A stretch of DNA of 33,607 nucleotides from a virus. Position numbers and translations under genes: made by a program. Positions 1-33,607 of this stretch are shown here, piece after piece. The stretch covers positions 1 through 33,607 of IMG/VR virus record IMGVR_UViG_3300042544_000093, one strand, 5' to 3'. Position 1 is the first letter of the stretch, and every line of letters starts with the position of its first letter. A model generated the notes under the pieces. The model saw nothing but the letters and a program-made list of their open reading frames with translations. It did no database searches and had not been told where the DNA came from.

Positions 1-1
1 T

Positions 2-163
2 GATCCTAACACCTTGTCTGCAAGTCAGATGAATCCCGGAACACTTGCTGGTCGCGTAAGCGCTGGTAACCCTGACCGTGATGATGTCAAGACAACGGGT
101 ATTGAGACTCGCGGTAATGGCTGTGCAACGAAGGGCCGTATGGCTCGCGGACCAATGGCGTAA
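2..163 (+). CDS. Small virion-region protein, C-terminal part (5' end outside window)
   Basis: The frame is open from base 2 to a TAA at 161-163, giving 53 residues of an incomplete gene. It ends in a glycine/arginine-rich basic tail containing 'RGNGCATKGRMARGPMA'. From memory, tails of this kind close small proteins that sit just before the head-tail adaptor in podovirus-like genomes; their role is not known to me. The basic, low-complexity tail is compatible with nucleic-acid or capsid contact, but that is inference. The following adaptor gene starts 3 bases after the stop, so the two are probably co-translated. Confidence 0.6.
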   Translation, partial: DPNTLSASQMNPGTLAGRVSAGNPDRDDVKTTGIETRGNGCATKGRMARGPMA

Positions 164-166
164 TAC

Positions 167-1087
167 ATGAACTACGTACAACTTCAGCAAGCAATTATTG
201 ATTACTCGCAAAACTACGAGCAAACTTTTGTTGCCAACATTCCTCGCTTTGTTCAGGAAGCTGAAGAACGTATTTACAACGCCGTTCATTTGCCGTCGCT
301 TCGCAAGAACGTCACAGGTACGATGACCGCCAGTAATAGCTACTTGTCCCTACCGGATGATTGGCTAGCTGCGTACTCGTTGGCTGTGATTGATGGCTCA
401 GGTAATTACACGTACTTGCTAAACAAAGACGTTAACTTTATTCGTGAAGCGTACTCATCCCCTACTACGCTAGGTACACCAAAGTACTACGCCTTGTTTG
501 GTTCACAATTTTCGTACCCAAATGAGTTGTCTGTGATTCTTGGGCCAACACCTGACGATAGCTACGGCGTAGAGATGCACTACTTCTACTACCCGCCGAC
601 GATTGTTCAGGGCATGGTAACTACGTTTGACTTGCCATTTACGGCTGGTTCTGCGTATGTTAATGGGGTTTACCCTAATGTCCCACTGTCTGGTGGCTCT
701 GGCACTAACCTAACTTGCACGATTCAGGTGGTTGGTGGCGCGGTGGCAAACATCACTATCGACAACGGTGGGGCTTTCTATGTGGCTAACGACGCTCTAT
801 CTGTTAGTAATACTTACCTTGGTAACTCTGGCTCTGGCTTCGCCATTACTGTAGATACGGTTTCCAACACAAGTGGCACTAGCTGGCTGGGTGATAACTT
901 TGACCCGCCGTTACTGTATGGTGCGATGCGTGAAGCGATTATCTTCATGAAGGGCGAGCAGGACATGGTTGCTTACTACGAGCAGAAGTTTACTGAAGCC
1001 ATGCAGATGCTTAAACGCTTGGGCGATGGTCTGGAACGTGGTGATAGCTATCGAGACGGACAAGTTAAATTGCCGGTGAAGACATGA
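167..1087 (+). CDS. Head-tail adaptor (connector) protein with an inserted beta-rich module
   Basis: 306 residues. Residues 1-146 ('YVQLQQAIIDYSQNYEQTF', 'ERIYNAVHLPSLRKN', 'YLSLPDDWL') and 240-306 ('FDPPLLYGAMREAIIFMKGE', 'KFTEAMQMLKRLGDGLERGD', 'YRDGQV') look like the two halves of a phage adaptor that ring-docks under the portal and links head to tail. Between them, residues about 147-237 are glycine/threonine/valine-rich ('YVNGVYPNVPLSGGSGTN', 'VTVDTV'-like strands) and resemble a decoration module that occurs in many phage structural proteins. Without it the length would be near the usual 200-220 residues. Its start follows the previous stop by 3 bases without a strong ribosome binding site. 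Its stop overlaps the next start as ATGA. The adaptor role is a family-level inference and the insert is read directly from composition. Confidence 0.75.
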   Translation: MNYVQLQQAIIDYSQNYEQTFVANIPRFVQEAEERIYNAVHLPSLRKNVTGTMTASNSYLSLPDDWLAAYSLAVIDGSGNYTYLLNKDVNFIREAYSSPTTLGTPKYYALFGSQFSYPNELSVILGPTPDDSYGVEMHYFYYPPTIVQGMVTTFDLPFTAGSAYVNGVYPNVPLSGGSGTNLTCTIQVVGGAVANITIDNGGAFYVANDALSVSNTYLGNSGSGFAITVDTVSNTSGTSWLGDNFDPPLLYGAMREAIIFMKGEQDMVAYYEQKFTEAMQMLKRLGDGLERGDSYRDGQVKLPVKT

Positions 1088-1509
1088 TCGTACAAACATA
1101 CTGCGGAGTCTTCGCTCAGAACCTGCTTAGGGGTACGGAGAACTTTAATACTGGTACACCCTATACCTACAAGATTGCCTTGTATACAGCCAACGCTAAC
1201 CTGTCTGGCACAACATCTTCATATACAAGCATTGATGAGATCACCGGCACGGGCTACACGGCTGGGGGCAAGATTTTAACTCCAGTAGTACCGGCGTTAG
1301 ACCCAACTAACAACACTGCATTTATTTCGTTTGCTAACGCAGTTTGGACGCCAGCGGTCTTCACAGCAAGGGGTGCGCTGGTCTACAATAGCACTACCGG
1401 TGCAGCCTGTTTTGTTTTGGATTTTGGCTCGGATAAGACAGCAACAAGTACATTTACCGTGACTTTCCCAACGGCTAATTCAACCAATGCCATTATCCGG
1501 ATAAATTGA
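1084..1509 (+). CDS. Small virion structural protein, unknown function
   Basis: 141 residues, starting in a 4-base ATGA overlap with the adaptor stop, so translation is probably coupled. The composition is typical of an all-beta virion protein: rich in T, A, N and G, with alternating strands such as 'YTYKIALYTANANL' and 'FTVTFPTANSTNAIIRIN'. There is no signal peptide, membrane segment or catalytic motif. The position right after the adaptor and before the fibre genes suggests a tail or head-decoration component. I do not recognise a named family with certainty. The gene is followed after 9 bases by the next virion gene, preceded by a clear GAGGAG-type ribosome binding site. Confidence 0.6.
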   Translation: MIVQTYCGVFAQNLLRGTENFNTGTPYTYKIALYTANANLSGTTSSYTSIDEITGTGYTAGGKILTPVVPALDPTNNTAFISFANAVWTPAVFTARGALVYNSTTGAACFVLDFGSDKTATSTFTVTFPTANSTNAIIRIN

Positions 1510-1518
1510 GGAGTTTTT

Positions 1519-2097
1519 ATGAGCAGTGAAAAAGCAAAATTTGGGGATGTCGTTGACGCGACAGTTACCCGTGGTGCCGGTCAGACTGAGGTTGTTGGTC
1601 TAGAAGGCGTTTACACAGCAGAGTGTTTTGACGCACAGGGTAACCTGAAGTGGTCGGACTCGATTAAAAACCTGACAACGAACGTCGGTCGCGCAAGCCT
1701 GATTGATTCGTACTTTGCAAACACCGGTGGTGGCGCAGTTGTTATGGGCCTAAAAGGTACGGGCGCTGCTGCTTATACTGACACACAGATTTCGCATGCT
1801 GGATGGCTGGAAGTCGGTAATGCTAACGCTCCTACATACTCTGGCGTACGCAAGACTCCAACATTTGCTTCGGCAACAAACGCTAACCCATCGGTTCTGG
1901 CTACAAGTGCAGCTGTAACGTTTGCGATGACAGGTTCTGGTACGGTTGCTGGTGCATTCATTAACGTTGGTGGCTCATCGACGATTGACAGCACAACGGG
2001 CGTTCTGTTCTCGGCTGGTGACTTTACCGCTGGATCAAAGACTGTTACTTCAGGCGACACAATTAACGTTACTTACACGCTGAGCGCTTCGGGCTAA
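1519..2097 (+). CDS. Virion structural protein (tail/decoration, beta-rich)
   Basis: 192 residues; the ATG is preceded by 'TTGAGGAGTTTTT', a strong ribosome binding site. The N-terminal part contains 'VYTAECFDAQGNLKWSDS' followed by 'IKNLTTNVGRASLIDSYF'. From memory this pattern recurs in virion proteins of marine and freshwater podoviruses. The C-terminal half is a Ser/Thr/Gly/Val beta-sandwich type sequence ending 'GDTINVTYTLSASG', similar in style to immunoglobulin-like or jelly-roll decoration domains. No enzyme motif is visible. The placement with adjoining small beta proteins suggests a shared role at the virion surface or in the tail. The exact location in the particle cannot be read from sequence. 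Confidence 0.65.
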   Translation: MSSEKAKFGDVVDATVTRGAGQTEVVGLEGVYTAECFDAQGNLKWSDSIKNLTTNVGRASLIDSYFANTGGGAVVMGLKGTGAAAYTDTQISHAGWLEVGNANAPTYSGVRKTPTFASATNANPSVLATSAAVTFAMTGSGTVAGAFINVGGSSTIDSTTGVLFSAGDFTAGSKTVTSGDTINVTYTLSASG

Positions 2098-2107
2098 GGA
2101 GCTGTAA

Positions 2108-2539
2108 ATGGCTCTAGTTGTTCAGGATAGGGTACAAGAAACTGCCTCTGCTCCCGGCACAGGTACTGTAACCCTGCTCGGCGCTGTAACTGGATTCCAA
2201 GCCTTTAGTCCTTCGATTGGTAACGGCAACACCACCTACTACTGTATTGCTGACCAAGGTGGCGCAAACTGGGAAGTTGGTATTGGTACGGTGGGTGCTG
2301 GTACGTTAGCGCGTACGACTATTCTCTCGTCGTCCAACGGCGGCAGCGTCGTTAACTTTAGTTCCGGCACACAGGTTGTGTTCTGTACGTACCCGTCCGA
2401 AATTTCTGTTTACGCTTCAAACTCACCCACGGCTACTTATGTGTTGACTGCTCAAGGTGTTGGTACTCCACCAATCTGGGCTGTAAACTCTGGCGCTACG
2501 GCTGACGATGCGTACTTCCTTGCTTTTATGATGGGCTAA
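2108..2539 (+). CDS. Tail-fibre-type module protein ('VQDRVQETASAPGTGTVTL')
   Basis: 143 residues, preceded by 'AAGGAGCTGTAA' as ribosome binding site. It opens with 'VQDRVQETASAPGTGTVTL' and has 'NGNTTYYCIADQGGANWEVG', 'TLARTTILSSSNG' and 'VNFSSGTQVVFCTYPSE'. This pattern recurs as a domain in phage tail fibres and virion appendages, where it usually sits before a distal fibre; here it stands alone. The C-terminus ('TADDAYFLAFMMG') is hydrophobic. The domain match is from memory, and the role as a fibre-associated structural protein is inferred from the match and the location. Confidence 0.65.
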   Translation: MALVVQDRVQETASAPGTGTVTLLGAVTGFQAFSPSIGNGNTTYYCIADQGGANWEVGIGTVGAGTLARTTILSSSNGGSVVNFSSGTQVVFCTYPSEISVYASNSPTATYVLTAQGVGTPPIWAVNSGATADDAYFLAFMMG

Positions 2540-2541
2540 AT

Positions 2542-2865
2542 ATGGCTACTTACGCAAACTCCTCTTATGTAGCCAAAGACATTGGCACATCCGCTTCTTC
2601 AGTTATTACTGTTTCGTCTGGTACACAGGCGATTGCAAGCCTGATTGTTTCGAATACGATTTCTTCCCCGATCACAACGAGCGTTTACATTACACGTTCC
2701 GCTGTTGACTACTACTTGGTTGCTAACGCAACGATTGCAGTGGGTGGCTCGCTTGAAGTGATTCAGGGTAACCGGGTGGTATTGTTGTCTGGTGATACGC
2801 TTAAAGTTGTTAACAGCGCAGCCGCTTCTGGTGACTGTGTGGCATCTGTCTTGACGGCGACTTAA
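2542..2865 (+). CDS. Small beta-rich virion protein
   Basis: 107 residues starting 2 bases after the previous stop. The sequence is almost purely beta-type: 'SSVITVSSGTQAIASLIVSN', 'TTSVYITRSAVDYYLVANAT' and 'LLSGDTLKVVNSAAASG'. This fits a single compact beta-sandwich of about 100 residues, similar in style to small head or tail decoration proteins. There are no catalytic, membrane or metal-binding motifs. It is followed immediately by the first glycine-rich fibre gene (one base between stop and start), so it may assemble with that fibre. The function is otherwise unknown. Confidence 0.6.
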   Translation: MATYANSSYVAKDIGTSASSVITVSSGTQAIASLIVSNTISSPITTSVYITRSAVDYYLVANATIAVGGSLEVIQGNRVVLLSGDTLKVVNSAAASGDCVASVLTAT

Positions 2866-2866
2866 C

Positions 2867-4075
2867 ATGGCATACCTTGGTGCAACACCAACTACACAAA
2901 GCTTCTCCCCCGCTATTGATTATTTCAACGGCGATGGGGTAACGATTGCTTTTACGCTCTCACGCCCTGTTGCGTCCGTGGCGCAAGTGCAGGTGGTTGT
3001 TAACAACGTAGCCCAAAACCCAAGCTCAGCTTACACGGTAAGCGGCAACACAATCACATTTACCTCTGCCCCGTCAGTGGGTACGAGCAACATTTATGTC
3101 TACTACACAAGTCCAATCACGCAGGTTGTACAGCCTTCGACGGGTACGATTGGGAAGATTGAGTTAGACATTGCTAACTTAAACGGGACTGGGGCAGCAC
3201 AACTTCCCATAGGCACAACGGCTCAAAGACCCGCTTCTCCTGTTGTAGGTATGCAGCGTTGGAATAGTACGCTCGGTCAGATGGAAGCGTGGACTGGCAC
3301 TGCTTGGCAAGCGGTTACTTCGTTGCTTTATTCGGCTAGTTACCTTGTTGTGGCTGGTGGTGGTGGCGGTGGCTTTAGTCACGGCGGCGGCGGTGGTGCT
3401 GGTGGATTGCTTGCGTCAACTACATCATTCAACTCTGGTGCGTCTTACGCAATTACTGTTGGTGCTGGCGGTGCGGTTAATACTAGTGGAGCAAACTCAG
3501 CAATTGCAACTCTTGGCATAACGGCTATCGGTGGGGGTGCAGGTGCTTATTTTACTGCTACTGCGGCTCTTTCAGGCGGTTCAGGTGGTGGCGGTGCTGG
3601 GGCATCAGGAGTTACAACAGGCGCTGCGGGAACATCTGGACAAGGATTTGCTGGCGGTAATGGGTTTCTTAATTTATTTAGAGCTGGCGGCGGCGGCGGT
3701 GGTGCTAGTGCAGTCGGCGCAAGTGTTGTTACCGATGGCACAGGCGCTGCTGGTGGTGCTGGTGCGTCAAACTCAATAAGCGGCTCTGCTGTTACTTATG
3801 CAGGTGGCGGTGGCGGCGCTGGTAACAGTGCAGGTGGTGGAGCAGGTGGCGCAGGCGGCGGCGGTGCGGGTTCAAATGCTACTACAGCAGGATCAGGCAC
3901 AGCAAACACAGGTGGCGGCGGTGGCGGTACTTCTGGCGGCACAGCAGGCGCAGGCGGTTCAGGCATCGTAATCATCAGCTATCTTGGATCACAACGTGGC
4001 ACAGGCGGTACCGTTACATCTTCGGGTGGCTACACAATCCATACGTTTACATCAAGCAGTACATACAACGCTTAA
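2867..4075 (+). CDS. Glycine-rich tail fibre / adhesin 1, with N-terminal anchoring domain
   Basis: 402 residues in four parts. Residues 1-95 are a beta-sandwich anchor ('TQSFSPAIDYFNGDGVTIAF', 'SAYTVSGNTITFTSAPSVGT') like the particle-binding N-termini of podovirus fibres. Residues about 110-150 form a short stem ('GTTAQRPASP', 'GMQRWNSTLGQMEAWTG'). Residues about 155-370 hold a glycine-rich distal domain with repeated GGGGG blocks separated by variable loops. Residues 373-402 form a conserved tip ('TVTSSGGYTIHTFTSSSTY'). Long Gly runs of this kind can pack as polyglycine-II helices with receptor-binding loops, as known for the gp38 adhesin of phage S16; applying that here is inference. Two paralogues lie downstream (4630-5625, 9263-10243). 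It is followed by an AAGGAG site for the next gene. Confidence 0.85.
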   Translation: MAYLGATPTTQSFSPAIDYFNGDGVTIAFTLSRPVASVAQVQVVVNNVAQNPSSAYTVSGNTITFTSAPSVGTSNIYVYYTSPITQVVQPSTGTIGKIELDIANLNGTGAAQLPIGTTAQRPASPVVGMQRWNSTLGQMEAWTGTAWQAVTSLLYSASYLVVAGGGGGGFSHGGGGGAGGLLASTTSFNSGASYAITVGAGGAVNTSGANSAIATLGITAIGGGAGAYFTATAALSGGSGGGGAGASGVTTGAAGTSGQGFAGGNGFLNLFRAGGGGGGASAVGASVVTDGTGAAGGAGASNSISGSAVTYAGGGGGAGNSAGGGAGGAGGGGAGSNATTAGSGTANTGGGGGGTSGGTAGAGGSGIVIISYLGSQRGTGGTVTSSGGYTIHTFTSSSTYNA

Positions 4076-4079
4076 GGAG
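4074..4079 (+). promoter_or_regulatory. Ribosome binding site fixing a GTG start
   Basis: AAGGAG overlaps the TAA stop of the first glycine-rich fibre and lies 6 bases before a GTG at 4086. The reading frame is open much further upstream (an ATG exists at 3984 inside the fibre gene). This site, and the protein similarity that begins with 'GHFAKVVDGKVTQVIVAE', decide for the GTG. Confidence 0.8.
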
Positions 4080-4085
4080 TCCAAA

Positions 4086-4442
4086 GTGGGACATTTCGCA
4101 AAGGTAGTTGACGGCAAAGTGACACAAGTAATTGTTGCTGAGCCTGAGTTCTTTGACACATTCGTAGACAGCTCACCCGGTCAGTGGCTACAAACCAGCT
4201 ACCGCACACATGGCGGTCAGCATCCAGAGAATCGTCCACTTCGTAAAAATTACGCCGGTGTAGGTTACGACTACGACGCAGCTCGCGACGCATTTATTCC
4301 GCCACAGCCGTTTGCTTCGTGGGTGCTTGATAGCCAGACTTGTTTGTGGAACGCCCCTGTTGCAATGCCTACGGACGGCAATATGTATTCGTGGGACGAG
4401 GCTACGATTAGCTGGAAAGAATTAGTTTCTGAGGCTGCATAA
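4086..4442 (+). CDS. Conserved small phage protein ('FAKVVDGKVTQVIVAE' family)
   Basis: 118 residues, initiated at a GTG placed 6 bases after AAGGAG. Motifs in order are 'HFAKVVDGKVTQVIVAEPEF', 'GQWLQTSYRTHGG', 'PLRKNYAGVGYDYDAARDAF', 'SWVLDSQTCLWNAPVAMPTD' and 'YSWDEATISWKE'. I recognise this arrangement from many cyanophage and other aquatic phage genomes, where such proteins are encoded next to tail-fibre genes and remain uncharacterised. Tryptophan-tyrosine pairs in the second half suggest two short beta repeats. A fibre-accessory or fibre-assembly role is suggested only by the neighbours. It ends in TAATG, shared with the next start. Confidence 0.8.
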   Translation: MGHFAKVVDGKVTQVIVAEPEFFDTFVDSSPGQWLQTSYRTHGGQHPENRPLRKNYAGVGYDYDAARDAFIPPQPFASWVLDSQTCLWNAPVAMPTDGNMYSWDEATISWKELVSEAA

Positions 4443-4630
4443 TGCCCGTTAGCACACTTGGTTCTGCTGCTGTAGATAGTGCGTCCCAGACTGGTACGGG
4501 AGCAGTCGTGCTTCCCGTTGGGACTACAGCACAAAGACCAAGTGTTACTGTTTCTTCTATTCGTTTTAATACGACAATAAATAGTGTTGAGTACTACGAT
4601 GTAAACACTTCTTCTTGGAAGTCAATGTAA
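4442..4630 (+). CDS. Stand-alone fibre-stem module (short paralogue)
   Basis: 62 residues, starting in a TAATG overlap with the previous gene and ending in another TAATG. The sequence parallels the first 60 residues of the next gene: 'STLGSAAVDSASQTGTGA' against 'STIGQAGLDSGSFIGTGA', then the shared 'GTTAQRP' and 'IRFNTT..SVEYYDVNTSSW' against 'LRYNTT..GMEVYNGTSW'. It therefore looks like a fibre stem module without a distal domain. It could be a real small fibre component or the remnant of a fibre that lost its tip; intact frame and coupled start favour a working gene. No ribosome binding site is visible, so translation likely depends on re-initiation. Confidence 0.65.
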   Translation: MPVSTLGSAAVDSASQTGTGAVVLPVGTTAQRPSVTVSSIRFNTTINSVEYYDVNTSSWKSM

Positions 4631-5625
4631 TGCCTATTAGCACCATCGGACAAGCTGGGTTAGATTCTGGGTCATTTATTGGCACTGGGGCTATGGCTAT
4701 TCCTTCTGGTACTACAGCACAACGCCCTGCAACAGCAGCAACTGGTCAACTTCGTTACAACACTACGACAAGCGGCATGGAGGTTTATAACGGCACAAGT
4801 TGGGGCGTTGTTGGTGGAGTCCCTTACGCAATTAATTATCTTGTAGTAGCAGGCGGTGGCGGTGGCGGATTTGGCGGCGGCGGCGGTGGCGCAGGTGGCT
4901 TGTTAACTTTTGCCGCAGCTTTATCTACTGGCACGGTTTACACCATAACTGTTGGTGCGGGCGGAACAGGGGGAACACTTGCCGCAAATCCAACCAACGG
5001 CACTAATTCTGTTTTTTCATCTACTGCTTTAACTGTTACTTCAACTGGCGGCGGCGCGGGCGGTAGTAGTGGAGCTAATGGCGCTAACGGCGGCTCTGGT
5101 GGCGGCGCTGGGCGATCTGACAGCTCACGTTCAGGAGGACTTGGAACTTCTGGGCAAGGAAATAACGGCGGAGCAAACGCTGCTGGTGGGGTGTATCCTG
5201 CTGGAGGTGGCGGTGGAGCAGGTGCTGTAGGGCAAGCACCCCCAGATAACAACATTGGTGGTGCTGGTGGCGCTGGAACTGCGTCATCTATTACAGGCTC
5301 TTCGGTTACTTATGCAGGCGGTGGTGGCGGTGGAACACGACAAGGTTTTGCTGGCGGATCAGGCGGAGCAGGTGGTGGCGGTGCTGGAGGCTCATCCGGA
5401 GTTGGAACAAATGCAACCGCAAATACAGGTGGAGGAGGTGGTGGTGGTGGTCAATCTACTCCAGATTTTGCAGAAAAAAACGGTGGCTCCGGCGGTTCAG
5501 GCGTGGTTATTTTGGCTGTTCCCACATCAAACTACTCAGGCACAACAACTGGCTCACCGACAATTACCACATCTGGTTCAAACACTATTATTAAATTTAA
5601 TAGCTCTGGCTCCTATACGGCGTAA
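4630..5625 (+). CDS. Glycine-rich tail fibre / adhesin 2
   Basis: 331 residues when started at the ATG of the TAATG junction at 4630; an in-frame ATG at 4615 lies inside the previous gene and is less likely. Residues 1-65 are the short stem ('PISTIGQAGLDSGSF', 'GTTAQRP', 'MEVYNGTSWGVV'). From 'INYLVVAGGGGGGFGG' onwards the protein is a glycine-rich distal domain with many GGGGG blocks, including an almost pure Gly run near residue 275, and closes with a strand-rich tip ('TTSGSNTIIKFNSSGSY'). It lacks the beta-sandwich anchor of fibre 1. The tip differs from fibres 1 and 3, so it may bind a different receptor; that is inference. Confidence 0.82.
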   Translation: MPISTIGQAGLDSGSFIGTGAMAIPSGTTAQRPATAATGQLRYNTTTSGMEVYNGTSWGVVGGVPYAINYLVVAGGGGGGFGGGGGGAGGLLTFAAALSTGTVYTITVGAGGTGGTLAANPTNGTNSVFSSTALTVTSTGGGAGGSSGANGANGGSGGGAGRSDSSRSGGLGTSGQGNNGGANAAGGVYPAGGGGGAGAVGQAPPDNNIGGAGGAGTASSITGSSVTYAGGGGGGTRQGFAGGSGGAGGGGAGGSSGVGTNATANTGGGGGGGGQSTPDFAEKNGGSGGSGVVILAVPTSNYSGTTTGSPTITTSGSNTIIKFNSSGSYTA

Positions 5626-5628
5626 ATC

Positions 5629-6012
5629 ATGTACATAGGCAACACACCGCTCTACCAATCGTTTGTAACTGATACCTTCAGTGGTAACGGCTCGACGACC
5701 GCCTTTACGATGTCTGTGGCTCCTGCCAATACGTCGTCTGTACTGCTTGCTATTTCTGGTGTTCTTCAAGACCCAACGACATACACCGTATCGGGTACAA
5801 CGCTTACGTTCTCGGCTGCACCACCGACAGGCACAGGCAACATTTCAGTACGCTATCTTGGTATTCCAGCGGTCACACAGGCTATTGCAAACAGCTTCCC
5901 GTTCTTCACTTCAGCGGGCGTACAAGACGATATTCCGCTAATATCTAACCAATACTTCCCCTTCTTTCTTGCCTCGGGTGCGTCGAGCAACATTCCTCTT
6001 ATTGTGGTGTAA
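5629..6012 (+). CDS. Fibre-anchor-like protein without a distal domain
   Basis: 127 residues. 'QSFVTDTFSGNGSTTAFTMS', 'DPTTYTVSGTTLTFSAAPPT' and 'GNISVRYLGIPAVTQ' match, strand for strand, the N-terminal anchor of the first glycine-rich fibre ('QSFSPAIDYFNGDGVTIAFT', 'SAYTVSGNTITFTSAPSVGT'). The rest is short, with two similar strands: 'FPFFTSAGVQDDIPLI' and 'FPFFLASGASSNIPLIVV'. It therefore resembles an anchoring domain on its own, plus a two-repeat tail. It might seat on the tail as a platform for fibres made from other genes. The similarity is directly visible and the platform idea is inference. Confidence 0.7.
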   Translation: MYIGNTPLYQSFVTDTFSGNGSTTAFTMSVAPANTSSVLLAISGVLQDPTTYTVSGTTLTFSAAPPTGTGNISVRYLGIPAVTQAIANSFPFFTSAGVQDDIPLISNQYFPFFLASGASSNIPLIVV

Positions 6013-6014
6013 CT

Positions 6015-6419
6015 ATGGCTAAAATTGTTAAATCAATCTACACAAGCACAGCGGTTACGTCGCTAGGTGAGTTAACCTCTACAGATACTATTGAAGGTAC
6101 TCTGGCTCCAGTCATCACGACCTTGACCGACGGCGCAACAATCACACCCAACTTTGCTACAAGCTGCAACTTCACTGTGACCCTTGGCGGCAACCGCACA
6201 ATCGCAGCACCAACGAACCAAGTGGCAGGACAAAGCGGCTCAATCTTTATTATTCAGGACGGCACAGGCTCACGCACGTTGACTTGGAACTCGGCTTGGG
6301 ACTTCCCTGCTGGCACGGCTCCTACGCTCTCGACCGCCGCTAACGCTATCGACCGGGTTGATTACATCGTTCGTGCTACCAACTTTGTGCAGGCTGTGTT
6401 CACAGGAAACTACCTATAA
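6015..6419 (+). CDS. Tail-fibre-type structural protein
   Basis: 134 residues, two bases after the previous stop. The central part, 'LTDGATITPNFATSCNFTVT', 'LGGNRTIAAPTNQVAGQSGS' and 'IFIIQDGTGSRTLTWNSAWD', is a beta-strand pattern common in phage fibre shafts and receptor-binding proteins. The end ('VDYIVRATNFVQAVFTGNYL') resembles the closing strand of such domains. No trimerisation coil or enzymatic motif is visible. It ends in TAATG, overlapping the large LamG/SPRY gene, which suggests the two are made in fixed proportion and may act together. Confidence 0.65.
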   Translation: MAKIVKSIYTSTAVTSLGELTSTDTIEGTLAPVITTLTDGATITPNFATSCNFTVTLGGNRTIAAPTNQVAGQSGSIFIIQDGTGSRTLTWNSAWDFPAGTAPTLSTAANAIDRVDYIVRATNFVQAVFTGNYL

Positions 6420-8740
6420 TGGGTATCGTAGACAACGCCCTGATGGGCGCTTCTGGTCAGAGTGGCTACAACCTCACACGCTCGCTGCGGTTTCGTAGCT
6501 CGGCTAGTGCTTATTTGAGCCGGACTCCTGCTAGTGCGGGCAATCGCAAGACTTGGACATGGAGTGCATGGGTTAAGCGTGGGCAATTAGGTGTATTTCA
6601 ATCCATTTTTTCTGCTTTTAACGGCGCGGCTAACAATGATGGCATTGGTTTTAATGCAAACAACAAACTATCATTGTATTCAGCAAGTGTAGGTGCAGAC
6701 GTCAGGGTAACAACTGCGGTCTATCGTGACCCGTCTGCTTGGTATCATATTGTTGTTTCTTCAGATACGCCGAACGCAACAGCGCAAAGCAGGGCTAGAA
6801 TTTGGGTCAATGGATCTGAGGTTACGGCTTGGGATACCAATACAACCATTACGCAAAACAGCGATTGGTTTTTCAACAGTACGAATCAACACAATATTGG
6901 GCGATTTGTTGCTGGCGGCTATTACGATGGCTATCAAACTGAAATTAACTTCATCGACGGTCAGGCGCTCACCCCATCATCATTCGGGTCAACCAACACG
7001 CTAACAGGCGTATGGCAACCTGCAAAGTACCAAGGAACATATGGTACGAATGGTTTTTATTTGCCCTTCACGGACAACTCCGGTGCGACAGCCACGACGA
7101 TTGGCAAAGACTTTAGTGGAAACGGCAATAACTGGACACCGAACAACATCAGCATCACGGCTGGTGTGACATACGACTCCATGACCGATGTGCCTACGCT
7201 AACAAGTGCTACGGCGGCTAACTTTGCTGTGTTGAATCCATTGAAAAGTTACTACACCCCGACAAATGGCAATTTGTCGATGTCAACAGGCTCTAGCGTT
7301 ACTGGACTTGATGTTGCAAGCATTGGTTTGGGGACAGGAGTTAAGTTTTATTTTGAAGCAACGGCTACAGGCACTGCGGAACAAATTGGTATTTTTAGCA
7401 GTAATCACGCATTAACACCAACAGGTTCAAAGCGGTATTGGTATCTGGAATCTGGCGGTTTGTACAACGATGGAACGCTTTTGCAATCTGTTGCAACATT
7501 CACAAGCGGTGACACGATTGCTGTTGCTTGGGATGGCACGGCGCAAACCGTTACGTTTTATAAAAACAATACGCAACAAGGCACAGCAATTTCTGTAGAC
7601 ACCAGCTATTCGTATTTCTTTGGTGTCGGTGCGTACAACGGTGGCTGGAACGTCAACTTCGGACAGCGTCCTTTTTTATACACACCCCCCACAGGTTTTG
7701 TAGCCCTGAACACGTTTAACTTGCCGACTAGCACTATCGTCAAGGGCAATACGGTGATGGATGCTACGTTGTATAGCGGGAATAACGCTGCAACACAAAC
7801 AATCGTAAACGCCGCAGGATTTCAACCTGATGCAGTTTGGTTGAAGTGTAGAAGCACGGTTGACTCTTGGGGGCAGGTTGATTCTGTTCGCGGCGTTAAC
7901 AAATTACTTCAAAGCAACAACACAAACGCTGAAATTACAGCAGGTTCAGTAACCGCATTTAATTCAAACGGATTTACTGCTGATTTGAATTTCAACGTGT
8001 CTGGTCGCACTTACGTTGGCTATCAATGGCAGGCAGGAAAAGGAACAACATCAACCAACACAAGCGGAACAATTACATCGACTGTAAGCGTAAATGCTAG
8101 TGCTGGGTTTTCGATTGTGACATATAGCGGTTCAACCCCGTCTGGTACGGTTGGACATGGGCTTGGAGTTACCCCTAGTATGATTATTGTTAAACAGCGT
8201 AATGCTGCAGGTAACAATTGGCCTGTTTGGATTAGTGGAACAACAAGTGCCACTCAGTTTTTATTTTTTAATGGTGTGGCAGCAATTGCAACATCTACCA
8301 ACTTTTGGAATAGCACGTTGCCAACTTCGTCTGTATTTAGTGTTGGTAACGATAGCGCAACAAACACAACAGGTTCAACTTATGTGGCATATTGTTGGGC
8401 TGCAATAGCTGGGTTTAGTTCATTTGGTAGCTTTACCGGCAACTCCAATGCGGATGGGCCGTTTGTGTATTTAGGCTTTAGACCAAAGTATGTAACGCTT
8501 AGAAGAACAGACGATACTGGCAATTGGTTAGTATTTGACGCCGCCCGAGACCCATACAATACAGTTGTAAATTTTCTACGGACAAATGCTTCAGATGCGG
8601 AATCAACCGGTGTAGATGTGGCGTTAGATTTCTTATCTAATGGTTTCAAGATTAGACAGACATCAGGAAACATTAACGCAGGCAATATTGTTTACATGGC
8701 GTTTGCCGAGAATCCTTTTAAAAACTCTTTAGCCCGATGA
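6419..8740 (+). CDS. Large LamG + SPRY-like phage adhesin
   Basis: 773 residues. Residues about 15-200 form a LamG/concanavalin-A-like lectin fold ('LRFRSSASAYLSRTP', 'WTWSAWVKRG', 'WYHIVVSSDT', 'IWVNGSEV', 'EINFIDGQALTPSSFG'). After a linker ('GNNWTPNNISITAGVTYDSM'), residues about 270-425 form a SPRY-like beta-sandwich ('FYFEATATG', 'YWYLESGGLYNDGTLLQS', 'GDTIAVAWDGTAQTVTFYKN', 'NFGQRPFLYTPPTGF'). The C-terminal 340 residues repeat a different beta module ('GFSIVTYSGSTPSGTVGHGL', 'PSMIIVKQRN', 'GFKIRQTSGNINAGNIVYMA'). This architecture is known from aquatic phages and is thought to bind host glycans; enzymatic residues are not evident. It is the largest protein of the adhesin region and a strong receptor-binding candidate. 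Confidence 0.8.
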   Translation: MGIVDNALMGASGQSGYNLTRSLRFRSSASAYLSRTPASAGNRKTWTWSAWVKRGQLGVFQSIFSAFNGAANNDGIGFNANNKLSLYSASVGADVRVTTAVYRDPSAWYHIVVSSDTPNATAQSRARIWVNGSEVTAWDTNTTITQNSDWFFNSTNQHNIGRFVAGGYYDGYQTEINFIDGQALTPSSFGSTNTLTGVWQPAKYQGTYGTNGFYLPFTDNSGATATTIGKDFSGNGNNWTPNNISITAGVTYDSMTDVPTLTSATAANFAVLNPLKSYYTPTNGNLSMSTGSSVTGLDVASIGLGTGVKFYFEATATGTAEQIGIFSSNHALTPTGSKRYWYLESGGLYNDGTLLQSVATFTSGDTIAVAWDGTAQTVTFYKNNTQQGTAISVDTSYSYFFGVGAYNGGWNVNFGQRPFLYTPPTGFVALNTFNLPTSTIVKGNTVMDATLYSGNNAATQTIVNAAGFQPDAVWLKCRSTVDSWGQVDSVRGVNKLLQSNNTNAEITAGSVTAFNSNGFTADLNFNVSGRTYVGYQWQAGKGTTSTNTSGTITSTVSVNASAGFSIVTYSGSTPSGTVGHGLGVTPSMIIVKQRNAAGNNWPVWISGTTSATQFLFFNGVAAIATSTNFWNSTLPTSSVFSVGNDSATNTTGSTYVAYCWAAIAGFSSFGSFTGNSNADGPFVYLGFRPKYVTLRRTDDTGNWLVFDAARDPYNTVVNFLRTNASDAESTGVDVALDFLSNGFKIRQTSGNINAGNIVYMAFAENPFKNSLAR

Positions 8741-8747
8741 GGTAATA

Positions 8748-9260
8748 ATGTTTGCAATAATCTCCAACGGCGCTATCGCCCTTTTAGTCCAAGCTGGTAC
8801 GCCTTTCACTTGGGATGGTACTCAGTACCCGGCAAACTGGTGCAACCTGTCCACGCCCGACCAGAAGGCAGCGATTGGCATGGTGGATGTTATTTACGCC
8901 CAACAGCCTAATGACCAATACTACTGGGTAACCCAGAACGCGCCTGTGTATGATCCCCTGCGTAACGTCGTGAACGTAACCTTTACTGCTACGCCTAAAG
9001 ACCTGTTCATGCTGCAAGGTAACGCCGTAACAGCCGTGCAGCAACAAGCCTACTCAATCCTGCTTCCAAGCGATTGGCGCGTGGTCAAAGGCTACGAAAC
9101 AAAGACAGCCATCCCCGATGACTGGAACACATGGCGTCAGACAATACGTACACAGTGTGAGACCCAAGTCGCAGCAATATCTGCTTGCACAACGGTTGAC
9201 GAACTAGCTGCTCTGCCTCCAGTTGCATGGGCAAATGACCCGAACTACGTCGGAGTTTAA
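8748..9260 (+). CDS. Fibre-accessory protein, putative tail-fibre-assembly type
   Basis: 170 residues, with GAGG five bases before the ATG. The first half has a fold-like pattern 'IISNGAIALLVQAGTPFTWD' and 'QYPANWCNLSTPDQKAAIGM', followed by a short strand region. The second half is helical and carries 'DDWNTWRQTIRTQCETQVA', 'TTVDELAALPPVAWANDPN'. C-terminal 'W..WR..IR..' plus 'V(D)ELAALP' helices are familiar from proteins encoded beside phage tail fibres, where they probably act in fibre assembly or capping. It lies directly before the third glycine-rich fibre (2 bases between stop and start), which supports that role. The assignment is tentative. Confidence 0.6.
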   Translation: MFAIISNGAIALLVQAGTPFTWDGTQYPANWCNLSTPDQKAAIGMVDVIYAQQPNDQYYWVTQNAPVYDPLRNVVNVTFTATPKDLFMLQGNAVTAVQQQAYSILLPSDWRVVKGYETKTAIPDDWNTWRQTIRTQCETQVAAISACTTVDELAALPPVAWANDPNYVGV

Positions 9261-9262
9261 AC

Positions 9263-10243
9263 ATGCCTCTTACCCAAGTACAAGGTGAAATGGTAGCTGG
9301 CGGCACCGGTGCTTTGACTGTGCCTGCTGGAACGACTGCGCAAAGACCCGCTTCTCCTACCGTCGGTATGCAGCGTTGGAATACTACGCTTGGGCAAATG
9401 GAAGCGTGGACTGGAAGTGCTTGGCAACAGGTCACTTCATTGTTATATGAAATAAGCTATTTAGTGGTTGCTGGTGGCGGCGGTGCTGGCAGTGCTAACG
9501 GCGGTCAAGGTGGCGGTGGTGGTGGCGCAGGCGGGTTTTTGACTGGTACAGGCGCATTTAATTCAGGAACTGCGTACACAATTACTGTAGGCGCAGGTGG
9601 TGCAGGTGGCACAAATACAAGCACTCCTGCTAACGGCGTTGCTGGTAGTAATTCTTCTATTGCGTCATTGTCTGTCACGGCTATTGGTGGCGGTTATGGT
9701 GGCGCTGCAACTTCTGCTGGAGGCGGATCAGGTGGAAGCGGTGGTGGCGCAGGGACTGGAGGTACAGCATTTTCTGGAGGTTCCGGGACTTCAGGTCAAG
9801 GCAATGCTGGCGGCGCAAACAATGGAAATTCACCATACAGGGGTGGTGGCGGTGGCGGTGCAAGTGCTGTTGGAACAGCGGGTGGAAGCGTAGGTAATAG
9901 CGTAGGCGGGGCCGGTCTTTCTAGTTCTATTTCTGGCTCTGCCGTAACGTATGCAGGGGGCGGTGGCGGTGGCTCACATTCATCTTCAACTGCTTCAGCC
10001 GCAGGTGGTGCAGGTGGTGGTGGCGCTTCAGCAAGTCAGGCAAGTCAAACAGGCGTTGCTGGAACTGCAAACACGGGTGGTGGCGGTGGCGGCGGTGCAA
10101 ACGTAGGTGTTGGCGGAGCAGGCGGCTCAGGCGTAGTTATTATTTCCTACGCAGGCTCACAGCGTGGCACAGGTGGCACCGTAACCTCATCAGGCGGATA
10201 CACCATTCATACCTTCACGTCTTCAAGCACATACACAGCATAA
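9263..10243 (+). CDS. Glycine-rich tail fibre / adhesin 3
   Basis: 326 residues. It opens with a stem nearly identical to that of fibre 1 ('GTTAQRPASPTVGMQRWNTT', 'LGQMEAWTGSAWQQVTSLLY'), without the beta-sandwich anchor. It continues as a glycine-rich distal domain ('YLVVAGGGGAGSANGGQGGG' and many later GGGGG blocks). The tip 'SQRGTGGTVTSSGGYTIHTF' followed by TSSSTY is the same as in fibre 1 apart from the last residues. Loops between Gly blocks differ strongly from the other two paralogues, as expected if they determine specificity. The last base of its stop is shared with the next start (TAATG). Confidence 0.83.
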   Translation: MPLTQVQGEMVAGGTGALTVPAGTTAQRPASPTVGMQRWNTTLGQMEAWTGSAWQQVTSLLYEISYLVVAGGGGAGSANGGQGGGGGGAGGFLTGTGAFNSGTAYTITVGAGGAGGTNTSTPANGVAGSNSSIASLSVTAIGGGYGGAATSAGGGSGGSGGGAGTGGTAFSGGSGTSGQGNAGGANNGNSPYRGGGGGGASAVGTAGGSVGNSVGGAGLSSSISGSAVTYAGGGGGGSHSSSTASAAGGAGGGGASASQASQTGVAGTANTGGGGGGGANVGVGGAGGSGVVIISYAGSQRGTGGTVTSSGGYTIHTFTSSSTYTA

Positions 10244-10965
10244 TGTTCGGCATAACATCATTCGCGCAGTCTCCTTTTGCTGGGTTAGGTGGTAACGCCT
10301 ACGCCCTGACTGTTGCCGAAGCGATGACTGTAGCTTCTGATGCCTATGCTGCCCAAGCTGACTTTGCTGGTATTTACGACGAGTCGTTTGCTGTTACGGA
10401 CGATGTGCCGTCGAACTTTAACTATTATGTTGACCTAACAGATACAAGCGATTATTCGGACGATTACTTTGGCGTAATTGACACGAGCGCAGCTCTTGCT
10501 GAAACGCTGTCCTTACTTGATGCCCTGACCGGTGGTTTGGACATCCCCGTTGCTGTTGATGATACAACCTCATATGCAGACGCTTATGCGGGCGCAGTAG
10601 ACTTTACCGAAGAGGTAGACGAAGCTGTTACCCTGACAGACTTATATGCAAGCAGTGCGGTGTTTGCCTCGGCGTTGCTTGAGCAGATTACGGTTACAGA
10701 GACCCAGAACGCAACGTTTACCTTTACTACAGATGTTGCAGAGACGCTTACAGCTTCCGATTTATACAACGTATCAGTGGGTTACAGTGGGATTGTAATT
10801 GAATCCATAAGCTTTTCTGATAGCCTGCTAGTACGTGGTTGGTTTAGAATTAACGATAATCAGACTGGTGCTTGGGTGCAAATTAACAATACGCAGTCTA
10901 CAAACTGGAACTCGATTAACAACGGTCAAAACCCCGGTTGGCTACCAGTCAACGACGATCAATAA
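10243..10965 (+). CDS. Acidic tandem-repeat virion protein (20-residue and 11-residue repeats)
   Basis: 240 residues with two classes of repeat. Residues about 26-197 are eight to nine degenerate repeats of 19-21 residues, each starting with an acidic or threonine residue and reading roughly E-x2-T/S-x2-D-x-Y (for example 'EAVTLTDLYASS' and 'ETLTASDLYNVS'). Residues 200-240 are four units of an exact 11-residue pattern W-x2-I/V-N-D/N-x-Q-x3 that ends with the stop codon. Asp and Glu are frequent and there are few Lys/Arg. The first 20 residues are hydrophobic and glycine-rich. A solenoid or fibrous appendage is plausible. I do not know a characterised homologue. It sits between a glycine-rich fibre and the collar fibre. 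Confidence 0.7.
   Translation: MFGITSFAQSPFAGLGGNAYALTVAEAMTVASDAYAAQADFAGIYDESFAVTDDVPSNFNYYVDLTDTSDYSDDYFGVIDTSAALAETLSLLDALTGGLDIPVAVDDTTSYADAYAGAVDFTEEVDEAVTLTDLYASSAVFASALLEQITVTETQNATFTFTTDVAETLTASDLYNVSVGYSGIVIESISFSDSLLVRGWFRINDNQTGAWVQINNTQSTNWNSINNGQNPGWLPVNDDQ
10840..10962 (+). repeat. Four tandem 11-codon units, W-x-x-[IV]-N-[DN]-x-Q
   Basis: Units begin at Trp codons at 10840, 10873, 10906 and 10939, exactly 33 bases apart: 'WFRINDNQTGA', 'WVQINNTQSTN', 'WNSINNGQNPG' and the partial 'WLPVNDDQ', which abuts the stop. Codons differ between units while the key residues are kept, so the repeat is old and maintained at protein level. Confidence 0.85.
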
Positions 10966-10974
10966 GGAACTACG

Positions 10975-11778
10975 ATGCCATCAACCTATAGCCCTAGTTT
11001 AAGGATCGAACTTATCGGTGACGGTGAGCAATCCGGAACGTGGGGTCAAACCACAAACAACAACCTTGGCACCCTGCTTGAGCAGGCAATTACGGGTATT
11101 ACAAACATTAGCGTTACCGCTGGCGACGTAACCCTTACATCCTTTAACGGTGCAGTGGATGAGGCTCGAAGCCCTGTTCTGAACGTAACAGGCTCGCCCG
11201 GTGTAACACGAAACGTAACGATCCCAAACCAGAAAAAGACGTATCTGGTTAAAAACACATCAAACGCAACGGTTGGTATTAAAACTTCCGCAGGTGGTGC
11301 CGCAACGGTATCCTCGGGTTCCCAAAGCTTGTTGGTCTGTAACGGTTCAGACGTTGTTACGCCATACCTAGAAAGTACGGTTGTCACACCACCATTTGTT
11401 GCCGGTACGATTATGTTGTTTGTGCAGTCTGCTGCACCTACGGGGTGGACCAAGGTTACAACCTATAACGACGCTGCTTTGCGTATTGTTAACGGTGCAG
11501 CTAGTTCAGGCGGTGTAACAGGTTTTGCTACGATATTTGCTGCTGGTGGTATTACTTCTGGCGCCACAACGCTATCTACAGCACAGATGCCAAGCCACAA
11601 CCACTTTATGAACGACCGTAACCAATCACCCGGTCAATTTGATCCGGGCGGTATCGGATTTTTGTTTCCCGGTGGTAACGCTCAATTTACAGCCAACACT
11701 GGCGGCAGCGGCAGTCATACACACTTGGTCACAATGAACCTTAAGTACGTCGATGTCATCGTTGCGAGCAAAGACTGA
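10975..11778 (+). CDS. Tail-collar/gp12-like short fibre protein
   Basis: 267 residues, with AAGGA upstream of the ATG. Residues 5-130 are a beta-rich shaft ('SLRIELIGDGEQSGTWGQTT', 'GVTRNVTIPNQKKTYLVKNT'), a pattern widely seen in aquatic phage fibres. Residues 143-175 carry the tail-collar signature 'GTIMLFVQSAAPTGWTKV'. Two His-x-His pairs follow: H208/H210 in 'QMPSHNHF' and H248/H250 in 'GSGSHTHL'. In T4 gp12 such pairs bind a metal ion along the trimer axis; the same is likely here. The C-terminus 'VTMNLKYVDVIVASKD' is the usual ending of collar fibres. It probably binds a host surface receptor. The stop overlaps the next start (TGATG). Confidence 0.8.
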   Translation: MPSTYSPSLRIELIGDGEQSGTWGQTTNNNLGTLLEQAITGITNISVTAGDVTLTSFNGAVDEARSPVLNVTGSPGVTRNVTIPNQKKTYLVKNTSNATVGIKTSAGGAATVSSGSQSLLVCNGSDVVTPYLESTVVTPPFVAGTIMLFVQSAAPTGWTKVTTYNDAALRIVNGAASSGGVTGFATIFAAGGITSGATTLSTAQMPSHNHFMNDRNQSPGQFDPGGIGFLFPGGNAQFTANTGGSGSHTHLVTMNLKYVDVIVASKD

Positions 11779-12062
11779 TGGAACTTAAACCCGGAAATTT
11801 CTGCCCGTTAATTAAAGAAGACTGCGTACAACTTAAATGTGCGTGGTTTACTCAGTTGCGTGGTAAGCACCCACAGACAGGCGCTGATGTTGATGAGTGG
11901 GGCTGCGCGGTTACTTGGCTACCCATGCTTATGATTGAAAATAGTCAACAACAACGCCAGACCGGTGCGGCGGTAGAGAGCTTCCGTAACGAGATGGTCA
12001 AGGCTAACGAGACTACAACCCAGATACTGTTTGCTGCATCGCAACAGAACCTTTTGAAATAG
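11778..12062 (+). CDS. Small four-cysteine conserved phage protein
   Basis: 94 residues, starting in a TGATG overlap with the collar fibre. The N-terminal half has four cysteines at 9, 16, 21 and 43 (C-x6-C-x4-C-x21-C) inside 'FCPLIKEDCVQLKCAWFTQL' and 'DEWGCAVTWLPMLMIE'. The C-terminal half is a helix rich in Q, E and N ('QQQRQTGAAVESFRNEMVKA'). I recall closely similar small proteins in many uncultured aquatic phage genomes near fibre or lysis genes, without an assigned role. The cysteine spacing would suit a bound metal or Fe-S cluster, or disulfides if the protein is exported, but no signal peptide is present. The function is unknown. Confidence 0.7.
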   Translation: MELKPGNFCPLIKEDCVQLKCAWFTQLRGKHPQTGADVDEWGCAVTWLPMLMIENSQQQRQTGAAVESFRNEMVKANETTTQILFAASQQNLLK

Positions 12063-12070
12063 GATTAATT

Positions 12071-12376
12071 ATGGCTACTTGGTCTATTATCAGCATTACT
12101 GTGTTGCCACAAGTTGATGGGTATTCTGATTTTGCATGGCAAGTTGAGTGGGCATGTACTGCTACGGACGGCACAAACACGCAATCAATCACCTCTGCGG
12201 TGACGTTTTCTCCAGCCCAACAAACTGATCCTTACACGCCTTATGACGAGCTTACAGAAGCTCAGGTTGTTGAATGGGTTCAAGCTACGCTCGGTCCAGA
12301 AAAGACAGTACAAACCGAAGCTGTAGTAACAAATGCATTAACTGCAACACCAGCGCCTTTGCCTTGGGCTGTGTAA
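12071..12376 (+). CDS. Small conserved phage protein ('MATWSIISITVLPQVDGYSD' type)
   Basis: 101 residues, 8 bases after the previous stop, with AGGA before the ATG. The N-terminal part is a short beta-domain ('TWSIISITVLPQVDGYSDFA', 'WQVEWACTATDGTNTQSITS'). This is followed by 'FTEY'-like 'YTPYDELTEAQVVEWVQATL' and a C-terminal tail 'APLPWAV'. I recognise this two-part pattern, beta-strands then 'LTE..V..WV...LG', from small uncharacterised proteins of aquatic phages. It probably folds as a compact alpha/beta domain. No catalytic motif is visible. The gene lies at the border between adhesin and lysis blocks and ends in TAATG overlapping the membrane protein gene. Confidence 0.7.
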   Translation: MATWSIISITVLPQVDGYSDFAWQVEWACTATDGTNTQSITSAVTFSPAQQTDPYTPYDELTEAQVVEWVQATLGPEKTVQTEAVVTNALTATPAPLPWAV

Positions 12377-13071
12377 TGGTTACAGCAAAGAAACCAGTTG
12401 CTAAGACTGCCGTTAAGCGAGCAGTAGCGCGAAGTACTGCAGCAAAGCCTGCGCCAAAGGTTACAAAGGCAGCACCACGCGACATGACGGACAAGATTCT
12501 TGACCTCATTAAGTGGGTGGATAACCCGTTTAAACTTGTTTCCGTCATTTTGCTGTCTACGATTGCTTTTACTGGATACTTTGCATGGGACAGCCGTCAG
12601 GTCATTTTGGCTGCAATTAAGTCAAGTAACTCGATGCCACAGCTAAAGACGCATGATGAGCTTGTGCCTATTGCAAACAGGCTTGTAAAAGAAACACAGG
12701 CGGTGGGTTTGGTTATCAACAAGGTCAACCTCGCCACAAATTCACGCACAACGGTGCTGGCTATTGCTAATGAGGAGCGTAACCACAAGCTAGAAGGCAT
12801 CACAGTATCGTTGTTTAACGAGTCCCCAGCACGAAACGCTGACGTTGTATCTATGCTAAATAACGAGATAGCCTGTAAGCCGTTTGAGTCATCAAGTCCT
12901 GTGGGTGAGTGGGCAAAATCTCAAGGCGTGACGTATATGTGCCGTGGGTCAATACCCAATGAAATCGGTAAGTTTGCAGGATATGTTGCTGTAGGGTTCA
13001 AAGCAGAACCACGGGACTTAACATCCGTTAAGACTCGAATCATATTAGCCGCATCGGAGATGGACAAATGA
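12376..13071 (+). CDS. Single-TM inner-membrane protein of the lysis block (spanin-like candidate)
   Basis: 231 residues from the ATG of the TAATG junction at 12376; an earlier in-frame ATG at 12274 lies inside the previous gene. Residues 1-40 are Lys/Ala/Pro-rich and strongly basic ('AKKPVAKTAVKRAVARSTAA'). Residues about 52-70 are one hydrophobic segment ('FKLVSVILLSTIAFTGYFAW'). The basic side before the segment predicts N-in, C-out topology. The outer domain, residues 80-231, contains two cysteines ('EIACKPFESS', 'GVTYMCRGSIPNEIGKFAGY'). Its position just before holin and endolysin suggests a role in lysis, perhaps bridging to the outer envelope, but it has no lipobox and only a short helical part. 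Family unknown to me. Confidence 0.7.
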   Translation: MVTAKKPVAKTAVKRAVARSTAAKPAPKVTKAAPRDMTDKILDLIKWVDNPFKLVSVILLSTIAFTGYFAWDSRQVILAAIKSSNSMPQLKTHDELVPIANRLVKETQAVGLVINKVNLATNSRTTVLAIANEERNHKLEGITVSLFNESPARNADVVSMLNNEIACKPFESSSPVGEWAKSQGVTYMCRGSIPNEIGKFAGYVAVGFKAEPRDLTSVKTRIILAASEMDK

Positions 13072-13154
13072 AAGCAAAATGGGAAGCATTTAAGGCGTGG
13101 TGTAACGCCAAGTGGATGGCTGTAAAGGCTTGGTTTTCAAACGTGAGGTTCTGA
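13068..13154 (+). CDS. 28-residue Trp-rich micro-ORF in the lysis block
   Basis: ATG at 13068 overlaps the previous stop as ATGA, and a GGAGA lies at 13056-13060, 7 bases upstream. The product has 28 residues in the order 'MKAKWEAFKAWCNAK' then 'WMAVKAWFSNVRF'. Four tryptophans sit at 5, 11, 16 and 22 and the net charge is about +5, so a helix would have an aromatic face and a basic face. It stops at 13152-13154, one base before the holin ATG, and its last codons contain the holin's ribosome binding site. It may be a membrane-active peptide, or mainly a device to couple holin translation. I know no homologue. Confidence 0.55.
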   Translation: MKAKWEAFKAWCNAKWMAVKAWFSNVRF

Positions 13155-13155
13155 C

Positions 13156-13587
13156 ATGCTACCGATTATGGATATCCTTGGCATCGGGATGAAGGTGCTA
13201 GACAAGTTTTTTCCTGATCCTGAGCAAAAAGCAAAGGCTCAGTTAGAGCTTATGCAGATGCAGCAAAATGGTGAGCTTGCCAAGATGCAAGCGGATATGC
13301 AAGAGCAAGGCGAGCTGACCAAGCGCCAAGAGAACGACATGAAGTCCGACTCATGGCTGAGCAAGAACATCCGCCCGATGACGTTGATTGCTATCCTTGC
13401 TGGCTACTTTACGTTCGCTATGATGAGCGCGTTTGATATGGAAACCAACAAGGCTTACGTCGAGCTGCTCGGGCAGTGGGGGATGTTAATTATGTCCTTC
13501 TACTTTGGTGGCAGAACGCTGGAAAAGATTATTGACATGAAAGCTAAAGAAAAAATTACTGAAACGGAGATTAAAAATGCAAAGTAA
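13156..13587 (+). CDS. Holin, phage 3-TM/GTA-type family
   Basis: 143 residues; a GTGAGG lies 7 bases before the ATG. Residues 1-20 form an amphipathic start ('PIMDILGIGMKVLDKFFPDP'). Residues 22-65 are a Gln/Met-rich coiled coil ('KAKAQLELMQMQQNGELAKM'). The family hallmark 'DSWLSKNIRPMTLIAILAGY' begins the first membrane segment (about 74-92), and 'GQWGMLIMSFYFGGRTLEKI' the second (about 102-118). This matches the 'holin of 3TMs' family found in gene-transfer agents and many phages. It should form the inner-membrane lesions that release the endolysin. The endolysin ATG lies 11 bases inside its end, so the two are coupled. Confidence 0.85.
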   Translation: MLPIMDILGIGMKVLDKFFPDPEQKAKAQLELMQMQQNGELAKMQADMQEQGELTKRQENDMKSDSWLSKNIRPMTLIAILAGYFTFAMMSAFDMETNKAYVELLGQWGMLIMSFYFGGRTLEKIIDMKAKEKITETEIKNAK

Positions 13588-14089
13588 TTGGCAAAAAGCG
13601 TTTGAGCAGATGCTGGCGAGCGAGGGAGGTTACGTTAACCACCCATCCGATCCCGGAGGACGGACAAACCTTGGAGTCACTCAAAAAGTCTGGGAAGAGT
13701 GGGTTGGTCGCGAGTCCAACGAAAAAGAGATGCGTAGCCTGACTCCTGAGATGGTGGAACCCCTGTACAAGCGTAAGTTCTGGGATGCCTGCAAGTGCGA
13801 CGAGATGCCATCAGGTATTGATTACCTTGTCTTTGACTTTGCTGTAAACGCTGGCCCCGGTCGTAGCGCTAAGATCCTGCAAACTGCTGTGGGGGCTACA
13901 CCTGATGGTGGCATTGGGCCAATGACTTTAGCTGCAGTAAATCAGTTTTCTGCTGAAGAGCTGGTTGAAAAGTTCAGCCAAGCCAAGGAAGACTTCTATC
14001 GCAGTTTAAACACCTTTGAGACATTTGGTAAAGGCTGGTTGAATCGCGTTGCTGCAGTTAAAATCAAAGCAACTTCCATGCTTGGATAA
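13577..14089 (+). CDS. Endolysin, glycoside hydrolase family 108 N-acetylmuramidase
   Basis: 170 residues, the ATG placed 7 bases after GGAG and overlapping the holin end by 11 bases. Residues about 8-95 are the GH108 catalytic domain, with the catalytic glutamate E16 in 'LASEGGYVNHPSDPGG' and the following 'RTNLGVTQKVWEEWVG'. Residues about 96-165 are the usual C-terminal peptidoglycan-binding part ('GRSAKILQTAVGATPDGGIG', 'KEDFYRSLNTFETFGKGWLN'). It cleaves the glycan backbone of murein after holin action. There is no signal peptide, so it depends on the holin. The length is typical for the family. A hairpin lies just after the stop. Confidence 0.92.
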   Translation: MQSNWQKAFEQMLASEGGYVNHPSDPGGRTNLGVTQKVWEEWVGRESNEKEMRSLTPEMVEPLYKRKFWDACKCDEMPSGIDYLVFDFAVNAGPGRSAKILQTAVGATPDGGIGPMTLAAVNQFSAEELVEKFSQAKEDFYRSLNTFETFGKGWLNRVAAVKIKATSMLG

Positions 14090-14094
14090 AGGTT

Positions 14095-14110
14095 CTCGGT
14101 TTATACCGAG
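14095..14110 (+). other. Perfect 6-bp hairpin after the endolysin gene
   Basis: CTCGGT-TTAT-ACCGAG, between the endolysin stop (14089) and the next ATG (14127). It lacks a following T tract on the plus strand, so it is not a standard terminator. A possible role is RNA processing or stabilisation between the lysis block and the virion genes. The adjoining AAAGG at 14113-14117 serves as ribosome binding site of the next gene. Confidence 0.6.
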
Positions 14111-14126
14111 GCAAAGGTGTTAAAAA

Positions 14127-16268
14127 ATGTTACAGAAATTGACCTTCAGGCCGGGCGTCAACAGAGAAGGAACCAATTACGCAGGGGAAGGCGGTTGGTT
14201 TGACTGTGACAAGATTCGTTTCCGCTCGGGCTTTCCTGAAAAACTTGGTGGCTGGATTCGTCTATCTGATGAAACGTACCTCGGCACTGCGCGGTCGATG
14301 TGGAACTGGATTGACCTAAGCGAAGCTAACTACCTTGGGGTCGGCACTAACCTCAAGTACTACGTTGAAAAGGGTGGTTCGTACTACGACATTACGCCTA
14401 TTCGGTTAACTGTTAACCCGATGCTTGGACCAACTCCTCCGGGGACTGGCAATCCTTTCTCGACCTCCGCAAGTACGCTGGCTGCTTCTTTGTTAGTGGG
14501 CGCTACCAGTATGGACCTTGTGTCGGCTACGTCTTTCCCAAACTCGCCCGGCATTCTAATTGTTGATTCAGAACAAATCTTCTACACATCCAAGTCTGGC
14601 AACACCCTGCTTGGTCTGGTGCGTGGTTATAACGGCACAACAGAAGCTGTTCATTCCAGCGCTACAGGTGTGTACTCATCTACGGTTCTTGTAACGGATG
14701 TGGGTAATGGCGCAACCAAAGACGATTTTGTAACGTTCTCAGGTGCCACAGGTCCGGTAGGTGGCATTACTGCCACTGAGTTAAACCAAGAATACCAAGT
14801 CTTTAACGTCGTCACAATTAACACCTACACGATTAACGCTAAAGATACCAACGGCGACTTGGCCTTTTCTAGTAGCGCTGCGTCTGGCGGCGGTGCTGCG
14901 GTTGTTGCTGCTTACCAGATCACAACAGGTCTGGACGTTTATGTGGTGGGTCTTGGCTGGGGCGCTGGCGCTTGGAGTCGTGGTGGGTGGGGTTCTGCTG
15001 CACCTGCTGGTGGTATTGGTCAACAGCTCTTGCTTTGGTCAAACGACAACTATGGTCAGAACTTAGCTCTTGCTCAACGTGGGGGTGCCATTTATTACTG
15101 GCAAGCTTCGCTAGGCACAAGTTCCCGTGCGCAGTTATTATCTGCGTTGTCTACGTCCGCTGGCTACAGTGGGCAGTTTGTGCCTGTACAGACTCTTGAG
15201 GTTTCGGCATCGTCTATCCAACGATTTATTATTGCCTTTGGTGCTAACCCATACGATCCGGGCGATCCAAACACAGACTTTGACCCCATGCTTGTACGGT
15301 GGTCGGATCAAGAAAACCCATATCAGTGGGTGCCAGACGTTACAAACCAGTCAGGTGAGTTCCGCTTATCAAACGGGTCAACCATCGTAACAAGCATCAA
15401 TACACGTCAGGAAATCTTGATCTGGACAGACTCGGCACTGTATTCGATGCAGTACCTTGGACCACCGTACGTCTACAAGTTTGAAATCTTGATGGACAAC
15501 ATCTCCATTATCTCGCCAAACTCAGCCATTACGATCAACAACATTACCTACTGGATGGGCGACGGTAAGTTCTACCAATACTCCGGTCGTGTTGAGACGT
15601 TGCCTTGTTCGTTGCGGCAATATATCTTTAACGATATAAACAAGACCCAAGCGTATCAGATCTTTTCTGGCGGTAACGAAGGCTATAACGAGGTCTGGTG
15701 GTTCTACTGCTCAAACAACTCGAACGTTGTGGATAAGTATGTCATTTATAACTACCTAGATAAAGTCTGGTATTACGGCACAATGAGCCGCACGGCTTGG
15801 CTTGATTCGGGTATTCGTTCGTTCCCTATGGCTGCAGACTACAACAAGCGAATCCTTTACCACGAAGCAAACGTTGATGACGTATCAGGGTTAACCCCAG
15901 AACCAATTGTTGCGCATATTCAGTCATCTGACTTTGATATTGGTGATGGACATAACTTTGGGTTTATCTGGCGTATTCTGCCAGACATTAACTTCAATGG
16001 ATCAAACGTCAACCAGCCCTATGTAACCATGACGGTAAAGCCCCGCCAAAACTCGGGTACGCCATATGGGGTATCAAGCAATCCTGCGGTTCGTAGTGCG
16101 GATAACTACTCGTTGACTAGTTCATACAACATCCAAGAGTTTGATGGTCAGGTCTATACCCGACTGCGTGGTCGCCAGATGGCTTTCAGGATTGAGTCCA
16201 CCACTTTGGGCGTGTCATGGCAGTTAGGTACTCCCCGGATCGACATCAGAAATGATGGACGCAGGTAA
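14127..16268 (+). CDS. Large tail hub/nozzle protein, P22 gp10-like candidate
   Basis: 713 residues; an AAAGG site lies 9 bases before the ATG. The start 'LQKLTFRPGVNREGTNYAGE' and 'WFDCDKIRFRSGFPEKLGGW' is shared by large podovirus virion proteins often labelled DNA-stabilisation or tail-hub proteins. After about residue 110 there are two inserted modules: 'DLVSATSFPNSPGILIVDSE' with 'LGLVRGYNGTTEAVHSS' (about 112-186) and 'TDVGNGATKDDFVTFSGATG' (about 188-265). Then comes a blade-like beta region with Trp/Gly-rich strands ('GLGWGAGAWSRGGWGSAA', 'QQLLLWSNDNYGQNLA', 'NPYQWVPDVTNQSGEFRLSN'), suggesting a beta-propeller. It likely closes the tail channel. Its stop overlaps the next start as TAATG. 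Confidence 0.75.
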   Translation: MLQKLTFRPGVNREGTNYAGEGGWFDCDKIRFRSGFPEKLGGWIRLSDETYLGTARSMWNWIDLSEANYLGVGTNLKYYVEKGGSYYDITPIRLTVNPMLGPTPPGTGNPFSTSASTLAASLLVGATSMDLVSATSFPNSPGILIVDSEQIFYTSKSGNTLLGLVRGYNGTTEAVHSSATGVYSSTVLVTDVGNGATKDDFVTFSGATGPVGGITATELNQEYQVFNVVTINTYTINAKDTNGDLAFSSSAASGGGAAVVAAYQITTGLDVYVVGLGWGAGAWSRGGWGSAAPAGGIGQQLLLWSNDNYGQNLALAQRGGAIYYWQASLGTSSRAQLLSALSTSAGYSGQFVPVQTLEVSASSIQRFIIAFGANPYDPGDPNTDFDPMLVRWSDQENPYQWVPDVTNQSGEFRLSNGSTIVTSINTRQEILIWTDSALYSMQYLGPPYVYKFEILMDNISIISPNSAITINNITYWMGDGKFYQYSGRVETLPCSLRQYIFNDINKTQAYQIFSGGNEGYNEVWWFYCSNNSNVVDKYVIYNYLDKVWYYGTMSRTAWLDSGIRSFPMAADYNKRILYHEANVDDVSGLTPEPIVAHIQSSDFDIGDGHNFGFIWRILPDINFNGSNVNQPYVTMTVKPRQNSGTPYGVSSNPAVRSADNYSLTSSYNIQEFDGQVYTRLRGRQMAFRIESTTLGVSWQLGTPRIDIRNDGRR

Positions 16269-16945
16269 TGGCTAATAACTTATTGCTTCGTGGTACTAAG
16301 GCACCAAACCTTCCGATTGCACCGGGGGAGTACGAGCCTAGGCTTCACGAACAGTTTACGAACATTCTGCGCCTGTATTTCAGCCAGATAGACAACGTAA
16401 CTTCAGCTTTGGCTGGTGGCAGTGGCGGTCAGTACCTGCAAAACCCGCACATAGCAGCCCAAAGTACGGTAGACCAGTACGCTACAGCCACCGATACACC
16501 GACTAAAGTATCATGGAATACGTTGGATTCTAACGACGGCTTTACCTTAAACCTTGATAGCACGGCAACTGCTGCCTATAGCGGCGTGTATAAGATTGAC
16601 TTTAGTATCCAGTTTTCAAACACAGACAATGCTATACACGACTCTTACCTTTGGCTGCGTGTAAACAACGTTGACTTGCCCGGATCTAGCAGTAAGTTTT
16701 CTATCGCAGCTCGTAAAAGCGCGGGCGTTCCTGCCCACCTAGTTGGTTATTCAAGCGTTACGTTTGAGATTGAAGCTGGGGACTCTATAGGGCTGTGGTG
16801 GGCAACCGATTTAGCGTATAACCCCGTCGGTCCGGTCGATGGTGTTTACCTTGAGCATGAAAACGCTCAGACAGTACCTTATGCTAGACCATCAAATCCT
16901 TCCGCAATTGGCAGTATAGTCTTTGTATCTAGGCTACCTGCATGA
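16268..16945 (+). CDS. Virion protein with C-terminal jelly-roll (C1q/TNF-like) domain
   Basis: 225 residues. Residues 1-50 are helical and probably dock on the tail ('APGEYEPRLHEQFTNILRLY', 'FSQIDNVTSALAGG'). Residues about 62-225 are a ten-strand type jelly-roll: 'DGFTLNLDSTATAAYSGVYK', 'IDFSIQFSNTDNAIHDSYLW', 'LRVNNVDLPGSSSKF', 'LVGYSSVTFEIEAGDSIGLW' and 'YARPSNPSAIGSIVFVSRLP'. The pattern resembles C1q/TNF-like trimeric heads used as receptor-binding tips. It follows directly on the nozzle candidate, so a tail-tip or knob position is plausible. No enzyme motif is visible. It is followed by a 33-base AT-rich spacer before the internal-virion genes. Confidence 0.7.
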   Translation: MANNLLLRGTKAPNLPIAPGEYEPRLHEQFTNILRLYFSQIDNVTSALAGGSGGQYLQNPHIAAQSTVDQYATATDTPTKVSWNTLDSNDGFTLNLDSTATAAYSGVYKIDFSIQFSNTDNAIHDSYLWLRVNNVDLPGSSSKFSIAARKSAGVPAHLVGYSSVTFEIEAGDSIGLWWATDLAYNPVGPVDGVYLEHENAQTVPYARPSNPSAIGSIVFVSRLPA

Positions 16946-16978
16946 TAATATTAACTAATATCCTATTCAGGTGAAACT

Positions 16979-18460
16979 ATGATCCCTATCGTAGCTGGTT
17001 TAATGATGGGCGCTGCCCTTGGTGGCGGAATTGCTGCGCTTCAAAAGAAAGATGTTCTACAAGGCGCTCTGATGGGTGGCATTGGTGGAGCATTAGGCGG
17101 AGCATTTATGCCCGCTGCCGGTGGAATTGCAGGAACTACTGAGGCTGCTCTTGCTGCTGGCGCTACTGAAGGAATTGGCGGACAAGCTCTAACTAATGTT
17201 GTTGAAAATTCTGCTATTTCTGGGGCTGGTGGTCTTGGAACTCCAGATATTCTTGGCGGTTTTGGTCAAACTGCTACGTCTGTTCCAACCGTAGCTACTG
17301 CTTCTGGACCCGGAACCGGTGGCTTATTTAGCGGCGGTATTGGTAACTTCCTTTCTCAAAACAAATTTGCTTTAGCTGGCGGTGCGCTTGGCGGTTCAAT
17401 GGCACCGGGTGAAGAGCCTGATAAACCAGACGAAGGTAACGTCTATGATTATGGTTTTGATCAGCAATTAAATCCGCGCAGAAACGAACCCGGGCAATCG
17501 TACTATACGCAACGTTATAACCTCAAAGGTGTTCAGTCCGCTGAAGATTACGATCCAACTAAATTTGCTGCTAACGGTGGCATTATTGCGCTAGCTGAAG
17601 GCGGCAATCCACAAGACTACCGTGTACCAGAAATGATACCGGCACAAACAAACACATACGCACCAAACATTCGCCGTGTAGCACCTGAAGTAGCTGCGTA
17701 TAACCAGCAAATGATGCAACGAGCAAACCAACAGTACAACATCAATCCTCGCCCTGCGGCACTGCAAGTTATGGGGATGGATCGCCCTGCATTTGGAACG
17801 GCTCCTGCAGTATTGCCTTCCCCTGCTTTTACTAAACCGGCTGATGCTGGAATAGGTGGCTTGCGTTTTGATCCAGTAACAGGACGTTACACAGGCACAT
17901 TTGAAGCGCCCGGCAACAAAAAAACTGACTTAGAAAAAATGCGTGATGAGCTTGACGCGCTTAAGTCAGAGAAATCCGCATATTACGACTCAGGTAGTGG
18001 CGGTGCAGCCGCAGGTGGTTTGATGGAATCGTACGCAATGGGTGGAGATATTGGTGGTCGTTACCAAAGTCCTGATGATATGGGTATGGGTGACCGCATT
18101 GGCGCGCACACTACTGTGAACATGGCACCTCACTACCCAATGCAAGGTATGTATCAAGGGTATGCTAGTGGTGGACACTTAGGTGACTATTCTGACGGTG
18201 GTCGGTTGTTGAAAGGCCCCGGCGATGGAGTAAGCGATGACATACCTGCTCAAATTGGCGCTCGTCAGCCTGCTCGCCTTGCTGATGGTGAGTTCGTTGT
18301 TCCTGCTCGTATTGTTTCTGAGCTTGGTAACGGAAGTACTGATGCCGGTGCAAAACGCTTGTATGCCATGATGGATCGCGTTCAAAAGAACCGTAAGAAG
18401 TCTGTTGGTAAAGGTCGTGTAGCTGTTGACTCCAAGGCGTATAAACACTTACCAGTATGA
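16979..18460 (+). CDS. Internal virion (ejection) protein with glycine-zipper N-terminus and 'LADGEFVVPA' module
   Basis: 493 residues; AGGTGAAACT precedes the ATG. Residues 1-60 are a hydrophobic glycine zipper ('VAGLMMGAALGGGIAALQKK', 'ALMGGIGGALGGAFMPAAGG') able to insert in membranes. Near 199-209 lies 'NGGIIALAEGG'. Residues 310-335 are a short coiled coil ('KKTDLEKMRDELDALKSEKS'). Residues about 406-493 hold a module I know from many phage proteins: 'GGRLLKGPGDGVSDDIPAQI', 'PARLADGEFVVPARIVSELG' and 'AGAKRLYAMMDRVQKNR'. Its role is unknown. Position and composition suggest a protein packaged inside the head and released during DNA ejection. The stop overlaps the acetyltransferase start (ATGA). 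Confidence 0.75.
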   Translation: MIPIVAGLMMGAALGGGIAALQKKDVLQGALMGGIGGALGGAFMPAAGGIAGTTEAALAAGATEGIGGQALTNVVENSAISGAGGLGTPDILGGFGQTATSVPTVATASGPGTGGLFSGGIGNFLSQNKFALAGGALGGSMAPGEEPDKPDEGNVYDYGFDQQLNPRRNEPGQSYYTQRYNLKGVQSAEDYDPTKFAANGGIIALAEGGNPQDYRVPEMIPAQTNTYAPNIRRVAPEVAAYNQQMMQRANQQYNINPRPAALQVMGMDRPAFGTAPAVLPSPAFTKPADAGIGGLRFDPVTGRYTGTFEAPGNKKTDLEKMRDELDALKSEKSAYYDSGSGGAAAGGLMESYAMGGDIGGRYQSPDDMGMGDRIGAHTTVNMAPHYPMQGMYQGYASGGHLGDYSDGGRLLKGPGDGVSDDIPAQIGARQPARLADGEFVVPARIVSELGNGSTDAGAKRLYAMMDRVQKNRKKSVGKGRVAVDSKAYKHLPV

Positions 18461-18864
18461 AAATACAGCATGTACCGTTGCAGCATGTTGCGCAAACTTG
18501 GGAATTAGTCCAAGAGCATTTAGCTGAATCACAAGTACATGCAAAAGGGGATTACACCCTTGAGCAAATTAAGTTATGTGTATTGACTGGGCAGTGGTTG
18601 TTGTTAGTAGCAACGGATGATGACAATAAGATTCACGGCGCAATGACCGTAGATTTTATAAACCGCCCAAACCACAGAGTAGCTTTTGTTACAGGTACTG
18701 GCGGTAAGTTTGTTATCAACGAAGAAACGTTTAAGCAACTAGAAAATATATGCCGGGTCAACGGTGCTACTAAGATAGAATGCGCTGCAAGGGATTCGAT
18801 GTCTAGGCTGTTGGGGCGGTTTGGGTTTAACGAAAAATATATTATTTTAGAGGTATCACTATGA
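18457..18864 (+). CDS. GNAT-like N-acetyltransferase
   Basis: 135 residues, joined to both neighbours by ATGA overlaps. The pattern 'HVAQTWELVQEHLAESQVHA', 'YTLEQIKLCVLTGQWLLLVA', then strand 'KIHGAMTVDFINRPNHRVAF', a loop 'VTGTGGKFV' (78-86) in the place of the acetyl-CoA pyrophosphate loop, 'FKQLENICRVNGATKIECAA' and 'LLGRFGFNEKYIILEVSL' follows the GNAT fold order and ends with the usual 'GF.EKY' element. The consensus R/Q-x-x-G-x-G/A loop is only partly kept, so cofactor binding is likely but divergent. The substrate is unknown. Being locked into the ejection-protein operon suggests it modifies a virion protein or a host target late in infection; that is inference. Confidence 0.78.
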   Translation: MKIQHVPLQHVAQTWELVQEHLAESQVHAKGDYTLEQIKLCVLTGQWLLLVATDDDNKIHGAMTVDFINRPNHRVAFVTGTGGKFVINEETFKQLENICRVNGATKIECAARDSMSRLLGRFGFNEKYIILEVSL

Positions 18865-19982
18865 GCGGCGGCGGATCATCAACACCTACCCAGCAGAATG
18901 TCACAACGACATCTATTCCAGAATACGCACGTCCTTATGTAGAGAAATCAATAGGGCAAGCTGCTGCGTTAACAAACATTAATGACAATCCATATACGCC
19001 TTACGGTGGGCAACAGGTTGCTGCGTTTAATCCGCTTCAGTCTCAAGCAATGGGCAACATTGCTAACCAACAGACTGCATCACAACTGACAGACGCATCT
19101 AACATCGCGTCGCGGGTTGGGCAGATGGCGCTTCAGACCCCTGAGCAAGCTCGTGGGTTGCAGAACACAGCGTTGGGTTATGGCGCACAAGCTGCTGGTG
19201 CTGGCTCTCAGTACGCAAACATGGCGACTTCCCCCGGTGCTATTGGCGCTTATATGTCGCCCTACATGCAGAACGTTGTTGATCTGCAGAAACAAGAAGC
19301 TAATCGTGCGTTTGATATTACTGGCGCACAGGTGCAGGGTCGTGGTGTGCAAGCTGGTGCCTTTGGTGGCTCCCGTGACGCGTTGATGAGGGCTGAAAAC
19401 GAGCGCAATCGCAACACCGCATTGGCTAACATCCAAGCACAAGGTTCTCAATCTGCTTACGATCAAGCCATGAAGTCTATGCAGTATGGTTCAGGTCTTG
19501 GTTTGCAAGGTCTACAGACAGGACTACAAGGTGTTCAAGGTGCGGTGGGTGCAGGTCAATACGGTCTTGCAGGCTTAGGTACAGCAGGTACAGCAGCTTC
19601 TACCCTTGGTGCGTTGGGTCAGACTCAGTTTGGTCAAGACATGGCTATCAACCAAGCTCAAATGCAAGCTGGTGCGTTGCAACAAGCTCAAGAGCAGAAA
19701 GGTTTGGATGTTGCTTACCAACAGTATCAAGACAGCTTAAACTATCCGTACAAACAGCTTGGGTTTATGTCTGACATCTATCGTGGCTTGCCAATGGCGC
19801 AGTCCGCACAGTCTATGTATCAGAACCCAAGTATGGTTTCTCAAGCCGCAGGTCTTGGCACGGCGGGTATGGGTATCTACGGCATGTATAACATGATGAA
19901 TAAAGCAAAAGGCGGTGCTATTGAAGACCAAGAAAGTGACGGTCTCGATACGCTAGGCATGTACAACGCCATGAAAGGATGA
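18861..19982 (+). CDS. Internal virion / structural protein rich in Gln, Ala and Gly
   Basis: 373 residues, starting in an ATGA overlap with the acetyltransferase. The N-terminus is low-complexity ('SGGGSSTPTQQNVTTTSIPE') and leads to 'YARPYVEKSIGQAAALT', 'NPYTPYGGQQVAAFNPLQSQ'. The middle contains long helices with Gln/Ala periodicity and 'DITGAQVQGRGVQAGAFGGS', then a Gly/Leu/Gln-rich stretch ('LGLQGLQTGLQGVQGAVGAG'). A C-terminal 'GLGTAGMGIYGMYNMMNKAK' is amphipathic and could contact membrane. It matches a protein type common beside ejection proteins in aquatic podoviruses. A core or ejection role is inferred. Length and composition are typical of that type. Confidence 0.72.
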   Translation: MSGGGSSTPTQQNVTTTSIPEYARPYVEKSIGQAAALTNINDNPYTPYGGQQVAAFNPLQSQAMGNIANQQTASQLTDASNIASRVGQMALQTPEQARGLQNTALGYGAQAAGAGSQYANMATSPGAIGAYMSPYMQNVVDLQKQEANRAFDITGAQVQGRGVQAGAFGGSRDALMRAENERNRNTALANIQAQGSQSAYDQAMKSMQYGSGLGLQGLQTGLQGVQGAVGAGQYGLAGLGTAGTAASTLGALGQTQFGQDMAINQAQMQAGALQQAQEQKGLDVAYQQYQDSLNYPYKQLGFMSDIYRGLPMAQSAQSMYQNPSMVSQAAGLGTAGMGIYGMYNMMNKAKGGAIEDQESDGLDTLGMYNAMKG

Positions 19983-19986
19983 TGTG

Positions 19987-21612
19987 ATGATTACGGACAT
20001 GAACGCTCGTGTGGCAATGGCTCAAAAGTTATCCATCCCACAACTCCAGCAAGCTATTAAGAATGGTACTGTACCTGCCTATGTAGGCGTCCCTCTCTTG
20101 CAAGACAAAATGCGCCAGCAACAACAGATGCAAATGGCAGCGGCGCAACAGCAACAAGGTCAACAGCAACAACAACGCCCAATTGCCGACGAGGTAATGG
20201 ATCAAGCTTATGAGATGAACGGCGGCGTAGACCAGTTACCAAGCAACCTGCCAATCCAAAACGAAGAAGACGAAAAGGGTTATGCAGGTGGTGGCATCAT
20301 TGCGTTTAGTGGTGACAGAACAAGTGATGTTCGGGATCCAGACAGACGTTCTCCTACAGATAGAGGGATAGACGAATTAATAGCGCGGATTAATAGTTCG
20401 GCAAACAACAACATAGTCATTCCTCCTGCCGCTAATACAGGTATAGCAGGGGTTGCGCCAGAAGTATTTTCGGTAGATGGGGTGTCCCCAGAATTTGGCG
20501 GGTCATCTATTACTGCAGATCAAGATGCTGAGCGAGTAGCAAAAATTCAAGCTGAACGTACCGCAGCAGAAGATGCTCAACGACAAGCGTTTTTACGCAC
20601 AGCCGCCCCTCAAATGGTAAGACCTGAAGCCCCAGCACCTGAAAGGACCGTAGATACTGGTATGTTTAGTGGCGTAGATTCTACAGGTCCAGATGTAATC
20701 CCGCCAAAAGCTCCTTCGCAGGGCGCGGTGTCACCTGATGTGGCAAGACAGATTAGTGCTACAAACCCGGGCGCGCCAGCTTCACTCGATGCAGCGGAAC
20801 GTCAAGCAGCAAATGGGTCTCCACAAGCTTCCGCAGCGGTTAGCATGCTAGACAGATACGTCGCTATGCTTGAGAAGAGCGGGGACGATGTTGGACGTCA
20901 GAAGAAAGAAGCTTTGTACATGGCTCTTATTCAAGGTGGTCTTGGCATGATGGGCGGCACATCGCCTAACGCGTTTGCAAACATCTCTGCAGGTCTGTTG
21001 CCTGCTACACAGGCTTACCAACAAGCTATTGCAGGTATCCGCAAAGATGACCGCGCGCGTCTTGAGAAGCTTATGTCTGCCGGGCTTAAGAAAGAAGAGT
21101 TCCTGCTTAAGGCTCAAGAAATTGGTATCAACCAGCAGAAAGCTGACAATTGGTATGAAGTTATGAAAGACAGAAACGCCGCAATGGCTGGGCGCGGCGG
21201 TGGCGATAAAGATTCACGGCAACTAAGACAGCTAGCGTTCCAAGCTAATTCTAAATATTTAGAAACGCAAAGAGATGCTCCAAAGTTAAAAAACACGCAA
21301 GACTATAAAGACGCTGCGGCTGTACTTGCTATGCCGTTGCCTAAAAACGCTTCGCCAATGATGGTAGAGCGGCGCAAACAAGCGCAACAAATTGTTGACG
21401 ACATTAACTCTCAAATTACTGGGCGTGTAAATGAAGCTAGGATAGCAAGAGATTTTTGGTCTGGCGAAGCTAACTTTGACCCCGCTAAAATGTACAGCGG
21501 AGACGCGTCTGGCGGTAATGTCCCTACTATATCTTCGCAGGCTGATTACGCTAAACTACCCAAAGGCGCAAAATATAAAGACCCGAATGGCGTATTACGT
21601 ACAAAAGGCTAA
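19987..21612 (+). CDS. Internal virion (ejection) protein with C-terminal 'SQADYAKLPKGAKY' motif
   Basis: 541 residues from the ATG at 19987, which is 8 bases after AAGGA; a GTG at 19984 directly before it is an alternative adding one residue. The N-terminal 70 residues are helical and very Gln-rich ('KMRQQQQMQMAAAQQQQGQQ'). 'YAGGGIIAFSGD' lies at 99-110. The middle is disordered and Pro/Ala-rich; residues about 285-400 are helical with a hydrophobic Gly/Met patch ('YMALIQGGLGMMGGTSPNAF', 'RLEKLMSAGLKKEEFLLKAQ'). The C-terminus 'SSQADYAKLPKGAKYKDPNG' is a short motif I know at the ends of phage virion proteins. It probably co-assembles with the giant protein encoded 2 bases later. Confidence 0.73.
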   Translation: MITDMNARVAMAQKLSIPQLQQAIKNGTVPAYVGVPLLQDKMRQQQQMQMAAAQQQQGQQQQQRPIADEVMDQAYEMNGGVDQLPSNLPIQNEEDEKGYAGGGIIAFSGDRTSDVRDPDRRSPTDRGIDELIARINSSANNNIVIPPAANTGIAGVAPEVFSVDGVSPEFGGSSITADQDAERVAKIQAERTAAEDAQRQAFLRTAAPQMVRPEAPAPERTVDTGMFSGVDSTGPDVIPPKAPSQGAVSPDVARQISATNPGAPASLDAAERQAANGSPQASAAVSMLDRYVAMLEKSGDDVGRQKKEALYMALIQGGLGMMGGTSPNAFANISAGLLPATQAYQQAIAGIRKDDRARLEKLMSAGLKKEEFLLKAQEIGINQQKADNWYEVMKDRNAAMAGRGGGDKDSRQLRQLAFQANSKYLETQRDAPKLKNTQDYKDAAAVLAMPLPKNASPMMVERRKQAQQIVDDINSQITGRVNEARIARDFWSGEANFDPAKMYSGDASGGNVPTISSQADYAKLPKGAKYKDPNGVLRTKG

Positions 21613-21614
21613 TC

Positions 21615-24600
21615 ATGGCTAATTTCTGGGAAAACGACCCTGAAGTAAAAAGTGGGGATGCATCTAACTTTTGGGAAAACGACCCAGTCGTAGAAGAAAG
21701 AAAACGAGAAGAACCAAAAGAAGAACCCAAAGAAGCTACCGCTAGTGGGGAAGCGGTTAAAAGTTTTAAGCAGATGGGTTCTGCTTATCAGACTGCGCTT
21801 GGCACTTTTACAGGTGATCCCGAAGCCGCTGTGCGCGAGGGTATGAAGCGCCAGCAAGAGTACATTAAACAGTACGGACAAGCTCGTGGTCTAGAAGAGT
21901 TCACGAAAGCCTATGGCGAGAACGGTATCTTTGCTGCTGGTGCTGAAGCTTTGTCACAAATACCCACGGCATTGTCTGGTCAAGCTGCAAACCTAGCTAC
22001 TATTGTAGGCGGTGGTAGGCTTGGCGCGATGGTAGGCGCTCCTCTTGGTCCGGCTGGTGCTGCAGTAGGCGCTACGATTGGTGCAATCGGTACACAGATT
22101 ATTCCTTTCTACCAACAAAACCTTGAGGCGCAGTTGCGCGCGCAGGAAGAGCGTGGTGAGAAACCGGATCTAAACCGTGCTAAAGCTCTTGCGTACGCGG
22201 CGGTACAGTCTAGCGCCGAGATTGGTGGTACGGCATTAGCGTTCGGTAAGAATTTAATTGGCAAGATCATTGGGTCAAAGCCCGCTGCCGAAGCTACCGA
22301 GACGCTTGTTAAAGCAGCTAAACAGTCACTACTTGGCGCGGCGGGTAAAGGCGCGCTACGTGCAACCGGGGCAGAGATACCGGTAGAGATGGCACAAACT
22401 ATTCTCCAACGACACCAAGCCGGTGAGTCACTGACTGACGCCGATGCACTTGAAGATTATAAAAATACTGTCTACAGCACAGTGTTGGTAGCAGGTCCGC
22501 TTGGTGCTGGTGCAGGCCCAATCAACCGTATGCAAGCGCGCGGTAAGCTCGCGGAGCAAGAGCTACAGAAACAGTTACAACAAGAAACCGAAGAAGAAAT
22601 TAAGACAGAGACCACACAAGCCCCGCCTGTTGGCGAAGCTGATATTGAAAAACAAATTGCAGATATTGAAGCTGCTGGTACGACCCCGCCTGTTGATAAA
22701 GATGTAATTGTTAGTCAAGGAGATCAAAGTGCAACTGCTCAGACTGACGGTACAGGAGCTGGAGTTGGCACTACAGTTTCTGGACAGCCCGCAGGAGGAC
22801 CCGCCACAGGAGTTGTGGGAACTGACGGAACTGGAGTGGCTGTCACTGGAGATACTAGCCAACAGGCTCAAACTACAACAACTGAACAGCCCAGTGCAGT
22901 AGAAGCACTAGACTTTCAAGCTTGGTTAAACAAAAAGGGTATCCCACTTACAAGCATAACGTCCCAAGAACAATGGGATGCGTTACAGCAAGAGTGGAAT
23001 CAAGAAACTGGAAGCGGTAGCCAACAAGCTACACCTGCTGTCACTAAAACACCTAAAGTATCTAAGACAGAAAGTGAAATTACTAGTTTATTGCAACCCT
23101 TAACTAATGGCGGGATGAGTCCTGAACTATCATCGGTTGATGAACGCAAGCTAGTGCAAAAAATGGTAGCTAAAACAATAAATGATGGTTTAGCTGCTGG
23201 TAAAACCAACGAAGAAATTTTACAACAAATTAATAGAAGCACTAGAGATGCTTTAGGTTCTGGTGGTGTCTATGCAATTGATGGTTTTATTACAAATAAA
23301 CGGGATGAAATAAAGAAAAAAGTTACTACACCTGCTGTTACTACACCTGCACCAGTACAAGAAGCTGCTCCTGTTGTGGCTACACCCACCGCAGTTACTG
23401 CCCCCGCGCCAATTAAAACCGAAACCGAAACAGGTTTAGATGTTTTAGCTGAAAAGAAAATTGCTAAACCTATTAAGTATGTGGACAGGTATACACCAAC
23501 ACCTGAGCCATCGGCAAATAATTTTCTTAACCAGAATAGTACTTACGGCAAAGAGGCACCTCTTACTGTAGACCGTGGCGTTGATATGGCTGCGGCTGAC
23601 CAAGCTTTTGACCTGTTTGATTCTGCATACGGAAAAGTTCTTAACCGTCTGAGAGTCTTAACTAACGCAAAAAATAAACAAGAAGGTGTTGACGGTAAGT
23701 ATTCATTTGAGCGCCCGCTAGAGTTCATGACGGCAAATGAGCTAATTGATTTATACAAACAAAATTTTGGCGCGCGCAAAACATTCGACGAAGGCGGTAA
23801 GGCGCGACTTGATGCCGCCAAAAACCGTGCGGCGTTTGTAGAATCTTTAACGCCTGAACAACGCGCCAAATACGATGCCGCTTTAGAAAAGCTTTTAAAA
23901 CAAACTGTCATGGCAGAAGCCAGCGGGCGTCGTGAGGCTACCGAAAGTGACCAGCGCAAGCAAAAAGAAAAACAAGAAAAGCAGACAAAGAAACAGACAA
24001 AGAAAGCTGTTGCCGATGTTCAAGAGCAAGTAACTGAAGCAACCAAGACCGACGAACAGATTGCGGCGGAAGAACGTGCTGAAGCTGAAGCTTTCATAAA
24101 ACAACAAGAGACGGATAAAGATAAGTCGGACACCGCTGACGCCCTTAAATCTGAGGCGCAGGTAGAAACGGAAGCTAAAACGGAAGCGGTCAAAGAAACT
24201 AAAGAAGAAGAAAAGAAAGTTACAAAGCGCGACAAGCGACTTATGTCCGCCGTCAATGACTCTGGCGATATAAAGAGCGTACTTGAAGAGATTGCTGGTG
24301 GTGAAACCACAGCTGTGTCAGTAATTGCTGAAAAATTAGCCAGTGTCTTTAAGTACTTAAGCATTACTGACCCAACCGCTAAACGCATTCAATTTTCTGA
24401 AAATTTTTTAGCTACTGTTGGCGTCAAAGATGCTGATACTAGCGGCGCTGCTACCAGCGAGGAAAGAAAAACTACTAAAGTTAACAAAAAAGAAATTAAG
24501 AAAGCGCTTTTAACTAATGACGGTATGTTTATACCAGATGCTAACGTGATCTTGATTGCTGGTGCTGACGGTAAATATACTGGTAAGCGTGATCTAGGCG

Positions 24601-27600
24601 AAGTAGTTCTGCATGAAATAATGCACTATTACACAGACCATGTAATAGATAACCGCGCTGCTTATATAAATAGCCTAGACCCTGAATATCGTGCCGAAGC
24701 TACAGCCGCGCTCAATCGTCTTAGATTGAATTTTATTCGCGCAAAATCCGTGCTAGGCAAAGAATTTAATATACCAACCATCAAAGAATTTATTGCTGAA
24801 ACTTTTTCTAACTCAGAATTTCAGCAAGCTTTAAAGCGCCTTGATGCGGAAGGTAAGCAATACAAATCTGTAACTAAAGATAACATGTTCTTAAATTTTG
24901 TTAAGAACGTAATGTCTGCGCTTGGTATATACAGCACGAACGATATAAACGTTACGCTTAAAGAAACGCTAGAAGACGTCATGAATATTATTTCTACGCC
25001 GCAAGCTGGTATGCGTGGGCGTAGCGTTTCATACAGCACAGCGCCCAAAACGACAAACATGGGACCGTCTAAGCCCGCGAGCCTGTACGACGATGACTTA
25101 AGATATATGCCGGAGAAGTTTAAAACCGAAAGTCTGGTTACTAGAATAGCTAAGGCGGTCACGCCAGATTGGTTGGTTAAGAAGTTTCAGAACGATAAGC
25201 AGCTGTCTAAGAAATTGGAAAACCAATTAGGGCTGGCTGGCAAATTAAAAATGAGCGGGGAAGACCGTAACGACTCATACACCATTGTGTCGCTCGCTCG
25301 CGGTATCAGCAAAAACTTATACAACGAAAAAATTCTTCCGGGCGTGACAAAACTGGAAACAGCTTTTAACGAGCTATCCAAACTCACTAAGCTGTCAAAC
25401 GAAAAACTTGTTGCTTTGATTGACAAGGTATCTATTGCCAAGCACGAGCCTGAGCGTCGTATAGTTAAGTTCCTTAAGACCGCGCCTTTAAAGCCACAGA
25501 TGGCGGACGTTCGCCAAAACATTTTTAAGCTGCTTGACTCGAACACGTTAAGCCAAGCTCAAGCAGTACGGCTGCGTAAAAAGCTAGATGCAATCATGTT
25601 CCAAGTTGACCAGAACGGCAACCCAGTTATTGGGCCTGACGGTTATCCGGTTGTGAACACAAATAATGTTACGCCACTTGGCAACAGTCCAAGAGACTTT
25701 AAAACTACCGATGTTAGTCATGCAGACTACACCGTGGTGGATATGGACGGCGCGTCGGTTAAAAATATTAACGATGAGTACAACAACCACCCGCAAAAAG
25801 CCTTGATTGACCGCGTGTTAGCGGCACAGCAAGAAATCATAAACTCGTCTAAAGAGCTTAACCAGACAGCTAACTATGTTTCAGACCCAGTAAATAACCT
25901 GATAAATTTTTACGGATGGAAGAACTACGTGCCGATGAAGGCGCGCTTTGAAGCCGACGGAGATTTTGATCCCGCACACAGGGGTCGGGAAGAACAGGAA
26001 AACCAGTATTCGTTTGAAGGTATGGATAAGGTACCTGATAGCCCGCTCCTGTATGTTCTGTCCGATGGTGCGCGCGCGGCTTCGCGTGCTGGGCGTGAAG
26101 GCTATACGCTGTCAATTAAAAACAACGTGCTTCAAGGAAACATTCGGGGAGCTGTTCCCGGAGATGTTAAAAACATCCCATTTGATGCGCGGGATACAGA
26201 GTTAAAGAAATTTAAAAAAGCAAGTACCATCTTCCATTACAACAAAGATGGTTCGGTCGATGTGATTACGATCAAAGACCCAGCAGTGATTGATTCGTTG
26301 CGTCGTACATACAAGGACAGTAACCCCCTTGTTGATGCCATGAACATAGCAACTGGTTTCGTGGGTAAGATGCACACGCGGTACAACTACGCGTTTGCGC
26401 CAATGAACTTCGTGCGTGACGCACTGACCAACTCTTTTGTGTTGGGTGCTGACTTCGGTCCCGGCGCAGCTGCAGAAATGCTTGGTGCAATGGCGGCTAA
26501 AGTAGGCGCGCAAGGCGGCTTGTACAAGGCTATGAGAATAGCAAACATGTACGAGAACGGTGACGTTAAAGGCATGCGAGACTACGCATCCAAAGACGCC
26601 TTTGCCAAAACTATCGTAGAGTATCTCTTGAAGGGTGGCGCTACAGCATACACCTCTAGCATCGCGCTTAAAGATCAGCTGCAAGAACTTAACAAAGAAC
26701 TTGGGCGCGGCAAGATCATAAAGACACGCGATCAGCTTGAAAAGTTTGTTGATGTCTGGAACAACATGTTTGAATTTAGTAGCCGCGCCGCCGCTTACGG
26801 TGTGGTGAAAGACAGGTTTATGAGCCAAGGTATGTCCGATGCAGATGCTGCTCAGCGCGCTGTAGGGTATGTCAAGAACCTAGCTAACTTCGAACAGACA
26901 GGCGAGTATGGCAAGATGATGGGCGGCTTGTTCATGTTCTTCCGCCCCGCCGCAACGGGCGCTGTTCGTGCTATTGAAGCTGTAGTACCTGCATTCCCGG
27001 GGTCTTTGGCGCGCGCAGTAGCTGCCTTGCCAAAATCTATTAGGGATGACACGCAGGCTTTGGCTAGGTTTGAAAAAGCGTACGCGCAAAAGCAACAGAG
27101 CGCGCGCATCATGGTTACATCTCTCATGGGTCTTGGGATGATGATGTATTACATGTCGGCTATGATGTCGCCAGAAGATGAGCTTGGTCGCAACTCTGTA
27201 CACTCTGACAACATGAAGCAGTGGAGTCGTTACGCGCGCTTCCACATACCAAATGAAATATCCGAAAAGCTTGGTATGGGCAAAGACGTTGTATTCCAAA
27301 TGCCGTGGGGCTTTGGACTTGGCGCGTTCGCAGCTGCTGGGGCGCAGATAGCAGCAGCAGAGGCTGGTCGTGGGACTCTTCAAGAGGCGCTTAAAAACAT
27401 CTTTACCGACATCGCGCTCGATTCGTTCGTGCCGTTGCCGATATCTAAGATGGATGCCACAGACAACCCGATCAACTTTTTAATTGACTCAATTTCGCCA
27501 AGCATAGCGCGTCCGCTATTACAGTTCGCACTGAACAAAGACGGTCTGGGACGGGGCATATACAACGAGCCGTACCGCCGTATGGCAGATGCGTTTGGTG

Positions 27601-28148
27601 CCGGAGACCGTATCCCTGAAGCATATAAGGATGCCGCGCGCTATGTCTTTAACGAGATGGGTGTAGATGTAAACCCGAACTCACTCTACTTCCTGTCCAA
27701 CAGTTACTTTGACGGTGTAGGGCGTTTGCTTGAAACCGTTTACAGCGCGCTTGGACTTTCAGGTGAGAAGCCTGATAACATTAAACGCGACAGTTTGTTA
27801 TTCGGGTCGTTCTTTGGGTCTAAGGGTAACGTGGACAACCGCGAGTGGGGTGAGGTGCAGTCTCAGCTCATGAAGAAGCAAGCGAACTTGAATGGCGCTA
27901 AGACTGACCCAGAAGCGTACTTCAAGTACATGGAACGCAATCCGATGGACGAAGTGCTGGTTAAGTCATACCTAAAAGACGTCAACGGGTCGCTGAAGAA
28001 ACTGCAAACTGAAGCTAAACAGATCAGGATGATGCCCGGTCTGTCGCCCAAAGAACGTCAAGAAATGTTGGAGCCTAATCGCATGATGCAAAGTCTGATT
28101 AAGTCCAACCTAGTAGAGAAGTACAAGATGTACGGGATTAATCCTTAA
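21615..28148 (+). CDS. Giant polyvalent internal virion protein with HEIMH metallopeptidase signature and LPD38-type C-terminus
   Basis: 2177 residues. Residues 3-10 and 18-25 are a tandem motif ('NFWENDPEV', 'NFWENDPVV'). Residues about 118-165 are a Gly/Ala hydrophobic zipper ('GGGRLGAMVGAPLGPAGAAV'). Residues about 315-650 are low-complexity Thr/Gln/Pro-rich; about 770-880 are Lys/Glu coiled coil. 'GEVVLHEIMHYYTDHV' gives H-E-x-x-H at 1000-1004, a zinc metallopeptidase signature. Residues about 1563-2177 ('MNIATGFVGKMHTRYNYAFA', 'FVRDALTNSFVLGADFGPGA') match the large polyvalent protein-associated domain LPD38 from memory. Such giants are packaged in podovirus heads and ejected into the cell. 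I see no lytic transglycosylase motif. The stop overlaps the opposing gene's stop. Confidence 0.82.
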   Translation: MANFWENDPEVKSGDASNFWENDPVVEERKREEPKEEPKEATASGEAVKSFKQMGSAYQTALGTFTGDPEAAVREGMKRQQEYIKQYGQARGLEEFTKAYGENGIFAAGAEALSQIPTALSGQAANLATIVGGGRLGAMVGAPLGPAGAAVGATIGAIGTQIIPFYQQNLEAQLRAQEERGEKPDLNRAKALAYAAVQSSAEIGGTALAFGKNLIGKIIGSKPAAEATETLVKAAKQSLLGAAGKGALRATGAEIPVEMAQTILQRHQAGESLTDADALEDYKNTVYSTVLVAGPLGAGAGPINRMQARGKLAEQELQKQLQQETEEEIKTETTQAPPVGEADIEKQIADIEAAGTTPPVDKDVIVSQGDQSATAQTDGTGAGVGTTVSGQPAGGPATGVVGTDGTGVAVTGDTSQQAQTTTTEQPSAVEALDFQAWLNKKGIPLTSITSQEQWDALQQEWNQETGSGSQQATPAVTKTPKVSKTESEITSLLQPLTNGGMSPELSSVDERKLVQKMVAKTINDGLAAGKTNEEILQQINRSTRDALGSGGVYAIDGFITNKRDEIKKKVTTPAVTTPAPVQEAAPVVATPTAVTAPAPIKTETETGLDVLAEKKIAKPIKYVDRYTPTPEPSANNFLNQNSTYGKEAPLTVDRGVDMAAADQAFDLFDSAYGKVLNRLRVLTNAKNKQEGVDGKYSFERPLEFMTANELIDLYKQNFGARKTFDEGGKARLDAAKNRAAFVESLTPEQRAKYDAALEKLLKQTVMAEASGRREATESDQRKQKEKQEKQTKKQTKKAVADVQEQVTEATKTDEQIAAEERAEAEAFIKQQETDKDKSDTADALKSEAQVETEAKTEAVKETKEEEKKVTKRDKRLMSAVNDSGDIKSVLEEIAGGETTAVSVIAEKLASVFKYLSITDPTAKRIQFSENFLATVGVKDADTSGAATSEERKTTKVNKKEIKKALLTNDGMFIPDANVILIAGADGKYTGKRDLGEVVLHEIMHYYTDHVIDNRAAYINSLDPEYRAEATAALNRLRLNFIRAKSVLGKEFNIPTIKEFIAETFSNSEFQQALKRLDAEGKQYKSVTKDNMFLNFVKNVMSALGIYSTNDINVTLKETLEDVMNIISTPQAGMRGRSVSYSTAPKTTNMGPSKPASLYDDDLRYMPEKFKTESLVTRIAKAVTPDWLVKKFQNDKQLSKKLENQLGLAGKLKMSGEDRNDSYTIVSLARGISKNLYNEKILPGVTKLETAFNELSKLTKLSNEKLVALIDKVSIAKHEPERRIVKFLKTAPLKPQMADVRQNIFKLLDSNTLSQAQAVRLRKKLDAIMFQVDQNGNPVIGPDGYPVVNTNNVTPLGNSPRDFKTTDVSHADYTVVDMDGASVKNINDEYNNHPQKALIDRVLAAQQEIINSSKELNQTANYVSDPVNNLINFYGWKNYVPMKARFEADGDFDPAHRGREEQENQYSFEGMDKVPDSPLLYVLSDGARAASRAGREGYTLSIKNNVLQGNIRGAVPGDVKNIPFDARDTELKKFKKASTIFHYNKDGSVDVITIKDPAVIDSLRRTYKDSNPLVDAMNIATGFVGKMHTRYNYAFAPMNFVRDALTNSFVLGADFGPGAAAEMLGAMAAKVGAQGGLYKAMRIANMYENGDVKGMRDYASKDAFAKTIVEYLLKGGATAYTSSIALKDQLQELNKELGRGKIIKTRDQLEKFVDVWNNMFEFSSRAAAYGVVKDRFMSQGMSDADAAQRAVGYVKNLANFEQTGEYGKMMGGLFMFFRPAATGAVRAIEAVVPAFPGSLARAVAALPKSIRDDTQALARFEKAYAQKQQSARIMVTSLMGLGMMMYYMSAMMSPEDELGRNSVHSDNMKQWSRYARFHIPNEISEKLGMGKDVVFQMPWGFGLGAFAAAGAQIAAAEAGRGTLQEALKNIFTDIALDSFVPLPISKMDATDNPINFLIDSISPSIARPLLQFALNKDGLGRGIYNEPYRRMADAFGAGDRIPEAYKDAARYVFNEMGVDVNPNSLYFLSNSYFDGVGRLLETVYSALGLSGEKPDNIKRDSLLFGSFFGSKGNVDNREWGEVQSQLMKKQANLNGAKTDPEAYFKYMERNPMDEVLVKSYLKDVNGSLKKLQTEAKQIRMMPGLSPKERQEMLEPNRMMQSLIKSNLVEKYKMYGINP

Positions 28149-28351
28149 CCCACACGCCAAGCGCGCACACCGATGCAGTTGTCCTTAGAAGATGGGTAGG
28201 ACTTGATTCGGATGCCAGCGCGCTTGGAACAGCAATCTATGATGTAGATCATTTCAGCAGGACGTAGGGTAGGTATAAAGAAGCTGTCCCCTACGTCCAT
28301 GCCTTGAAATGGGAACACCCACTCCGGTTCAAGAATCTGATTCGGTGTCAT
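28145..28351 (-). CDS. Small conserved phage protein ('GDSFFIP' type)
   Basis: 68 residues from the ATG at 28351; an upstream in-frame ATG at 28411 lies well inside the primase-helicase gene and is less likely. It starts 23 bases inside that gene's end. Features are 'PFQGMDVGDSFFIP' followed by a helix 'AEMIYIIDCCSKRAGIRIKS' and a closing strand 'CIGVRAWRVG'. Small phage proteins with a 'VGDSFFVP' turn, a basic helix with adjacent cysteines and a final 'G.R.WRV' strand are familiar from replication regions and are uncharacterised; the fold looks like a compact alpha/beta nucleic-acid-binding type, but that is inference. Its stop overlaps the stop of the convergent giant gene by 4 bases. Confidence 0.7.
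   Translation of the reverse strand: MTPNQILEPEWVFPFQGMDVGDSFFIPTLRPAEMIYIIDCCSKRAGIRIKSYPSSKDNCIGVRAWRVG
28157..28227. repeat. 10-bp inverted repeat with 51-base spacer at the convergence point
   Basis: CCAAGCGCGC at 28157-28166 and its exact complement GCGCGCTTGG at 28218-28227 flank 51 bases within the small minus-strand gene, just beyond the giant gene's stop. The arms encode unrelated residues (in 'VRAWRV' and 'SKRAG'). It may form a stem that helps end or protect the plus-strand transcript, or may be chance. Confidence 0.5.
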
Positions 28352-31181
28352 TTGATAACCAATCTGTTGGCACTTGTGTCCTGAACCAATACAGGTAAGT
28401 CGGTGATGCACTGACCGCTGTCTTCCACCCTGTGGTCAGCCTACCTTTCTTGTCGTCAATCAACACGCCACGCGAACGCATATCATGTTCAAACTCACGG
28501 GTGCTTATCTGCCGCTCGGTAAGGTACTTCTTGATTTCTGACTTGGACACTTGCAACAGGCTTTCGTTTGTATCTATACGCGCTACGATGGAGTTGCGTG
28601 GTTCGAGAGCGACCTTACCGTCTTTAATAACCAGCGTCTTGCCCATGTTTGTGTTAACAAAGTCACCAAGCATAGACTCGTAGTCGGTGCGGTTAACCTT
28701 GATCACCTTGTCCCGAATCATAATCATTTCTAAGATGACCTGATCGTAGATGCGTTGTAGCGTAAGGTTTGTGATGTCTGCGTTGTTGGCAATTGTACCC
28801 GCCGTAAAAACTGCGGAGACTAAGTTCCTGTAGAACCGGTACGTGGAGTTGTCGCCAAAGTCCTTATCAAAGCGTTCACCCCACTGTGAAACGTTATCTA
28901 GCACGTAGCTCTCGCCAAGCTTAAAAACATTCTGTATGAAGTCAGGTCCGGCAAACCCAAAGTTGTTACGGAACCCATCAAATATATGCACACCAAGCCT
29001 AGCGCCGCCATCACCTTCTAGGAGCTTTGGCTTACGAACCAAGAACTCAACCATCCGTGCAGCTTCACCGTCGGGGTTAGCTTTTAGCTCTTCAAACTTG
29101 TTGTACATTCCGTTGTTGGTTGTGAAGATGCCGATGCCTGATGCACTCATCTCGTACTCGCGCTCAGCGTTAACCGACGCTTGCATCCTGATCTTGGCTT
29201 TACCGTGGGAGATAGCATGGGTTAACTGCGACGCAATGAGCGGTGTCATATTAGATGTTTCATCCACGCCGAACACTATGTTGTGCAGGCCCAGCAGTCT
29301 ACCTATCATGCCGTTGGGTGTTGCATCAAACACGCTAAGCTCTTTCGGGTTACCAAACGCGCTGAGTGCGCCGTACATAGCACCTGTCTTGGCGTTACCT
29401 GATTTGCCATGCAAGCTAAGCACCACGCCTGATGTAGATGTGTATCGCATGAGAGGAGAAGCAAAGCCACACAGGGCTGTGAATGCGTGAATCTCTAGCT
29501 CGGGTTTGTCCAAGTAACTCATAGACTCTTTCCACCGGCTGTACGTCCCTTGAGTTGTGAGATGTTTAGCTATGCCTTTGACAAACGGGGACGCCGCCGC
29601 TACTAAATCCTTGCCGTCACGGGTTAGTTCTCGTTTGCCAACGATGAAGCTGTTGTTGTCTTCCGTCCATCCCATCTGCATACGCATGACATCTGCGCGC
29701 TCGGTGTTCTCCAAGTACTGTCCCCACTTAATTATGTAATTCATCAACGCCTCTGTAGAATTCTGGTTAAAGAACGCGCCCTGACTGGTCAACGCTTTCT
29801 TAAATTCTTCCTTTGCATATGCAAGCTTCATCGGAAGTAAAAACTCTCGGTTACCATCTTTGGGCAACACTAAGCGCATGGTCAAGCATTCGCCATCAAC
29901 AGTACTAAACATACGCCGTGTAGGGTACAAGTCATGCGCTAACAAAACCACTGGGTCTTGCTCGTGCTTAACGCCCTTCTTGTCGATCACAGGGGCTGGT
30001 TGATACAAGATACCGCCGTTCACACCACGGTAGTATGGTCTTAGAAGGTCTGGAAATTCTTGAATCGCTTCGGGATCCTGCTCCTGCCGAATTGTGTCCT
30101 GCGGATTTGGTGATCTTGCAATTCGGATTTCTTTTCCAAGCTGGATGGGGGATGATATTTTTCCCTTATGGACGCATCCGCCACAGAGATCGGGTTTGTC
30201 TGAGTTTTCTTCGAACCAACTGCACCTGCGACACCCACTAAAAGAATGGGCAACTTTGTAGGTTTCTTCGGGATCATAGTTGTCGTAGTCTTCTGATATT
30301 TTATGTATGGCGGTATCGCCATCGTCGCACCTAACTGCGACCGTGAGTACTCCTGCCCATGTGTTACGGCTAACGGTGTTTGGGTTTGAAATCACATCTG
30401 CAATCTGTAGGCAACCGTCGCCCTCTAGACTACGCACCGCAATCTTCTCGAACGAATACTTGAAGTTGTCCAACCCAAGCATCTTGCGTTCTTCGTCACT
30501 AAGTCCCTTGCTTACCCGCGCGAGGATGTCGCTTGCTGACTCAAGTTCAGGCTCGCCTAGGAATTCTTTAAACGCATCAAACGAATAAGTATGAATTTCA
30601 TCACTGATGAATTCACAAAGCGCAGGCGGGTCCGGACGATAGTTCGTCGAACCTACTACACGCATGAATCGCGCCAAGTCAGCGGGCGTTGCCTCTTCAT
30701 CAAAGATCGGTAGTGTGTCACGGCAATACGTTTTAAATTTCTTAGCGTACGGCAAGAAGTCTATCGCAGGTATTTCGTCGTCAAAGATCCAGTAGGCATG
30801 TAGCCCAATACCTGAACTTATCCGTACGGGCGGTGGCAACTCCGAGTCATCTAAAAATTTATCTAGAGCGGCTACAGCCTCTTCTTTGGTAGCGTAGCCT
30901 TTGCCTTCTTCGGCTTTGTCTGCGCCTACATCAAAGTCGATAAAGAATGATTTGTGTGCCACGCACTCGGACGCGGCGCGCTTGTACTTTTCAAAAGTGC
31001 TTGGTGATATGTAGCAGTCGTGGTTACGGTTGTTGATCCCTTCTATCTTTCTGTGGAGTTCGTCGATTGTTTCTGCATAGTGATGGCGCATCTGCTTGCC
31101 TTTCGGCTGTGATCTATCCAATTCACCAAGACAGTAAACCCCCTGCTTAGGCAGTAACTTCTCATAAAATTGTTTTATCAT
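28329..31181 (-). CDS. Replicative primase-helicase: PrimPol-type primase + DUF927/SF3-like helicase
   Basis: 950 residues from ATG 31181. A GTG at 31217 would add 12 residues but lies inside a terminator-like hairpin, so I prefer the ATG; neither has a good ribosome binding site. The primase half shows the archaeo-eukaryotic primase motifs: 'FFIDFDVG' with the metal-binding D-x-D at 82/84, 'SSGIGLHAYWIF' (122-133) and 'ARFMRVVGSTNYRP' (170-183). A CxxC...CxxC zinc element follows ('GCRRCSWF', 'LCGGCVHKG', Cys 317, 320, 333, 336). The helicase half has Walker A 'LHGKSGNAKTG' (590-600) and Walker B 'NIVFGVDETSN' (634-644), as in DUF927 proteins. It should prime and unwind phage DNA. No polymerase gene is in view. 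Confidence 0.88.
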   Translation of the reverse strand: MIKQFYEKLLPKQGVYCLGELDRSQPKGKQMRHHYAETIDELHRKIEGINNRNHDCYISPSTFEKYKRAASECVAHKSFFIDFDVGADKAEEGKGYATKEEAVAALDKFLDDSELPPPVRISSGIGLHAYWIFDDEIPAIDFLPYAKKFKTYCRDTLPIFDEEATPADLARFMRVVGSTNYRPDPPALCEFISDEIHTYSFDAFKEFLGEPELESASDILARVSKGLSDEERKMLGLDNFKYSFEKIAVRSLEGDGCLQIADVISNPNTVSRNTWAGVLTVAVRCDDGDTAIHKISEDYDNYDPEETYKVAHSFSGCRRCSWFEENSDKPDLCGGCVHKGKISSPIQLGKEIRIARSPNPQDTIRQEQDPEAIQEFPDLLRPYYRGVNGGILYQPAPVIDKKGVKHEQDPVVLLAHDLYPTRRMFSTVDGECLTMRLVLPKDGNREFLLPMKLAYAKEEFKKALTSQGAFFNQNSTEALMNYIIKWGQYLENTERADVMRMQMGWTEDNNSFIVGKRELTRDGKDLVAAASPFVKGIAKHLTTQGTYSRWKESMSYLDKPELEIHAFTALCGFASPLMRYTSTSGVVLSLHGKSGNAKTGAMYGALSAFGNPKELSVFDATPNGMIGRLLGLHNIVFGVDETSNMTPLIASQLTHAISHGKAKIRMQASVNAEREYEMSASGIGIFTTNNGMYNKFEELKANPDGEAARMVEFLVRKPKLLEGDGGARLGVHIFDGFRNNFGFAGPDFIQNVFKLGESYVLDNVSQWGERFDKDFGDNSTYRFYRNLVSAVFTAGTIANNADITNLTLQRIYDQVILEMIMIRDKVIKVNRTDYESMLGDFVNTNMGKTLVIKDGKVALEPRNSIVARIDTNESLLQVSKSEIKKYLTERQISTREFEHDMRSRGVLIDDKKGRLTTGWKTAVSASPTYLYWFRTQVPTDWLSNDTESDS

Positions 31182-31197
31182 TTCTTGAGCGGAGTTT

Positions 31198-31222
31198 AAA
31201 AAAGCGTGATTGCTCACGCTTT
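31198..31222 (-). terminator. Intrinsic terminator or attenuator before the primase-helicase gene
   Basis: On the minus strand, AAAGCGTGA-GCAA-TCACGCTTT is a perfect 9-bp stem with a GCAA tetraloop, and the descending arm runs into TTTTTT (31203 down to 31198). This is a textbook rho-independent terminator between the regulator gene (stop at 31257) and the primase-helicase. It overlaps the alternative GTG start at 31217. Confidence 0.75.
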
Positions 31223-31235
31223 ACGTTGTCGGGTT

Positions 31236-31251
31236 GGGGGCTTGCGCCCCC
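31236..31251 (-). other. Second GCAA-tetraloop hairpin, directly after the regulator gene
   Basis: GGGGGC-GCAA-GCCCCC on the minus strand, five bases after the regulator's TGA and 13 bases before the terminator hairpin. A 6-bp all-GC stem with a GNRA loop is very stable. No T tract follows, so it is more likely an RNA 3'-end protector or processing element, or part of a bipartite terminator. Confidence 0.7.
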
Positions 31252-31256
31252 GTACT

Positions 31257-31574
31257 TCATTTTTCAAGCGGCTTGCCGATCATGTCTTCGATGTACTTCC
31301 TTCCTTGCTGAATGTTGTTGACTGGCAGTAGTCCTTTCACCATGTCACCTTCAACAAGCTCGGTAAATATTTCAACGACCTGTTGGTTCTTGTCGCGGAT
31401 AGGTTTGCCACGGAACCAACTGTAAACGGTCATGCGGGTCACACCCAACGCCTCTGCTACATATTTGGCAGGTAGGTTTGCTTTAACACAGACCTTAGCC
31501 AGCCTTACCCCCGCGCGATGCGGGTCAGCTTGGTGCATGTCCAACAAAAACTTTTCACTGTATGTCCGTGGCAT
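31257..31574 (-). CDS. Helix-turn-helix transcriptional regulator
   Basis: 105 residues; AAAGG lies 8 bases before the ATG. Residues about 25-56 form a helix-turn-helix of the Cro/CI style: 'LAKVCVKANLPAKYVAEALG' then 'VTRMTVYSWFRGKPIR', with the recognition helix around 46-56 and a basic end. The rest is helical ('NQQVVEIFTELVEGDMVKGL'), possibly for dimerisation. It lies within a replication operon and no integrase or second repressor is visible. It therefore more likely times early-to-late gene expression than lysogeny. Two hairpins follow the gene. Binding sites are unknown. Confidence 0.8.
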   Translation of the reverse strand: MPRTYSEKFLLDMHQADPHRAGVRLAKVCVKANLPAKYVAEALGVTRMTVYSWFRGKPIRDKNQQVVEIFTELVEGDMVKGLLPVNNIQQGRKYIEDMIGKPLEK

Positions 31575-31578
31575 TTCA

Positions 31579-32460
31579 TTAACCTTTCTTAGACCATTTC
31601 TTCACGATGTCGGAGACATCAGACGGTTGTTCCGCGCTTGACTTAGTAGACTCACGCTTCACGGGTTCTGCTACATCTGCTTCGACTGCTACATTCGAAA
31701 CAATTGCAGCTACGTTTTCAAACCCACCATCACCTTCTTCGCTTGTGTCTGCTTGGTAGACGTTCATCTTGATAGCAGCTTCAGCGGCGGCACTCTTCGC
31801 TTGATTAGCGACAATAGCCAAGTCACCTTCCGGTGTTACGCCAGCAGGTGAGAACAGCACTTTCGGCACAGGTGATTTTGTGTCGAACGCCATGCGGGTA
31901 ATAACGCGCCCCGCTGATACGTTGTGCGATGCCAAGTGTTGGATGTAAGGACGGAAAGGCCAACGACCGTTATCTTCTTTACCGAAAGACGAGGTAGCAG
32001 GTAAGACTAACTGCATCACGTCACCACTCGGATCGTTAGGTAGTACAACAGCAGTGCGCCATGACAGCTTACACTTTGTACCCATGCCGTTATCGCCCGA
32101 ACCTTTGGCGCTGTACTGGCAGTCGTTGCACGAGCTAGCGATAGGGGTTTTAACTTCAGGATCAGGTGTGTCTGAATTGCTCGACCAACAAGTTGGGCTG
32201 ATCTTCTCACCCTCTTTGTAGCCTTGCATATATAACATACGCGATGCTTTGTGCGCCATCTTAACAATGATCACATTCATGTGACGGTCTTCGATTGCCC
32301 CAATCTCTTTACCACCGGCATACTTGCGGAATACTCCGCCTTTGATAGAAATGCGCTTGATGCCACCTTTACCACCACCGCCAGCTACGGCAAGTGTATC
32401 TTCATCAAGACCGGCAAGCGCGGGGTTATTGGATAGCAGGGTTGCAAGTTCGTTACTCAT
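31579..32460 (-). CDS. Zinc-containing ssDNA-binding-like protein
   Basis: 293 residues with AAAGGA ahead of the ATG. The start 'MSNELATLLSNNPALAGLDE' and 'KRISIKGGVFRKYAGGKEIG' are recognisable from replication regions of many aquatic phages, where the protein is taken as a single-stranded DNA-binding protein with an OB-like core. Four cysteines at 91, 111, 114 and 130 ('TCWSSNS', 'SCNDCQYSAKG', 'KCKLSW') would hold a zinc ion inside the core, as in T4 gp32. Aromatic and basic strands follow ('NGRWPFRPYIQHLASHNVSA'). The last 60 residues are low-complexity and acidic, ending in a basic 'IVKKWSKKG' instead of the acidic tip usual in SSBs. It likely coats template strands for the neighbouring helicases. 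Confidence 0.75.
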   Translation of the reverse strand: MSNELATLLSNNPALAGLDEDTLAVAGGGGKGGIKRISIKGGVFRKYAGGKEIGAIEDRHMNVIIVKMAHKASRMLYMQGYKEGEKISPTCWSSNSDTPDPEVKTPIASSCNDCQYSAKGSGDNGMGTKCKLSWRTAVVLPNDPSGDVMQLVLPATSSFGKEDNGRWPFRPYIQHLASHNVSAGRVITRMAFDTKSPVPKVLFSPAGVTPEGDLAIVANQAKSAAAEAAIKMNVYQADTSEEGDGGFENVAAIVSNVAVEADVAEPVKRESTKSSAEQPSDVSDIVKKWSKKG

Positions 32461-32484
32461 TTATTTTCCTTTGACTGAATCAAA

Positions 32485-32886
32485 CTATTTAGCAGTTGGT
32501 TTACGGACGGTGATTGAAAACTCTCTCATGACGTTGATACCGGGCGGGAGACCGTCTTGCTCATGCCCTGTCATGAATTCTTTAAAGTTGCCCTGATGAA
32601 TACGACGCTCGAACAGTTCAACAGCTTTATGTTCCAAGACAAAATCACGGAAGTTGTCCCAGTCATTGCAGTAGAAACGCTCGTTAAGCTTGCGTGTAAC
32701 AGTCCCTGCGCTCGTCTTAAAACCGTCAGTATTGGTCTCGTTACAAACAGCTAACAGCGACTGCTCCACTGTCTGAAGATCCTTTTTCAGATCAGCATCT
32801 TTTGCTTCGTACTCGCGTAGTATGCTCTCACGCTGATTTCTAATTGTCAAGTATATGTTTACTAATTCTTCAATATTTGTACTCAT
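32485..32886 (-). CDS. Coiled-coil replication-region protein, unknown function
   Basis: 133 residues; AGGGG precedes the ATG, which follows the helicase stop by one base. Residues 5-50 form a long charged helix ('EELVNIYLTIRNQRESILRE', 'YEAKDADLKKDLQTVEQSLL') consistent with a coiled coil. The C-terminal half is an alpha/beta domain: 'FKTSAGTVTRKLNERFYCND', 'WDNFRDFVLEHKAVELFERR' and 'GNFKEFMTGHEQDGLPPGIN', ending 'VMREFSITVRKPTAK'. Proteins with this layout are common beside the SSB-like and helicase genes in aquatic phages and are not characterised. A recombination or nuclease-accessory role is possible. No catalytic motif is visible. Confidence 0.7.
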   Translation of the reverse strand: MSTNIEELVNIYLTIRNQRESILREYEAKDADLKKDLQTVEQSLLAVCNETNTDGFKTSAGTVTRKLNERFYCNDWDNFRDFVLEHKAVELFERRIHQGNFKEFMTGHEQDGLPPGINVMREFSITVRKPTAK

Positions 32887-32887
32887 G

Positions 32888-33607
32888 TTAAACCCCTAGT
32901 TCCTGTTTATATAGATCGACCAGCTTCTCGTGTAGGCTTACTTTGCCTTGAAGCATCTGATACATTTTGCGTTCGACTTCAGACCCCTGCAGGTGTACGA
33001 CAGTCATGCTGTTTTTTTGCCCGACTCGGTCTATTCGTGCTACGCATTGAAGGTATGTCTCCACACTCATGACGGGTGACCAGAACACGACCGTATTTGC
33101 GGCAGTGAGGGTTACGCCATGCGAGGCAGACTGTGGTTGTATGACTAGCACTCTAGGTGCGGTCATGGTTTGGAAGCGGTTAATAATCTCTGACCGTTCC
33201 TTGGCGGGTACATCTCCGTTAATTATTTCATTGGTGACTCCTTCTTGGTTTAAGTGTTTAGCTACAAGAACAATGGTGTGCCGAAACGGTACGAACACAA
33301 TTACCTTATGCTCGGTCTCGTCTAGCACCTCCATCAAAGCGTTTAGCCGTGGGGATACATCAAACTCGATTACTTCTTTGGTGTCGGTATAGACTGCGCC
33401 ACCCGATATCTGCAACAGCTTACTGAGCGCGGCGGCGGCATTCACCGCACTAATCTCTTCACCTGCGGCTTCTATCAGTAATTGACTTTTTAGCGCATGG
33501 TAGTACTTGTTTACTTGCGCGGTAAGCGGTACTTCGCGCGTTTGATACATAACTTCTGGCAAGTCAAGACACTCTGCCTTGGTAAAGCGGATAGCGGGTT
33601 GTAACGC
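32888..33607 (-). CDS. SNF2/superfamily-2 helicase, C-terminal part (5' end outside window)
   Basis: 239 residues are visible and the frame is open to the window edge, so the N-terminal ATPase half lies outside. The piece starts with 'RFTKAECLDLPEVMYQTREV' and contains the second RecA-like domain: motif IV region 'HKVIVFVPFRHTIVLVAKHL', 'INGDVPAKERSEIINRFQ', motif V 'QPQSASHGVTLTAANTVVFW' and motif VI 'QCVARIDRVGQKNSMTVVHL' with the arginine finger R-x-x-R-x-G-Q type end. The 'ARIDRVGQ' form and spacing are those of phage SNF2-like helicases. It probably remodels or unwinds DNA during replication or recombination. It is the first visible gene of the minus-strand operon. Confidence 0.85.
   Translation of the reverse strand, partial: ALQPAIRFTKAECLDLPEVMYQTREVPLTAQVNKYYHALKSQLLIEAAGEEISAVNAAAALSKLLQISGGAVYTDTKEVIEFDVSPRLNALMEVLDETEHKVIVFVPFRHTIVLVAKHLNQEGVTNEIINGDVPAKERSEIINRFQTMTAPRVLVIQPQSASHGVTLTAANTVVFWSPVMSVETYLQCVARIDRVGQKNSMTVVHLQGSEVERKMYQMLQGKVSLHEKLVDLYKQELGV

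What the first reader, a model, noticed from the sequence alone, without database searches (positions are those of the whole stretch)
24558..24650. Zinc metallopeptidase signature in a packaged 2177-residue protein
'VVLHEIMHYYTDH' gives HExxH at residues 1000-1004, next to a hydrophobic strand as in true metallopeptidases. Giants of this kind usually carry lytic enzymes; I see none, so this phage may rely on an injected protease acting on host proteins or on virion maturation.
Basis: partly seen in the sequence, partly recalled or inferred. Interest (0 to 1): 0.65.

Follow-up and report, generated by a model that had tools for sequence, protein, structure and literature searches.

The report
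Conserved metallopeptidase in phage ejection giant
An environmental phage carries, inside a 2177-residue protein that is probably packed in the virus particle and shot into the bacterium, a zinc-protease domain whose metal-binding residues never change in 74 of 74 relatives; this protease type is already described in phage 'polyvalent' proteins, so it is a well-supported member of a known kind whose real substrate remains unknown.

Summary
HEIMH lies at residues 1000-1004 (nt 24612-24626) of a 2177-aa ORF; chance predicts about 0.005 such motifs in this protein. It is a real domain: in 74 of 74 relatives found by a different part of the protein, HExxH and a downstream Glu-Phe (E1058-F1059) are invariant, giving the missing third zinc ligand, E1058 (gluzincin type). 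The profile matches PDB 9sfn chain G, which is phiKMV gp37 (internal virion protein, E 3.7e-10), N4-type virion RNA polymerases and, weakly, the minigluzincin projannalysin. A structural second look ranks zincins first (anthrax lethal factor Z about 7, N4 vRNAP 5.7, PPEP 5). The C-terminal half is the LPD38 core of phage polyvalent proteins (best BFVD E 3e-24). So this is the zincin MPTase of phage polyvalent/ejection proteins described by Iyer et al. 2017, in a giant without recognisable methylase, helicase or lysozyme. The idea that the protease stands in for a missing lytic enzyme is not supported. My best guess is regulated self-processing around ejection (about 0.4); host cleavage is a live rival. 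Identity is nearly settled, function is not. A side finding may be more novel: swappable, usually paired short N-terminal tags.

The parts
21615..28148 (+). 2177-aa giant, last gene of the late/virion operon (polyvalent-type ejection protein)
   Evidence: LPD38 by Pfam 1.9e-16; 261 relatives of its C-terminal half in viral contigs
21618..21716 (+). N-terminal tandem pair ANFWENDPEVK / SNFWENDPVVE (swappable tag)
   Evidence: sequence; self-repeat test
21912..22574 (+). aa 100-320, alanine/glycine-rich, hydrophobic patches; possible membrane-inserting region (inference, compare N4 vRNAP N-terminal domain)
   Evidence: hydropathy profile; N4 parallel PMC12633501
22575..24281 (+). aa 321-889, mostly low-complexity, charged linker with one better conserved stretch at about 641-760
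   Evidence: conservation and composition profile
24333..24992 (+). zincin metallopeptidase (MPTase) domain, about aa 907-1126
   Evidence: alignments A1-A3, A6; models; fold second look; profile hit to phiKMV gp37
24612..24626 (+). HEIMH, H1000-E1001-xx-H1004: two zinc ligands and general base
24786..24791 (+). E1058-F1059, predicted third zinc ligand (Glu) in the following helix, 54 residues after H1004
   Evidence: 74/74 invariant; helix predicted in model
25182..28145 (+). C-terminal, mostly helical module, aa 1190-2177, most conserved part of the protein
   Evidence: BFVD matches to LPD38/polyvalent proteins
25191..26318 (+). aa 1193-1568: tentative resemblance to T7 core protein gp16 residues 516-859 (Z 6.2, 193 aligned)
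   Evidence: single row, not confirmed by sequence
27207..27785 (+). LPD38 domain, aa 1865-2057
   Evidence: Pfam PF18857, 61.1 bits against cut-off 27
18861..19982 (+). 373-aa protein, PHROG 4287 'DNA ejection protein'
   Evidence: 1.1e-20
19984..21612 (+). 542-aa protein between the ejection protein and the giant, candidate second ejection protein (position only)
   Evidence: order small-medium-large as in T7 gp14-15-16 (PMC8954989)
14127..16268 (+). virion structural protein, PHROG 3287 (head and packaging)
   Evidence: 1.5e-65; related to 'stabilization protein' of Phage DSL-LC04, 35%

Best explanation
The motif is the active site of a gluzincin-type zincin metallopeptidase domain (about aa 907-1126; ligands H1000, H1004, E1058; base E1001) in a phage polyvalent/ejection giant. 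The giant is made late, packed in the head with the other ejection proteins, and passed through the tail into the cell. The domain sits between a low-complexity linker that follows a possibly membrane-inserting N-terminal region and a large conserved C-terminal module (LPD38). I propose that the protease is held inactive in the virion and, once the unfolded chain has passed the tail and refolded, cuts the giant's own linkers, releasing the C-terminal module from the membrane-bound N-terminal part. Shown here: the domain, the invariant ligands, the family links, the gene position. Inferred from homologues: packaging and ejection. Inferred with weak support: that it is catalytically active and that its main substrate is the giant itself. 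My separate estimates: zincin domain of this family 0.95; packaged and ejected 0.85; catalytically active 0.8; self-processing as main role 0.4.
For: Invariance of H, E, H, E, F in 74/74 relatives found through the C-terminal half, not through the motif, which argues for catalysis rather than a relic. The profile of the domain hits only one PDB protein strongly, 9sfn_G 'internal virion protein' (2.6e-7; 3.7e-10 with the larger profile), which is phiKMV gp37, then the minigluzincin projannalysin (0.0022). At a nominal 100,000 sequences it hits a Schitoviridae virion RNA polymerase (3.3e-10), Vibrio phage 1.205.O's 3130-aa giant (1.6e-9) and phiKMV gp37 (1.2e-7); the Schitoviridae vRNAPs examined keep HExxH and a downstream EF. 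VIA-align second look: anthrax lethal factor protease domain Z 6-7, N4 vRNAP 2141-2363 Z 5.7, PPEP Z about 5, first non-zincin 3.6. Gene order 373 aa, 542 aa, 2177 aa at the end of the late operon fits gp14-gp15-gp16. Virion presence of a DarB-like giant was shown by mass spectrometry in phage JC1 (PMC9144972). Self-processing: P1 DdrB is cleaved before packaging and Iyer et al. propose that these peptidases process the giants (PMC5512222).
Against: N4 vRNAP, with the same domain, is packaged uncleaved (PMC5512222) and recombinant full-length vRNAP showed no degradation (PMC12633501), so cleavage in cis is not automatic. No cleavage site was found or sought systematically. The only occurrence of 'zinc' in the text of the N4 structure paper is the word zincin. 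Foldseek alone gave no significant PDB match; Z values near 7 are within the range the tool warns about.
Confidence: 0.45

Rival explanations
1. Injected effector: the domain is an active protease whose main target is one or more host proteins (for example a defence or envelope protein) in the first minutes of infection.
For: Ejected-protein context; fold neighbours are dedicated proteases of family M34; Iyer et al. list this option.
Against: The domain is kept in all 74 relatives regardless of the other parts; an effector against host defence would be expected to be gained and lost. No host target is suggested by any data here.
Confidence: 0.25
2. Assembly or ejection protease acting on other phage proteins: it trims ejection, scaffold or portal-associated proteins in trans during head maturation or channel assembly.
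For: Conserved in packaged proteins of several phage families; last gene of the ejection operon.
Against: No other processed virion protein is known in N4 or phiKMV to need it (own knowledge, not tested); no substrate motif found.
Confidence: 0.15
3. Zinc site used for folding or stability, or a protease fold used as a domain-domain clamp, with no proteolysis needed.
For: In N4 the C1 domain with HExxH contacts the polymerase as part of a C-terminal domain that restrains it (PMC12633501); no proteolytic activity is reported there.
Against: E1001, which by analogy does not bind zinc and is needed only for catalysis, is as invariant as the ligands.
Confidence: 0.14
4. Chance HExxH in a helical protein.
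For: None beyond the shortness of the motif.
Against: Conservation, third ligand, fold and profile matches.
Confidence: 0.01

Closest known systems
Zincin-like MPTase of phage polyvalent proteins (Iyer et al. 2017, PMC5512222)
   Same: HExxH helix, following helix with Glu, embedded in a phage giant with LPD38, late-gene context
   Different: This giant carries no second recognisable enzyme (no methylase, helicase, lysozyme, ART by Pfam); I could not test which of Iyer's 12 clades it belongs to
phiKMV gp37 internal virion protein (PDB 9sfn chain G)
   Same: Homologous protease domain HEAVHAAT...NVKELVAWGLTDTRFQ, packaged ejection protein, E 3.7e-10
   Different: 1337 aa; similarity limited to the protease region; no LPD38 found by Pfam
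N4-type virion RNA polymerase, C1 domain (residues 2124-2375)
   Same: HExxH...EF domain, ejected giant, possible membrane-inserting N-terminus, low-complexity linkers, large helical region after the protease
   Different: No RNA polymerase in the window protein; homology of the regions after the protease was not established
Vibrio phage 1.205.O 3130-aa and Bcep22/JC1-type DarB-like giants
   Same: LPD38 C-terminus (4e-44 in 1.205.O); 1.205.O also has the protease; JC1 giant is in virions
   Different: They are 1000-2700 residues longer and add methyltransferase or helicase domains; the Atu_ph08 giant has no HExxH
Peptidase family M34 (anthrax lethal factor, PPEP)
   Same: Predicted zincin fold with a Glu third ligand (structural second look, Z 5-7)
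   Different: No sequence relationship found; different protein context

Membership tests
Zincin MPTase of phage polyvalent proteins | HExxH in a helix | tested here: met
   invariant 74/74; helix 100-117 of model
Zincin MPTase of phage polyvalent proteins | conserved Glu in the next conserved helix | tested here: met
   E1058 invariant 74/74, helix 162-171 of model
Zincin MPTase of phage polyvalent proteins | three-stranded sheet before the HExxH helix | tested here: inconclusive
   strands 61-63, 76-79, 84-87 in the model, the first at low pLDDT
Zincin MPTase of phage polyvalent proteins | part of a large multidomain protein with other polyvalent-type domains | tested here: met
   LPD38, 61.1 bits against 27; BFVD matches named polyvalent proteins
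Zincin MPTase of phage polyvalent proteins | unrelated enzymatic activities joined in one chain | tested here: inconclusive
   only one enzymatic domain recognised; unannotated regions remain
Zincin MPTase of phage polyvalent proteins | proteolytic activity | not testable with these tools
   needs biochemistry; not shown for this domain in the papers read
T7 gp16-type ejection protein | last and largest gene of a three-gene ejection operon | tested here: met
   373, 542, 2177 aa; PHROG 4287 ejection protein first
T7 gp16-type ejection protein | fold related to gp16 | tested here: inconclusive
   one row, Z 6.2, 193 aligned, 10% identity
T7 gp16-type ejection protein | N-terminal lytic transglycosylase | tested here: not met
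   no lytic domain by Pfam; the feature is phage-specific and absent in P22-like phages (PMC8954989)
N4 virion RNA polymerase | single-subunit RNA polymerase domain | tested here: not met
   none by Pfam or PHROGs
Peptidase family M34 | sequence similarity to lethal factor or PPEP | tested here: inconclusive
   fold second look only; profile search of PDB lists no M34 chain

The most novel reading that the evidence does not exclude
The zincin domain is a near-universal, catalytically required part of a shared ejection-protein core spanning polyvalent giants, phiKMV gp37 (a T7 gp16 counterpart) and N4-type virion RNA polymerases; the protease works in genome or protein delivery itself, and the giants are addressed into the virion by interchangeable paired N-terminal tags.
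Probability: 0.2. Interest if true: 0.65.

Novelty: new member of a known kind. Interest (0 to 1): 0.37.

Why it matters
It adds a large environmental family (261 matching stretches in viral contigs) to the phage zincin peptidases, gives them an exact third ligand, and ties them by sequence to phiKMV gp37, for which a solved structure exists and which the 2017 survey's main text does not mention. If the protease is active, a question open since 2017 (what does the commonest domain of polyvalent proteins cut?) becomes testable in laboratory phage N4 with one conservative point mutation.

Tried and rejected
Foldseek against PDB gave no significant match for the domain model (mean pLDDT 64) or the larger model (pLDDT 77); zincins appear only in the VIA-align second look. 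In the larger model the N4 chain was aligned at 2377-2584 instead of 2141-2363, so only the first is used. Homology of the C-terminal module to the N4 C2 domain: hhalign gave E 0.0015 but probability 17%, and with a larger profile a reversed control scored equally; not claimed. SprT-like (Pfam) matches at 0.0071 to 0.00086, below its curated cut-off; treated as a general HExxH resemblance. Genome contigs: no relative, so no host or prophage link. Close phage isolates: none by the domain in tblastn (best E 0.07). L112 at first seemed to lack the domain; it lies in another frame of a contig with several frame breaks and was left as it is. Atu_ph08 and 252E42.2 giants have no HExxH, so the domain is not universal among LPD-type giants outside the near family. 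Literature search for N-terminal packaging tags found nothing relevant.

Full report
What is there. The window is the whole of a 33,607-base virus record. The ORF 21615-28148 encodes 2177 residues. HEIMH is at 1000-1004 and is the only HExxH in the window ORFs examined; composition alone predicts 0.005. The stated coordinates contain it.

Is it conserved? A first search found long relatives; the five loci that reach the region all have HExxH although the surrounding sequence differs. A search with the domain gave 25 loci, all with the motif and with a downstream E-F element preceded by an aliphatic residue. The strict test was a search with the C-terminal half only (A5), which does not contain the motif: 261 relatives, 80 kept. 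Of these, 74 have an ORF matched by the domain profile, and in all 74 the columns H, E, H, E and F are unchanged. Five others are cut at the 5' end and one (L112) has the domain in another frame of a contig with frame breaks. In an alignment of 67 sequences over 1196 residues, 22 columns are invariant, five of them H1000, E1001, H1004, E1058, F1059. E1058 is therefore the predicted third zinc ligand and the domain is of the gluzincin type.

What is it related to? The profile finds in the PDB the 'internal virion protein' 9sfn_G (2.6e-7; 3.7e-10). Its sequence is that of phiKMV gp37, the counterpart of T7 gp16 (PMC8954989). The next hit is projannalysin, a minigluzincin (0.0022; that it is a minigluzincin is own knowledge). 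In isolated phages the profile finds the virion RNA polymerase of Erwinia phage MIF8, the 3130-aa giant of Vibrio phage 1.205.O and a Pantoea phage G19 protein annotated as metallopeptidase. N4 itself and six other Schitoviridae polymerases have HExxH followed by a conserved EF. A model of the domain (pLDDT 64) was compared by VIA-align 2 with Foldseek's candidates: the 38 best rows are all zincins, apart from one row for the lethal factor N-terminal fragment, led by the anthrax lethal factor protease domain (Z 7.0), N4 vRNAP 2141-2363 (5.7) and PPEP (5.0); the first unrelated row is 3.6. These Z values are moderate, and Foldseek itself gave no significant match, so the fold claim rests on agreement of ranking, sequence profile and conserved residues.

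The rest of the protein. Pfam finds LPD38 at 1865-2057. A model of residues 895-2090 from 67 sequences (pLDDT 77) matches predicted viral proteins with E down to 3e-24, many named large polyvalent protein associated domain. One row resembles T7 core protein gp16 (9jyy_I, Z 6.2, model 299-674); I treat this as a lead. The N-terminal third is alanine/glycine-rich with hydrophobic patches, followed by low-complexity linkers. N4 vRNAP has the same general plan, with a membrane-inserting N-terminal domain and flexible linkers (PMC12633501).

Context. Upstream genes match PHROG 'virion structural protein' and 'DNA ejection protein'; the giant is the last and largest gene of that run, and a primase/helicase-type gene (DUF927; PHROG 8841) follows on the other strand. 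A DarB-like giant of this general class was detected in virions of phage JC1 by mass spectrometry (PMC9144972). Packaging here is therefore likely but inferred. A separate endolysin (GH108) is present, so absence of a lytic domain in the giant is not remarkable.

Mechanism. Iyer et al. (PMC5512222) describe this domain type as the commonest in polyvalent proteins and offer self-processing, before or after ejection, or cleavage of host proteins. P1 DdrB is cut before packaging; N4 vRNAP is packaged uncut, and recombinant vRNAP showed no degradation. The equal invariance of the catalytic Glu and the ligands argues for chemistry and not only for a structural zinc. I favour regulated self-processing after ejection, at about 0.4, with host cleavage second.

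Novelty. The kind is known. New here, as far as I could check, are the size of this environmental family, the strict conservation test, and the sequence link to phiKMV gp37. The function remains open for the whole class.

Side observation. The N-terminus of the window protein is a tandem pair of an 11-residue motif. Relatives with the same C-terminal half carry other, unrelated motifs there, mostly also in pairs: 30 of 53 distinct N-termini have a self-repeat that at most 1 of 100 shuffles reaches, against 14 of 159 internal control segments at a looser cut. In N4, about 16 N-terminal residues of the ejection protein gp52 are seen in 12 copies in the head-tail adaptor lumen of filled virions (PMC12633501). 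The tags may be docking peptides of that sort; this is inference.

Noticed in passing
21618-21716 (aa 2-34) and N-termini of relatives L004, L079, L081, L082, L088, L091, L103, L105, L109, L114, L135, L138, L141, L145: N-terminal tandem pair of a short motif (ANFWENDPEVK/SNFWENDPVVE). Relatives with homologous C-terminal halves carry other unrelated motifs, mostly also paired (REFTGELxPL, SPEEWLAQQ, GPWEQYQ, NYFDQFDE, LPEGFQLE, FDIEGARRAGASD). 30 of 53 N-termini show a significant self-repeat against 14 of 159 controls at a looser cut. Possibly interchangeable bivalent docking or packaging tags.
   Followed up: partly
L159 2454 (ORF 1672 aa), L160 7536 (ORF 817 aa), L158 1033 (minus, ORF 323 aa): The FWENDPxV motif also stands at or near the N-terminus of ORFs in other contigs, in L160 inside an array of several different pairs (IYDDE/VFDDE, FWENDPIV/FWANDPIA, KDEFGG twice).
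   Followed up: partly
window aa 1193-1568 (25191-26318): Region after the protease resembles T7 core protein gp16 residues 516-859 (9jyy_I, Z 6.2); single row, no sequence support.
   Followed up: partly
L068 3253-7266 (phiKMV gp37, residues 423-427): phiKMV gp37, annotated as 'internal virion protein with endolysin domain' (PDB 9sfn chain G), carries the same zincin domain (HEAVH, NVKELVA); phiKMV is not mentioned in the Iyer 2017 main text.
   Followed up: yes
2867-4075, 4615-5625, 9263-10243: Three glycine-rich late proteins share near-identical stretches (AQRPAS..GMQRWN, GGTVTSSGGYTIHTFTSSSTY), apparently paralogous tail-fibre or adhesin genes.
   Followed up: no
13156-13587 and 13577-14089: Putative holin-like gene (by eye) followed by GH108 endolysin (Pfam 3.8e-30).
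   Followed up: no
L112 3116-10030: Giant gene broken into four overlapping frames in this contig; probably sequence errors, domain residues intact.
   Followed up: no
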